Positions 1-53,229 of a stretch of DNA of 53,229 nt are shown piece by piece; within the stretch, counting starts at the first letter, position 1, and every line of letters starts with the position of its first letter. Source of the stretch: an uncultured bacterium (lineage in GTDB: Bacteria > Bacteroidota > Bacteroidia > Sphingobacteriales > Sphingobacteriaceae); contig CAIKLP010000028.1 in assembly GCA_903828245.1 (NCBI GenBank), positions 1 through 53,229 on the forward strand. Direction: 5' to 3'. The position numbers and the translations under genes are program-made. The notes beneath the pieces are model-generated. The model did not search any database, was not told where the DNA came from, and saw only the letters and a list, made by a program, of their open reading frames with translations.

Positions 1-9
1 TTATCAAAA

Positions 10-1230
10 TTAATTTATAATTTTATTATTGTTAAAAATATTAAAAATTTCAGCACCTAATTTAATAAGTAATTTTTTGTTTTTATCAATCAGCTCTTGC
101 TTTGTGTATTTTTTTATTGGTTTTTCTAGAGCTATTATCATTTTCTCTGCCAAATCTTCTGAAGAACCTGTTTTAAAAAAAGTAACAGTCTCATCATTTA
201 TTTCTTTGTTTACTGGAATGTCAGAGACTATAGATGGTATTCCATAAGCCACGGATTCATAGACCGCACCACCACCAGGTCCGCCTTCAAATAAAGTAGG
301 CTGTATTATTCCTATACAATTTTTTAGAATTTGAAGCTGGTCTAGCTTTGGAATATAGCCAAGGATTAAAATATTGTTCTCTAGATTTAAGTCTAAAATT
401 AAATTTTGTAATGAATCAAAATAATCTGGGAAACGATTATCCTGAGTTTGGCCTGTGCAAACTAAACAAATATCTTTATTTTCTAATTTGTCTAAAAAAA
501 TTCTAAATGCTTTAAAAGCCGTAACATGATCTTTGTGTTTCCAAAATTGATTGGAAATCATAAAATATCTTTTCGGTAGGTTATACTTATCTATATTATT
601 TTCTAATTTAAAAAAATCTAAATTTAGAACAGGGCAGAAAGGCAATGCAATTATTCTTGCTTTCGTATTTTGTCCAATAAATTTTTCAATATCATTTTTA
701 ACCGATTTTGCATTTACAATAATTGTTTTTGCTTGGTTAAGCAAAGACAAAAATTGTCTGTCTCTACTATTTATATCTTTTTCTGTGAAAAACTCAGGAT
801 AATATTTATGTTGAAAATCATAAATATAGCCCGCCCATGCTATAGGAAAATTTGATGACAAGGAATTAAAAGCAGGTAACATAAAATCAATATTATGTTT
901 TATTGCCATTTTTGCCAAATCAGCTTTTTTACCATTATAATAATAAACTTCAATTTTATCATTTATACTTTTAAAAGTATCTACAAATGATTTTTTTTTG
1001 ATACTACTTTGTAATTGGAATTTTTTTCCAAACAAATTATTTAATATTATTTTTAAACCGTTTTTTATATTTCTCTTATACCCTGATTGATTTGGAACAA
1101 ATACATAAATTTTAATTTCATTATTTCCAGTTTCATTAATGGCATTAAGTCCATTTAAAACTAGCCTTATAAAATCAATACCGCCACCCCAATTTATAAA
1201 TTGGTCAGTTAATATGCCTAAATTATACAT
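10..1230 (-). CDS. GT4-type glycosyltransferase
   Basis: This is a 406-residue glycosyltransferase that probably adds one sugar to a lipid-linked surface-polysaccharide repeat unit in the cytoplasm. It resembles GT4 (GT-B fold) enzymes: the C-terminal half has a nucleotide-sugar binding region with the motif FEGGPGGGAVYESVAYGIPS, which contains the family's conserved acidic residue ahead of the glycine-rich turn. The N-terminal half is divergent and the donor and acceptor cannot be read from sequence. The ATG overlaps the stop codon of the upstream acetyltransferase gene by one base (TAATG), so the two are translationally coupled. It is the last gene of the perosamine operon visible here, and the operon probably continues past the left edge. 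The gene is very A+T rich compared with genes right of 4.4 kb, typical of variable sugar-assembly genes. Confidence 0.85.
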   Translation of the reverse strand: MYNLGILTDQFINWGGGIDFIRLVLNGLNAINETGNNEIKIYVFVPNQSGYKRNIKNGLKIILNNLFGKKFQLQSSIKKKSFVDTFKSINDKIEVYYYNGKKADLAKMAIKHNIDFMLPAFNSLSSNFPIAWAGYIYDFQHKYYPEFFTEKDINSRDRQFLSLLNQAKTIIVNAKSVKNDIEKFIGQNTKARIIALPFCPVLNLDFFKLENNIDKYNLPKRYFMISNQFWKHKDHVTAFKAFRIFLDKLENKDICLVCTGQTQDNRFPDYFDSLQNLILDLNLENNILILGYIPKLDQLQILKNCIGIIQPTLFEGGPGGGAVYESVAYGIPSIVSDIPVNKEINDETVTFFKTGSSEDLAEKMIIALEKPIKKYTKQELIDKNKKLLIKLGAEIFNIFNNNKIIN

Positions 1231-1877
1231 TATTTAATCTTTTTAACAGGCATGCCAACATAAGTTCCGGACTCTTCGATGGTCTTGTTAACAAGCGCAC
1301 TAGCGCCGATTATTGAATTTGCGGTTATTTCAACATTTTCAAGTATTGCAGCACCAGTACCAATAAATACATTTGAGGAAATTTTCACATTACCAGATAT
1401 TTGGACGCCAGGCGATATTGTTGAAAAATTACCAATTTCACATTCATGTCCAACAGTAGTGTTTATATTTAGGTGCACAAAATCTCCGATTTCTATTTCT
1501 GTAGTAATTAAATTTCCAGGACAAATAATAGAACCTTTACCTACTTTAACTGTGCGCTTATCATAGATTACCGTAGGATGTATAATTACTGGAAATAAAG
1601 TAGTTTCATAATTAATCTTATTATATATCCTTTCCTTTAAAGCAGGATGTCCAACAGCAATAACACAATTATGCATTTCACTTTTATGAAATGCATTAAA
1701 ATATTGGTTTTCAGAGATAATCTGGATTCCATTAATGCTATTTCCTTCATGATATTCAGAGTCATGTACCACAAAAGCATGAATGTCCAGATAAGTTTGC
1801 GGATTATTATTAGACTCGAAAATATAAAATTCAACTTCTTTTGCAAAACCAGAAGCGCCGAAAATAAAGGTTTTCAT
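1230..1877 (-). CDS. NeuD/PerB-like sugar O/N-acetyltransferase
   Basis: This 215-residue protein has the NeuD/PglD/PerB architecture. It starts with a small Rossmann-like domain (MKTFIFGASGFAKEVEFYI, residues 1-19) that binds the nucleotide sugar. A left-handed beta-helix of hexapeptide repeats follows from about residue 100, including the VGHECEIGNFSTISPG stretch whose His is the usual catalytic base position. Such enzymes use acetyl-CoA to N-acetylate 4-amino-4,6-dideoxy sugar nucleotides, or to O-acetylate sialic acid (NeuD). Directly upstream is a gene that looks like a genuine GDP-perosamine synthase, so the likeliest product is GDP-N-acetylperosamine, as with PerB/WbdR. A PglD-like role with UDP-linked substrate is the main alternative, but no PglF-type dehydratase is visible. 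The product assignment is inferred from context. Confidence 0.8.
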   Translation of the reverse strand: MKTFIFGASGFAKEVEFYIFESNNNPQTYLDIHAFVVHDSEYHEGNSINGIQIISENQYFNAFHKSEMHNCVIAVGHPALKERIYNKINYETTLFPVIIHPTVIYDKRTVKVGKGSIICPGNLITTEIEIGDFVHLNINTTVGHECEIGNFSTISPGVQISGNVKISSNVFIGTGAAILENVEITANSIIGASALVNKTIEESGTYVGMPVKKIK

Positions 1878-1916
1878 TTAGATTCAATCAATAATGAGTA
1901 ATTAGATTATGGTATA

Positions 1917-3023
1917 CTAATAATTATTTAGTTGCAAAAAAATATTAATTTCTTTACAAATAAACTCAATTTCTTCCTGTTTCAGCCCTGGGTAACTAGG
2001 CAGATTAAGACCTCTCCAACCAATATCTTCGGCAGTTGGATGGCGTTGATATTGCGCCGAGTACATTGGCATCGTGTGTACCGGGTAAAATAAAGGTCGA
2101 GTTTCTATGCCCTGATTTTCTAGGTGTGTTCTTAATGCATCTCTTTCTTTTGCATTGCTTGTTAGTATAGAGCACATCCAATACGAATGATACACGTTGT
2201 TTCCTACTTGATTGTGAAATACAACTGGAGTATTAGCTAACAATGATCTATAAGTATCAGCTACCCTTTCCTTTTCTTTGAGTACTTGCTCAATGTTTTC
2301 TAATTGCGCTAAACCAATTGCAGCACATATGTTTGTCATTCTGTAGTTGTAACCAACAACATCATGCCAATATTGCCTATGCTTGGCTAGTCCTTGTCCT
2401 TTAAAGTGTACCGAACGGTCATGTAATGTCTCATCATTTGTTACAACCATTCCACCTTCTCCTGTAGTTATTGTTTTATTTCCAAAAAAACTAAATGTAG
2501 AGATATCTCCAAATGTACCTACATGCTTACCATTGTATAGTGATCCAATAGCTTCAGCACAATCTTCAATTAGAAAAATATTATGCTTTTTACATATTTC
2601 AACTAAGGGATCCATATCACAAGGATGACCATACAAATGAACGGCCATTACTGCTTTAGTTTTAGTGGTTATCTTTTTTAGGACATCATCTGGATTAATT
2701 TGCCAACTTTCAGACAAAGAATCTACAAATACAGGAGTAGCCCCAGTATAAGCTATTGCATTAACAGATGCAATGTAAGTAAGTGTAGGAACTATTACCT
2801 CATCTCCTTCGCCAATACCAAGTGCCAATAAGGCTAAATGTATTGCAACTGTTCCATTTGAAACAGTTGTGGCATGTTTTACATCAATGTAGTTGGCAAA
2901 AGCAGTTTCAAATTGATTGACAAATTTTCCTTTAGAAGATATCCAAGTTGAATCGATACATTCATTGACATACTTTTTTTCATTACCATTTAATGAAGGT
3001 TGATAAACTGGTATTTTATACAT
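1917..3023 (-). CDS. per: GDP-perosamine synthase (DegT/DnrJ/EryC1/StrS aminotransferase)
   Basis: This 368-residue PLP-dependent sugar aminotransferase converts GDP-4-keto-6-deoxy-D-mannose to GDP-D-perosamine with glutamate as amino donor. The sequence follows the Escherichia coli O157 Per (RfbE) pattern, as I remember it, along its whole length. Landmarks are IPVYQPSLNGNEKKYVNEC at the N terminus, VSNGTVAIHLALLALGIGEG, the EDCAEA motif near residues 153-158, and the Schiff-base Lys183 in FSFFGNKTITTGEGG. The length is normal for the family. The gene lies between the wzx gene (17 nt upstream) and the NeuD-like acetyltransferase gene. The GDP-mannose 4,6-dehydratase that makes its substrate is encoded at 12769-13905. 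No fcl gene, which would divert that intermediate to GDP-fucose, is visible. The substrate call rests on recalled similarity and has not been tested. Confidence 0.88.
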   Translation of the reverse strand: MYKIPVYQPSLNGNEKKYVNECIDSTWISSKGKFVNQFETAFANYIDVKHATTVSNGTVAIHLALLALGIGEGDEVIVPTLTYIASVNAIAYTGATPVFVDSLSESWQINPDDVLKKITTKTKAVMAVHLYGHPCDMDPLVEICKKHNIFLIEDCAEAIGSLYNGKHVGTFGDISTFSFFGNKTITTGEGGMVVTNDETLHDRSVHFKGQGLAKHRQYWHDVVGYNYRMTNICAAIGLAQLENIEQVLKEKERVADTYRSLLANTPVVFHNQVGNNVYHSYWMCSILTSNAKERDALRTHLENQGIETRPLFYPVHTMPMYSAQYQRHPTAEDIGWRGLNLPSYPGLKQEEIEFICKEINIFLQLNNY

Positions 3024-3039
3024 GATAAAAAAATTTAAG

Positions 3040-4389
3040 TTATTTATTCCAAATTCCTACTGCCTTATTATTTATAATTTTTTTATATTGAATATAACCT
3101 AGAAAAGCTCCTAAACTTAAACTCAGGGCATTTGCCAATGGTATTGCAGTTATATCTAGATGAATTATTTTTATAAAAAATATTGATAGTAAAATATTGA
3201 TTAAAGCAACTAAGGGAGCAAAAATTACCTGTAAACGTATTTTACCAACTCCGTTCAAAAAGTTAGAAAATATTGAGCTCCAATTCATTATCGCTATATA
3301 TAAACACAAACAAGCCGAGAGACTGATAGAAATGTTTATCTCGTCACCCACCCACATTTTAAAAAATATAGAAGACACAAATATCATAAATAATGAAATT
3401 AATAAACTAAATAGAAAAATCTTAACTAATTTCTGAATTGATTTTTTAATCCAAGATATTTCTTTTTTGAAATATGCTTCATTAAAAGCGGTCCAATATG
3501 GTGTCAAAATAATTGAAAAAATAACTGCCAAAATGCTGTAGTACTTGTAAGCGACATTGAAATTAGTTACCTCTTTTGGCTCAAAAAAATGAGAAATCAA
3601 AATATTATCTGTTTGAAAAATTACCACAACAACAATTTGTAGAATAAAAAACTGCCATCCCAAACTCAAAATTCCTTTAGAACTACTAAAATTTACTTTT
3701 TCAAGTGAAGGCTTGACGCTTTTAAATCTTGTATTAAATAAAATAAAACTAGCGATAAAACTTATTATCAAAGGAATTAAAGAAAGACAAATTGCTAACA
3801 AAACTAAATTAGCCACAGTTGTTTTTGTCAATATCCAAACAGACATAGTAATTCCTAAGTTACTCAAAAAAAGCAAGAATGAACTGACTGCAACCATTTG
3901 AAATGCTGCTGCAACTACATTGATGATATCTGCAACAAATTTTAATAAAAATAAAATAGCAACAATGCTTACCGTATCACGCAATTTATTTTCATGTATA
4001 AAAGGAGCATTAAAAACAAATTGCCAATTTACGAGCTGATAAAATAAAAGATAAATGCAAACTAAACCAATTGCTATTAAGCCTATTATTACGTAGGATG
4101 TACTTACATAAATCTTGGCCTGTGAATAGTTATTTGCAGCTAAGCTTTCTGATAGTTTGTTTTTTAGGCCATTTGCAATTCCAATATCCAGCATAGCAAT
4201 CCAGCCAACTAAAGAGGATAAAGTTAACCATACACCATATATATCCGGTTTTATATAATTTATTGTTAAAGGCACTAAAATGAAAGATAATAATATACTT
4301 CCTCCTCTAAAAAATAAAGATAGTAATGTATTTAGATTGACTTTTTGAGTTCTATTGATATTATATTTTTGAAAAATATTTTTTATCAT
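3040..4389 (-). CDS. wzx: Wzx-type polysaccharide flippase
   Basis: This 449-residue integral inner-membrane protein belongs to the polysaccharide-specific transporter (MOP/PST) superfamily. It shows about 12 to 14 hydrophobic segments separated by short basic loops. The N terminus has the family look (LLSLFFRGGSILLSFILVPLTINYI, seen here as hydrophobic stretches around residues 22-47), followed by DIYGVWLTLSSLVGWIAMLD. Wzx flips undecaprenyl-linked repeat units across the inner membrane for polymerisation or ligation. The neighbours are a Wzz-like protein (upstream on the minus strand) and sugar-biosynthesis genes, which fits a Wzy-dependent pathway, although no Wzy polymerase is visible. 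The gene is strongly A+T rich. Its substrate would be whatever repeat unit contains perosamine. Confidence 0.85.
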   Translation of the reverse strand: MIKNIFQKYNINRTQKVNLNTLLSLFFRGGSILLSFILVPLTINYIKPDIYGVWLTLSSLVGWIAMLDIGIANGLKNKLSESLAANNYSQAKIYVSTSYVIIGLIAIGLVCIYLLFYQLVNWQFVFNAPFIHENKLRDTVSIVAILFLLKFVADIINVVAAAFQMVAVSSFLLFLSNLGITMSVWILTKTTVANLVLLAICLSLIPLIISFIASFILFNTRFKSVKPSLEKVNFSSSKGILSLGWQFFILQIVVVVIFQTDNILISHFFEPKEVTNFNVAYKYYSILAVIFSIILTPYWTAFNEAYFKKEISWIKKSIQKLVKIFLFSLLISLFMIFVSSIFFKMWVGDEINISISLSACLCLYIAIMNWSSIFSNFLNGVGKIRLQVIFAPLVALINILLSIFFIKIIHLDITAIPLANALSLSLGAFLGYIQYKKIINNKAVGIWNK

Positions 4390-4432
4390 TTATAATCTAA
4401 TTATTAAAAAAATAATTTAGCAAAATCTAAAT

Positions 4433-5494
4433 TTATTTTATGACATTTATCCAAACCTTCTTCCCACACAATCCCAACAAGCTTAAAAATCCAAAAAACA
4501 TACCACCCATCACCATCGCTTTTAACTTACCTAACCTTGCTTTGGGTAATGGCAAAATAGGTTGGTCGATAATTTGAACCAAAGGCTCTTCGCGCATCAA
4601 TGTTAATTTAGCGAATTCTAAATTCTTGACAAGCTCTCCATATAATGTACCGAGCATTTGCACGCGCATTTCTTGTTTTAGTTTAGGTACGGCGGCTTGT
4701 TGGCGAATGAGGCCCATGTTTTGATCTCCAAATTGCGCGCGGCCATATAATGCGGCATTTAATTCACCCTGCACCGAATCGGCTCTGTTTTGTAAGAGCA
4801 TGACATTGCCTCTAGATTTTTTAGTTTTGGTTTCGATGTAAAAATCGCTTACCGTTTCAATGAGTTTTTCGGAGAAAATTTTAGCAAAAATTTCGTCGGT
4901 ACTGGCCACACTGATGTTAATGATGCTCAGTTTTTTATCTTGCTGGGCAATGGTTACATTATTTTTAATAAGCCCAGAAGAAATTATTCCCAATACCGAA
5001 TCTTGTTGCAAAGTAAATTTTGTTCTGTCTGCGTTTGTAAATTTTAAACCAACCAAGTTTATTTTTTTCGCCCAAGCTTTATCTAATTTATTGAACCTTA
5101 TATAGCGATTAATGAGTAAATCGGATTTGCCGTTAATGCTAACGGTACTCAATAAAGTTTTTTCTATTAAAAAGCGCGACTTAAGAAACTCAATCATATT
5201 ACCACCCGAAAAAACGCCTCCACCACTTGCTCCAGTAATTCCTCCTAGACCAAACTGTGCAGCTACAGATGCTAAACCATTTGTGCTTGATCCCTTCTCC
5301 TCTAAAGCAAAAGAGAGTTTAGCGGTGTAAATAGTTTTCTTTGTAAAAGAATAACCCAATCCCAGTAGGCCCCCTATAACCCCCGCCAAAAGAATTGTTT
5401 TCCATTTCGATTTAAAATAGGCAAACCACTCTCCTGCTTTTTGAATTAATTCCTTTAAAGAAATTTCGTCGTTTTGTATGTCTGGTGTTTGCAT
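4433..5494 (-). CDS. Wzz-domain chain-length determinant / co-polymerase
   Basis: This 353-residue inner-membrane protein has the Wzz/PCP topology. There is one transmembrane helix near residues 37-53 (TILLAGVIGGLLGLGYSF), a long periplasmic mostly helical region, and a second helix near the C terminus (around 325-345) preceded by a Pro-rich PILPLPKARLGKL stretch typical of Wzz proteins. It should set polymer length and contact the outer-membrane export channel encoded just upstream (2-nt gap to the wza-like stop). It ends right after the second helix. No fused BY-kinase domain or tyrosine-rich tail is present, so it resembles PCP1 or a kinase-less PCP2 protein. The base composition of this gene resembles the core genes to its right rather than the A+T-rich genes to its left. 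Confidence 0.85.
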   Translation of the reverse strand: MQTPDIQNDEISLKELIQKAGEWFAYFKSKWKTILLAGVIGGLLGLGYSFTKKTIYTAKLSFALEEKGSSTNGLASVAAQFGLGGITGASGGGVFSGGNMIEFLKSRFLIEKTLLSTVSINGKSDLLINRYIRFNKLDKAWAKKINLVGLKFTNADRTKFTLQQDSVLGIISSGLIKNNVTIAQQDKKLSIINISVASTDEIFAKIFSEKLIETVSDFYIETKTKKSRGNVMLLQNRADSVQGELNAALYGRAQFGDQNMGLIRQQAAVPKLKQEMRVQMLGTLYGELVKNLEFAKLTLMREEPLVQIIDQPILPLPKARLGKLKAMVMGGMFFGFLSLLGLCGKKVWINVIK

Positions 5495-5496
5495 GC

Positions 5497-7962
5497 TTAT
5501 TTTAATTGTTTTATTAAGATATAGATTGTAGCTATGCTCACTATTTTGGTGGTAAGACTTTCAAAGAACTTATTGGCATTGAAAGGTTCTTCTGCTTTTT
5601 TCTTATCTGCCTTTACTTTTGGTGGTTTGGCCACAACATAAATAACCGAGCCTTTGCTAATGCGTGGGTAGATAGGATAAAATAAGATGCGTTGGGTTCT
5701 ATTAATTTTGGCATTGGGTTGTATCACATAAGTTTTGCGGCGCCATGCATTATCCGAAAAGCCCGAACCATAATTTCGAATATAATAACCAGCGCGTCGG
5801 CCAGCTAAATAAGGTGCATTCACTTGCGCCACCTCTTTGATATCTGTATAATTTAAAGCATTGCCTTTGATGCTCACCAAATCTGGAACCGTTGGTATGT
5901 GCAAGGAATCGCCATCTTTCAATAAATAATTATTGCGGTTCCAGCTAAATTTAATGGCTTTTTGTAATTTAATAACAATGTAATTGCCAGGTAAAGATGG
6001 GCGGTAAAAAGTAGCCGCTTCTGGAAAGGCGTAATGGGTAATGCCACCTGCGCGTTTAACCACATTGGCAATTTTTTCGTCTTTTTGCATTAAGGGATAT
6101 TTGCCTGGGTATAATACTTCGCCGGTAATTTCGATGATACCAAAATTAGTAAACTCTGGTATGTTGCGAATAAATATTTGATCGAAGGGTTGCAAATTAA
6201 TTTTGGCATTGGCCTCGGTCAAGTAATTTTCTTTGGTATCAAAACGAATGGTATCGACCAATACTTTTATTTCTTCGCCCATTTTATAGTTTGGCGAAAA
6301 ATAAGATAAGCGCGATAATTCAATTCGGCTATTACTTGCCGATAAGGTTAAGCCCCCTGCATTTTTTATCGCATCGCCTAAGGTGATGCCTTTGGTATAG
6401 GCTTGCGCACCGGCTTTACGAACAGCGCCAAAAACTTCGATATTGGTATTGTCTAAATAATCTATTTTATTATAAATGACTAATTCGTCTAAGGGTTGCA
6501 ATAGCATATTGGCAATTGCATTACCAGCAAGGGCCTCTTTTAAATTTACTTTAATAAAGGCCTTGCTTAAATCGGCTTGCGTACGTATAACATATGCCCA
6601 ATCGCTTTGGCTCGTATTTTTTAAACCACCTGCAATTTGCACTAAAGATTGTATGGTACTGGCTTTATTAAAATTATATTCACCCGGAAAATTAATAGCC
6701 CCTTGTATAGCCACTTTATTCAACACTTCGTTTACACTGCTGCGCACCAAAATTTCGTCGCCATTTTTTAAGGTAAAATCTTTATTGATTTTTTGAAGCG
6801 AATCAAAATTAACATCTATTAATTTAATTTCTTTGTTTTCGATGCGGCGCACTTGCAAGGCATTGGCATAAGCATTGGCCGTAAATCCACCGGCATAAGT
6901 AATTACATCGGCTAAGTTTTCGTTTGCTAATAATTCAAAACTCGCATTGCGTTTTACTGCACCGCTCAATTGTACTATTTTTTGCGAACTACCAACTATA
7001 ATATAATCGTTTTCTTCTAAGAAAAAATCTTGCCCTGCATTGGCATCATTTAAAAAAGCATACACATCTAGGCTTTTAAGCAACTTACCATTTCTTTTAA
7101 TTTGAATATTACGCAAGGTTCCAATATTAGATGGACCACCGGCAAGTATCAAAGCATTGAATGCCGAATTAATAGCCGGGAAATTATAAGAGCCTGGTTT
7201 CAATACTTCGCCAACAATGTTTACGGTAATATTACGCGCATACACTAATGCAATTTCTACTTTGTTATTGCTTAAGTCGAAGTACTGACCCATTTTTGAA
7301 CGGATCAAAGATTTTGCTTTATCGAAGGCTAAACCCTTTATAAATATAGGGCCCATGTTATTAGGATTAATGGCACCGCGCGCATCTACTTTTAATACTT
7401 CGTTATAATAAGAATATCCAAAAACCGAAACACCAAATTCGTCGCCTATACCAATGATATAATTGCTTGGTGCTTTGGCATCGGTAGAACGGTTAAATAT
7501 TTTGATATCGCCTTCGCGGAAATAACTTTGACCGTAAACAACAGCTGCAGGTAATGCATCGGCTGTTTTAATTTCGTTCAAGGCTTTTCCTGTTAATACT
7601 ATTTCTTTATTGCCTTTAACTTCGTTGGCTTGAATAATATTGTCTTGTGCATTGTCAGTCGCTGCAGTTGCAGGTGTAGCTTTTTGCAACTTCGCTACCC
7701 TCGCATTAAATTTATCTACCTCGTTGGGGTTCAATCCTTTTTTAATAGCCATTTGTGCAGATTGCTCAACCGACAAACCAGCCGCTTGGCCTTGCTTTAA
7801 AATGTCCAAAATTTGGGCATCGGTCATTTCATCTACTTTAACAGTACCCAAATTGTTTGGATCCATGCCAGCCGGAACTTGTGCATAGCCATTTTGCATA
7901 GCTAAAAAACATACCATTACGCTTGCAATAAAAAATTTCAAGATGTTGCTTTTTGTATTCAT
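5497..7962 (-). CDS. Wza-like polysaccharide export protein with multiple SLBB domains
   Basis: This 821-residue exported protein probably forms the outer-membrane or periplasmic channel for the polysaccharide. It has an N-terminal signal peptide (hydrophobic residues 9-27 ending NGYAQ). A region near residues 33-95 is rich in Ala, Gln and Lys and repeats helix-like MTDAQILDILKQGQAAG segments. A Poly_export domain begins around residue 168 (YIIGIGDEFGVSVFG). About five to six SLBB repeats follow, recognisable from recurring motifs such as IVGEVLKPGSYNFP, LSGAVKRNASFEL, IQGAINFPGEYNF and ITGEVLYPGKYPL. The C terminus has a hydrophobic helix (ATIYILIKQLK). It is larger than E. coli Wza (about 380 residues), as is usual for Bacteroidota SLBB exporters. 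It is the first gene of a minus-strand operon with its own promoter. Confidence 0.88.
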   Translation of the reverse strand: MNTKSNILKFFIASVMVCFLAMQNGYAQVPAGMDPNNLGTVKVDEMTDAQILDILKQGQAAGLSVEQSAQMAIKKGLNPNEVDKFNARVAKLQKATPATAATDNAQDNIIQANEVKGNKEIVLTGKALNEIKTADALPAAVVYGQSYFREGDIKIFNRSTDAKAPSNYIIGIGDEFGVSVFGYSYYNEVLKVDARGAINPNNMGPIFIKGLAFDKAKSLIRSKMGQYFDLSNNKVEIALVYARNITVNIVGEVLKPGSYNFPAINSAFNALILAGGPSNIGTLRNIQIKRNGKLLKSLDVYAFLNDANAGQDFFLEENDYIIVGSSQKIVQLSGAVKRNASFELLANENLADVITYAGGFTANAYANALQVRRIENKEIKLIDVNFDSLQKINKDFTLKNGDEILVRSSVNEVLNKVAIQGAINFPGEYNFNKASTIQSLVQIAGGLKNTSQSDWAYVIRTQADLSKAFIKVNLKEALAGNAIANMLLQPLDELVIYNKIDYLDNTNIEVFGAVRKAGAQAYTKGITLGDAIKNAGGLTLSASNSRIELSRLSYFSPNYKMGEEIKVLVDTIRFDTKENYLTEANAKINLQPFDQIFIRNIPEFTNFGIIEITGEVLYPGKYPLMQKDEKIANVVKRAGGITHYAFPEAATFYRPSLPGNYIVIKLQKAIKFSWNRNNYLLKDGDSLHIPTVPDLVSIKGNALNYTDIKEVAQVNAPYLAGRRAGYYIRNYGSGFSDNAWRRKTYVIQPNAKINRTQRILFYPIYPRISKGSVIYVVAKPPKVKADKKKAEEPFNANKFFESLTTKIVSIATIYILIKQLK

Positions 7963-7984
7963 TTTAATTTTTGTTGGATGCCCG

Positions 7985-8012
7985 CAAATTTAAGTAAATA
8001 AAGGCGGAGCAA
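7985..8012 (-). promoter_or_regulatory. Predicted promoter of the polysaccharide export operon
   Basis: On the minus strand TAAATTTG (7985-7992) matches the Bacteroidota -7 consensus TAnnTTTG exactly. A TTG (8010-8012) lies 17 nt upstream, slightly closer than the usual 19 nt. The start site would fall about 16 nt before the ATG at 7962. No terminator hairpin is seen between here and the left window edge, so one long transcript is likely. Confidence 0.5.
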
Positions 8013-8029
8013 GAAATTTGGGGTTAATT

Positions 8030-8563
8030 TTAAGCTTCGCCAAATAAATGCAAATGCGCATTGGCTAATAAATTGGCTTTTTGAATTTGAAATTCGAAAC
8101 TACTGTATAAATGATAAGTGATTTTCTTTTGAATAAGGCCCTCTGCTTTTATAATCAATTGCTGTAAATAACTTTCGTTTAAATCGCCTATCAGCATTAT
8201 TTCTATATTATGTGCATCTATTCCTCGAGCCAAGGCACCCGTTAAATAAGCAGATTGTAGCTCTCCCAATTGGTTTAAGACTTGATCGATCACCTGGTCT
8301 ATGCCGGTATGTTTTAGCAATAAGCTGTGTAATTCTTTGTAAATAGGATTAGCCGAATTGGCTTGGTAAACCTTTTTATTACTTACCGAATGAGAAACGA
8401 GCAAGCCGGCTTCTTCCAATTTATTTAATTCGAGGCGGATGCCATTGCTACTATCGGCAAATTCGGCTTCCAGTTTTTTCAAATAACTGCTGTTCTGAAT
8501 GTTCAAAAAGAACTTCAACAATAGTTTAATGCGGGTTTTAGATGTAATGAGTGTTTGTAGCAC
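8030..8563 (-). CDS. Winged-helix regulator with degenerate nucleotidyltransferase-like domain
   Basis: This 177-residue protein combines an N-terminal winged helix with a small C-terminal domain. Residues 5-60 form the winged helix (ITSKTRIKLLLKFFLN, then the recognition region SSNGIRLELNKLEEAGLL). Residues 100-175 resemble the minimal nucleotidyltransferase fold. In that fold the canonical GS...ARG...SDIDL motif reads GALARGIDAHNIEIML (residues 109-124), so the metal-binding Asp-x-Asp has become Asn-x-Glu and activity is doubtful. Such proteins often stand ahead of polysaccharide clusters in Bacteroidota, which suggests a transcriptional regulator of the export operon starting at 7962, but this is inference. 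The start is a GTG at 8561-8563. It is preceded by the purine-rich GAGGAGG and no in-frame ATG would keep the winged helix intact. Confidence 0.72.
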   Translation of the reverse strand: MLQTLITSKTRIKLLLKFFLNIQNSSYLKKLEAEFADSSNGIRLELNKLEEAGLLVSHSVSNKKVYQANSANPIYKELHSLLLKHTGIDQVIDQVLNQLGELQSAYLTGALARGIDAHNIEIMLIGDLNESYLQQLIIKAEGLIQKKITYHLYSSFEFQIQKANLLANAHLHLFGEA

Positions 8564-8677
8564 GGTGATGGCTTCGCCTCCTCAGTCACATAGAAAGAGT
8601 AGGTTATTTGAATTGTCGGGTAAATTTATTACTCTTTTTTGATTATTCCTATATCAAATAAGCTAAAAACGGAGATT

Positions 8678-8706
8678 TTGCGATTCAATTATATCTTTTA
8701 CCTTTA
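8678..8706 (+). promoter_or_regulatory. Predicted promoter of the wbpB-wbpE pair
   Basis: TTG (8678-8680), 18 nt, then TACCTTTA (8699-8706) is one base away from the Bacteroidota -7 consensus TAnnTTTG. The start site would lie near 8713, giving a leader of about 58 nt before the ATG at 8771. This position also argues against the upstream in-frame TTG at 8639 as the translation start. Confidence 0.42.
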
Positions 8707-8770
8707 TGATTGCGTTAAAGCAGGGCTTATCAAGCTTATTAATTTTAGGTTAAATGATTGTGTTTTAAAG

Positions 8771-9790
8771 ATGACAGCGGAAATTAATTTTGTGGTAATG
8801 GGTTTGGGGCATATTGGTAAACGCCATGCCGAAATGGTGCTTCGCCAAAATGGAGCTCATTTGGTAGCTTTTATCGATTGTTTAAGTCCAGATTCGCTGA
8901 ATTTAGGCGATTTAGCTTCAGGCATTCCGCATTTTTACTCTTTTGAAGAATTTTTAGCTTCGGGTTTGCAAGCCCAAGTGTTAAATGTATGTACGCCCAA
9001 CGGTTTACATGCCAAACACGCATTAGCCGCTTTACATGCTGGCTTGCATGTAGTGATCGAGAAACCCATGGCTTTGAACGATACCGATTGCGAAATCTTA
9101 ATGACTAAAGCTTCTGAAAAAAACTTGCACATTTTTACCGTGATGCAAAACAGGTATTCGCCACCTGCTGTTTGGATCAAAGAAGTAATTGATTCGAAAA
9201 TAATGGGCGATTTATTTTTGATGCAACTCGATTGTTATTGGAACCGCGATGAAAGATATTATACACCGAATGCTTGGCATGGAAAAAAAGATTTAGATGG
9301 CGGCACGCTGTTTACGCAATTTTCGCATTTCATAGATATGATGATTTGGTTATTTGGTGATATTAAAAATATAGATGCGGTATTTAAAAATTTTAACCAT
9401 GCAGGTTTAACCGAATTTGAAGATTCGGGTTTTATTCGTTTTGAATTTGAAAAAGGTGGCATGGGTTTAGTCAATTTTTCGACCGCTGTATTTGAGCAAA
9501 ATTTAAGTAGCAGTATGACCATTCTATCCGAAAATGGTTCGGTAAAAATTGGCGGGCAATACATGAATAAAGTGGAACATTGCCGTATTAAAAATTACCA
9601 AATGCCTACACTCGCCGAAACCGCAGCAGGCAATAATTACGGGGCTTACACAGGTTCAGCTCAAAACCACCATTTAGTAATTGAGAATGTAGTACGCGTT
9701 TTAAATGGCGGCGAAAATTTAGGCAGCACCGCAGCAGAAGGATGCAAAGTAGTAGCGACTATTAATAAAATGTACGATGCCGGAAAATAA
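8771..9790 (+). CDS. wbpB: Gfo/Idh/MocA oxidoreductase, WbpB/WlbA-like
   Basis: This 339-residue NAD-dependent sugar dehydrogenase has the nucleotide-binding motif GLGHIG (residues 11-16) and the family EKP signature (residues 97-99). WbpB/WlbA oxidises C3 of UDP-GlcNAcA to the 3-keto sugar, which the next enzyme transaminates. The ATG at 8771 is chosen because it places the Rossmann motif at the normal distance from the N terminus. The open frame runs upstream to a TTG at 8639, but those 44 residues have no family counterpart and overlap the predicted promoter. The 3' end overlaps the aminotransferase start by 14 nt, so the two are coupled. With the neighbouring WbpE-, WbpD- and WbpA-like genes the pathway is complete to UDP-GlcNAc3NAcA. 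The exact substrate is inferred from that set. Confidence 0.85.
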   Translation: MTAEINFVVMGLGHIGKRHAEMVLRQNGAHLVAFIDCLSPDSLNLGDLASGIPHFYSFEEFLASGLQAQVLNVCTPNGLHAKHALAALHAGLHVVIEKPMALNDTDCEILMTKASEKNLHIFTVMQNRYSPPAVWIKEVIDSKIMGDLFLMQLDCYWNRDERYYTPNAWHGKKDLDGGTLFTQFSHFIDMMIWLFGDIKNIDAVFKNFNHAGLTEFEDSGFIRFEFEKGGMGLVNFSTAVFEQNLSSSMTILSENGSVKIGGQYMNKVEHCRIKNYQMPTLAETAAGNNYGAYTGSAQNHHLVIENVVRVLNGGENLGSTAAEGCKVVATINKMYDAGK

Positions 9791-10916
9791 AATAAATTTT
9801 ATTGATTTAGCGGAGGTTTATAAATTACACCAAACTGAATTTGATGCGGCTATATCTGCTACATTAAATAGCGCAGATTATATTAACGGAAAAGCGCTCG
9901 GCGAATTTAATTTAGCTTTAGCAGCATTTACCCGCGCGCAACATGTGATTACTTGCGGCAACGGAACCGATGCATTGCAAATAGCCATGATGGCTTTAAA
10001 TTTACAAGCCGGTGATGAAATAATTTTACCTGCTTTTACTTATACCGCAACAGCAGAAGTAATTGCTTTATTAAAATTAAAACCTGTTTTTGTGGATGTC
10101 TGCGCCGATACTTTTAATATTGATATAGCTGCTATGGAAGCCGCCATTACTTCTAAAACAAAGGCTTTGCTACCGGTACATTTATTTGGACAATGCGCCA
10201 ATATGGAAGCAATTATAGCTTTAGCTGTTCGGCACAATTTGTTTGTTATAGAAGATGCGGCGCAAGCCATTGGTGCACAACATACTTTTGCCAGTGGCGA
10301 AATGTTGCAAGCGGGTTGCATGGGCACCATCGGTTGTACTTCTTTTTTCCCAACAAAAAATTTAGGCGCCTTTGGCGATGGCGGAGCAATATTTTGCAAT
10401 GAACCCGAATTAGCTTTGCAATTAAAAATGATTGCCAACCATGGACAAAAAGAAAAATATGTACACGAACGCGTTGGCGTAAATTCTCGATTAGATACTT
10501 TACAAGCAGCTATTTTAAATGTACAAATCAAATATTTACCCGCTGCTATTTTACGCAAGCAACAAATTGCTGAACGCTACGATATAGCATTAGCTGGCAT
10601 TACAGGGCTTAGTATTCCGTTTAGAGATGTAAAAAGTACACACGTATTTCATCAATATACTTTACGCATTAGCGAGCGCAGAAATGAATTGAAAAAATAT
10701 TTAGCAGATGCAGAGATTGATAGCATGATCTATTATGCAACTCCTATGCATTTACAAAAAGCTTATGCAAGCGCGGCACATCCTGCCGGCAGCTTTCCGA
10801 TTGCCGAACAACTTTGCGAAGAAGTTTTATCTATTCCGATTCACACTACTTTAACAGATACGGAAATTGATTTTATCATTCAGAAAATAAAAGATTTTTT
10901 TGCAACGGTTGCTTAA
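9777..10916 (+). CDS. wbpE: DegT-family aminotransferase, WbpE/WlbC-like
   Basis: This 379-residue PLP-dependent aminotransferase has the internal aldimine Lys194 in TSFFPTKNLGAFGDGG and the PLP-binding Asp160 in the IEDAAQA stretch. WbpE/WlbC transfers an amino group from glutamate to C3 of UDP-3-keto-GlcNAcA, made by the WbpB-like enzyme whose gene overlaps it by 14 nt. The FFPTKNLG form of the lysine motif is the one usual for 3-aminotransferases of this pathway and for FdtB/QdtB-like enzymes, unlike the FFGNK form of the perosamine synthase at 1917-3023. It ends inside a 12-bp palindrome shared with the convergent wbpD-like gene. An FdtB-type role is possible but has less context support. 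Confidence 0.86.
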   Translation: MPENKINFIDLAEVYKLHQTEFDAAISATLNSADYINGKALGEFNLALAAFTRAQHVITCGNGTDALQIAMMALNLQAGDEIILPAFTYTATAEVIALLKLKPVFVDVCADTFNIDIAAMEAAITSKTKALLPVHLFGQCANMEAIIALAVRHNLFVIEDAAQAIGAQHTFASGEMLQAGCMGTIGCTSFFPTKNLGAFGDGGAIFCNEPELALQLKMIANHGQKEKYVHERVGVNSRLDTLQAAILNVQIKYLPAAILRKQQIAERYDIALAGITGLSIPFRDVKSTHVFHQYTLRISERRNELKKYLADAEIDSMIYYATPMHLQKAYASAAHPAGSFPIAEQLCEEVLSIPIHTTLTDTEIDFIIQKIKDFFATVA

Positions 10917-10920
10917 GCAA
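10909..10920. repeat. 12-bp palindrome containing both convergent stop codons
   Basis: TTGCTTAAGCAA is a perfect palindrome. The TAA of the plus-strand aminotransferase (10914-10916) and the TAA of the minus-strand acetyltransferase (10913-10915) overlap within its centre, leaving no intergenic space. It is short for a terminator and has no adjacent T-run. Confidence 0.6.
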
Positions 10921-11485
10921 TTCTGCTTACGATATTATTTTGCAATTGATATTGCTGTTGGCTCTCTGGGCAAATAGCTAAACCTGCATCATCGAAATGT
11001 AAGCGATGTCCATATTCCGACACCCAACCTATTTGTTTAGCGGCATTGCCCACTACCAAAGCATAAGCAGGCACGGCTTTGGTGACTACTGCTGCAGCGC
11101 CAATAAAGGCATAAGCCCCAATTTCATTACCGCAAACAATAGTGGCGTTGGCGCCAATACTCGCTCCTTTACCGATAAGCGTTGGTAAATATTCGGATTG
11201 TCTGACAATAGCCGCTCGCGGATTAATCACATTGGTAAACACCACCGATGGACCAATAAAAACTTCATCGGCTAAAATAACCCCATCGTAAAGCGAAACA
11301 TTGTTTTGAATTTTTACACCATGTCCAATTTGTACTTTGCTCGCAATAAAAACATTTTGCCCAATGTTGCAATTGTTTCCGATTTGTGCGCCAGCCATTA
11401 CATGCGAAAAATGCCAAATTTTTGTACCCTCGCCAATGTGAGCGGGTTCATCAATTAGAGCAGAAGCATGTGCAAAATAATTCAT
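10913..11485 (-). CDS. wbpD: WbpD/WlbB-like N-acetyltransferase (left-handed beta-helix)
   Basis: This 190-residue acetyltransferase is built almost wholly of hexapeptide repeats. It opens with the family hallmark HIGEGTKIWHFSHVMAGA (residues 16-33) followed by IGNNCNIGQNVFIAS, and contains VVFTNVINPRAAI. WbpD/WlbB acetylates the 3-amino group of UDP-2-acetamido-3-amino-2,3-dideoxy-glucuronate, using acetyl-CoA, to give UDP-GlcNAc3NAcA. The length equals that of known WbpD/WlbB proteins. It lies 11 nt downstream of the UDP-sugar dehydrogenase gene on the minus strand and faces the WbpE-like gene, whose product is its substrate. A related N-acetyltransferase for other 3-aminosugars (QdtC-like) is the alternative. 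The four-gene context makes WbpD the best call. Confidence 0.87.
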   Translation of the reverse strand: MNYFAHASALIDEPAHIGEGTKIWHFSHVMAGAQIGNNCNIGQNVFIASKVQIGHGVKIQNNVSLYDGVILADEVFIGPSVVFTNVINPRAAIVRQSEYLPTLIGKGASIGANATIVCGNEIGAYAFIGAAAVVTKAVPAYALVVGNAAKQIGWVSEYGHRLHFDDAGLAICPESQQQYQLQNNIVSRIA

Positions 11486-11496
11486 GGATTTTATTT

Positions 11497-12762
11497 TTAT
11501 AATCGGCCGTCTACTAAATTGCGGTCGATGAATGCTTTGGTATCGAACAACACACTCGGATTATTTAAAATACTTGGGTAATTAATCGATTTAAACTCTT
11601 GGTGCGAAACCGCTAATATCACTGCATCATAGCCTTTTGCTATTTGCTGAATTAAATTTATTTTATATTCTTCTTTTACGGCATCTGCATTAGCATGCGG
11701 ATCATATACATCCACTTGCAATCCAAATTGATTTAACTCCTGTACAATATCAATTACTTTTGAATTACGAATGTCGGGGCAATTTTCTTTAAAAGTAACG
11801 CCTAAAACCAAAGCTTTAGCGCCTTTAATAGTGATGCCTTTTGCAATCATTAACTTCACTACTTTATTGGCCACAAACATACCCATGGTATCGTTTACCC
11901 TGCGGCCCGATAAAATAACTTGGGGTTGGTATCCTAAACTTTCTGCTTTATGTGCTAAGTAATATGGATCAACGCCAATGCAATGTCCACCGACTAAACC
12001 AGGTTGGTATTTTAAGAAATTCCATTTGGTTCCGGCTGCGGCTAAAACATCTTGCGTATCAATATCCATGCGATCAAAGATCAAAGCCAATTCGTTTACA
12101 AAAGAAATGTTCACGTCGCGTTGCGCATTCTCTATGGCTTTGCTGGCTTCGGCCACTTTAATGCTAGGCGCTAAATGAGTGCCCGCAGTAATGATACTTT
12201 GATATAATTCATCTACCTGTTTAGCAATAGCAGGTGTAGAACCAGAAGTTACTTTTTTAATTTTGGTAAGCGTATTGATTTTATCACCTGGGTTGATGCG
12301 CTCTGGCGAATAACCACAGAAAAAATCTTGGTTGAAAACTAAGCCACTGGTTTTTGCTAAAACAGGTACGCAATCTTCTTCGGTACAACCTGGATAAACC
12401 GTAGATTCATAAATAACAATGTCCCCTTTTTTCAAAACCTTGCCGAGCATTTCGCTGGCTTTTAATAAGGGTTTTAAATCTGGTTTTTTAAATTGATCTA
12501 TAGGAGTAGGAACAGTAACAATAAAAATGTTGCAAGCTTTTAAATCTTCGGTATTGGCAGAAAAAGCCAAACCGCTATTTGCATTGCCTTTCAGGGCTAC
12601 TTGCATTCCCGCTAAATCTGCTTCGAGTGTACGGTCTTCGCCTTTATTTAATTCGGCTACACGGCTCGCATCAATATCGAAACCCAATACTGGATATTTT
12701 TTTCCGAACTCGATGGCCAATGGTAAACCCACATAACCTAAACCTATGATGGCTATTTTCAT
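11497..12762 (-). CDS. wbpA: UDP-N-acetylhexosamine 6-dehydrogenase (WbpA/TviB family)
   Basis: This 421-residue nucleotide-sugar dehydrogenase oxidises C6 of UDP-GlcNAc (or UDP-GalNAc) to the uronic acid in two NAD-dependent steps. The N terminus is the Rossmann motif IIGLGYVGLPLAIEFGK. The catalytic Cys261 sits in GLVGGHCIGVDPYYLAHKA, the motif characteristic of UDP-N-acetylhexosamine dehydrogenases rather than UDP-glucose dehydrogenase. The C-terminal domain has VTFKENCPDIRNSKV. GEDRTLEAD near residues 41-49 resembles TviB/WbpO as well as WbpA, so the GlcNAc-versus-GalNAc preference is not settled by sequence. It starts the WbpABED set. gmd ends 6 nt upstream on the same strand. Confidence 0.87.
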   Translation of the reverse strand: MKIAIIGLGYVGLPLAIEFGKKYPVLGFDIDASRVAELNKGEDRTLEADLAGMQVALKGNANSGLAFSANTEDLKACNIFIVTVPTPIDQFKKPDLKPLLKASEMLGKVLKKGDIVIYESTVYPGCTEEDCVPVLAKTSGLVFNQDFFCGYSPERINPGDKINTLTKIKKVTSGSTPAIAKQVDELYQSIITAGTHLAPSIKVAEASKAIENAQRDVNISFVNELALIFDRMDIDTQDVLAAAGTKWNFLKYQPGLVGGHCIGVDPYYLAHKAESLGYQPQVILSGRRVNDTMGMFVANKVVKLMIAKGITIKGAKALVLGVTFKENCPDIRNSKVIDIVQELNQFGLQVDVYDPHANADAVKEEYKINLIQQIAKGYDAVILAVSHQEFKSINYPSILNNPSVLFDTKAFIDRNLVDGRL

Positions 12763-12768
12763 TATAAA

Positions 12769-13905
12769 TTATTCAAAATAATTATTGGTTTTAAAACCAC
12801 CTGCTTTTAAATATTGCTCTTTCTTCATCAAATTTAAATCGCTTGCCATCATGTCTTTTACCAAGGCTGGTAAATCGTATTTTGGTTTCCAATTTAATTT
12901 GGTATTCGCTTTGGTAGGATCGCCGATTAATAAATCAACTTCGGTTGGGCGGAAATATTTTTCATCTACCAAAACAACAGTCTGACCAAACTTAATGTGA
13001 TCAGGATTTAAACCCAATGACAACATTTTGTCTTTATCAACATCAATCACTACGCCTCTTTCGGCGGCATCTTTGCCAGAAAATTCTAATTCAATACCTA
13101 CTTCTGCAAAACTCATTTTTACAAAATCTCTAACAGTAGTAGTAACCCCAGTTGCAATCACAAAATCTTCGGGCTTTTCTTGTTGTAAAATTAAATACAT
13201 GGCCTCTACATAATCTTTTGCATGGCCCCAATCTCTGCGGGCATCGAGGTTACCTAAATAGATTTTATCTTGTAAACCCATGGCAATTTTTGCAGCGGCA
13301 CGGGTAATTTTACGGGTTACAAAAGTTTCGCCACGCACCGGGCTTTCGTGGTTAAATAAAATTCCATTGCAAGCATACATGCCATAAGCTTCGCGGTAAT
13401 TCACCGTAATCCAGTACGCATACATTTTAGCAACTGCATAAGGTGAACGCGGATAAAAAGGCGTAGTTTCTGATTGCGGAACCGCTTGCACCAATCCATA
13501 TAACTCGGAAGTAGAAGCTTGGTAAATTTTAGTTTTTTTAGTTAATCCCAAAATACGCACCGCTTCTAATAATCGTAGCGTGCCTATGCCATCGGCATTG
13601 GCGGTATATTCTGGCGTATCGAAACTTACTTTTACATGGCTCATGGCCGCTAAATTATAAATTTCGTCTGGCTGTGTTTCTTGTACAATGCGAATCAAAT
13701 TAGTAGAGTCGGTCAAGTCGCCGTAATGCAATTTAAAATTCACATGCGTCTCGTGTTGGTCTTGGTATAAATGATCGATGCGATCGGTATTAAACATAGA
13801 ACTTCTTCTTTTAACACCATGCACCATGTATCCTTTTTTCAACAAAAACTCTGCTAAATAAGCGCCGTCTTGTCCTGTAATTCCTGTTATTAATGCTACT
13901 TTCAT
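12769..13905 (-). CDS. gmd: GDP-mannose 4,6-dehydratase
   Basis: This 378-residue short-chain dehydrogenase/reductase converts GDP-D-mannose to GDP-4-keto-6-deoxy-D-mannose. The NADP-binding motif [13 protein letters not shown] is at residues 7-19, followed by [17 protein letters not shown]. The catalytic set is visible as Thr132, Glu134, Tyr156 and Lys160 (STSELYG and [10 protein letters not shown]). [17 protein letters not shown] is diagnostic for Gmd. The product is shared by Fcl (to fucose), Rmd (to rhamnose) and Per (to perosamine). Only the Per-type enzyme is encoded in this window. The gene follows the phosphomannose isomerase-like gene on the same strand after an 85-nt A/C-rich leader. 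Confidence 0.95.
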
Positions 13906-13990
13906 TATTTGCTTGTTTTGTTTTTGCTTGTTCGCGATCTATTTGCTTTGCTATTAATTCGCTTGCTTTATTTTTATCGCTTCGGCAAAA

Positions 13991-14968
13991 TTATTTGCTA
14001 CTTAAATAATCTTTTAAATCGATAATGTTTTTGATTTGGTTAGACACTGCCGAAATTTCGTCTGCAATTTGTATCGATACCCAATCTAATAAAAATACCA
14101 TTTCTATAATATGCGAAATGCTTCTGTTACCCATTGGCATTTCGTAAACAGGGCTCTTATATTTTTCTAATAATTCTTTAATAAAAGAAAAACGATAATT
14201 GATGCGCGCATTAGCTCCCGAGTTCAAGAAAATATAATTACTAGCCCATTGTTCGTAATAAGTTTCAATCACATTGTGGTTAGCTTCTGGTATCACTACC
14301 ACAAAGGCTTCGAGCTTGGCATTCTCTTGTACTTGTTGTGCAAAACGAATCGCTACTGCTTCCATATCTGGCGAAGCCACAATTACATATTTATTTCTAA
14401 TGTTGGCTTTAAAGAAATTACGCACGGCTAATGAGCTACTTTTAAATTGCTCCACATTACCTACATGCTCCATTACTTCTTTTAATTCCGATTGAATATC
14501 TTGTCCTAATAATTCAGCAAAAATTAAAAACAAATAAGTAACCGGGTAACCAAATGCAACACGCGGTTGGTAACCGCCTTCGGCACGGTAAGTAATTAAA
14601 CCATCGGCTGCAGCTAAGTCGGACATTTTACCACCTACCGAAACGGTAAGGCAATATGCACCTTTAGCTTTAGCATCGTGGTAAGCGCTTAAAGTCTCTT
14701 CGGTATTACCCGAATAAGAACATAAAACAACCAAGGTATCGGCGTTTACAAATTTTGGTAATTGGTAATCGCTCACGGTTTCTACCGGAATGTCTATTTT
14801 ATCTAAATAATAACTCTTGATGATTTTGCCTGTAATGCCCGAGCCACCTAATCCAGAAATAACAATATTTTTAAACTGTCCTATTTTCTTTCCATGCGAT
14901 TGGTAATTATCCATCGCGTATGCCATCTGCTTGTTAAAGGTTGCTAATTGTTCTCCTAAATATTTCAT
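13991..14968 (-). CDS. Bifunctional phosphoglucose/phosphomannose isomerase (SIS domain)
   Basis: This 325-residue sugar isomerase resembles the archaeal/bacterial bifunctional PGI/PMI family. The SIS domain core is visible as VISGLGGSGITGKIIKSY (residues 35-52) and LCSYSGNTEETLSA, and the C-terminal half has the family's EANHNVIETY stretch, whose Glu/His are candidate active-site residues. It would interconvert glucose-6-P, fructose-6-P and mannose-6-P in the cytoplasm, feeding mannose-6-P towards GDP-mannose and the Gmd reaction encoded just downstream. The mannose-1-P guanylyltransferase and phosphomannomutase that must follow are not in the window. Confidence 0.82.
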   Translation of the reverse strand: MKYLGEQLATFNKQMAYAMDNYQSHGKKIGQFKNIVISGLGGSGITGKIIKSYYLDKIDIPVETVSDYQLPKFVNADTLVVLCSYSGNTEETLSAYHDAKAKGAYCLTVSVGGKMSDLAAADGLITYRAEGGYQPRVAFGYPVTYLFLIFAELLGQDIQSELKEVMEHVGNVEQFKSSSLAVRNFFKANIRNKYVIVASPDMEAVAIRFAQQVQENAKLEAFVVVIPEANHNVIETYYEQWASNYIFLNSGANARINYRFSFIKELLEKYKSPVYEMPMGNRSISHIIEMVFLLDWVSIQIADEISAVSNQIKNIIDLKDYLSSK

Positions 14969-15049
14969 TTGTATTAATTATTATTTTATTTGTTGATGTG
15001 TTTGTTGTTGCGGTTTTGTTGTTTGATTGCGATTGTTCTTACGGTTTTG

Positions 15050-15904
15050 TTAGAGCTTTAACAAGTACTCCCCATAACCACTCTTGGCAAGGGGTTGAGC
15101 GATGGCATGTAATTGCGCTTTGTTAATATATCCCATGCGGTAAGCTACTTCTTCTATACAACCAATTTTTAAATTTTGTCTTTCTTCAATTACTTGTACA
15201 AATTGTCCGGCTTGCATGAGCGAAGCAAAGGTGCCGGTATCTAACCAAGCCGTACCCCTATTTAAAATACTCACTTTTAATTTACCTTGTTGTAAATACA
15301 CTTTATTGACATCGGTAATTTCGTATTCGCCACGCGGACTTGGTGCAATATTTTTTGCAATTTCTACTACGCTGTTATCGTAAAAATATAAACCCGGAAC
15401 CGCATAACTTGATTTTGGTTGCGCTGGTTTTTCTTCAATAGAAATGGCTTTTTTATTTTCGTCAAACTCGACTACTCCATAACGCTCGGGGTCGCTCACA
15501 TGGTATGCATACACCACGCCACCATCGGGATTATTATTGCTTTGCAATAATTCTGCTAAACCAGATCCGAAAAATATATTATCACCCAAAATTAAAGCCA
15601 CTTTATCTTGGCCAATAAAATCGGCCCCAATCACAAATGCTTGGGCTAAACCATTGGGTTGTTCTTGAACTTTATATTCGAAATTACAGCCTAAATTTTT
15701 ACCATCGCCCAATAATTTCTGAAAATGGGGTAAATCGTGTGGCGTAGAAATGATTAAAATGTCTTTGATTCCTGCCATCATTAAGCAAGAAAGCGGGTAA
15801 TAAATCATCGGTTTGTCGTACACAGGCATCATTTGCTTGCTCATGGCAAGCGTTAATGGGTGTAAACGGGTTCCAGACCCTCCAGCTAGTATTATGCCTT
15901 TCAT
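15050..15904 (-). CDS. rmlA: Glucose-1-phosphate thymidylyltransferase
   Basis: This 284-residue nucleotidyltransferase makes dTDP-glucose from glucose-1-phosphate and dTTP. Motifs are [20 protein letters not shown] at the N terminus, [15 protein letters not shown], the LGDNIFFG metal-binding segment and EKP near Glu155-Pro157. The length matches short-form RmlA. The ATG at 15904 is used; an in-frame TTG one codon upstream is not needed. No rmlB, rmlC or rmlD follows, so the dTDP-sugar made from this precursor must depend on genes elsewhere. It is the first gene of the minus-strand series rmlA, isomerase gene, gmd, wbpA, wbpD and is preceded by a promoter-like site embedded in an inverted repeat. 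Confidence 0.93.
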
Positions 15905-15918
15905 CAAGAGATGTATTT

Positions 15919-15938
15919 AAGCCCTAAATATAGGGCTT
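15919..15938. repeat. Inverted repeat in the rmlA upstream region, possible operator
   Basis: AAGCCCTA, a 4-nt spacer and TAGGGCTT form a perfect 8-bp inverted repeat. A near-copy of its left arm plus flank recurs at 15940-15952 (AAGCCTAAATATA). The repeat overlaps the predicted rmlA -7 element, so a repressor site or an RNA hairpin at the 5' end of the transcript is possible. Confidence 0.5.
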
Positions 15939-15955
15939 TAAGCCTAAATATACAA
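15925..15955 (-). promoter_or_regulatory. Predicted promoter of rmlA
   Basis: On the minus strand TTG (15953-15955), 20 nt, then TATATTTA (15925-15932) is one base from the Bacteroidota -7 consensus. The start site would fall close to the ATG at 15904, leaving a very short leader. A second TATATTTA lies further upstream, so the exact element is uncertain. Confidence 0.38.
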
Positions 15956-15971
15956 TGCAAATCTGCTCAAT

Positions 15972-16002
15972 AAAAAAAAGCGGCCCAATTGCTAGGGCCG
16001 CC
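15972..16002 (-). terminator. Rho-independent terminator after the PepSY-like lipoprotein gene
   Basis: GCGGCCC (15980-15986), an 8-nt loop and GGGCCGC (15995-16001) form a strong G+C-rich stem. Read on the minus strand it is followed by eight T residues (15972-15979), the classic intrinsic terminator layout. It isolates the lipoprotein gene ending at 16031 from rmlA. Confidence 0.85.
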
Positions 16003-16030
16003 TTTTAAGAAATATTATGCTTTAAAGAAA

Positions 16031-16849
16031 TTACTTAACGCAAACGAGCGTTCCGTCGTCTTTGATCGTTACTAAATATCTGTTAACCGTATCGGCAACA
16101 AATACATTGTATTGAATTGTTGCATTCGCTAAAGTGCTTTGCTCTGCTTTGTTTCTTACGTTATAACCTGCATAATTATTAGTGATATAATCTTTCACTA
16201 ATTGCGGCGCATTAGCATATGCATAACGAACAGAACTCATTAAGAAATTACCTGCTAAATCAAAAGTAACTTTTACTGGACCAGTAAATGATTTATTTGA
16301 AATCATTACATTAATAACCGCACCATTTTGACAAGTAGTATCTCTTCTTGCACCAACAACAGTATAACCTGCGAAGTTAGAATCGATGTATGCTTGCGCA
16401 CCTGGTAATAAAGAATCTAATGTAGTAGAATCAATTCCTTGATGACATCCACCACCATGATGTCCACCAGGACCACCACCGTGATGACCGCCAGGACCGC
16501 CGCCGTTGTGACCACCTGGACCACCACCATGGTTATTGCCACCGCCATGGTTTCCACCACGACCGCCACCTTTACCACCACGGTAATTTAAACCTTCACC
16601 TAAATAAAGTCCTGCTTCGTTAAAAGCCAATTGCTCATTGGTATTTAAAATAACAATTGTTACGGGTTGATTTTCTTTTACGACTAATGCCTCTGCTATA
16701 ACAGCATCTGGATAATTTTCGGCAACATAGCTGCTCACATTTTTAGACAAATCAGTTACACTGATGCTTTGCTCAAATGGAAATTGCTCTTTGTTACAAG
16801 CAACCATCACCATTGCGCTGGCTACGATTGCAAAAAGGATTTTTTTCAT
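16031..16849 (-). CDS. PepSY-like lipoprotein with His/Gly-rich linker
   Basis: This 272-residue predicted lipoprotein starts at the ATG at 16849. The frame extends 14 codons upstream, but the signal peptide begins MKKILFAIVAS. The lipobox is MVAC with Cys18. It carries three units resembling the PepSY-like/BLIP-like repeat found in Bacteroidota secreted proteins: residues about 31-84, 145-205 and 212-272. They share the patterns YVAENYPDAVI, YIDSNFAGYTVV and YITNNYAGYNVR. Between the first and second lies a 46-residue Gly/His linker (91-136) with eight His (101, 107, 114, 122, 123, 130, 131, 136) and Cys135 in 8-residue repeats of the form GGGPGGHH. This suggests metal binding at the cell surface or in the periplasm, but no function is known. 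It is monocistronic, with a strong predicted promoter and terminator. Confidence 0.8.
   Translation of the reverse strand: MKKILFAIVASAMVMVACNKEQFPFEQSISVTDLSKNVSSYVAENYPDAVIAEALVVKENQPVTIVILNTNEQLAFNEAGLYLGEGLNYRGGKGGGRGGNHGGGNNHGGGPGGHNGGGPGGHHGGGPGGHHGGGCHQGIDSTTLDSLLPGAQAYIDSNFAGYTVVGARRDTTCQNGAVINVMISNKSFTGPVKVTFDLAGNFLMSSVRYAYANAPQLVKDYITNNYAGYNVRNKAEQSTLANATIQYNVFVADTVNRYLVTIKDDGTLVCVK
16442..16579 (-). repeat. Tandem 24-nt-type repeats encoding the His/Gly-rich linker
   Basis: This G+C-rich tract encodes residues 91-136 of the lipoprotein. The clearest periodicity is 24 nt (GGGPGGHN, GGGPGGHH, GGGPGGHH), with looser copies towards the N-terminal side. Near-identical units on one strand make copy-number change by slippage plausible. 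Confidence 0.7.
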
Positions 16850-16888
16850 ATCTATATATTTAAATTGTTCTTTGCTTGAATAACTAAT

Positions 16889-16918
16889 CAAACTTAAGAA
16901 TTATTGTTTCTATGGCAA
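16889..16918 (-). promoter_or_regulatory. Promoter of the PepSY-like lipoprotein gene
   Basis: On the minus strand TTG (16916-16918), exactly 19 nt, then TAAGTTTG (16889-16896) is a full match to the Bacteroidota promoter consensus in sequence and spacing. The start site would lie about 32 nt before the ATG at 16849. It is the best promoter match noticed in the window. Confidence 0.65.
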
Positions 16919-16969
16919 AAAATATATTGAATAATTGCGATAAATTTTAACTTATTGTAGATAATACAC

Positions 16970-17527
16970 CTATTCAACCAATAATTGCAGTTGTTTATAC
17001 CAGTTTTCGCCGTATTTACGAATAAGGGGTTCTTTTAAGAACTGATAAACAGGCACTTTTAAACTATCTCCAAATCGGCATGCATCGCCACAAATAGACC
17101 AACGATCGTAATTGAGTGCTTCGAACGTTTCGTATGGGGTAATTCGGATAGGATATAAATGACAAGAAATGGGTTTCTTGAAATCGATGACGCCATCGTT
17201 ATAGGCTTTTTCGAAAGCGCATTGCGTAATGCCATTTTCGAAAAGTACATAAGCGCATTCTAAATTTTTCTCGACACAAGTGGTAGTATAATCGCCGTCA
17301 TCATCTATCACATATAATCCTTGTTCGGCAATGGCTTGTAATCCTTTTTCGTTTAAATAAGGTTTTACTTTTTCGAAAACCGTTTCCATAATTTTTAATT
17401 CTGCTGCTTCGAGTGGTGCACCGGCATCGCCAGCCACACAACATTCGCCTTTGCATTTATTTAAATTACAGACAAAGTTTTCGGTAATTATTTCTTCCGA
17501 AATTAAGGTATTATCGATTTGAATCAT
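16970..17527 (-). CDS. DUF3109 family cysteine-rich protein
   Basis: This 185-residue cytoplasmic protein is recognised as DUF3109. It has an N-terminal cysteine cluster (Cys20, Cys25, Cys29, Cys30 in FVCNLNKCKGECC) and later cysteines in ITQCAF, PISCHLYPIRI and SICGDAC. This pattern is shared with the YkgJ-type metal-chelating proteins and suggests a bound Zn or Fe-S centre. The biochemical role of the family is unknown. The gene starts 2 nt after the stop of the DUF3108 gene and is the last of a three-gene minus-strand unit DUF2480-DUF3108-DUF3109. Confidence 0.82.
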   Translation of the reverse strand: MIQIDNTLISEEIITENFVCNLNKCKGECCVAGDAGAPLEAAELKIMETVFEKVKPYLNEKGLQAIAEQGLYVIDDDGDYTTTCVEKNLECAYVLFENGITQCAFEKAYNDGVIDFKKPISCHLYPIRITPYETFEALNYDRWSICGDACRFGDSLKVPVYQFLKEPLIRKYGENWYKQLQLLVE

Positions 17528-17529
17528 GT

Positions 17530-18321
17530 TTAATTTCTTTTAGCCGTTACCGGATATTTTAAGCCACTGTACGATTGCAATTCGAGAATAAGCGAACCTA
17601 TTAAAATTTCTACTTCTATTTTTACAGGTATGCGATTGGCATCGTTCGAAATCCAAATATACATTTTACTATCGCGCCTAAACACACGGCCTGGTTGAAG
17701 TGTAGGGCTTACCTTAATGCATTCGTATTTGCCGGTTTCGGTACTAATGGTTTCTTTACCGAGGTATTCGATATTGGCTGGATACACCGCTTTATCTAAA
17801 AAATAATTCATGTGCACACTTTCGCCCACACTGATATTTTTCAGGTCGAGCGAACGCGCAAAATAATACAAGGAAATAATATCGAAGGTATTGGCAGGTA
17901 CATTATAAGTGCCTTTGCTCGCTTGTACTTTATTATCTGCTCTGTCAAAGTTTGCGTAAGAATTTCTTTTGTAATTGCCTTCGCGCACATTTTCGGTAAA
18001 CTGATAAGGCAATAATGTTTGCTGATCTACATAAGAATCATATCGATTTTTTACATGCATAAAAAAATCAAAAGAGCCAGTGGTTTTTCCGTGGGCAATA
18101 TAATGATATGATTTTTCGCCATTGCTTTGCTTTTTACCTTCTTGTACCTCCAAACTCGCTTCGGCCGCGGTAATGAAGCCATACCTGATTTTATATTTTA
18201 ATAACTCACCTGCTTGAAAGGAACCTGTTTTAAATTCTGGTTGTGTGTTTTGCAATTGTGCATGCAAGTTTTGTATGCTAAAAAAAACAAATAAGAAAAT
18301 AAATCGAAGCGTATTTTTCAT
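17530..18321 (-). CDS. DUF3108 family exported protein
   Basis: This 263-residue protein is recognised as DUF3108. It has a signal peptide (MKNTLRFIFLFVFFSIQNLHAQ) and a beta-rich mature part with the family's opening FQAGELLKYKIRYGFITAAEA and a C-terminal VKIEVEILIGSLILEL segment. The family is periplasmic or outer-membrane associated and its function is unknown. The ATG at 18321 is preferred. The frame also has a TTG at 18336, which would touch the upstream gene's stop and adds five residues with no signal-peptide character. It sits 15 nt after the DUF2480 gene and 2 nt before the DUF3109 gene. Confidence 0.8.
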   Translation of the reverse strand: MKNTLRFIFLFVFFSIQNLHAQLQNTQPEFKTGSFQAGELLKYKIRYGFITAAEASLEVQEGKKQSNGEKSYHYIAHGKTTGSFDFFMHVKNRYDSYVDQQTLLPYQFTENVREGNYKRNSYANFDRADNKVQASKGTYNVPANTFDIISLYYFARSLDLKNISVGESVHMNYFLDKAVYPANIEYLGKETISTETGKYECIKVSPTLQPGRVFRRDSKMYIWISNDANRIPVKIEVEILIGSLILELQSYSGLKYPVTAKRN

Positions 18322-18336
18322 GTACGTAATAGGCAA

Positions 18337-18849
18337 TTATTGTTTTTTATAGATGGGTACGGTAGAACAAGGTTCGCCATACATTATGCTTTTAGCAATG
18401 GGTTGTAAGCGGCGGGTAATTTCTACATAAGCTGCAACCGGAACTGGCAAATCGCCACATCCTTTTACCACTACACGCTCTTCTTGAAATGCAGTCCAGT
18501 CAACCTTTTCGAGGGCATCTCTAAACAAAGCATCTTCTAAAGCCGCTAAATCTCCGAAGACCATTAAATGGGCAATGGGTGTTAATTTTACGGCCAATAA
18601 CATATAAGCCCAAGTAGGTACGATGGCATCGGCACTGCAAATAATGGCCACATTTTTGCCTGCGTAAACAGACCAATCATTTGTTTTAATAAATTCGCGA
18701 AAATCTTTTTCGCGCAACATTAATCCTTGAAATAAATTTTCTTTGATATCGTAGACCACTCGCTCGCCTGCATGGTAATATTTCCCTAAGTCGAAAGAGA
18801 TGATTCCGCTTTGGGCAACTTTATTGACAAAGTTTTCTTGAATGTCCAT
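18337..18849 (-). CDS. DUF2480 family protein
   Basis: This 170-residue soluble protein is recognised as the Bacteroidota-specific family DUF2480. Landmarks are FVNKVAQSGIISFDLGKYY near the N terminus, VYDIKENLFQGLMLREKDF, then VAIICSADAIVPTWAYMLL, and a C-terminal part with GCGDLPVPVAAYVEITRRL. The two conserved blocks centred on CSADAIVP and GCGDLPVP look like binding-site loops, but no activity is known for the family. It is first in a short operon with DUF3108 and DUF3109 genes and lies downstream of the PpiD terminator, so it probably has its own promoter in the 76-nt gap, although no clean -7 element was found. Confidence 0.82.
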   Translation of the reverse strand: MDIQENFVNKVAQSGIISFDLGKYYHAGERVVYDIKENLFQGLMLREKDFREFIKTNDWSVYAGKNVAIICSADAIVPTWAYMLLAVKLTPIAHLMVFGDLAALEDALFRDALEKVDWTAFQEERVVVKGCGDLPVPVAAYVEITRRLQPIAKSIMYGEPCSTVPIYKKQ

Positions 18850-18860
18850 GGCTATAAATT

Positions 18861-18904
18861 AAAAAAATCTAAAAGAGCTAACATAAAGCTATCTCTTTTA
18901 GATT
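18861..18904 (-). terminator. Rho-independent terminator after the PpiD-like gene
   Basis: AATCTAAAAGAG (18866-18877) and CTCTTTTAGATT (18893-18904) form a perfect 12-bp stem with a 15-nt loop. On the minus strand the stem is followed by a T-run at 18861-18865. It ends the long envelope gene series whose last member is the foldase ending at 18926. Confidence 0.85.
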
Positions 18905-18925
18905 CTAAAATTAATAAAAATTCGA

Positions 18926-21028
18926 TTAGTAAAAGCGAATTCTATTATCCTTTATGTCGGCTTTATTTTTAAGTGCTTCTAATAATTCTTGATCTACTCT
19001 AGATTTAACACCAGCAGCTAGTTCCGCTTTTTTAGCATTGTAATCTGGCAATTGCATCGCCTCGATAAAATTATCGACCGTAACTACATAAACACCTTTA
19101 CCGCCAATAATTGGTTTCGAGATTTTGCCTTTCGCTAATGAAAATACATTTCCAACTACTTCTGGCTCTCTAGCTACACCTGGAATAACTGGGAAGGCAA
19201 AGTTAAGGCCATTGGCTACTTGTGCCGCTACGCCTGCCTTTTGCGCTATTTGTTGCATGTTACTTGCACCAGCTGCAGCTGCTGTTAATTTTTCGCTTAA
19301 TTGAGCCGCTTTCTTTTCTTGACGAACCGCTGCTTCTAATTCATTTTTTAAATATTCTTGGGCAATGGTGCCTTTTTCTTTGATTTGCGTCAAATTCGCG
19401 AATACATATTTATCACCAATTTCGAACAAAGTAGACACTTCGCCTTTTTTGGCTTTGTATGCCCAACGAATCAATTCGCGTGGATTATCTAAGCCAGCCA
19501 CAAAACGATCGTTTTCTTTGATGTTTTCTGCTACTCTTTTATTTAATCCGTCTCCTAATTTTAAAGCAGTAAATGCCGATGCATCTTTTACGCCAGCCAA
19601 TACTTCATTGATTTTAGAATACAATGCTTGTGAAGTTTGTGAGCTCGCTTCAATCTTACGATCTATAACGCCAACCAATATTTGTTTATCAAAATTCTTT
19701 TGATCGGTAATTTGTATAACATGGAATCCAAATTGAGTTCCTACTACACCCATTTCTCCTTTTGTTCCTTTGAAACAAAAATCGCTGAATGGTTTTACCA
19801 TTTGTTTGTTATCGAAATAACCTAAATCGCCACCTTTATCTTTGGTACCGTCTTCCGAATATTGTTGCGCCAAAGTAGCAAAGTCTGCACCCGCATCAAT
19901 TAATTTTTTCAAACTATCTGCTTTGGTTTTCATAGCCATAGCATTTTCTTTGGTTGCCTTAATTAAGATATGACGCGCACGAACCGAATCTGGTAATGAT
20001 TTAATCGACATTAATTTAGCAATTTTATAAGCACCACCATCAATGTATGGGCCCATTATATAACCTTGTGGCTTGCTAAACATAATGGTATCTAAAGCAC
20101 CTGGCAATGCACCACGCTTAGCATATTCTGCGGCAAACTTAGTGTCTGCATTTAAAGCAACGTAAGTAGAATCGTTGGTGGTTGTTTGTAAACCAATTAA
20201 TTGTTGATCGATTGATTTCTTCACCGCGATGGTATCTTCTGCACTTGGCAATACATCTACATAAATATAATCGAAGCTACGCGCATTTTCTTTTTGTGCG
20301 TATTTGTATTTGTGCTCATTATAATAGGCTGCCATTTCGCTTTCGCTAACTTTAACCGAATTATCTGGAATGCTTGCATAATCTAATACCACATAAGAAA
20401 TGTTGGCTGTTTTATTTTGCTCTGTAAAGTTTGCTTTTGCAAAAGCAGTTGGCGTGTACATAGCGCCTTTTACTAAATTGAAATATTTTTGACGAATGCG
20501 TTCTTCGTTGATGGCTTTTTCGAAAGCCAACCATTGTTTTTTAGTTGCACCCGTTGGATCTTGTGTATCTAAATTCTTTAAGAAGGTAACTACTTGAGAA
20601 GGATCAAACACGCCAGTTTGTGGATTGGCAAATGCACGACGCACTTCTGGATGTGGATTTTTACCTTGAATCATGTCGAAAAGCTCGTCTGCACTCACGC
20701 TTACGCCCGATATCGCAATCGATTTTTTCAAAATAATATCTTGTACCATTTGATTCCAAGTTTGATCTACCAAGTAACCATTCATGGTTGGATTGATATC
20801 TCCTTGGCCTGAATTCTTTTTGTAGGCTTCTGTATTTTCGTCTAACTTAGCTTGAAAAGCTGTGTATTCAATGCTTTCGCCGTTTACTTTACCAATTTCG
20901 TTTTGTCCGTCTCCGAAAATGTTTCTACCCGAAACAATTACGTCACCAGCTAAAAATGCAACAATTGCAAAACCGATGATACCCACCAGTAAGCCGCCTT
21001 TGTTACGCATAGTTGTCATTAATCCCAT
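18926..21028 (-). CDS. ppiD: PpiD-like periplasmic peptidyl-prolyl isomerase
   Basis: This 700-residue membrane-anchored foldase has one transmembrane helix near the N terminus (residues 12-31, after MRNKGG). A SurA/PpiD-type N-terminal chaperone segment follows, with a parvulin-type rotamase domain at about 350-448 starting RARHILIK and containing GGDLGYFDNKQMVKPF and GTQFGFHVIQI. The C-terminal region is helical. PpiD assists folding of proteins emerging from the Sec translocon and of outer-membrane proteins. The organisation matches Bacteroidota PpiD in size. Upstream on the same strand are a small membrane protein, LptC and an outer-membrane barrel, consistent with an envelope-biogenesis unit. 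A terminator follows. Confidence 0.9.
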   Translation of the reverse strand: MGLMTTMRNKGGLLVGIIGFAIVAFLAGDVIVSGRNIFGDGQNEIGKVNGESIEYTAFQAKLDENTEAYKKNSGQGDINPTMNGYLVDQTWNQMVQDIILKKSIAISGVSVSADELFDMIQGKNPHPEVRRAFANPQTGVFDPSQVVTFLKNLDTQDPTGATKKQWLAFEKAINEERIRQKYFNLVKGAMYTPTAFAKANFTEQNKTANISYVVLDYASIPDNSVKVSESEMAAYYNEHKYKYAQKENARSFDYIYVDVLPSAEDTIAVKKSIDQQLIGLQTTTNDSTYVALNADTKFAAEYAKRGALPGALDTIMFSKPQGYIMGPYIDGGAYKIAKLMSIKSLPDSVRARHILIKATKENAMAMKTKADSLKKLIDAGADFATLAQQYSEDGTKDKGGDLGYFDNKQMVKPFSDFCFKGTKGEMGVVGTQFGFHVIQITDQKNFDKQILVGVIDRKIEASSQTSQALYSKINEVLAGVKDASAFTALKLGDGLNKRVAENIKENDRFVAGLDNPRELIRWAYKAKKGEVSTLFEIGDKYVFANLTQIKEKGTIAQEYLKNELEAAVRQEKKAAQLSEKLTAAAAGASNMQQIAQKAGVAAQVANGLNFAFPVIPGVAREPEVVGNVFSLAKGKISKPIIGGKGVYVVTVDNFIEAMQLPDYNAKKAELAAGVKSRVDQELLEALKNKADIKDNRIRFY

Positions 21029-21107
21029 ATCGCTTATTCTATTTTATAATTTTTATTTTTTAAGATGCGCAAGATACCATTTTTTGAAAATATTTCTTAG
21101 CAGGAAT

Positions 21108-21302
21108 TTACTTTCTATCTAAGTTATTGATTCTTAAAGCTCTACGTGTGTAAAAACGGTACATGGCGAACAAAGTTGCCAAGCCAAAGATGATTTTATC
21201 GGTTTTGCTGGAATCCTTGCTGCTCAAGAGCATAATGGTGATAAACAGGCAGATAGTAAAAATAACAAACCAAATACCTTCACTTACTTTAGATTTATTC
21301 AT
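21108..21302 (-). CDS. Small two-helix membrane protein
   Basis: This 64-residue protein has two hydrophobic segments (about 10-26 and 36-48) separated by a short polar loop, and a basic tail (FYTRRALRINNLDRK). I do not recognise a named family. Its start overlaps the end of lptC by 8 nt and it is followed by ppiD, so it is probably translated with lptC. The conserved-looking overlap and hydrophobic layout support a real gene. A role alongside LPS export or membrane protein folding is only a guess from position. Confidence 0.65.
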   Translation of the reverse strand: MNKSKVSEGIWFVIFTICLFITIMLLSSKDSSKTDKIIFGLATLFAMYRFYTRRALRINNLDRK

Positions 21303-21849
21303 TGTTGAGATTAAAAACGCCCCTAATTTTAAAAATTTTATACGAACTGAAATTTTGATTGGCGGTTAAGCCTTCGCCATAAATCACTTCGTTATTGGTT
21401 TGAATACGCACAAATTGATCGGTATAAATTTTACCGGTTTTTTCGTTCCAAATTAATTTTTCGGTATCGAGGCGTTCGCCTTTTTTATTAATGACTACTA
21501 CACTGTCGCGCACTTCTACCAATCCTTGGTTTTCGTATTTACGACCAAACTTAGCTTGCAAAGTGCTTTCTAAAATTAAACCCGGCGAAAAAAATTCGAC
21601 TTTTAATCCTTTGGGCATTTCGCGATACGGCTTGGCTACTTTATAGAATTTTAATTCTGGACTATTTAATCGTGCACGCACCACAGCAGAATCGCTGTAA
21701 ATAATTTCTACTTCTTTGCTGGTTTCTATTGGTAAACTCACTTCGAGATTCGAAATTTTTTCGACTTTTGTTAAATCATTTTCGCATGCTGTTAAAAATA
21801 CAAGCATCGGAAAAGTTAATAAAAACAATACTTTGAAAGGATTAATCAT
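21295..21849 (-). CDS. lptC: LPS export protein LptC
   Basis: This 184-residue predicted lipoprotein or membrane-anchored periplasmic protein has a signal sequence ending in a lipobox-like LTAC (Cys22) and a beta-rich mature part. Markers are SDSAVVRARLNSPELKFYK, FFSPGLILESTLQAKFGRKY and the RLDTEKLIWNEKTGKIYTDQ stretch typical of the OstA/LptC fold. LptC carries LPS from the LptBFG ATPase towards LptA. Bacteroidota LptC often has a lipobox as here. Its first codons overlap the outer-membrane barrel gene by 8 nt and its end overlaps the small membrane protein by 8 nt. Confidence 0.87.
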   Translation of the reverse strand: MINPFKVLFLLTFPMLVFLTACENDLTKVEKISNLEVSLPIETSKEVEIIYSDSAVVRARLNSPELKFYKVAKPYREMPKGLKVEFFSPGLILESTLQAKFGRKYENQGLVEVRDSVVVINKKGERLDTEKLIWNEKTGKIYTDQFVRIQTNNEVIYGEGLTANQNFSSYKIFKIRGVFNLNNE

Positions 21850-23110
21850 ATTGACGCTTCACAAACCATTTATCAGAAAAATTAAATCCAAGATGAAACT
21901 TTAAATATTCTTCTTGTACTAAATTATTGGTCGTGGTTCCCATTCTACCCACCTCTACTGCAAAGTTTACTTTAGAACTCGACTTAGGTAATGGCAATCC
22001 AAAACCCATAGACAAACCAATGGCATTTATTTTTTGCTCGTTGATGGTTAAATAAGATTGCGTGAAATTAATTCCGGCGCGGTATTCGATGGTGGCAAAA
22101 TAATTACCCACCGCATTGTAATTTGGAATAATACTACCGCCTAATGCAAGCTGATAGGTATCATTTAATTTAGGATTTGGCGCAAAACCAAATTCTTGAA
22201 ATTGCGACCATTTGCCTTGGTTAACATCTACACCAATTAACCAATTATTTACTTTGCTATAACTTAAACCAAAGGAATGAAAGGCAGGCATGACGATGCT
22301 TCCAGACTCGTCTGGCGAAATTTGAACCGTGTCTACTAATCTTTCGTAACCAGTAGAAGTATAATAATACCTTTCGCTTAATAACGAACGGGTGGCATTG
22401 AGTTTAGCTTGTAAGGCTCCCGAATAACCCATAATAAGGGTATTTCCATTAGCAAATGTTTTGCCGTATTGTAATCCAAAAGTACTGTATAAACTTCCTA
22501 CATAAGTAGCATTGGTTTGTCTAATATTATAATAAGATAAAGTATCGGCATATTCATTTGCTTTAATTTTATCGATGCTACCAAACACATAAGAGAAATT
22601 TACACCAAGCGATAATCCTTTAGCAATATACAAGGCATGTCCAAAATAAAATTGATTCAAACCACCTGTTCCTTTAAATATTTGGGTAATGCTATCGCTG
22701 GCATTTCTTTTTATTTTTGATTCGTAGCCCATTCCTGAGAAAGGCACCAAACCTATACTGGCCGACCATTTCTTGGTTATAGGGAAAGCCATTTTCATAT
22801 AATTTGGCGCAGCATGTTTGCTAATCATATAATCGTTTGCATTGGCAATGCGATCGAATCTTCCGGAAACACCAAAATCAAAAGTGGTTAAATTAATCGT
22901 GTTGTACGAAGCTGGATTTTGTGAATTAATCACATTATCTAATCGCAATCCATTACTAATACCACCCATGGCAATAGACACCACCGTATTGGTTTGTTGC
23001 AACTCGCCTAAACCAAATCGAGAATAAGGCGAACTAGTAATGGTTTGCGCAAATGAATGTATGCTTAGCAAAGTAAGTAAAGCAAATGCAAATGTTTTTT
23101 TATTGAACAT
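21842..23110 (-). CDS. Outer-membrane beta-barrel protein of unknown function
   Basis: This 422-residue exported protein has a signal peptide (MFNKKTFAFALLTLLSIHSFA). A Bacteroidota barrel signature near the mature N terminus (SSPYSRFGLGELQQ, then MGGISNGLR) is similar to FadL/OmpP1- and PorV-like barrels. The rest alternates polar and aromatic residues as in membrane beta strands, and the C terminus ends in a strand (LGFNFSDKWFVKRQ). The ligand or role cannot be assigned. Its start overlaps coaX by 11 nt and its end overlaps lptC by 8 nt, so it belongs to a tightly packed envelope operon. Confidence 0.78.
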   Translation of the reverse strand: MFNKKTFAFALLTLLSIHSFAQTITSSPYSRFGLGELQQTNTVVSIAMGGISNGLRLDNVINSQNPASYNTINLTTFDFGVSGRFDRIANANDYMISKHAAPNYMKMAFPITKKWSASIGLVPFSGMGYESKIKRNASDSITQIFKGTGGLNQFYFGHALYIAKGLSLGVNFSYVFGSIDKIKANEYADTLSYYNIRQTNATYVGSLYSTFGLQYGKTFANGNTLIMGYSGALQAKLNATRSLLSERYYYTSTGYERLVDTVQISPDESGSIVMPAFHSFGLSYSKVNNWLIGVDVNQGKWSQFQEFGFAPNPKLNDTYQLALGGSIIPNYNAVGNYFATIEYRAGINFTQSYLTINEQKINAIGLSMGFGLPLPKSSSKVNFAVEVGRMGTTTNNLVQEEYLKFHLGFNFSDKWFVKRQYD

Positions 23111-23828
23111 GGTGTTTGAGTATGGCTAATAATCCAATGGCGACCAAATTGGGCTCCACAAAGATGTTATTTTTAAGATGAGGAAACAATAGCGCCGCAT
23201 CTCCACCACAAGCAATTACTTGTAATGTTGGGTATTTTTTTTGATACGATTCGATAAAGCCATTGATTTCGTGTACCAAACCATAAGCTACGCCATTGCT
23301 CAGCGATTGCGCGGTGTTGTTGCCTATAAAATTGGCTTCGAATTTTTCAAAATGAATTAACGGAAGTTGTGCGGTAAAAGTATGCATGGCTTTGGCACGC
23401 ATTTGCAAGCCTGGGCTAATGGCGCCGCCCAAATAATTGTGTTCCGCGTCGATAAAATCGTAGGTGACACAAGTGCCTGCATCAATAATTAAACAATTTT
23501 TTAGTGAAAATAATTCGGCAGCTGCACAAGCATTGGCTATACGATCGGAACCTAAAGTAGCCGGGCTTTGGTAAGCATTATGAATAGGCAATGCGGTATC
23601 GGCATTTAAAATAATAGTGCGACACATATTGCTAATAAAATGAATAATTTCTTCGTCAAGCGATTTCACACCTGCAATAATTGCGGCATCAAATTGTTTA
23701 TGCACTAAGAATAAACCTAATTCGCGAAGCGTTAAATTTTCGGAAGAGAATTGTTCGACACATTCATCCTGATCAAAAAGATAAACTTTTGCAAGTGTAT
23801 TGCCTTGATCAACGATGAGGCTAAACAT
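23100..23828 (-). CDS. coaX: Type III pantothenate kinase
   Basis: This 242-residue ASKHA-fold kinase performs the first step of coenzyme A synthesis, phosphorylating pantothenate with ATP. Motifs are the phosphate-binding LIVDQGNTLAKV (residues 4-15, with the catalytic Asp), the GSDRIANACAA segment near 93-103, and IDAGTCVTYDFID. The length is normal for CoaX. The gene starts 1 nt after the end of purQ and overlaps the following barrel gene by 11 nt. The assignment is secure from the motifs. Confidence 0.93.
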   Translation of the reverse strand: MFSLIVDQGNTLAKVYLFDQDECVEQFSSENLTLRELGLFLVHKQFDAAIIAGVKSLDEEIIHFISNMCRTIILNADTALPIHNAYQSPATLGSDRIANACAAAELFSLKNCLIIDAGTCVTYDFIDAEHNYLGGAISPGLQMRAKAMHTFTAQLPLIHFEKFEANFIGNNTAQSLSNGVAYGLVHEINGFIESYQKKYPTLQVIACGGDAALLFPHLKNNIFVEPNLVAIGLLAILKHHVQ

Positions 23829-24521
23829 TTAGGAATGCATTAAAGTCAGAATTGATTCGAATATTTGCAAACCATCGGTATTGTTAAGTTCTAGGTCTGC
23901 GGCGCGTTCTGGATGTGGCATCATACCAAATACATTTCGGCCTGCATTACACACACCCGCAATATTTTGTAAAGAACCATTTGCATTAGACTCCGGCGTA
24001 ATGTTGCCGTTTTCGTCGCAGTAATGGAATAATATCTGATCTTTATCTTGTAATAATTTTAAAGTATCGGCATCGGTAAAATAATTTCCTTCGCCATGCG
24101 CAATTGGAATTTTTAATGCACGCGTTAAATCGATACTATTGGTAATTAAACTATTTTGGGTAGCTGCTTTGATGTGTACATTTTTGCAAATGAATTTACG
24201 AGAGGTATTGTGTAATAAAGCTCCCGGTACCAAACCTGCTTCGGTTAATATTTGAAAACCATTACATACGCCTAATAAGTATCCACCTTTATTGGCAAAT
24301 TCAATTACCGATGTCATGATGGGCGAAAAGCGTGCAATTGCACCTGAGCGTAAATAATCGCCAAAACTAAATCCGCCTGGCAATACGATGAAATCGCAAC
24401 CTTGCAAATCGGTGTCTTTATGCCATAATTTAACAACTTGTTGCCCTAAGATATGCTCTAGAACATAAATCATGTCTTGATCGCAATTGGAGCCTGGGAA
24501 TACTACTACGCCGTATTTCAT
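23829..24521 (-). CDS. purQ: Phosphoribosylformylglycinamidine synthase, glutaminase subunit
   Basis: This 230-residue class I glutamine amidotransferase supplies ammonia to PurL in the fourth step of purine synthesis. It has YGVVVFPGSNCDQDM at the N terminus, the nucleophile Cys86 in GVCNGFQILTEAG, and the catalytic His203/Glu205 in MMPHPERA. The ATG at 24521 gives the standard N terminus. The frame opens six codons earlier at a TTG, which adds nothing recognisable. It is followed at once by coaX. A stand-alone small PurQ with a separate PurL is one of the two known bacterial arrangements. Confidence 0.95.
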   Translation of the reverse strand: MKYGVVVFPGSNCDQDMIYVLEHILGQQVVKLWHKDTDLQGCDFIVLPGGFSFGDYLRSGAIARFSPIMTSVIEFANKGGYLLGVCNGFQILTEAGLVPGALLHNTSRKFICKNVHIKAATQNSLITNSIDLTRALKIPIAHGEGNYFTDADTLKLLQDKDQILFHYCDENGNITPESNANGSLQNIAGVCNAGRNVFGMMPHPERAADLELNNTDGLQIFESILTLMHS

Positions 24522-24554
24522 TTGAATAATTTTTCCCAAAGATAAGGAATTTTG

Positions 24555-25541
24555 CTATCGAATCAATTGAAAAACAATGCTGGTGACAAAAAATAACCAA
24601 ATTAAACCTTCTGCTATACGCTTATTGGTAGTTATCAAAAAATAATAGGAAAGTAAAATGGATAAGGGCATGGCCAACAATAAAAAATGATGGATGCCAA
24701 AACTTGGCCGAATATAAAATGAAAAAAGCACCACGAGTATATTAGCCGCCAATACTTGATAGCATTTGCGCACATGTACTATGTTTTTATAAAAGTTTTC
24801 GACCAGGCGATGCCCTGCTAATAATATGGTCAGCACTAAGGGTATTAAAGGTAAATAATCGGCACGATTAGTAAACATTGTCAACTTGATGCCATTCGTT
24901 TGCATTGGTTTAAAGAATTCGTAAAAGCCCGGCATATTATTACTCCAATAATAATAAAAGGCCAACATCGAAAAAGGAATCAACATACCTACCATTGCGC
25001 TTAAATAATCTCGGCTATCAAATTTTCTAAAAGTTAATAAGGCAATAAACACGATAAATATCCAAGGTAAAATAGACAAGTAAATTAAAGAAGCAATGGC
25101 AATATAGATTCCGCTATCAAAGGCAATAGACAATGCATTATTGGTCTTATACAGCGCGAATAAACGTTGCAAAATAAGTAATTGAAATACAAGAACAAAG
25201 GTAACCGCATCGAGTGTAAAAAACTCGACATATAAACTACTAATAATCACAAAGAAGAAAGCAGGTAAATAACTTTTTCTAAATAATAAATTAAAATCGA
25301 TGGCTACTTTATTGATCCACAAGGCAATGAGTAAATGTAATATGGCGGTAATTAAACCATTCAATAAAATATGATTGGTAATAAAATGTAAGTGGTTAAA
25401 AAGTAATTTTGAAATGGGGTCGTTATAATAAACGGGCGGCAGCGGATTCCCAAACAAAAAATAAGGTACACGTAATAGCACCATCACTATAAATAAAATA
25501 AGAATGGAAGTAGGTGATATGTTTTTTAATAATTTGATCAT
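24555..25541 (-). CDS. Polytopic membrane protein (DUF6427-like)
   Basis: This 328-residue inner-membrane protein has roughly nine to ten hydrophobic helices, including ILILFIVMVLLRVPYFLFG at the N terminus and LAANILVVLFSFY in the second half. The opening pattern (a helix ending RVPYFLFGNP, then a loop with YNDPISKLLF) resembles the Bacteroidota family DUF6427, for which no function is known; the overall look is of a glycosyltransferase-C or O-antigen-ligase-like polytopic protein. It ends 33 nt before purQ and starts 1 nt after the stop of the secreted protein encoded upstream. Function is not assigned. Confidence 0.6.
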   Translation of the reverse strand: MIKLLKNISPTSILILFIVMVLLRVPYFLFGNPLPPVYYNDPISKLLFNHLHFITNHILLNGLITAILHLLIALWINKVAIDFNLLFRKSYLPAFFFVIISSLYVEFFTLDAVTFVLVFQLLILQRLFALYKTNNALSIAFDSGIYIAIASLIYLSILPWIFIVFIALLTFRKFDSRDYLSAMVGMLIPFSMLAFYYYWSNNMPGFYEFFKPMQTNGIKLTMFTNRADYLPLIPLVLTILLAGHRLVENFYKNIVHVRKCYQVLAANILVVLFSFYIRPSFGIHHFLLLAMPLSILLSYYFLITTNKRIAEGLIWLFFVTSIVFQLIR

Positions 25542-25542
25542 A

Positions 25543-27030
25543 TTAAAAGCTGACGCGTAATAAGTTTAATTTACTTTTTACCAAACAAGGCAGCAATAAT
25601 TGATCTGCTGCAATTTGCTTTGCGCCAGCAGGCATCAATAATATATTTTCGTTTTCTTTAGCAATGATTTTTTCGTCTGAAAGCCCTTTATTACTGACCG
25701 AAAAGGCCGCCAGCTCCGAAGCTTTTTTAATAGATTTATTGTACACAAAATAAATACGATCGGCATCTACGGCCATGGTATACGAAGAATAAAAAGCAGC
25801 ATCGTCATCGGATACTTGATTTTTTCTGATGATTTGTTCCCAATCTATTTTTCCGTTGGGTTGAATAGAAAACAACAATACATTATCGTAATGGTAAGTA
25901 TAACTGGTGGTGTACATTTGATAATACGAATTGTAATTGGTCGACTCGGTTACATAATTAGATTCGGCTACTAATATGACGCCGCCATCGGAACGCAATA
26001 CCAAACGATCGATAAAATAATTAATCAGTTCGGTGCCCCGATTCACGGTTCGTTCGGCTACAAATTCATTTAAAAATTTAGCTTTAAAACTTTCTGTATT
26101 TTTAGTCCACTTTTGACTGTCGACTAAAAAGTTAGCCGTAAAAATACCGGCCGAAGAAGTGCTATTCATTTCGGAATAAAAACCAGCCAATACCAATTTG
26201 CCATTTAATTCATCTATTTCCATGTGCAAATCGTTCAAGAATAATTTGTCTTGATTGATTGGAATATTTAATAAGGTAGCAGATTTTGGGCTAGCAATAC
26301 TTAAATTAAAATTACGATTGCGCAGGGTTTTCTTTGCTAAATCTAAAGAAGTTAAAAAATACAAAGCGCTGTCATTGCCTAGTTTAAAGTCGTTGAGCAA
26401 TAATACACCATCAAAAAATTCGGTCGGGTAATTTTGATGCCAAACTAAATTTAAGTCTGATTGAAACACATGTACATCAATGGCCATTTTATCGTTTTCG
26501 CCTGCAGGCTGTTTGTACATGGTCGAAAACAGTTGGCCATTTTTACTTTGCTGAATATAATAGACCCCACGATTTGATTTTCGATCGAAGGCAATCGAAA
26601 CTAATTTAGTAGACGCCGAGTTCAACTCCCCTTTTTTAATATCTAATTTAATGGCGTATAAATCGCTGCTACTATTTACTTTATTAATGCTGGTATAAAA
26701 CAAAAATAAACTATCCGATAAAAACTGGATGTCTTGTATGTCGGCACTTGGATCGGGCAATTGCACATTTAAATTCCAAACCAGCGAAAGATTTTTATTC
26801 AATAAACTAATGGCAATATTATTATCGCGCAAGCGTAATTGATTTTGTTTATTATTAAATGGATAATTGCTTTTAAGGATAAAATACCCTTGCTCATTTT
26901 GCCCAATTACTTTCGAATACATGCGCTTGAAAGATTTATCGGTATTGGCAAAAGTTAATTGCTGTGCTGTACTTTTCTGAAGCAAGCCTGAAATAATTAA
27001 AACCACGAAAAGCAAAAATATTCGCTTCAT
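25543..27030 (-). CDS. Secreted protein of unknown function
   Basis: This 495-residue protein has a clear signal peptide (MKRIFLLFVVLIISGLLQKSTAQ). The mature part is made of repeated short beta-rich blocks with recurring patterns such as GQNEQGYFILKSN, LLNKNLSLVW and SNGQLFSTMYK, suggestive of a beta-propeller-like fold in which each blade pairs a measured value with a label. I do not recognise the family. It lies between a glycosyltransferase gene (22 nt upstream) and the polytopic membrane protein gene (1 nt downstream), so it is probably co-transcribed with both. No T9SS C-terminal sorting domain is evident. Confidence 0.7.
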   Translation of the reverse strand: MKRIFLLFVVLIISGLLQKSTAQQLTFANTDKSFKRMYSKVIGQNEQGYFILKSNYPFNNKQNQLRLRDNNIAISLLNKNLSLVWNLNVQLPDPSADIQDIQFLSDSLFLFYTSINKVNSSSDLYAIKLDIKKGELNSASTKLVSIAFDRKSNRGVYYIQQSKNGQLFSTMYKQPAGENDKMAIDVHVFQSDLNLVWHQNYPTEFFDGVLLLNDFKLGNDSALYFLTSLDLAKKTLRNRNFNLSIASPKSATLLNIPINQDKLFLNDLHMEIDELNGKLVLAGFYSEMNSTSSAGIFTANFLVDSQKWTKNTESFKAKFLNEFVAERTVNRGTELINYFIDRLVLRSDGGVILVAESNYVTESTNYNSYYQMYTTSYTYHYDNVLLFSIQPNGKIDWEQIIRKNQVSDDDAAFYSSYTMAVDADRIYFVYNKSIKKASELAAFSVSNKGLSDEKIIAKENENILLMPAGAKQIAADQLLLPCLVKSKLNLLRVSF

Positions 27031-27052
27031 GTGGTAAAAATAAGAGAATTAA

Positions 27053-28066
27053 CTAATAATTAGTGGCTTTTAATATTAATTGATCTAAGTCGACGAGCAC
27101 TTTCGATAAATTATCTGGAAAGTTAATTTTAGGCCCATGCGCTTCTTCAAGCCATGTATCTAATAAAATTTCGGCCGCTTCGTCGAGCTCGTGCACCACG
27201 GGTATACCCATTTTATGTAGGGCTTCGGCATTACAAATTTGTTCGTATTGTCCTTTCATCGGCACCGAAAAAACTTTTTTGCCTAAAAATAATGCTTCGG
27301 CTGGTGCTTCAAAACCACCGCCGGTAAGCAAGCCCGCACAAGAAGCTAAACTATTATTGAAGCTTTCGTTTTGCACTGGGCAAACTTTGATGTTTTCAAT
27401 TTGATAAGCTTGCTTTAAATTTTTAGCAAAAACTTGCCATTTAATTTGCGGCCATTTACTCAAATAATTAACTAAAAATTCGTGCTGATAAGCTGGCAAG
27501 TAAACCGTATAATGTCCGTCGTTGCTGGTTTTTAAACTGCGTATTTCTTTTCGAATAATGGGGGTATTGATAAAAGTATCATACGATTCAAAATGAAAAG
27601 CAATTTGAAAATCACTGGGTGCGTATTGTTGAAATAAAAACTCGGTAAAATTATCGGTTTGTGATGGCCTTGGTGTTTTATCAGACAAAAAAGAAGACTG
27701 ATGACTGAGCGCGATAACTGGTATTTTTTTTCTTTTAGCGGCCCATGCACTCAAAGGTTCGAAATCGTTGATCACTAAATCGTATTGCGTGATAGGTAAA
27801 GTGAATAAATCTTTTAGAAAAGTAATAGGGCTTAAACTATTAATGGTTTTCCAATAATCTACCCCGCCGTTTTTCCCAAAAATAAAACTAGCTCCTTTTT
27901 TTCTATATTTAATTTGATGTGGCAAAGCGACATCTACTTGCGTACCACTAATTAAAATATCGAGCTCAAAATGTTGTTGCAAATAAGGTATAAAATCGCG
28001 TGCACGGCTCACATGGCCGTTGCCGGTGCCTTGTATTGCGTACAATATTTTTAATTTTCGAGCCAT
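27053..28066 (-). CDS. MJ1255-type glycosyltransferase (GT-B fold)
   Basis: This 337-residue glycosyltransferase is recognised as the MJ1255/VC2487 group. The N terminus has ILYAIQGTGNGHVSRARDF with the Gly-rich acceptor loop, and the C-terminal donor-site motif GLLTGGGFEAPAEALFLGKK is like GT28/MurG enzymes. It probably acts on a membrane lipid or polyprenyl acceptor at the inner face of the inner membrane; the sugar is not known. Its stop is 22 nt from the secreted protein gene, and its start is 15 nt after the end of the LpxH-like phosphoesterase gene. Pairing with a lipid-A-type phosphatase points to envelope lipid glycosylation, which is inference. Confidence 0.8.
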   Translation of the reverse strand: MARKLKILYAIQGTGNGHVSRARDFIPYLQQHFELDILISGTQVDVALPHQIKYRKKGASFIFGKNGGVDYWKTINSLSPITFLKDLFTLPITQYDLVINDFEPLSAWAAKRKKIPVIALSHQSSFLSDKTPRPSQTDNFTEFLFQQYAPSDFQIAFHFESYDTFINTPIIRKEIRSLKTSNDGHYTVYLPAYQHEFLVNYLSKWPQIKWQVFAKNLKQAYQIENIKVCPVQNESFNNSLASCAGLLTGGGFEAPAEALFLGKKVFSVPMKGQYEQICNAEALHKMGIPVVHELDEAAEILLDTWLEEAHGPKINFPDNLSKVLVDLDQLILKATNY

Positions 28067-28081
28067 ACTTAAATGTAAGAA

Positions 28082-28921
28082 TTATTCTGCTTTTGCAATC
28101 AAAGAATTATACAAAGATCTTACATCTAGTTTGGAAGCTAAATTGATAAAGGATTCTTCATCGTGCAATTCTGCCGATTGATCTTCTCTAAACTGATAGA
28201 TACTCCAGCTTTTTTCGTTGTATTCTAGGGCGGTTAAACTCTCTACCCAATCGCCAGAATTTAGATAAGTAACGCTACCCTTTTCGTTGGTATATAACTT
28301 TTTTTCGGCTTGGTGAATGTGTCCACAAATTACATAATCAAATTCTTTTTCGATGGCAATTTCGGCTGCGGTATTTTCGAAATCGTTGATAAACTTGACC
28401 GCGTTTTTTACACTCGCTTTGATCTTTTGCGATAAACTCATTTTCTCTTTTCCCAACTTGGTTAAGAAATAATTAATGAAGGTATTGAGCATGATTAAAC
28501 TGTCGTACCCAATGGCGCCAAGCTTTGCAAGCCATTTAGAATATTGCATAGTCACGTCAAAAACATCGCCATGAAAAAACCATGCTTTTTTACCGTCTAA
28601 TTCTAAGACTAATTTATTTTGCAATTTAAGAGATCCCATTTCGAAATCGGCAAATTTGCGCAGCATTTCGTCATGATTACCCGTTAAATAATAAACCGGT
28701 ATATCGGCACTTACATATTTAAGAAAACGCCTTAGTACTTTTAAATGTGATTCGGGAAAATAACTTTTATTGAATTGCCAGATGTCGATGATATCGCCAT
28801 TGAGGATAATCATTTTAGGATCAATACTTTTTAAGTATCGAAGCAATTCTTTGGAATGACAACCGTAAGTACCTAAATGAATATCAGATAATACGACAAT
28901 TTCGACTGGTCTTTTAGGCAT
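28082..28921 (-). CDS. LpxH-like metallophosphoesterase
   Basis: This 279-residue calcineurin-like phosphoesterase has the complete metal-binding motif series: SDIHLG (residues 12-17), GDIIDIW (42-48), GNHDE (81-85), HGDVFD and CGHIHQAE. Bacteroidota proteins of this type are annotated as UDP-2,3-diacylglucosamine diphosphatase (LpxH/LpxH2-like), which releases UMP during lipid A synthesis. The N terminus is a little longer than in E. coli LpxH (240 residues), and a helical insertion follows the HGDVFD motif, as in LpxH2. It could also act on another nucleotide-diphospho-lipid. The next gene downstream encodes a glycosyltransferase. Confidence 0.78.
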   Translation of the reverse strand: MPKRPVEIVVLSDIHLGTYGCHSKELLRYLKSIDPKMIILNGDIIDIWQFNKSYFPESHLKVLRRFLKYVSADIPVYYLTGNHDEMLRKFADFEMGSLKLQNKLVLELDGKKAWFFHGDVFDVTMQYSKWLAKLGAIGYDSLIMLNTFINYFLTKLGKEKMSLSQKIKASVKNAVKFINDFENTAAEIAIEKEFDYVICGHIHQAEKKLYTNEKGSVTYLNSGDWVESLTALEYNEKSWSIYQFREDQSAELHDEESFINLASKLDVRSLYNSLIAKAE

Positions 28922-28924
28922 AGC

Positions 28925-29017
28925 TTAATCTTGCTCTTCATCTAAAACAACCTCGAAAGGAGCGAAATAACCAATGATTAAGAAAAGAATACTTGCCGAT
29001 AGAACGATAACTTGCAT
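28925..29017 (-). CDS. 30-residue membrane peptide (short ORF)
   Basis: This short ORF starts at an ATG at 29017 and encodes 30 residues: MQVIVLSASILFLIIGYF at the N-terminal side, a hydrophobic stretch of about 16 residues, then an acidic tail ending DEEQD. It would be a single-pass inner-membrane peptide. TATTTTTG (minus strand, 29033-29040) fits the -7 consensus just upstream; the nearest TTG (29057-29059) is 16 nt away. The gap between the yjjG-like and lpxH-like genes is otherwise empty. Such miniature membrane proteins are easily missed. The hydrophobic-then-acidic pattern and the promoter-like site support a real gene, but there is no family evidence. Confidence 0.5.
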   Translation of the reverse strand: MQVIVLSASILFLIIGYFAPFEVVLDEEQD

Positions 29018-29081
29018 ATACTTATTTTAATACAAAAATAAAATACACATGTCATGCAATCGTTAATTCAATATTAAGAAA

Positions 29082-29783
29082 TTATGCAAGAATCTGGAGC
29101 AATTGGGAAAGATGGGCGATTTCGTAATTACAATCTACGCTGTGTGCTTGTAAATGAGGGTTAAAATATATTTGGTCGATGCCCGCATTTTTAGCCCCTA
29201 ATATATCGGCTTCTAAACTATCGCCAATCATAATCGCATCTTTTGCCTCGCAACCCGCCACGGCTAAGGCATGCTGAAACAAAGCAATGTCGGGCTTGTA
29301 TTTACCTATCACTTCCGACACAAAAATTTCTTTGAAATAAGGTTTCAAATTTGATTTGCTTAATTTTAATTCGGAAGATTCTTGAAAGCCATTGGTAATA
29401 ATGTGCATTTGGTAGTGGGGCTGCAAAGCTTGTAATACTTCGTGCGCACCCGCAAACAAATTAGTTTTATGCGGGCTTTCTTTTACATAATCTTCTTCAA
29501 ACTGCAAAGGAATAAGCGCATCGGGCAAACCCAATTCTCGAAATGTTTTTTTGAAACGCGTGTCGCGCAATGCTTCTTTAGAAATTTCGCCTAAATGATA
29601 GGCACGCCATAAGGCGTGGTTGTTTTCGGTATATAAACTGATAAAATCTTGCACTTCGAATAAACCATGTTGCGCCAATTCATAACGATCAAACAATTCG
29701 ATTAAGGTTTCTTTGGCGTTGGTATCAAAATCCCAGAGAGTATGGTCTAGGTCGAAAAATAGATGTTGGTATTTTTTAGACAT
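29082..29783 (-). CDS. YjjG-type HAD nucleotidase
   Basis: This 233-residue haloacid-dehalogenase hydrolase has the nucleophile motif FFDLDHTLWDF (Asp11, Asp13), an alpha-helical cap, motif II IITNGFQ, motif III Lys in KYKPD, and motif IV MIGDSLEADILGA. The DHTLWDF form and the cap are those of YjjG-type noncanonical pyrimidine nucleotidases, which dephosphorylate dUMP, dTMP and modified nucleoside monophosphates. Its start overlaps the end of the deacetylase-like gene by 8 nt. It stands outside the polysaccharide role of its neighbour, so it is probably just a housekeeping phosphatase. Confidence 0.85.
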   Translation of the reverse strand: MSKKYQHLFFDLDHTLWDFDTNAKETLIELFDRYELAQHGLFEVQDFISLYTENNHALWRAYHLGEISKEALRDTRFKKTFRELGLPDALIPLQFEEDYVKESPHKTNLFAGAHEVLQALQPHYQMHIITNGFQESSELKLSKSNLKPYFKEIFVSEVIGKYKPDIALFQHALAVAGCEAKDAIMIGDSLEADILGAKNAGIDQIYFNPHLQAHSVDCNYEIAHLSQLLQILA

Positions 29784-31083
29784 AAATACTAGACAATAAT
29801 TCTTCGTAAATGTTTTCCCAGCCCTTCCATTCTTGGTAGCCGCTCATCGACTCGTTGTGCCATAGCGTACAAAAAACACCCTTGACCGCTTGTACCGATT
29901 GTAATAATTGTTTAGCTGCTGCTAAAGTTTGTTCGGGGGTATATTTTAAATAGGCATGAAAAGTAGTATCCATTAAACAAAATGGATGTAAGGTTAAAAA
30001 AGTAATTTGGTTGGCTTGCAAATCAAAAAAAGGAAAAGGCCTACAAGTGCTTGCCCTAAATCCAATTTGACTGGCATAGCCCATAGTATAATCGTGTAGA
30101 ATACCAATTTTTATTAAATCGTAATACGTATTTGGTATTTGCATTTTTAAATAATGCTGACGTGAGCTATTGATATTGCGCTGAATCACTTGCGATAAAT
30201 TAAATCGCTCCGACTGCATGATTTCGGGATTTTGATCAGATTGATAAGAGGGGTGAATGCCAATATCTGCAGTATGCGAGAGCCTTTTGATGCGTTGCAA
30301 AAAATCGGCTTGCGTAATTTCTAAATTAATATCTTGGACAGTATTTTTTTCGGCAAACAAAATAAAATAAATGGCTTTCCAATTTATTTTACGATGAATT
30401 TTTTCTAATCGATCGTATTGATCAAAGGGGTCGTCGATTTGCAATCTGCGAACCGCCATTTTATTTTTAACATCTTTAAAATCGGCTTTTAATAAACTAC
30501 CCAAAATAGATTTGATGAATCGACTATTGCTTTTTCCTTTGGTTCTAAATACTTGATCGATGTCGATGGTACAGGCTACCTGAAAATGATTTTCTCTAAA
30601 GGAAAGTGTTGGGAAAACTTTTTTCAATTCGCTGGCAAATGCAAAAGCCCATTCGTCTATTAATGGTTGCTGTAAAAATTGGGCGCGATAGGCCAAAGAA
30701 TTTTCGGCTGCAAATCGCCCATGCGCATCGGCTTGATTAGGTAAATATTCTTCGTAACGACTCAATAAATAAAATGCAGCTGCAAAAATATCGAAATGCC
30801 AATCGCTGTTATTGCTTGGAAAAAAGTAAGGCAAAGCCTGGTCGTTTTTTACTTCAATATCGAGCGTTCGAATCTCGGTTTCGGAAAGTAAGCCATGCGG
30901 CATGATATAAAATTCGGTAAAATGGCTGCGTTGCTCGCTGTAATTCAACAACTGATCTTGAGCTGGATCGAATTCGGATAAATGGCTAATATGCTTAAAA
31001 TCAATACCCAATACCGTTTCGAGCAAGAATTTCGAAATGTAGGCAAAGCGCGCACTGGGTATGTTAGAATATATTTTTAGCAT
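29776..31083 (-). CDS. Polysaccharide deacetylase-like protein
   Basis: This 435-residue protein resembles the Bacteroidota polysaccharide-deacetylase-like family (NodB-type fold with an extra N-terminal domain of about 130 residues). In the NodB-type part the metal-site region reads CTIDIDQVF (near 170), IGIHPSYQSD is the His-containing loop, and the C-terminal catalytic region has CTLWHNESMSG. ADIGIHPSY is typical of members that remove N-acetyl groups or act as related hydrolases on surface glycans. No signal peptide is seen, so it is probably cytoplasmic. It is transcribed away from the YfhO gene, with the divergent region at 31084-31166. Confidence 0.75.
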   Translation of the reverse strand: MLKIYSNIPSARFAYISKFLLETVLGIDFKHISHLSEFDPAQDQLLNYSEQRSHFTEFYIMPHGLLSETEIRTLDIEVKNDQALPYFFPSNNSDWHFDIFAAAFYLLSRYEEYLPNQADAHGRFAAENSLAYRAQFLQQPLIDEWAFAFASELKKVFPTLSFRENHFQVACTIDIDQVFRTKGKSNSRFIKSILGSLLKADFKDVKNKMAVRRLQIDDPFDQYDRLEKIHRKINWKAIYFILFAEKNTVQDINLEITQADFLQRIKRLSHTADIGIHPSYQSDQNPEIMQSERFNLSQVIQRNINSSRQHYLKMQIPNTYYDLIKIGILHDYTMGYASQIGFRASTCRPFPFFDLQANQITFLTLHPFCLMDTTFHAYLKYTPEQTLAAAKQLLQSVQAVKGVFCTLWHNESMSGYQEWKGWENIYEELLSSIYV

Positions 31084-31113
31084 GTTTATACAAGCAATTG
31101 TAGCGCTAAGATA

Positions 31114-31145
31114 TTGAAAATCACAAAATCAATTTTGTACATTTG
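31114..31145 (+). promoter_or_regulatory. Predicted promoter of the YfhO gene
   Basis: TACATTTG (31138-31145) is a full match to the -7 consensus. TTG (31114-31116) lies 21 nt upstream, two bases longer than ideal. The start site near 31152 leaves about 15 nt before the ATG at 31167 and excludes the upstream in-frame TTG at 31143, which overlaps the -7 box. Confidence 0.45.
31123..31138. repeat. Inverted repeat between the promoter elements, possible operator
   Basis: ACAAAAT, a 2-nt spacer and ATTTTGT form a perfect 7+7 bp inverted repeat located between the predicted -33 and -7 elements of the YfhO promoter, a normal place for a repressor site. It lies in the divergent region and could also affect the minus-strand deacetylase-like gene. 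There is no direct evidence of binding. Confidence 0.45.
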
Positions 31146-31166
31146 GAAAGTTCAATTCAAAACGCA

Positions 31167-33605
31167 ATGGAAAACCAATCATTCTTTAAGAGAAACCAAA
31201 ACGTATTTCTCGCAATTATCGTCTTTTTCGCAATCAGTTATCTTTATTTCAGCCCTATTTTAGAAGGTAAGGTAATAAAACAAAGTGATGTCGAGAACTT
31301 AAAAGGTGGATTTACTGAAATTAGACATTATAAAGAGACTACTGGCAACTATGCATTGTGGAGTAATTCGATGTTTTGCGGAATGCCAACTTACTTAATG
31401 TGGTTAGGTTACCCATCGAATATTGCCGGAAAACTAATGGATTGGTACAATTTGATATTACCCAACCCGATCAACACCATATTTTTATACTTAATTGGTT
31501 TCTTTATTTTATTGAGAACCTTAAAAATGAATGTTTGGCTGAGTGTAATGGGCGCCGTAGCCTTTACCTTCTCCTCTTATAATTTTGCCATTATTGCGGC
31601 AGGTCATACCAACAAAGCGATTGTAATTGGTTTGTTTGCCCCAACCATTGCGGGTATTATTTTGGCCTATCGAAATGAATTATTAAAAGGTGCTACGGTA
31701 ACAGCATTGGCATTGGCTTTACAAATAAAAGCGAATCACTACCAAATGAGTTATTACTTAGCCATGGCCATTGGCATTTATGTAATTGTGCAATTTATTT
31801 ATGCGATTAAAGATAAAACGATTGCTAATTTCTTTAAATCATCGGCTGTATTGGCTGCTGCTGCTGTGTTAGCGGTTGCGGTAAATATTACACCGCTTTT
31901 ATTAACAGAAGAATATGCCAAAGAATCTATTAGAGGAAAATCGGAATTAACACTCGATCCGAAAGCTAGCAAAGATGGTTTGAGCGAAGAATATGCTTTT
32001 GAATACAGCTATGGTGTAGGCGAATCTTTTACCTTATTGATTCCTAATTTTAATGGCGGTGCTTCTGCGGGTGCCTTGTCTAAAAATTCGGAGACTTATA
32101 AATTTTTAAAAGACAGAAATGTACCCAACGCTCCACAAATAATTAAGCAATTGCCTTTGTATTGGGGTGATCAAGCCTTTACAGCGGGGCCGATTTATTT
32201 TGGTGCAATTGTATTGTTCTTATTTATTTTAGGATTTTTTATTGTACAACGAAAAGAAAAATGGTGGATTTTAGCAACCGTTGTGTTAACCTTGGCTTTA
32301 TCTTGGGGTAAAAACTTTTTATTCCTTTCGGATTTCTTCTTTAATCATTTCCCTTATTACAATAAATTTAGAGCGGTGTCTTCTATTTTAACGGTGACCA
32401 GTTTATTGGTTCCTTTAATGGCGGCATTTGCAGTCGAAGAAATTATCAAAACGAAAGAAAATTCAAAAGTATTATTGAAGAAAGTACGCAATGCATTTTT
32501 TGTAGTGGGTGGCTTGGCGCTCCTATTTGCAGTGATGCCTGGCTTAGCGGGTAGTTTTATTAACGAGACCAGAGACAAAGCTTCTTTCGGCGAATCATAC
32601 GAACAATTAATTAGTGCCATTAGTGCCGACCGCGAAAGTTTATTGCGCATGGATGCACTGAGATCTTTTGCCTTTATTTTAATTGGCGCCGGATTACTCT
32701 ACGCATTTATTGCAAAGAAAATAAAAAGCAATTACTTATTAATTGGTTTGGCTTTAACCATTACCATTGATATGTGGGCAGTAGATAAAAGATATTTGAA
32801 CAATGACAACTTTGGTAAAAAAGTAAAAAACTTAGACAACGAGGTGCCACCAAATGCAGTAGATCTAGAGATCTTGAAAGATCCTGCGATGTATTACCGC
32901 GTGTATAACTTAACGGTAAATCCATTTACCGATGGTAATACTTCGCGCTACCATAAATCTATTGGTGGTTACCATGCAGCAAAATTAAAACGCTACCAAG
33001 AATTAATTGAAAATCAAATTTCGAAAGGTAATATGAATGTATTGAGTATGTTGAATACTAAATATTTTATTACTGCACCGCAAGGAAGCAATCAAGCCAT
33101 TCCACAAACAAACCCAATGGCTTGTGGCAATGCATGGTTTATTAATGACATAAAATATGTAGCCAGTGCAGATTCTGAAATGTTGGCTTTAACTAATTTT
33201 GATCCAAAGCAAACCGTATTTATCGACCAAAGATTTAAAGAGCGCGTAGGTACAATGAATTTGAAAAAAGATAGCACGGCCAATATTGCTTTAACTTATT
33301 ACAGCCCCGATACCTTAAACTATACGAGTAATACCGCTGCAGAAAGCTTTGCCGTATTCTCGGAAATATATTATGAGAAAGGCTGGAACGCTTATGTAGA
33401 TGGACAAAAGACAGATCATTTTAGGGTAAACTATGTATTGCGCGGGATGAAAATACCTGCAGGCAAACACGAAGTTTCTTTTAGATTTGAACCCGCAAAT
33501 TATTTCTTAGGCGAAAAAATTGCAGGCGTGAGTTCTATCTTATTGCTTTTATTAGTTGCTGGTAATTTATTTATGGCTTACAAAAAAAATACAACAAACG
33601 CATAA
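31167..33605 (+). CDS. YfhO family membrane protein
   Basis: This 812-residue polytopic inner-membrane protein is recognised as YfhO. It has a first hydrophobic helix (VFLAIIVFFAISYLYFSPIL), a predicted periplasmic loop with CGMPTYLMWLGYPSN, and more than ten further helices. There is a large C-terminal periplasmic or lumenal domain (about residues 560-790) and a final helix (ILLLLLVAGNLFMAY). YfhO proteins belong to the GT-C superfamily; in Gram-positives they help glycosylate teichoic acids. The ATG at 31167 is preferred over the TTG at 31143. Its stop overlaps the ATG of the epimerase gene (TAATG), so the two are coupled. This suggests lipid-linked sugar transfer onto a surface glycan. Confidence 0.85.
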   Translation: MENQSFFKRNQNVFLAIIVFFAISYLYFSPILEGKVIKQSDVENLKGGFTEIRHYKETTGNYALWSNSMFCGMPTYLMWLGYPSNIAGKLMDWYNLILPNPINTIFLYLIGFFILLRTLKMNVWLSVMGAVAFTFSSYNFAIIAAGHTNKAIVIGLFAPTIAGIILAYRNELLKGATVTALALALQIKANHYQMSYYLAMAIGIYVIVQFIYAIKDKTIANFFKSSAVLAAAAVLAVAVNITPLLLTEEYAKESIRGKSELTLDPKASKDGLSEEYAFEYSYGVGESFTLLIPNFNGGASAGALSKNSETYKFLKDRNVPNAPQIIKQLPLYWGDQAFTAGPIYFGAIVLFLFILGFFIVQRKEKWWILATVVLTLALSWGKNFLFLSDFFFNHFPYYNKFRAVSSILTVTSLLVPLMAAFAVEEIIKTKENSKVLLKKVRNAFFVVGGLALLFAVMPGLAGSFINETRDKASFGESYEQLISAISADRESLLRMDALRSFAFILIGAGLLYAFIAKKIKSNYLLIGLALTITIDMWAVDKRYLNNDNFGKKVKNLDNEVPPNAVDLEILKDPAMYYRVYNLTVNPFTDGNTSRYHKSIGGYHAAKLKRYQELIENQISKGNMNVLSMLNTKYFITAPQGSNQAIPQTNPMACGNAWFINDIKYVASADSEMLALTNFDPKQTVFIDQRFKERVGTMNLKKDSTANIALTYYSPDTLNYTSNTAAESFAVFSEIYYEKGWNAYVDGQKTDHFRVNYVLRGMKIPAGKHEVSFRFEPANYFLGEKIAGVSSILLLLLVAGNLFMAYKKNTTNA

Positions 33606-34702
33606 TGATACGCATCGATATAATTGCGGGCGCACGCCCAAACTTCATGAAGATTGCACCCATTATTGCCGCAATTGAATTAGAGAAACAAAAAGGCACT
33701 GCCATTGATTTTCGTTTGATTCATACGGGTCAACATTATGATCAAAAAATGAGTGGTGATTTTTTTGAACAGTTAGGAATTCCTGCACCTCATGTAAATT
33801 TAGAAGTTGGTTCGGGCACACAAGCAGAACAAACTGCTAAAATTATGATGGGCTACGAGGCTTTATTACTAGAATCTCCAAGTAATTTATGTTTAGTGGT
33901 AGGCGATGTAACCTCGACGATGGCTTGCGCCATTGCTGCTAAAAAATTAAACATAGATGTGGCCCATGTGGAAGCAGGCATTCGTTCTGGCGACCGCAGC
34001 ATGCCCGAAGAAATTAATCGCATGGTAACCGATTCGATTACCGATTACTTCTTTACCACTTCGGAAGTAGCCAATACCAATTTAAAAAATGCAGGGGTGG
34101 CAGATAGCAGCGTATTTTTTGTGGGCAATACCATGATTGACACTTTGCTAAAACAAATGCCGAATTTTAAGCAACCCGATTTTTGGGAAGCAGCCAAATT
34201 AACCCCACAAAATTATTTTGTATTGACATTGCACCGCCCATCTAATGTAGATGCCGATACGCAATTACAAGAATTATTGTCCGAAATTATGCAACATACG
34301 CAAGGACACAAAGTGATATTTCCAGTACATCCGCGTACAGCAAAAATGTTGGCTCAATTAAATATCAATTTCGAAAATTTATTTTTAACAGAACCCATGA
34401 GCTATTTAGCCTTTAACTATTTAGTGAAACATGCAAAGGCCGTAATTACCGACTCTGGAGGTATTACAGAAGAAACTACCGTAATGCAAATTCCATGTAT
34501 TACTTTAAGAAGCAGCACCGAAAGACCCGAAACTTGTAGCATTGGTACCAACGAATTAATTGGCACCGATCCAGCGGCGATTAAACCTACGCTCGAAAAA
34601 TTATTTGCAGGCAATTGGAAAAAAGGAGGCATTCCACCTTTATGGGATGGTCATACTGCCGAAAGAATTGTAGCAGCCATTAAATCTATTTACGCTATTT
34701 AA
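33605..34702 (+). CDS. wecB: UDP-N-acetylglucosamine 2-epimerase
   Basis: This 365-residue non-hydrolysing epimerase interconverts UDP-GlcNAc and UDP-ManNAc. The family residues are in place: RPNFMKIAP at the N terminus, Asp101 in VVGDVTSTMA, Glu123 in AHVEAGIRSGDRS, Glu135/Glu136 in PEEINR, and the C-terminal TDSGGITEE motif. The length is normal. The start codon overlaps the YfhO stop, so they form a two-gene unit. Its product, UDP-ManNAc, could be oxidised by the WbpA/TviB-like dehydrogenase. If it accepts UDP-GlcNAc3NAcA, it would make the manno-uronic form as WbpI does. That second role is speculative. Confidence 0.9.
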   Translation: MIRIDIIAGARPNFMKIAPIIAAIELEKQKGTAIDFRLIHTGQHYDQKMSGDFFEQLGIPAPHVNLEVGSGTQAEQTAKIMMGYEALLLESPSNLCLVVGDVTSTMACAIAAKKLNIDVAHVEAGIRSGDRSMPEEINRMVTDSITDYFFTTSEVANTNLKNAGVADSSVFFVGNTMIDTLLKQMPNFKQPDFWEAAKLTPQNYFVLTLHRPSNVDADTQLQELLSEIMQHTQGHKVIFPVHPRTAKMLAQLNINFENLFLTEPMSYLAFNYLVKHAKAVITDSGGITEETTVMQIPCITLRSSTERPETCSIGTNELIGTDPAAIKPTLEKLFAGNWKKGGIPPLWDGHTAERIVAAIKSIYAI

Positions 34703-34708
34703 ATTGAA

Positions 34709-36208
34709 TTAACGAATGCGCCTGGTCTTGATTCTATCGAGTACCACGCGCAGGGTATTGTTCATTTCTTCAGAAATATGCAAGCGGTAAATGAGCAATA
34801 AATACAAGCCCATGATAATGGCAGAACGCAAAATAATATCGAGGTAAATATTAGTAATCGTTGGAATAAACATATTCAATACAAACATACCTGCTCCAAT
34901 CAGCAATAGCCATAGGGTTTGTAGCGTGAAGGGATGAATATTCATTTTATAATTTACAAAGAAAGTAAGCAAGCTATTGTATATTAAAATAGATAATGCA
35001 GTGGCAATTCCGACTCCTATAATTCCCAATTGTGGAATCAATAAATAATTACTGGTAATGGCAATGGCCGCCAACACAAACATAAAATATAATCCAAAAT
35101 AATAAAACTTAGAATTGCTTAAGATGGCAGAATTAACGCCGGTAAGCAAATCGAAAATTTTACTGAGGCCAATAAATAGAATGACATACTTGCCTGCTTT
35201 AAATGCTTCGCCATTCGGCATCATGGCAAAAATACTATCGGTGTTAATCCATATTAATAGAAAAATAGCCAAGCCCACCAAGGTTTGGTTGATAGCCGAT
35301 TTACGGTAAATATCTTTCACCTTAGCCATATCGTTTTGCTTAAGCGCTTCGGCTACAATAGGCGTACTTATTTGACTGACTGCACGGTAAGGCATTTCAA
35401 TAACGGTAGCAATAAATAATGCGGTAGAATAAACCGTAAAACTAGATAGGTTAATGAGCGAACTAATCATATAACTATCAATTTTATTGACCAGCGTAGA
35501 ACCAATGCCTGCAATGATAATGAAGCCTAAGAAATATAAAATTTCTTTTTTGATTTTAGCATCTTTTAAAACCGTAAAATCTGGTTTAAGATTAATGCCT
35601 CTTAACTGATGTATATAGGCGATGTTGATGAGCAAGCCCGAAAAATACAATAAAGTAATGGCCAGCATTAATTGATCGAAAGTTAAATAATGTAAATAAT
35701 TGGCAATCAATAGCAGCGACATACCAAATCGTAAATACACATCGCGAATAATTTTGGGTACGACAATACGCATTTGTGTACTGCAATATTGTTCTGTAAC
35801 ATTTTGATAAACATAAATGATGGTAAAGGGGATGAAATACCAGTAATAATGCAGCACTAAGGGCGAGTTCTCTTGAAAAGAACTGACAAATAAAGGTCGC
35901 ATCAAAATAAATAAGATACTAAAAAATACAATCCCAATAATAGGCGTTACAAAAATAAAAAATTGAAAGCCTTGGTCGTTTTTTTCTTTGTTACGAAAAT
36001 AAGGATAAAATTTATTGACGGCATTGGGTACGCCAATTTGTGCAAAGTAGGCTAAGAACAAACCCATCTCTAAAATAAATCGGATTAAACCTATTTGTTC
36101 GAGTGGCAAACATTTTGGAAACAACCACACAATATTGATATAGCCCAAAACCACGCCCAAATATTGAACGATAATAGATTTGAAGCTTTGACGGATAACG
36201 ATTCCCAA
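34709..36208 (-). CDS. Second polysaccharide flippase (MOP/PST family)
   Basis: This integral membrane protein of about 499 residues has around 14 hydrophobic segments typical of O-antigen or polysaccharide flippases. The family N terminus is IVIRQSFKSIIVQYLGV, which begins at a TTG codon at 36206-36208 one base after the upstream methyltransferase stop. The frame also opens earlier at an ATG at 36247, but that would overlap the methyltransferase by 38 nt and add 13 residues without family counterpart. The TTG start is therefore preferred, with moderate certainty. It is a separate protein from the Wzx at 3040-4389 and not a recent copy. It should flip the product of the glycosyltransferases encoded at 37-43 kb. 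Confidence 0.8.
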   Translation of the reverse strand: MGIVIRQSFKSIIVQYLGVVLGYINIVWLFPKCLPLEQIGLIRFILEMGLFLAYFAQIGVPNAVNKFYPYFRNKEKNDQGFQFFIFVTPIIGIVFFSILFILMRPLFVSSFQENSPLVLHYYWYFIPFTIIYVYQNVTEQYCSTQMRIVVPKIIRDVYLRFGMSLLLIANYLHYLTFDQLMLAITLLYFSGLLINIAYIHQLRGINLKPDFTVLKDAKIKKEILYFLGFIIIAGIGSTLVNKIDSYMISSLINLSSFTVYSTALFIATVIEMPYRAVSQISTPIVAEALKQNDMAKVKDIYRKSAINQTLVGLAIFLLIWINTDSIFAMMPNGEAFKAGKYVILFIGLSKIFDLLTGVNSAILSNSKFYYFGLYFMFVLAAIAITSNYLLIPQLGIIGVGIATALSILIYNSLLTFFVNYKMNIHPFTLQTLWLLLIGAGMFVLNMFIPTITNIYLDIILRSAIIMGLYLLLIYRLHISEEMNNTLRVVLDRIKTRRIR

Positions 36209-36209
36209 T

Positions 36210-37118
36210 TTATTGCTTTTGATAAATAACGGTAATACAAGCACCATATTTTGGTGGCTGCAAGCGCATGGCTAATTTAACGATTGGCCGGGTCATTTTA
36301 TATACTAATTCGAGCGTCTCGCCTTTTAATTTTAAAGTGTTGCGTAAAAACACTTCGTAATAATTGCCATAATTTAATTTGTTGGCTGGCTCTTTATGCA
36401 CCGCAAGCACGCTTAAGCCAAACAATGGCGCAATATTACGCAAGGATTGCTCCTCCCATAAATTGATATGGTGTGGTGGTAAATTCAACGTATGATCGGG
36501 ATCGTTGCTAAATAAATAACATTCGTTGTTAGGAACACTGATGGCATACAGCCCGCCTGTTTTTAAACAAGCAATGCTATCTGCAAAAAAATCTTTGAGC
36601 TCGGCGATGTGTTCGACCACTTGAAAAGAACAAATTAAATCGTAATGATTGGCATGTGTTTGTAAATGCGCATCGATTAATTGATTGAATACTTGTAGGC
36701 CTTTAGCTTGCGCACTTGCCACTGCATGTGGATTCAATTCTAAACCGATGGCTTCGGAAACGCCCAATGTTTGAATTTTTTCTAGAAAAGAACCATGTGC
36801 GCAACCAATTTCTAAGACCTTTCCGCCCTTTGGTAAATAAGGAATTAATTGCTCGTGTTCCCATTTCCAATTGGCATAATATTGCGCATAGTTTTTTTCG
36901 AGTGCCTCATAGAACGCTGCATCGCCAGCTATTTGAGCGGGTGCATAAAATTTTAATTTGCTTTGTTTACACTGGCAAACAAATACTTCTGAAATATTTT
37001 GAAATTGCGCACGCACATTTAATCCTAACTCATCGTATAAAGCAATAATTTGTTCGCTAGCTATGCTTTCTACAATATCTATCGACTCGCTTAAATTGAT
37101 TGGACTTTTAATTTGCAT
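36210..37118 (-). CDS. Class I SAM-dependent methyltransferase
   Basis: This 302-residue methyltransferase has the SAM-binding motif I VLEIGCAHGSFLEKI near residues 99-113 and the acidic loop GLELNPHA. A later motif reads LICSFQVVEHI, and the region HHINLWEEQSL suggests a catalytic His. It resembles methyltransferases that O-methylate sugar residues in lipid-linked polysaccharide precursors; the precise acceptor is unknown. The start overlaps the end of the downstream-facing glycosyltransferase gene by 11 nt, and it ends next to the flippase gene, so all three are likely one minus-strand unit. Confidence 0.85.
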   Translation of the reverse strand: MQIKSPINLSESIDIVESIASEQIIALYDELGLNVRAQFQNISEVFVCQCKQSKLKFYAPAQIAGDAAFYEALEKNYAQYYANWKWEHEQLIPYLPKGGKVLEIGCAHGSFLEKIQTLGVSEAIGLELNPHAVASAQAKGLQVFNQLIDAHLQTHANHYDLICSFQVVEHIAELKDFFADSIACLKTGGLYAISVPNNECYLFSNDPDHTLNLPPHHINLWEEQSLRNIAPLFGLSVLAVHKEPANKLNYGNYYEVFLRNTLKLKGETLELVYKMTRPIVKLAMRLQPPKYGACITVIYQKQ

Positions 37119-38223
37119 GTTGTGCTGCGATTAATATATTTTTTAATGCCTGAATGCGGAAACTCATTTCGTAATGTTGCTCCATGTGCTTGCGCGCTGC
37201 AGCACCCATACTAGCTACTAATTCCGGATTGCCTAATAATTCGATTATTTTTTGTGCCATGATTTCGTATTCGCCTTCTTCCACCAAATAACCTGTTTGC
37301 CCATCTACTACCGCCTCGCGTATACCTGCATGTTTGGTGCTCACAATTGGGAGTCCAGTAGCAGAAGCCTCCAAAATAGTATTGGGCGTGCCTTCGGAGT
37401 CGCCGCTGGCGGTACGCAAAGAATGTTGCACAAATATTTTTGATTTTTTTAGATACACCGAAATTTCTTCTGGTGTTTTAACGCCTGCTAATGTTACGGA
37501 ATCTTGTAAGTTTAATTGTTGAATTAATTCGGCACATTCCTTTTGTAATTCGCCGCCACCAATCATGACTAAAGTAGCATCAGCTATTTTTTCTTTAACG
37601 AGTGCAAAACTTTTAATCACTAATTGCGGCGCTTTTTTACCTGTTAAGCGACCCACCGAAATTAATTGATTTGCATTTTGTGCAGGCAAGGTGGTTTGGA
37701 AATTTTCTAGTTCCACGCCATAGGGATTATTAATAATTTTATCGGCAGGAATACCTAATTGCATTAATGCATTTCGCATATCTTCCGAAACCACAATTAT
37801 TTTTGCCGCCTTTTTCGCCATAGCCAAATAGCGTGCTTTATAATTTTCGATGGTTTTATATTCATACGCATCGAAGCCATGAAAGTGCGCAACTAAAGGG
37901 ATTTGAAGGCTTTCGCAAACTTCCGAAAAATTACAAGCAGTAATACCATACTCGGCTAAAACCACTTCGATTTTTTGTTTAACTAAATAGTTTTTTAAAG
38001 CCTTTTGGTATTGCTGAAAATAAAATGCAGGAAAATATTTTTTACAAGCACCACGAATTACATCGACCATAAACAAGCCATTGAAAATAGATTTTCTATG
38101 GGCATCTTGAAAAGGCATCCAACCATTGGTAAGGGTAGCCACTGGTTCCAAATATTTTACTTGGTTATGAATAAAAGTTTCGGAATAAGAAAATGGCTGG
38201 GTAAATGCAATTAATAATCTCAT
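37108..38223 (-). CDS. GT4 glycosyltransferase (colanic-acid type)
   Basis: This 371-residue GT-B fold enzyme has the N-terminal acceptor-domain pattern SYSETFIHNQVKYLEP and AHFHGFDAYE of GT4 enzymes such as WcaL/AmsK. The donor-domain motifs are SVGRLTGKKAPQLVIKSF, VMIGGGEL and the EX7E region SEGTPNTILEASATGLPIV. It transfers a sugar from a nucleotide donor with retention of configuration, probably during repeat-unit assembly on a polyprenyl carrier. It ends 11 nt inside the following methyltransferase gene. The donor is not identifiable. Confidence 0.87.
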   Translation of the reverse strand: MRLLIAFTQPFSYSETFIHNQVKYLEPVATLTNGWMPFQDAHRKSIFNGLFMVDVIRGACKKYFPAFYFQQYQKALKNYLVKQKIEVVLAEYGITACNFSEVCESLQIPLVAHFHGFDAYEYKTIENYKARYLAMAKKAAKIIVVSEDMRNALMQLGIPADKIINNPYGVELENFQTTLPAQNANQLISVGRLTGKKAPQLVIKSFALVKEKIADATLVMIGGGELQKECAELIQQLNLQDSVTLAGVKTPEEISVYLKKSKIFVQHSLRTASGDSEGTPNTILEASATGLPIVSTKHAGIREAVVDGQTGYLVEEGEYEIMAQKIIELLGNPELVASMGAAARKHMEQHYEMSFRIQALKNILIAAQHAN

Positions 38224-38224
38224 G

Positions 38225-38929
38225 TTATTTTTTTGCTCTAGCCACTACCAAAAAAGTACAAGCATCGGTATTCTTAGTTTGTTGCTTGGTTACTTTATCG
38301 AATAAATGAATGAAAATTTGCATGATGAAAATAAATATTTGTTTAATAGGGCTAGGCAAATTAAACATCAAACCATCTTGAAATAACTGCAAACCCATAG
38401 CAGGCCTGCCAATGATGCCCCTAAAATCAACCACTTCAAAACCATTTCTTTCCACTACTTTTTTTAATCCACTCGAAGTCCAACGCCAAAAATCATTTGG
38501 ATCTGGATGAAACATCCAATAACCATGCGTGGTTAATAATAACAATCCATCATTCTTTAAAATACGATGCGATTCTTGTAAATATAATTCGGGATCATCG
38601 ACATGCTCTAAAACCTGCGTAGACAGTAAGATATCGGCTGCACTATCGGCATAATTTAATTTGCCTTGTGCATCTAATTTAATATCGATGGCTGGGTTAT
38701 CGGAAAGGTCTGCACCTAAATAACTATTAATTTTGGTTTCGAATAAAGTTTTATAAGGCATACTACCACATCCATAATCGACCAAAATGCCATTGTTAGA
38801 TTTAATATGTTTTTCGATAGCATACTCAATGAGTTTGCGCAACATGTTAAGGTAATATCGACGAGGGTGAAACCAACCAGGTTGGGTTCTTTGGATTGCT
38901 TCGGAACTATTATGTCTATATTCGTTCAT
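38225..38929 (-). CDS. SAM-dependent methyltransferase (UbiE-like)
   Basis: This 234-residue methyltransferase has motif I LVDYGCGSMPYKTLF, the post-I LGADLSDNPAI and the later ILLSTQVLEHVDDPELYL stretch, typical of class I enzymes acting on sugars or lipids. The frame is open to 39031, but that start would overlap the divergent glycosyltransferase whose ATG is at 39015. The ATG at 38929 (MNEYRHNSSEA) is chosen, which keeps the full fold and leaves an 85-nt divergent region for promoters. A sugar O-methyltransferase role is inferred from context. The start remains uncertain. Confidence 0.82.
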   Translation of the reverse strand: MNEYRHNSSEAIQRTQPGWFHPRRYYLNMLRKLIEYAIEKHIKSNNGILVDYGCGSMPYKTLFETKINSYLGADLSDNPAIDIKLDAQGKLNYADSAADILLSTQVLEHVDDPELYLQESHRILKNDGLLLLTTHGYWMFHPDPNDFWRWTSSGLKKVVERNGFEVVDFRGIIGRPAMGLQLFQDGLMFNLPSPIKQIFIFIMQIFIHLFDKVTKQQTKNTDACTFLVVARAKK

Positions 38930-39014
38930 TTGATCGGATAAAACTTCAAAATTTTGCTCTAAAATACTACATTCGTCTTGAAAATAGAAACAGCGCGCTA
39001 GAAAGCCAAAGATT

Positions 39015-40211
39015 ATGAAAGTATTGTTCACCTTTCCGGGCCTTGCCCATTATTTATCGGCCTTACTCGGACATTTACAAAACGACGAGGGAATGGAGGT
39101 GGCTGCAATTATTCCGCAAGGCAAAAGCCAATCGCGGGGCGAAGGCGTGCATGTGCAAACGCAATCCAATACCCGAACCATTAGCGGCGAAGAAGCCATT
39201 GGTTTTTTAGGCAAACCTTATTTTAAAAATTTACCCGAAATTTTAGCAGAAGAGCAACCCGATATTTTAGTGATTGGTTGGCCATATGCCCTCGATTTAA
39301 TTTTTAATTCGACCTTGCGCAACACCATCAAAAAATATAAAATCAAATTGATCTATAAAGGCATTCCATTTAATTTGCCTGCCAAAAATAAAATCAAATC
39401 TTTTTATTATAGCGAACAATTTACCGGTGGAGAAGCAGAGGCTTCGGGAAAAAAATTCTTTGGCTTTTTAAAATTTTATTTGATTACGCAATTGCGAGGA
39501 ATATATTTAAGAATGGTGGATGCGCATGTTTACTATATCGACGAAGCGATTGAAAACATTGCATCGTATGGCGTTGCAAAAGAAAAAATATTTATTACTT
39601 ATAATTCGCCCGATACCGATACGCATTTAGCCATCGAAGCCCAATTACATGATCAAAAAGCAGATCATCCTAATTTATTACATGTGGGTCGATTGGTGAA
39701 ATGGAAACGCGTAGATTTATTAATTGATGCCTACCGTAAGCTGAAAAATAAATACCCTCAACTTACTTTAACCATTGTGGGCAATGGACCAGAAGAAGCT
39801 TATTTAAAAAATTATGCAGCTGCAGATAGCGATATTATTTTCTTAGGGGCCATTTACGATCCGATGGAATTAGGACGTGTATTTAAATCTGCGTCTATTT
39901 ATGTACTAGCTGGAATGGGCGGCCTGTCTATTAATGAAGCCATGTGCTATGGTTTACCGATTATTTGTTCGGTAGCAGATGGTACCGAAAAAGCGATTGT
40001 GCGCGCCGATTACAATGGCTATTATTTTGAAAGAGACAACTTAACAAGTTTATGCGATAACATTGATTTGCTATTGCAAGACGAAGCGAAGTTGAAATTA
40101 TTTGGCGAAAGATCTTTGCAAATAATTAAAGAAGAAATTAATATTCGAATAGTGAGTAAACGCTATGTGAAAGCTTTTGAATATGTAATGAAAAGTGCTG
40201 CGGACGTTTAG
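39015..40211 (+). CDS. GT4 glycosyltransferase
   Basis: This 398-residue GT-B enzyme starts with MKVLFTFPGLAHYLSALLG, the usual acceptor-domain pattern. It has HVGRLVKWKRVDLLIDAY and NGPEEAYLK, and the donor-site EX7E region GLSINEAMCYGLPIIC. It belongs to the GT4 family acting on lipid-linked glycan intermediates at the cytoplasmic membrane face. It is the only plus-strand gene between 34.7 and 40.3 kb, divergent from the methyltransferase at 38225-38929 and convergent with the acetyltransferase gene. Acceptor and sugar are unknown. Confidence 0.87.
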   Translation: MKVLFTFPGLAHYLSALLGHLQNDEGMEVAAIIPQGKSQSRGEGVHVQTQSNTRTISGEEAIGFLGKPYFKNLPEILAEEQPDILVIGWPYALDLIFNSTLRNTIKKYKIKLIYKGIPFNLPAKNKIKSFYYSEQFTGGEAEASGKKFFGFLKFYLITQLRGIYLRMVDAHVYYIDEAIENIASYGVAKEKIFITYNSPDTDTHLAIEAQLHDQKADHPNLLHVGRLVKWKRVDLLIDAYRKLKNKYPQLTLTIVGNGPEEAYLKNYAAADSDIIFLGAIYDPMELGRVFKSASIYVLAGMGGLSINEAMCYGLPIICSVADGTEKAIVRADYNGYYFERDNLTSLCDNIDLLLQDEAKLKLFGERSLQIIKEEINIRIVSKRYVKAFEYVMKSAADV

Positions 40212-40272
40212 AAGCTCACCTGCGTGCTTCGTTTGCGGCTGATGCTTCGACTAATGCTGATGTTGCGGCGAA

Positions 40273-40878
40273 TTAACGCATGCGCACTAATTTTGCAGGG
40301 CTTCCTACTACAATGCTATTGGGTTCCACATCTTTGGTAACCACACTGCCCGCACCGATTACAGCGCCTTTGCCAATGGTGACGCCGGGCATAATTTGCA
40401 CTCCGCTGCCAATCCAAACATCATCTTCAATAACTATAAAATTTTTAGTAGTATCCCAAGCTTGATCAATCATAAATTCACCTGGTGCAATTAAATGATT
40501 CGCTGCGACAATACTAATGTGTTGCGCTAAAATACATTTTTCACCAATGCGAATTGTTCCACCACCAGCACGAATATTATTCATCTCGCCAATAGAAGTT
40601 CCTTTACCAATACTTAAATGCGAAACACCCCATTCGCCTTTTGGATCGTCGGCGCAAATTAAAATGGTATTAGCGCCAATAAAAACACCTTCTGCTAAAG
40701 CAAACCTTTTGGCATCGGTATATAAAATTTGTGCATCAGGATGAATATGACATTGGTATTTGATTTCTAAGCTAGCAGTCCTGAACCACTTGCTTAATTT
40801 ATTCAGTATAATAATGATCACCTTCAGGAAGATTCCGATGAAGCCTAATTTATTGGTTAGCAGGGCAAGTTTTCTCAT
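40273..40878 (-). CDS. Left-handed beta-helix O-acetyltransferase
   Basis: This 201-residue hexapeptide-repeat acyltransferase resembles the WbbJ/maltose-acetyltransferase group. After a basic N-terminal helix with a hydrophobic segment (LGFIGIFLKVIIIILNKL) come repeats such as VFIGANTILIC, SIGEMNNIRAGGG, and VWIGSGVQIMPGVTIGKG, ending in the closing element IVVGSPAKLVR. Such enzymes O-acetylate sugars of lipid-linked glycans; the hydrophobic N terminus suggests membrane association. It is convergent with the glycosyltransferase gene (61-nt gap) and divergent from the FkbM methyltransferase gene. Confidence 0.85.
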   Translation of the reverse strand: MRKLALLTNKLGFIGIFLKVIIIILNKLSKWFRTASLEIKYQCHIHPDAQILYTDAKRFALAEGVFIGANTILICADDPKGEWGVSHLSIGKGTSIGEMNNIRAGGGTIRIGEKCILAQHISIVAANHLIAPGEFMIDQAWDTTKNFIVIEDDVWIGSGVQIMPGVTIGKGAVIGAGSVVTKDVEPNSIVVGSPAKLVRMR

Positions 40879-40894
40879 TTGAAGTATTATAAGG

Positions 40895-40902
40895 CAAATT
40901 TA
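40895..40902 (-). promoter_or_regulatory. Predicted -7 element of the acetyltransferase gene
   Basis: On the minus strand TAAATTTG matches the Bacteroidota -7 consensus and sits about 17 nt before the ATG at 40878. No TTG lies at the correct upstream distance, so this is a partial promoter. It also overlaps the early part of the extended FkbM reading frame, which supports the later FkbM start. Confidence 0.33.
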
Positions 40903-40968
40903 GAAGAATTTACAAATATTTATGTTTATCCTGATTATTCGGCTTATTTTAGCTTTTTAAGAACAAAC

Positions 40969-41772
40969 ATGAGACTTTTTCTAGAAATTAGTTTTCGCAA
41001 CCTTTACTACTTCCTGACCCGCAAAGCGGTTCGTCAGTTTAACCGATTGGCTTTTCAATATGGCGATGCCCCAAGGTATTCTCCTAGAAAAATAAAAGTA
41101 AATGGTTGGGAATTGCAAGTACCCGATGCCCTTTCTTTCATTTATCAGTTTAGAGAAATATTAGTCGAAGAATCTTATTTATTTAATTGTATTAAAACAA
41201 ATCCAGTCATTATTGATTGCGGTTCGAATATTGGATTGAGTGGTATTTATTTTGCGAACCGATTCAAGGACGCAGCAATTTATTGCATCGAAGCAGATCA
41301 AGCTATTGCGCAAACACTGGCATGGAATTTAAAAAATAACAACGCTTCGAATGTTAATGTAATTGCCAAAGCAGTTTGGACACACAACGATGGCGTACGA
41401 TTTGCTTCCGAAGGATCGGACGGTGGTAGCATCGATAACAATAGCACAGCAGATTTAATTCCATCGATGAGTTTAAAAGAAATGTTGGGTAATTTTGAAA
41501 GTGTCGATTTTTTAAAAATGGATATTGAAGGCGCGGAAAACACAGTGATTCCAGACTGTTCGGCCGAATTGCATAAAGTAAATCAATTATTTATTGAATA
41601 CCATTCTACTGCAAAAGAAAATCAATCTCTTGGAAATATCTTAAGCATTTTAAGTAATGCTGGTTTTCATTATTATATTAAAACTGAAAACAAAAGAAAC
41701 CATCCTTTTGTAAACAGACACGAAAACAAAACATACGATTTACAACTCAATATTTTTGCATACAAAAAATAA
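40969..41772 (+). CDS. FkbM family methyltransferase
   Basis: This 267-residue methyltransferase is recognised as FkbM. It has motif I VIIDCGSNIGLSGIYFA, the acidic loop YCIEADQAIA and the FkbM signature VDFLKMDIEGAE (residues near 180-191). These enzymes usually O-methylate sugar hydroxyls; the acceptor here is unknown. The frame opens at a TTG at 40879, adding 30 residues, but the ATG at 40969 is preferred because the upstream segment overlaps the predicted promoter of the divergent gene and has no motif. The stop overlaps the ATG of the next glycosyltransferase gene by one base (TAATG), so the two are coupled. Confidence 0.82.
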   Translation: MRLFLEISFRNLYYFLTRKAVRQFNRLAFQYGDAPRYSPRKIKVNGWELQVPDALSFIYQFREILVEESYLFNCIKTNPVIIDCGSNIGLSGIYFANRFKDAAIYCIEADQAIAQTLAWNLKNNNASNVNVIAKAVWTHNDGVRFASEGSDGGSIDNNSTADLIPSMSLKEMLGNFESVDFLKMDIEGAENTVIPDCSAELHKVNQLFIEYHSTAKENQSLGNILSILSNAGFHYYIKTENKRNHPFVNRHENKTYDLQLNIFAYKK

Positions 41773-43004
41773 TGAAAGTAGTCATTGTGAATACCGCAGC
41801 CGATAAAGGTGGAGCAGCAGTAGCCGCTAATAGGCTCATGCAATCGCTTTGTGCAGCAGGTGTGAAATGTAATATGTTGGTACGCGAAAGCAATCATGCA
41901 CAAGCCAATGTGCAAGTATTTTCGAAAAACCCATTTAGCATAAAATGGAACCAAGCTTTATTTTTCTTAGAACTATTGCTCTTGCAGATTTTGAAACGCA
42001 ATGGAAAAGAATTTAGCTTAGCCGCATTTGGACCAAATTTAGCCGATCATCCATTAATTAAAAATGCAGATGTAATTAATTTACATTGGGCGCAAAACGC
42101 CTATTTAAGCCTATCGGAGCTGCAAGCCATTCAAAACCTTGGCAAACCCATTGCTTGGACTTTACACGATATGTGGGCCATTACGGGTGGCTGCCATTAC
42201 AACGAAGATTGCAGAAAATTTGAAAGCGAATGCGACCATTGCCCAATGTTAAAAAATGATTCGCTCAGTAATATCAGTTTACATCAATTTAAAGCAAAGC
42301 AAAAAACATACAGCGATCGCATTCATTTTATTTGCCCGAGCAATTGGTTAGCTGCAGAAACTAGTAAAAGTGCATTAACTAAAAATAATCCAGTTACGGT
42401 CATTCCAAATACACTCGACCTTAGCGAATTTAAACCGATGGATCGTGAACAGGCTAAAAATTATTTTGGCATACAAACAGATAAAAAGATTATTTTATTT
42501 GTATCCATGAGTTTAAGCGATCAAAGAAAAGGTTTTGAGTGGTTTGAAAATGCGATATTAGGTTTAGAAAAATCGGATGCAGATTGGAAAAATAAATATG
42601 AAATTTTGGCCATTGGTAGAAAGGCAGCGCAACCAAGATTTGAAACTGCCATACATTATACTGGAAGGTTAAACGGCTCAAAGGCAATGGCCAATGCATA
42701 TGCAGCCGCAGACGTTTTTGTTACGCCATCGCAACAAGATAATTTACCCAATACGGTAGTAGAATCTTTGGCCTGTGGCACACCCGTGGTCGCTTTCCAA
42801 ATTGGTGGCATGCCAGACCTGATTCAACATTTGCACAATGGCTATCTTGCAAAATTTCAAGACTTAAGAGATTTACAAAATGGCATAGTACATTGTCTAA
42901 CAAACGATCTTTCCAACAACACCCGCGAAGGAATATTAACCTTAGTAGATTCAAAAAAAGTAGCAGCAAAATATATCGCTGTATTTGAAAACCTTTGCAA
43001 ATAA
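41772..43004 (+). CDS. GT4 glycosyltransferase with Cys-rich motif
   Basis: This 410-residue glycosyltransferase opens MKVVIVNTAADKGGAAVAAN with a Gly-rich acceptor loop. It contains a mid-protein TLHDMWAITGGCHY motif followed by Cys pairs (NEDCRKFESECDHCPM), a pattern that recurs in Bacteroidota polysaccharide glycosyltransferases and may bind Zn. The C-terminal donor region has FVSMSLSDQRKGFE and the EX7E stretch DNLPNTVVESLACGTPVV. It transfers a sugar in surface-polysaccharide assembly; the donor is unknown. It is the last gene of locus 2 before uvrB, which starts 16 nt further on. Confidence 0.86.
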   Translation: MKVVIVNTAADKGGAAVAANRLMQSLCAAGVKCNMLVRESNHAQANVQVFSKNPFSIKWNQALFFLELLLLQILKRNGKEFSLAAFGPNLADHPLIKNADVINLHWAQNAYLSLSELQAIQNLGKPIAWTLHDMWAITGGCHYNEDCRKFESECDHCPMLKNDSLSNISLHQFKAKQKTYSDRIHFICPSNWLAAETSKSALTKNNPVTVIPNTLDLSEFKPMDREQAKNYFGIQTDKKIILFVSMSLSDQRKGFEWFENAILGLEKSDADWKNKYEILAIGRKAAQPRFETAIHYTGRLNGSKAMANAYAAADVFVTPSQQDNLPNTVVESLACGTPVVAFQIGGMPDLIQHLHNGYLAKFQDLRDLQNGIVHCLTNDLSNNTREGILTLVDSKKVAAKYIAVFENLCK

Positions 43005-43020
43005 TTGTTGTTGAAATACT

Positions 43021-45051
43021 ATGGACTTTAAATTAACCTCCAACTATTTTCCAACTGGCGACCAACCAGAAGCCATTAAGCAATTAGTGGCTGGCGTAAA
43101 CCAAGGAGAAGTTTATCAAAATTTATTAGGCGTAACCGGATCTGGTAAAACATTTACGATTGCCAATCTTATTCAACAAACACAAAAACCCACTTTAATT
43201 TTAAGTCATAATAAAACCCTGGCAGCCCAGCTATACGGGGAGTTCAAGCAATTCTTCCCAGAAAATGCGGTTAATTATTTTGTGTCTTATTACGATTATT
43301 ACCAACCCGAAGCTTATTTACCAACCACCAATACGTACATCGAAAAAGATTTACAAATTAACGATGAAATTGAGAAGCTGCGTTTGCGCACCACCTCTGC
43401 ATTGGTTTCTGGTAGAAGAGATATTATTGTGGTTTCTTCTATTTCTTGTATTTATGGTATGGGAAATCCAGATGATTTTACGGATAGTGTGATTCGATTA
43501 AAAGTAGGTGATGTAGTTACGCGCAATGCCTTTTTATTTCGATTGGTAGAATTACTTTATGCCAGAACCACCGAAGAATTTAGACGCGGTACTTTTAGGG
43601 TAAAAGGTGATACCGTTGATATTCATTTAGCTTATGCCGATTATGCATTGCGTTTATCTTTTTACGGAGATGAAATTGAAGAGATGTGTACCATTGATCC
43701 GGTAACCGGTAAAACACTAGAGAAAATGGACAACGTAGCCATTTTCCCTGCGAATTTATATGTTGCACCAAAGAATAGAACCCAAGGTGCGATCAGACAA
43801 ATTCAAGATGAATTGATGGCCAGAAAAGCTTCCTTTGAATCGGAAGGAAGATTTTTAGAAGCCAAAAGAATTGAAGACCGCGTAACCTACGATTTAGAAA
43901 TGATTCGCGAATTGGGTTATTGTTCGGGTATCGAAAATTATTCTCGATTTTTTGATGGCAGAAAAACCGGCGACCGACCTTTCTGTTTGTTAGATTATTT
44001 TCCAAAAGATTATTTATTAGTGATAGACGAAAGCCATGTAACTGTTCCGCAAATTAGGGCGATGTATGGTGGTGATCGTTCTAGAAAAATGGCTTTGGTA
44101 GATTATGGTTTTAGATTACCATCGGCCATGGATAATAGGCCTTTGAATTTTGATGAATTTGAAACGCTGACGAATCAAATTATTTATGTAAGTGCTACGC
44201 CAGGCGATTATGAATTAAAGCAAACCGAAGGCGTGGTTGTGGAACAAGTGATTCGTCCGACGGGCCTTTTAGACCCTATCATAGAAATTAGACCTGCGGT
44301 TAATCAAGTGGATGATTTATTAGATGAAGTCGATAAATCAATAAAAAATGGTCACCGTATATTAGTGACAACGCTCACCAAACGCATGGCCGAAGAATTA
44401 GCCAAGTACATGGCTAAATTAAATATCAAATGCCGTTACATTCATTCGGAAATTAAAACCATGGAACGCGTAGAAATTTTACGCGATTTAAGATTGGGTG
44501 TTTTTGATGTACTGATTGGAATTAATTTATTAAGAGAAGGATTAGATTTACCAGAAGTTGCACTCGTGGCTATTTTAGATGCCGACAAAGAAGGTTTCTT
44601 GCGTTCGGATAGGGCATTGATACAAACCATAGGGCGTGCCGCTAGAAATTCGGAAGGACGCGTGATTATGTATGCCGATAAAACAACCGACTCGATGGCG
44701 CGGACCATCGATGAAACCAATAGAAGAAGATTAAAGCAAATTAAATATAATGAGGAACATGGCATTACGCCAACTACAGTTACCAAAAGTAGAGAAGCCA
44801 TTATCAAACAAACTTCGGTAATGGATTTTAAAGATGGCGTGCAACAACCTTATATTGAAAAAGACATCAATAGTTTTGCGGCCGATCCTATTGTACAATA
44901 CATGACCCAAGCAGAACTCCAAGCCACCATTGATAAAAGCAAAAAAGAAATGGAGAAAGCCTCTAAAGACTTAGATTTTATTATGGCAGCCAAATGGAGA
45001 GACGATATGTACGCTTTGGAGCATGTTTATAATGAAAAATTTACAAAGTAA
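43021..45051 (+). CDS. uvrB: Excinuclease ABC subunit B
   Basis: This 676-residue UvrB recognises DNA damage with UvrA and loads UvrC in nucleotide excision repair. It carries the Walker A motif GVTGSGKT (residues 37-44) and the beta-hairpin region with FVSYYDYYQPEAYLP. A DEAD-type motif reads VIDESHVT, helicase motif VI is in IGRAARN, and there is a C-terminal UVR domain (TIDKSKKEMEKASKDLDF) for UvrC contact. The length agrees with the family. It is on the same strand as the preceding glycosyltransferase but has no functional link to it. The assignment is certain from the motifs. Confidence 0.97.
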   Translation: MDFKLTSNYFPTGDQPEAIKQLVAGVNQGEVYQNLLGVTGSGKTFTIANLIQQTQKPTLILSHNKTLAAQLYGEFKQFFPENAVNYFVSYYDYYQPEAYLPTTNTYIEKDLQINDEIEKLRLRTTSALVSGRRDIIVVSSISCIYGMGNPDDFTDSVIRLKVGDVVTRNAFLFRLVELLYARTTEEFRRGTFRVKGDTVDIHLAYADYALRLSFYGDEIEEMCTIDPVTGKTLEKMDNVAIFPANLYVAPKNRTQGAIRQIQDELMARKASFESEGRFLEAKRIEDRVTYDLEMIRELGYCSGIENYSRFFDGRKTGDRPFCLLDYFPKDYLLVIDESHVTVPQIRAMYGGDRSRKMALVDYGFRLPSAMDNRPLNFDEFETLTNQIIYVSATPGDYELKQTEGVVVEQVIRPTGLLDPIIEIRPAVNQVDDLLDEVDKSIKNGHRILVTTLTKRMAEELAKYMAKLNIKCRYIHSEIKTMERVEILRDLRLGVFDVLIGINLLREGLDLPEVALVAILDADKEGFLRSDRALIQTIGRAARNSEGRVIMYADKTTDSMARTIDETNRRRLKQIKYNEEHGITPTTVTKSREAIIKQTSVMDFKDGVQQPYIEKDINSFAADPIVQYMTQAELQATIDKSKKEMEKASKDLDFIMAAKWRDDMYALEHVYNEKFTK

Positions 45052-45086
45052 ATTGCAATTTTATAGCGCAAAATTCGATGAAAGCG

Positions 45087-45094
45087 TATATTTG
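45087..45094 (+). promoter_or_regulatory. Predicted -7 element of the DUF4834 gene
   Basis: TATATTTG fits the -7 consensus and lies about 17 nt before the ATG at 45111. There is no TTG at the proper distance; the nearest is 31 nt away. It is listed as a partial promoter for the DUF4834-rdgB pair. Confidence 0.38.
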
Positions 45095-45110
45095 AGCAGA
45101 ATTTAAGAAC

Positions 45111-45353
45111 ATGTTAAGATTCATCCTTACCCTTATATTAATTGTTTATGGCTTTCGCTTGCTAGCCAGATTATTCTTGCCTTTGATGGTTAAAACCGTC
45201 GTAAAAAAAGCGCAAGAAAATTTCAATAATCAACAACAAAGACCACAAACCCGCGAAGGGGAAATTCATGTGGATTATATGCCCCCTGCTGAAAAAAAGA
45301 AAAGTCATTTGCAAGACAAAGGAGATTTTGTTGATTACGAAGAGATCAAATAA
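45111..45353 (+). CDS. DUF4834 family small membrane protein
   Basis: This 80-residue protein is recognised as the Bacteroidota family DUF4834. It has an N-terminal transmembrane helix (FILTLILIVYGFRLLARLFLP), a Gln/Asn-rich linker (NFNNQQQRPQ) and the closing signature GEIHVDYMPP and FVDYEEIK. The membrane anchor and acidic tail are well conserved in the family but its function is unknown. It lies 5 nt upstream of rdgB and the two are probably co-transcribed. Confidence 0.8.
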   Translation: MLRFILTLILIVYGFRLLARLFLPLMVKTVVKKAQENFNNQQQRPQTREGEIHVDYMPPAEKKKSHLQDKGDFVDYEEIK

Positions 45354-45358
45354 TTTTC

Positions 45359-45940
45359 ATGTCGCATACTTTTATCATTGCCAGCAATAACGCACACAAA
45401 GTTTCCGAAATTCAATTGCTAATTGGTTCCGCATTTGAATTAAAAACTTTAGCCGATATTGGCTTTACCGAAGACATTCCAGAAACTGGCGATACATTAA
45501 TCGCAAATGCTTTGATTAAGGCGCGACACATTTATGAAATTTACAAACAAAATTGTTTTGCAGACGATTCGGGTTTAGAAATTGAAGCACTCGATGGCGC
45601 ACCCGGTGTGTATTCGGCAAGGTATGCAGGCGAACCGATAAATCATCAAAAAAATAACGAAAAAGTTTTAGCAGCCCTAATTGGCAAACCCAATAGAAAT
45701 GCCTGTTTCAGAACAGTGATTGCTTTAATTTTTGAAGGCCAAGAATTTATTTTTGAAGGAAAAATAGATGGAAAAATTACGGAGCAGTTAAGTGGTAGTA
45801 ATGGATTTGGTTATGATCCTATTTTTAAACCCAATGGATATGATCAGTGTTTTGCCGAGATGAGCTTGAGCGAAAAGTCACAAATATCTCACCGAGGAAT
45901 TGCAGTGGCGAAACTTGCTGCATTTATTAACAACAGCTAA
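45359..45940 (+). CDS. rdgB: RdgB/HAM1 non-canonical purine NTP pyrophosphatase
   Basis: This 193-residue pyrophosphatase hydrolyses dITP, XTP and similar nucleotides to monophosphates, keeping them out of DNA. It has the N-terminal substrate loop TFIIASNNAHKVSEIQ and the FADDSGLEIEALDGAPGVYSARYAG block. GFGYDPIFKP and the C-terminal SHRG stretch complete the family pattern. The length is normal. It is convergent with the OstA-like gene (4-nt gap) and follows the DUF4834 gene. Confidence 0.95.
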   Translation: MSHTFIIASNNAHKVSEIQLLIGSAFELKTLADIGFTEDIPETGDTLIANALIKARHIYEIYKQNCFADDSGLEIEALDGAPGVYSARYAGEPINHQKNNEKVLAALIGKPNRNACFRTVIALIFEGQEFIFEGKIDGKITEQLSGSNGFGYDPIFKPNGYDQCFAEMSLSEKSQISHRGIAVAKLAAFINNS

Positions 45941-45944
45941 ATTT

Positions 45945-47459
45945 TTATTTTTTCTTTTTGCGATGAATCACTTCGGCTTTGCTTGTAGGTTGTAATTGTT
46001 GTCGCCAAGAAAATCCTTTCAATTTTAATTCCTCGTCTTTCAACTCGCCATCGGGATAAAAAGTAGCATCGGGCTTATTGATAAAAGCCACGTTTTGCAC
46101 CTTTTGATTGGCGATGCGCACAAACATACGACTGCAATCGGCTTTGTTCACTCCTTGCATAGTTCCGTCTTCTTCCCTAGCAAAATAGACACTTTGGCCA
46201 TTGCCTTCGCTCAAGATGGTGGCTAATTCGCCGTTATTAAAATTGCCAAACATATTTTTTCCGCGCACTTGATTATACTTTGCCGAATCAAGCGAATCTA
46301 CCATCACTAAAAATGCATTCCCTAAAAAATCCATTTGATGAATTTGCTCGTTTTTAATTTTAGCTTTAATAAAATCGGCTGTCAACTGTGCTCCTTCCGC
46401 CCAAACCGTTGGCTGGTGAAAACAACTCATCACCGAATCTTGAAAACTAAATACAATAGAATCGCAACGCGCTTGCATATCGGATTTATAAACGAGCACA
46501 TCGTGATAAGCCAAAACAGTACGATAGGTTTTTGATTTATCCATAAAACTACGCAGCGTATCGGCCGAAACAAATAAAGAATCGCCGTCTAAAATCAAAA
46601 CTACATAGGCTTGATTAGTAACCACAGCAGTTTCCTTAAATCGATTGTAGACTGCCTTATTCCCCTTTAAAATTAAGTGTTGTGCGGTATCGGTAAAAAC
46701 TATATGTTGACTTGCTTTGCCAATTCCTTTTTTACGATCGTAACTTAATATATCGCCTGCTAATTTTTGTGCGCCTGCTACATAAAAAGATTTTTTAGTG
46801 AATTGCGCTAAATCGCTAATGGTATTATAAGTGCCTAATTCGGTATAAATATAATCTTCGGTAGATTTAATTTCGGTTGGACCTAAAAAGGTACAGACTT
46901 TAGTAGCGGTATTGTATTTTAAAGTATCGGAAGTGATGGTGTATTTTGGATTGGTTAATACCACTTGATTTTTAAAAAAAGCATCTGCATTTTTTACATA
47001 ATAATAACCCAACTTACTTTGCAAAACATTTTCGCCACTGGTAATTTTAGCGCCTTGCACATAAGTAGCGATTCTATTTTTAGTATCGTAGTTTAACACA
47101 TCGGTGGTTAAAACCATGTCGTTGTGCAGTACACGCACATTTGATGATAGCTTAGCTAATTTAAGATCGCCATCGTAATGAATAAAATCGCCGTATAAAT
47201 TTAAAGAATCTCCTTGTTGAATATGCACATGGCCAAATGCATCAACCGAATTGGTTTCGGAATTTTTGAGTGCCGAATCGCAGTATAATAACACATTGTC
47301 TTGCTTGAATGCACAATGGCCTTTGAGCTTTTGAATGGTTTGGTTACCCGTTTTTACAAATTCTAATACATCTGCATTGATGACCTCTACACGCGTTGGT
47401 GTTTGGGCCTGCGCAAGCATAGCTAAGAAAACAAATAGTATGGTCAATAACTTTTTCAA
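45945..47459 (-). CDS. OstA-like periplasmic protein
   Basis: This 504-residue exported protein has a signal peptide (MKKLLTILFVFLAMLAQAQ) and a long series of OstA/LptA-type beta units in the mature region (for example LLYCDSALKNSETNSVDAFG, DSLNLYGDFIHYDG and VLNYDTKNRIATYVQGAKI). In Bacteroidota this family is called OstA-like and may serve as the LptA/LptD-type bridge for LPS transport. The start is an unusual TTG (47457-47459). The next in-frame Met (residue 14) would destroy the signal peptide, so TTG is needed. It is divergent from tilS with a 71-nt gap and is not clustered with lptC. Confidence 0.82.
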   Translation of the reverse strand: MKKLLTILFVFLAMLAQAQTPTRVEVINADVLEFVKTGNQTIQKLKGHCAFKQDNVLLYCDSALKNSETNSVDAFGHVHIQQGDSLNLYGDFIHYDGDLKLAKLSSNVRVLHNDMVLTTDVLNYDTKNRIATYVQGAKITSGENVLQSKLGYYYVKNADAFFKNQVVLTNPKYTITSDTLKYNTATKVCTFLGPTEIKSTEDYIYTELGTYNTISDLAQFTKKSFYVAGAQKLAGDILSYDRKKGIGKASQHIVFTDTAQHLILKGNKAVYNRFKETAVVTNQAYVVLILDGDSLFVSADTLRSFMDKSKTYRTVLAYHDVLVYKSDMQARCDSIVFSFQDSVMSCFHQPTVWAEGAQLTADFIKAKIKNEQIHQMDFLGNAFLVMVDSLDSAKYNQVRGKNMFGNFNNGELATILSEGNGQSVYFAREEDGTMQGVNKADCSRMFVRIANQKVQNVAFINKPDATFYPDGELKDEELKLKGFSWRQQLQPTSKAEVIHRKKKK

Positions 47460-47530
47460 TGCAGTAAAAATAAGGATAATCGAGCATATAATCGGAAGAA
47501 AGCCTATTTTTTGCTTATTTTTACAAGACC

Positions 47531-48871
47531 ATGCTTGCCCTATTTCAAGAACATATTGCCCAGCAAAAACTCTTCCAGAAAGAAGAACGAATTTTACTCG
47601 CCTTTAGTGCAGGTATAGATTCTGTTGTGTTAGCCGAATTATTACTGGCATCGAAATTCCAAATTGCTATTGCGCATGTTAATTTTCAGTTGCGCGGTAA
47701 GGAATCGGACGAGAACGAAAATTTTGCAAAAGCATTTGCCGAAAAACATCGCCTTGCATTTTATTCGATTCGTTTCGATACAGAAGCTTTTGCCGCGCAA
47801 GAAAAAATATCGATTCAAATGGCGGCCAGAAAATTGCGTTATGATTGGTTTGAAACCATTCGTTTGAACGAAAATTACGATAGCATTGCAACGGCACATC
47901 ATTTGTCGGATAGCATCGAAACTTTTTTTATTAATGTAAGCAGAGGCACCGGAATTGCTGGCTTGCACGGCATCTCGCTGCACATCAATAACATTAAACG
48001 CCCGCTGCTGCCTTTTACAAAAAAAGAAATTACCGCTTACGCAGAAAAAAATAATTTTGCTTGGCAAGAAGATAGCTCGAATCAAAAAGATGTGTATTTA
48101 CGCAATCACATCCGACATCACATTATACCCGAATTCGAAAAAATAAATCCAAGCTTTGCCCATCAAATGGACGAAATGCTTTTGGAAATTTCGGAAGTAG
48201 AAAAAATAAAAAACTTTTGGCTAAGCGATTTACAGCAAATTGGCCTTGAAAAAAAAGATGGACATATTTGCATTGCTATTGATTGGTTGAAAAGTTTATC
48301 GCAAGGAAAATATTTTTTATCCCAAACTTTAAAATCATTTGGATTCTCTATTAGCAGTAGCAACGATTGCTGGAAAGCGCTAGACAAACAATCGGGCATA
48401 CAGTTTTTTTCGGCCAGCCACCGTTTGGTAAAAGACCGCACGCATTTATTAATTGAAACTTTGAGCGAAGAGCAAATAGCCAAGCAAGCAGATACGGCCC
48501 TTTTTTTATGGCAGCCAAGCCAAATGGTGTTGGATCTGGGGCCTTTTGTGATAGAGGGCTTAGAAAGCACCTCGGTGCCCGCTTTGGATCAACTGAGCTC
48601 AAATCAAGCCTGCTTAAATGCAGATTTGCTGGTGTTTCCTTTGCAAATTCGCAAATGGCAAGCGGCCGATAGTTTTCAGCCTTTGGGCATGCAAGGGAAT
48701 AAAAAATTAAGTGATTTTTTTATTGACGAAAAGTTTTCGTTAATTGAAAAAGACAATACCTTTGTAATGGTTTCTGGCACCGATATTGTTTGGGTTATTG
48801 GACATCGAATTAGTGAAAAATATAAAGTAAACCAAAACTGTAAATCTACCTACCTATTTAATATAAAATGA
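47531..48871 (+). CDS. tilS: tRNA(Ile)-lysidine synthase
   Basis: This 446-residue N-type PP-loop ATPase converts the wobble C of tRNA-Ile(CAU) to lysidine, so that it reads AUA. The PP-loop reads FSAGIDSVV (residues 25-33), with Ala27 where SGGxDS normally has Gly. Further family blocks are RGKESDENENFAKAFAE, ATAHHLSDSIETFFINVSRG, and a C-terminal TilS domain with WQAADSFQPLGMQGNKKLSDFF. Its stop overlaps the next gene's ATG (ATGA). The single PP-loop change is conservative and the enzyme is probably active. Confidence 0.92.
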   Translation: MLALFQEHIAQQKLFQKEERILLAFSAGIDSVVLAELLLASKFQIAIAHVNFQLRGKESDENENFAKAFAEKHRLAFYSIRFDTEAFAAQEKISIQMAARKLRYDWFETIRLNENYDSIATAHHLSDSIETFFINVSRGTGIAGLHGISLHINNIKRPLLPFTKKEITAYAEKNNFAWQEDSSNQKDVYLRNHIRHHIIPEFEKINPSFAHQMDEMLLEISEVEKIKNFWLSDLQQIGLEKKDGHICIAIDWLKSLSQGKYFLSQTLKSFGFSISSSNDCWKALDKQSGIQFFSASHRLVKDRTHLLIETLSEEQIAKQADTALFLWQPSQMVLDLGPFVIEGLESTSVPALDQLSSNQACLNADLLVFPLQIRKWQAADSFQPLGMQGNKKLSDFFIDEKFSLIEKDNTFVMVSGTDIVWVIGHRISEKYKVNQNCKSTYLFNIK

Positions 48872-49359
48872 AAAACGTACTCTTTGACGAAAGACAAACA
48901 TTAGGCTCTGTTCGATTCTGGACAAGCTGGAGATTCGCTGTGGTCTTGTTCTGTGTAGCAGCCTACTTTGTTTCGGAAGAGCGTAACCGCAGCGAAGAAG
49001 GTGATTTATTTTTAGTAGTAGGTACGGGGGTGATGTTGATTTCTATTTTATTTATTTTTTTAACGCATTACAGAACCATTATACAAAATGGCAGCCTCAT
49101 ACTCACCGGCCTTTGGAGCACGAAGAAAGTAAAAATAGATTTTCAAAGTATTGATACTTGTGAAATTGTAAAGTACAGTCCATTCTTTATCAATAACCCG
49201 GTGTATAACTTGCATAAAAAAGGAACCATTCGTTTTTATGCACATGGAAAATATGCAGTTAAATTAATAGACAAAGATGGCTTGGTTTATATTATTGGTT
49301 CGCAAGATCCCATTGAGCTCGACCGGGTAATTAAAGAAATGCTAAAAGCGAATAAATAA
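48868..49359 (+). CDS. Small membrane protein with PH-like domain
   Basis: This 163-residue protein has two hydrophobic helices (about 22-37 and 48-65) followed by a beta-rich basic domain of about 95 residues (KVKIDFQSIDTC, GTIRFYAHGKYAVKLIDKDG). The domain looks like a bPH-type fold, with a C-terminal helix (ELDRVIKEML). I do not recognise a family by name. The ATG overlaps the tilS stop by 4 nt, so the two are translationally coupled. A strong bidirectional terminator follows. The function is unknown. Confidence 0.7.
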   Translation: MKNVLFDERQTLGSVRFWTSWRFAVVLFCVAAYFVSEERNRSEEGDLFLVVGTGVMLISILFIFLTHYRTIIQNGSLILTGLWSTKKVKIDFQSIDTCEIVKYSPFFINNPVYNLHKKGTIRFYAHGKYAVKLIDKDGLVYIIGSQDPIELDRVIKEMLKANK

Positions 49360-49390
49360 AAAAAGCTTACCAATTTGGTAAGCTTTTTTT
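49358..49390. terminator. Bidirectional terminator between tilS operon and tRNA-Val fragment
   Basis: AAAAAAAGCTTACC (49358-49371), a 5-nt loop and GGTAAGCTTTTTTT (49377-49390) form a long stem with A- and T-runs on both flanks. It serves the plus-strand gene ending at 49359 and originally also the minus-strand tRNA-Val gene whose 3' end begins 2 nt away. Confidence 0.88.
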
Positions 49391-49391
49391 G

Positions 49392-49433
49392 TGGGAGATA
49401 CTGGGTTCGAACCAGTGACCCCCTGCTTGTAAG
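49392..49433 (-). pseudogene. tRNA-Val(UAC) 3' fragment, integration site (attL)
   Basis: On the minus strand the 42 nt read as the 3' part of tRNA-Val. They are the anticodon loop CTTACAA (anticodon UAC), the 3' anticodon strand GCAGG, the variable loop GGGTC, a T arm ACTGG-TTCGAAC-CCAGT that pairs perfectly, the acceptor strand ATCTCCC and discriminator A, with no encoded CCA. The position where the 5' anticodon strand should be (49434-49438) reads TACTT and cannot pair, so the tRNA is cut exactly at the anticodon loop. This is the pattern left when a tyrosine recombinase inserts an element into a tRNA gene. An intact tRNA-Val should be found at the other end of the element. Confidence 0.85.
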
Positions 49434-49521
49434 AAGTACCCCTCTATATTATTTTTACTTGTCTTTATTTTTATTTTACTGTAAATCAAGCATATAGATT
49501 ATTTGTATTTACTGTTATATA

Positions 49522-49550
49522 TTGTATTTTATTGTTTATTACTATATTTG
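49522..49550 (+). promoter_or_regulatory. Predicted promoter of the integrase gene
   Basis: TTG (49522-49524), 18 nt, then TATATTTG (49543-49550) matches the Bacteroidota consensus closely. The start site near 49557 leaves about 26 nt before the ATG at 49583. It lies inside a T-rich tract with repeated TTTACTG-like motifs at 49451-49544 that could include recombinase arm sites. Confidence 0.5.
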
Positions 49551-49582
49551 TTTACACCATGTTTCCACCCAAATAGTAAGTA

Positions 49583-50794
49583 ATGAAAAATTCAGCATCA
49601 ATTAAAGTAACATTATATATACATAAAACACTTAAAAACGGTCAACATCCAATTATAATTCAAATAATTAAGGATAGAAAGATTAAAAAAATATCTATTG
49701 GCTATTCTGCAAAAAAAGATGAATGGGATTTCACAGAAAATAAACCGTCAAAAAAACATCCTTTACGAAAAGAACTAGAAACTGTAATTAATATGAAAAT
49801 GGCAATTCTTTCAAAACAAGTATTAGCCTTAGAATTACAATCAGATGATTATTCAGCAGAAACTGTTGTTAAAAGAGTACAAAGAAAAAAAGCTTCAACT
49901 TCTATAATAGGTTTTTTTGATGAAGTTATAGTAGACCTAAGAAAAAATAATAGAATTGGAAATGCAGATATATATCAAACGTGTAAAAATGTAATAAACA
50001 CTTTTATTAATGGTAAAGATTTAGCATTTATTGATGTTGATTATGTATTCTTAAATAAATTAGAAAATTCATGGAAACAAAAGGGATGGAAAGAAAGTAG
50101 TATTTCAACATATATGAGAACCTTAAGAGCATTGTTTAATAAAGCGATTAAAGAAGAAGTTATTGAGCCTAGTGTATATCCTTTTAAAACTTACAAAATA
50201 AGCAGTCTAAATACCATTACACAAAAAAGAGCACTAAACAGGGCTCAAATATCAGCTATTGAACAATTAAAACTATCTAAAGAATCATATTTGTTATTTG
50301 CTAAAAACATATTCTTGTTTAGTTATTATACTATGGGGACAAACTTTGTTGATATAGCTGAACTTACGAAAAAAAATATTGTTAATGATCAATTACAATA
50401 TACTAGAGCTAAGACTCATAAATCATATAATACACCTATACATCCTAAAGCAAAAATAATTTTGAACTATTATATTTCAATTCAAACTGATAAGTATATT
50501 TTCCCTATTTATACTGAAAAAATTCATAAAACAGCTCAACAAAAAGCAAATCGTTTACACAAAGTTTTACAAAACGTAAATAAGAATCTAAAAGAAATAG
50601 CAGTAAAATGCAATATATCAGAAAATTTAACGACTTATGTTGCAAGACATAGTTCAGCTACTATTTTAAAAAGAGAGGGAATTTCAACATCAAAAATAAA
50701 AGACTTGTTAGGGCACGAAACTGAAGAAATTACTCAAGTGTATTTAGATAGCTTTGAAAATTTTGAACTAACAACAGCAGTAAATTTATTATAA
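49583..50794 (+). CDS. Tyrosine recombinase (site-specific integrase)
   Basis: This 403-residue integrase should insert and excise the element at the tRNA-Val site. It has an N-terminal arm-binding domain (SIKVTLYIHKTLKNGQHPI), a SAM-like core-binding domain (about 105-200) and a catalytic domain (about 217-403). In the catalytic domain the Arg I position has Met251 (FSYYTMGTNFVDI). Lys277 lies in YTRAKT. Arg355 is in YVARHS with Tyr352 in place of the usual His, as in other Bacteroidota enzymes. His378 is in LLGHE and the nucleophile is Tyr387 in QVYLDSF. The lack of Arg I recalls IntDOT. The gene is oriented away from the att site. Confidence 0.9.
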   Translation: MKNSASIKVTLYIHKTLKNGQHPIIIQIIKDRKIKKISIGYSAKKDEWDFTENKPSKKHPLRKELETVINMKMAILSKQVLALELQSDDYSAETVVKRVQRKKASTSIIGFFDEVIVDLRKNNRIGNADIYQTCKNVINTFINGKDLAFIDVDYVFLNKLENSWKQKGWKESSISTYMRTLRALFNKAIKEEVIEPSVYPFKTYKISSLNTITQKRALNRAQISAIEQLKLSKESYLLFAKNIFLFSYYTMGTNFVDIAELTKKNIVNDQLQYTRAKTHKSYNTPIHPKAKIILNYYISIQTDKYIFPIYTEKIHKTAQQKANRLHKVLQNVNKNLKEIAVKCNISENLTTYVARHSSATILKREGISTSKIKDLLGHETEEITQVYLDSFENFELTTAVNLL

Positions 50795-50801
50795 AAGTTA
50801 T

Positions 50802-51539
50802 ATGGAATCATCTTTAAAATTATATATTTCAATATATCGCTTAGAGTATAATAAGTTAAAAAAAGACTATGATAAAGCAATTGATATAACTTTGAAAAAA
50901 AAAGAAACTCATAATAAACTAACAAAATCAATTAATGATAAATATATCAAACTCCAAAAACAACCAGATTGTTTAAATTATGACGAAATAAAAAATAGAT
51001 TAAGCGAAAACAAGAATGAAAGCTTTGATAGTGTTATAATGAAACTTACAAATAGTGACAGTAAAAAAATAAGAAACGAACAAATTAAAAGAATTTCAAT
51101 TTTACAAGCTTATAAAAGATTTACTTTTTATTTAAACGATTTAAGTTTAAAATATCATAACATTTTACCTGGACATCAAAATAAATTTAATAAAATACAA
51201 AACGAATTTACCACATCTAGACAAGTTCTATGTGCTTATTATATTCTTATTTCTTTAGATATTGAACTAGAATTTATAAATAAGAGTGATATAGCAAAAT
51301 TAATACATTTAATTTCAGGTAATAATATTCCATTAGATGAAAATGGAAAAGAAAAGATTGATAATTCTTTAGTTTACAAAAAAGTAAAGAATTTATTTAT
51401 TAAAACAGATACTAAATCAGTACAAGACTTAAATTTTATATTAAAATACTTTGAAAATATTGAAACACCTGATTCAATAGGAATAAAAAAAATTATAAAA
51501 ATGATCCGTTGTGATATAAACGGATATAAAAAAGTCTAG
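50802..51539 (+). CDS. Hypothetical element protein, Lys-rich helical N terminus
   Basis: This 245-residue protein begins with a long Lys/Glu-rich helical region likely to form a coiled coil (residues 10-110). A more compact second half follows, with ILISLDIELEFINKSDIAKL and the pattern LIHLISGNNIPLDENG followed by SLVYKKVKNLF. I do not recognise the family with confidence. Similar AKLIHLI...VYKKVK patterns are familiar from Bacteroidota mobile-element proteins near integrases. It lies 7 nt after the integrase gene and before the excisionase-like gene, so it is co-transcribed with the recombination genes. It could be a recombination accessory or regulatory protein, but this is a guess. Confidence 0.6.
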   Translation: MESSLKLYISIYRLEYNKLKKDYDKAIDITLKKKETHNKLTKSINDKYIKLQKQPDCLNYDEIKNRLSENKNESFDSVIMKLTNSDSKKIRNEQIKRISILQAYKRFTFYLNDLSLKYHNILPGHQNKFNKIQNEFTTSRQVLCAYYILISLDIELEFINKSDIAKLIHLISGNNIPLDENGKEKIDNSLVYKKVKNLFIKTDTKSVQDLNFILKYFENIETPDSIGIKKIIKMIRCDINGYKKV

Positions 51540-51552
51540 ATAAATGTAAATT

Positions 51553-51563
51553 CGGACGGTCCG
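51553..51563. repeat. Short hairpin-forming palindrome CGGAC-G-GTCCG
   Basis: CGGAC, one G and GTCCG form a perfect 5-bp inverted repeat in an otherwise A+T-rich gap, 73 nt before the excisionase-like gene. It is too short for a terminator and lacks a T-run; a regulatory or recombination site is possible. Confidence 0.4.
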
Positions 51564-51592
51564 TAACCCTACCCGACAATAAATATCGATAA

Positions 51593-51600
51593 TATATTTG
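51593..51600 (+). promoter_or_regulatory. Predicted -7 element before the excisionase-like gene
   Basis: TATATTTG is an exact -7 match, about 26 nt before the ATG at 51626. No TTG occurs at the standard distance; the upstream part holds the CGGAC palindrome, so the promoter may need an activator or be weak. Confidence 0.38.
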
Positions 51601-51625
51601 CAATGTAAATTTAAAACAATTGTAA

Positions 51626-51925
51626 ATGAGTCAAGTTATCGTAACATCAAAAGAAGAATTATCAACTTTAATAAAAGTAGCTATACTTCAAGCTCTTGAA
51701 GAGAAATCTGAAAATGTAATAGAAAAAGATGAAATTCTTTCAATACAAGAGGCATCAGTCTTTTTAAATTTAGCCAAACAAACACTTTATAGTTTTACTT
51801 CAAAAAATATTATCCCTTTTTTAAAGAAAGGTAAAAAACTATACTTTAGAAAATCTGAACTGATTATTTGGCTTTCAGAAGGTGAAAGAAAGTCTAATAG
51901 TGAAATCTTAAAAAGTATAATTTAA
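51626..51925 (+). CDS. Excisionase-like helix-turn-helix protein
   Basis: This 99-residue DNA-binding protein has a MerR/Xis-type winged HTH at about residues 40-90: ILSIQEASVFLNLAKQTLY is the helix-turn-helix and KGKKLYFRKSELIIWL the wing and following helix. Bacteroidota elements usually carry such HTH_17 proteins next to the integrase, as excisionases or as regulators of excision genes. The N-terminal 35 residues form a helix that may mediate multimerisation. It is 2 nt before the ATPase gene. The excisionase role is likely by context, but not shown. Confidence 0.82.
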   Translation: MSQVIVTSKEELSTLIKVAILQALEEKSENVIEKDEILSIQEASVFLNLAKQTLYSFTSKNIIPFLKKGKKLYFRKSELIIWLSEGERKSNSEILKSII

Positions 51926-51927
51926 TT

Positions 51928-52962
51928 ATGGAGAAGTTAAATAATCCTGAAATAAATTTAATTGAAGAAAATAATAATAAATCACTTTTAAAAATACGAA
52001 CAGGTAACCAATGTATTATTGATGCAAAAAACAAATCTGAACCTAACATGCTATTTTCTGAATTTTGGCACGAAGGAGAGCTTTGCATTTGCTTTGCAGA
52101 CACTAATCTTGGAAAGTCTATTCTTGCAGTTCAAATAGCGAATTCAATTAGTAAAGGTTTACCTGTGAATGGCTTTAAAATGAATGCTTATAAACAGAAA
52201 GTACTTTATTTTGATTTTGAAATGGGAGATAAACAATTTCAAAGGCGATACTCAGAAGAATATATAAATGATTATTTATTTGATGATAATTTTCTAAGAG
52301 TTGAGATTAATCCAGATTTTACTGATTTTGAAAAATTTGAAATTGCTTTATTTGATGCAATAGAAAAAGCAATTATAAGTCAAACTGCTAAGTTATTAAT
52401 TATTGATAATCTTACTTATTTGTGTGCACAAACAACTGAAAAAGCTAAGGATGCACTTCCATTAATGAAAAAATTAAAAGACTTAAAAATCAAACATGAT
52501 TTATCTTTATTAGTACTTGCTCATACACCAAAACGTAATTTATTTGATCCAATTACGAATAAAGACCTTGCAGGTAGTAAACATTTAGCAAATTTTGCAG
52601 ATAGTATTTTTGCTATCGGCGAGAGTTTTAAAGAAAAAAGCATACGCTATTTAAAACAGGTAAAAGCAAGAGCAACTGAAATTATATTTGATTCTGAAAA
52701 CATTGTAGTATGTGAATTACAAAAGCCAGATAATTTTTTAAAGTTTACTTATATAAACTATGGTTATGAAAAAGATCATTTAAAGCCACTTAGTGAAAAT
52801 CAATCTTCTGAAATCGATAATGCTATTATTGAACTAAAAAGTAGCACCCCTAACTTAACTAATGGTGAAATAGCACAAAGATTAGGTACATATAAAATGA
52901 AAGTGGGAAGAGTTCTAAAAAAGCACTCTGAAACAAATAGTAACAACCATAACAAGGTGTAA
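51928..52962 (+). CDS. RepA-like AAA ATPase (RecA-fold) with C-terminal wHTH
   Basis: This 344-residue ATPase has the RepA/RecA-type core. Walker A is CFADTNLGKSILA (Ala57 to Ser64), an acidic YFDFEMGDKQFQRR follows, and Walker B is LLIIDNLTYL (Asp160). HTPKRN and GSKHLANFADSIFAIG match the family's later motifs. The C-terminal 50 residues (LTNGEIAQRLGTYKMKVGRVLKKH) look like a winged helix. Such proteins occur in mobile elements as replicative helicases or as primase-associated regulators. The stop codon lies in a large inverted/direct repeat. The class-specific substrate is unknown. Confidence 0.83.
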   Translation: MEKLNNPEINLIEENNNKSLLKIRTGNQCIIDAKNKSEPNMLFSEFWHEGELCICFADTNLGKSILAVQIANSISKGLPVNGFKMNAYKQKVLYFDFEMGDKQFQRRYSEEYINDYLFDDNFLRVEINPDFTDFEKFEIALFDAIEKAIISQTAKLLIIDNLTYLCAQTTEKAKDALPLMKKLKDLKIKHDLSLLVLAHTPKRNLFDPITNKDLAGSKHLANFADSIFAIGESFKEKSIRYLKQVKARATEIIFDSENIVVCELQKPDNFLKFTYINYGYEKDHLKPLSENQSSEIDNAIIELKSSTPNLTNGEIAQRLGTYKMKVGRVLKKHSETNSNNHNKV

Positions 52963-52990
52963 CATATGTTACACATGTTACACCTTGTTA
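52950..52990. repeat. Nested inverted/direct 9-mer repeat cluster
   Basis: GTGTAACAT (52957-52965) is followed head-to-head by two tandem copies of its complement ATGTTACAC (52966-52974 and 52975-52983). The flanks TAACAAG and CTTGTTA extend the outer arms to a 16-bp perfect inverted repeat with a 9-nt spacer. The first two copies alone make an 18-bp perfect palindrome. The cluster covers the stop codon of the ATPase gene and has no T-run, so it is better read as a protein-binding or origin-like site than as a terminator. Confidence 0.75.
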
Positions 52991-53099
52991 CCCATTGTAC
53001 CTTATAAATAACTAAAAAGTGACTGAAAAAACAACTAAAACAATACTAAATTTTACTAAAAAATCGAATTAATACAAACCAAAAACTAACTAATATATA

Positions 53100-53229
53100 A
53101 TGAGAAATTCAATATGTGTAATCTGTTTAAACGAATTTAAACCCAGAGAAGGGAAATTATACTGCTCTAATGCTTGTAAGCAAAAAGGTTACTTAGATAA
53201 GAAACGCCCAAAAATCGAAGTAATAAAAA
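53100..53229 (+). CDS. Small zinc-finger-like protein, truncated by window end
   Basis: The reading frame starts at ATG 53100 and is still open at the window edge (43 codons). It encodes a Cys-x2-Cys at Cys6/Cys9 (SICVICLNEF) and a second pair in YCSNACKQKGY, about 15 residues apart, in the layout of a zinc ribbon; the rest is basic (DKKRPK). Similar CxxC...CSxxCKQ proteins are common in Bacteroidota mobile elements after the replication gene. The function is unknown and the length is not determined. Confidence 0.62.
   Translation, partial: MRNSICVICLNEFKPREGKLYCSNACKQKGYLDKKRPKIEVIK

Follow-up and report, generated by a model that had tools for sequence, protein, structure and literature searches.

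The window, a stretch of 53,229 nucleotides that makes up a whole contig, almost certainly holds the left end of an integrative element of the genomic-island or mobilizable type of the Bacteroidota, which was put into a tRNA-Val(UAC) gene by its own integrase. The displaced half of the tRNA gene, the empty sites in relatives, complete homologous elements with both of their ends, and repeats at both of these ends were all seen directly. The end of the contig falls 3.8 kb inside the element, and we infer that the far end of the window's element is like that of its relatives.

The displaced half reads CTTACAAGCAGGGGGTCACTGGTTCGAACCCAGTATCTCCCA on the minus strand, which is the perfect last 42 nt of a tRNA-Val gene with the anticodon UAC: it contains the part of the anticodon loop with UAC, the 3' anticodon strand, the T arm, the 3' acceptor strand, and the discriminator. 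ARAGORN reported no tRNA in the 53,229-nt window; a perfect match of 42 nt to tRNA-Val is far beyond chance. The tRNA half is preceded on its left by tilS, a small unknown gene, and a hairpin terminator. To its right, about 110 AT-rich bases are followed by a pair of short repeats and then by the integrase gene. At the junction, the GC content decreases from 36% to 25%, the minimum for any stretch of the same length on the contig. The positions of all features are given in the table.

Features at the left end of the integrative element in the window
Feature	Position	Strand	Basis
Native hairpin with T-run (bidirectional terminator), separating the left neighbour gene from the tRNA	49358..49390	.	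Self-complementary match; also in the empty site L019
Displaced 3' half of tRNA-Val(UAC), left attachment-site half	49392..49433	-	Same as the intact L019/L020 gene up to 49433
Anticodon-loop part CTTACAAG, presumed crossover location	49426..49433	-	Divergence from the empty site from 49434
Two GTTTACACC-type repeats (GTTTACACC, GTTTCCACC), 11 bp apart	49550..49569	+	Pattern found once in the 1.95-Mb genome
Tyrosine recombinase with Arm-DNA-bind_5, Phage_int_SAM_5, and Phage_integrase domains	49583..50794	+	Pfam, all three above cut-offs
245-aa protein, family-less, at the position that an RteC-domain gene has in L056	50802..51539	+	No Pfam match at 0.001
HTH_17 helix-turn-helix protein, excisionase-like	51626..51925	+	Pfam; 62% identical to the L056 counterpart
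AAA_25 RepA-like ATPase	51928..52962	+	Pfam
Palindrome AACAAGGTGTAACAT...ATGTTACACCTTGTT after the ATPase gene	52950..52990	.	Fold z = -4.8; inverted match
Small CxxC zinc-ribbon-like ORF, of which the contig contains only the beginning	53100..53229	+	Direct translation

Two genomes of the same genus, G002 (L019) and G001 (L020), show what the site looks like without the element: The same left neighbours are followed by a complete tRNA-Val(tac) gene and then by an AsmA-like gene, a name that stems from reading the sequence and not from a database. The sequence-only reading had described a perfect 42-nt 3' half of tRNA-Val at the left border and had proposed a comparison with element-free relatives; in this comparison the identity between the window and the empty site ends exactly at 49433, where GCAGGTGCTCTGAACC... 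gives way to AAGTACCCCTC... Since the window leaves the empty-site sequence inside the tRNA gene, we can conclude that the anticodon loop is where the element was inserted. The divergence from the empty site begins three bases earlier in the homologous element L056 than in the window. That a 3' half sits at the border was thus correctly recognized; its origin, in contrast, has to be corrected: Most simply, the fragment at the left edge is the chromosome's original, displaced 3' half rather than the copy borne by the element, and the element lies to its right. Two further relatives differ at this site. G005 (L017, C33:6000-16000) has a 1.7-kb insert at the same tRNA-Val site (2598-4330) with a sulfatase-like gene and no integrase, the right end of which, composed of a terminator and a degenerate repeat, resembles the right end of the G202 element; this insert is probably a decayed element. 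In G004, the left flank (L018, C82) and the intact tRNA (L021, C54) are found on separate contigs with foreign sequence at the join, and the site is probably occupied in this genome, too.

Complete homologous elements were identified in two other Bacteroidota, G202 and G201. Both carry, at the same place in tRNA-Val, integrases that are 78-81% identical to that of the window (L056 and L057; one of the two 78%, the other 81%). In G202, the displaced 3' half (2379-2418) and the intact tRNA-Val(UAC) (11490-11565) enclose an element of 9.1 kb, and in G201, the displaced 3' half at 7001-7087 is followed by the intact tRNA-Val 13.7 kb on. The displaced half adjoins the integrase gene in both of them. 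G201 even reproduces the layout of the window, i. e. the 3' half, the sequence AAGTA.CCCCT, about 110 bp, the arm repeats, and the integrase gene. More distant elements in G090 (18 kb) and G194 (34 kb), with integrases that are 39-40% identical, have the same layout as well, and a restored complete tRNA is present at the other end in G201, G202, G090, and G194. That an integrative element entered the anticodon loop and that it brings along a 3' half by which the tRNA is restored, as had been proposed from the window alone, is supported by the empty sites and by the complete elements of G201 and G202.

The tRNA-Val(UAC) gene is used repeatedly as an insertion site in the host family. A 3' half paired with an intact gene was found in G090, G194, G050, G034, G030, G037, and G123. 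Among sampled high-quality genomes of the family, 103 bear the motif, and 3' halves outnumber intact copies in about 13 of these, a count made by eye in which a few cases may be sequence variants or contig ends. A different arrangement was seen in G197:C10 (L086/L087) and G191:C1 (L089), where integrase genes are enclosed by two complete tRNA-Val(UAC) genes with distances of 17 kb and 10 kb between them; in G197, the copy on the integrase side seems to have no promoter-like upstream sequence. Elements of this arrangement possibly bring along more of the tRNA than its 3' half. Around position 10831 of G097:C30 (L078), a sequence similar to tRNA-Val is interrupted in its D-loop region by an insert, and its 3' half does not resemble that of tRNA-Val; it may be a chimeric tRNA or a decayed one.

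The repeats of the left pair in the window start at 49550 and 49561. Both ends of the elements in G201 and G202 have GTTTACACC-like pairs with the same spacing of 11 bp, and similar pairs in reverse orientation are located near the ends of the elements in G090 and G194, with one degenerate copy at the right end in G194. Judging from their position and conservation, these pairs are most likely the arm sites of the integrase. In the homologous elements, a hairpin terminator is located between the right pair and the restored tRNA, indicating that the element brings in the 3' half of the tRNA together with a terminator. The element-specific sequence starts with CTTGT in G202, as compared to CTTGTAAG in the window and in G201; this difference and the exchange in the anticodon loop that is known for such integrases (PMC8371274) lead us to place the crossover in this loop.

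We suggest that attP carries a copy of the tRNA that extends from the anticodon loop to the 3' end and is followed by the terminator. The integrase would be anchored on the paired GTTTACACC arm sites and would exchange the strands in the anticodon loop. By this exchange, the native 5' half with its promoter would be joined to the 3' half of the element, so that a functional tRNA would arise at the far end; the 3' half native to the chromosome would stay behind at the left edge. If this model is correct, the far end of the window's element is expected to consist of a second 42-nt 3' half joined to GCAGGTGCTCTGAACCAGCTGAGCTAATCTCCC, followed by the AsmA-like gene as in L019. The circular form that would arise by excision is expected to have an attP junction composed of the right end of the element, the 3' half, and AAGTACCCCT.

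The visible part of the element encodes the integrase, the 245-aa protein, the HTH protein, and the ATPase, with the cut ORF behind them. The integrase gene begins 150 bp inside the element, in agreement with the tyrosine recombinase noticed in the sequence-only reading. The 245-aa protein encoded behind it did not match the RteC-domain protein of L056 convincingly; a Cas_Cmr5 assignment of this protein was rejected (14 bits, as compared to a Pfam cut-off of 21). An HTH gene of the window's kind and an RteC-domain gene are present in both complete relatives, G201 and G202. The ATPase of the window is about 44% identical to ATPases of Bacteroides plasmids, and on one of these plasmids, the cfxA-carrying CP103131, an excisionase gene is located directly upstream of the related ATPase gene. 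The palindrome behind the ATPase gene of the window is a possible replication origin or operator. In the related element of L067, palindromic repeats (12884-13040) are likewise located directly 3' of the replication gene; the palindromes of the two elements are alike in place, and their replication genes are different.

With respect to cargo, both complete relatives share a pair of genes for secreted surface proteins, namely a glycoside hydrolase 16 and an S74 (endosialidase chaperone) protein that ends in a T9SS sorting tail (L056 8675-11231, L057 8831-11309). In addition, the G201 element encodes a VapE-like primase-helicase, the G090 island DNA methyltransferases, and the G194 island a MobA/VirD2-like relaxase, a HEPN protein, and RecBCD-like genes. 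It is conceivable, but unlikely, that the inserted DNA is a temperate phage or a phage satellite, which would be compatible with the same mechanism of attachment. A tyrosine integrase together with a replication ATPase is also a layout of prophages or satellites, and the VapE-like protein of G201 points in the same direction. However, no relatives of the integrase were found in IMG/VR, no virion or packaging genes were found in the visible part of the window's element or recognized in the 9.1- and 13.7-kb relatives, the window's ATPase matches Bacteroides plasmids, and the larger relative in G194 has the relaxase.

The cargo beyond the contig end had been regarded as the most likely place for a new system, an expectation that found no support in the relatives surveyed. 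Among the genes tried with PADLOC, none gave a convincing defence system, the matches being limited to weak HTH/ATPase hits and a VirE/primase domain in G201, and nothing in the surveyed pieces of the related islands, which cover part of their genes, pointed to a system of a new kind. We consider it quite improbable that the unseen remainder has undescribed cargo, or that the group with the integrase at the displaced fragment represents an attP architecture undescribed for the Bacteroidota, in which a spare half of the tRNA is flanked by arm sites and a terminator.

The same assembly was screened for a second end of the element with the tRNA, with DNA and protein of the right flank, with the overlap of contig ends, and with the arm repeat, and none turned up; the right-flank gene was not detected in this assembly, nor was an intact tRNA-Val(UAC) of this type. 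One might think of a decayed remnant that has lost its far end, so that the tRNA was never restored and the cell relies on another valine tRNA, and a decayed insert does seem to be present at the same site in G005. Yet, the reading frames for the integrase, the HTH protein, and the ATPase are open and intact, and since the whole right flank is absent as well, the missing tRNA reflects missing sequence; a remnant is thus very improbable. A chimera of assembly or binning, with the tRNA half and the integrase region coming from different organisms or contig pieces, would agree with a draft contig of a 99-contig assembly that ends 3.8 kb past the junction, with the lack of the right flank in the bin, and with the sharp change in GC content, but it is hardly credible in the window because the left junction AAGTA.CCCCT is repeated in the independent genome G201 on a contig of 91 kb, which is a strong argument against it.

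The integrative element in tRNA-Val(UAC) is best compared with known tRNA islands. It had been implied that insertion in the anticodon loop is unusual, and the Islander collection shows the opposite: The most frequent tRNA islands in it are those inserted into the anticodon loop with restoration of the 3' half; the attP is anticodon-centred in 2,083 islands and lies in the T-stem region in 1,836, and a 3' fragment is recorded for 3,760 (PMC4383910). This attachment class is the one of Williams 2002 and class A of Islander (via PMC4383910, PMC8371274). The window provides a clean example of this known strategy of integration, a textbook case rather than an exception, and shows that the tRNA-Val(UAC) gene adjacent to tilS is used repeatedly for insertion in this genus. 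This is useful for delimiting islands in draft genomes, and no new question arises from it. As in other islands of the anticodon class, there are a tyrosine integrase, a split tRNA with the displaced 3' fragment at one end, and an island-borne 3' half that restores the gene, the latter as seen in the homologous elements. In contrast to these islands, the integrase gene is located beside the displaced fragment in the integrase relatives of the window. Other integrases of the same host family adjoin the restored tRNA, and the two groups are found on different sides of the tree, which is unrooted and has 15 labelled and 17 unlabelled rows.

Among the elements of the Bacteroidota, NBU1, NBU2, and Tn4555 (PMC5704250) are similar in having a tyrosine integrase of this phylum and adjacent genes for an excisionase-like HTH protein and for replication, and the HTH-ATPase pair of the window resembles the pair on the cfxA-carrying Bacteroides plasmid. 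However, the target sites given for NBU1 and NBU2 are the 3' ends of tRNA-Leu and tRNA-Ser rather than the anticodon loop of tRNA-Val, and a relaxase or oriT for mobilization, as expected of elements of this kind, was not seen in the visible 3.8 kb of the window's element nor recognized in the complete G201 and G202 elements, whereas a relaxase is present in G194. Finally, the 10K island of Riemerella anatipestifer, again a member of the Bacteroidota, has a tyrosine integrase next to a tRNA; this island of about 10 kb was shown to integrate and excise (PMC6764341), but it uses a 53-bp repeat at tRNA-Arg and not the anticodon loop of tRNA-Val.
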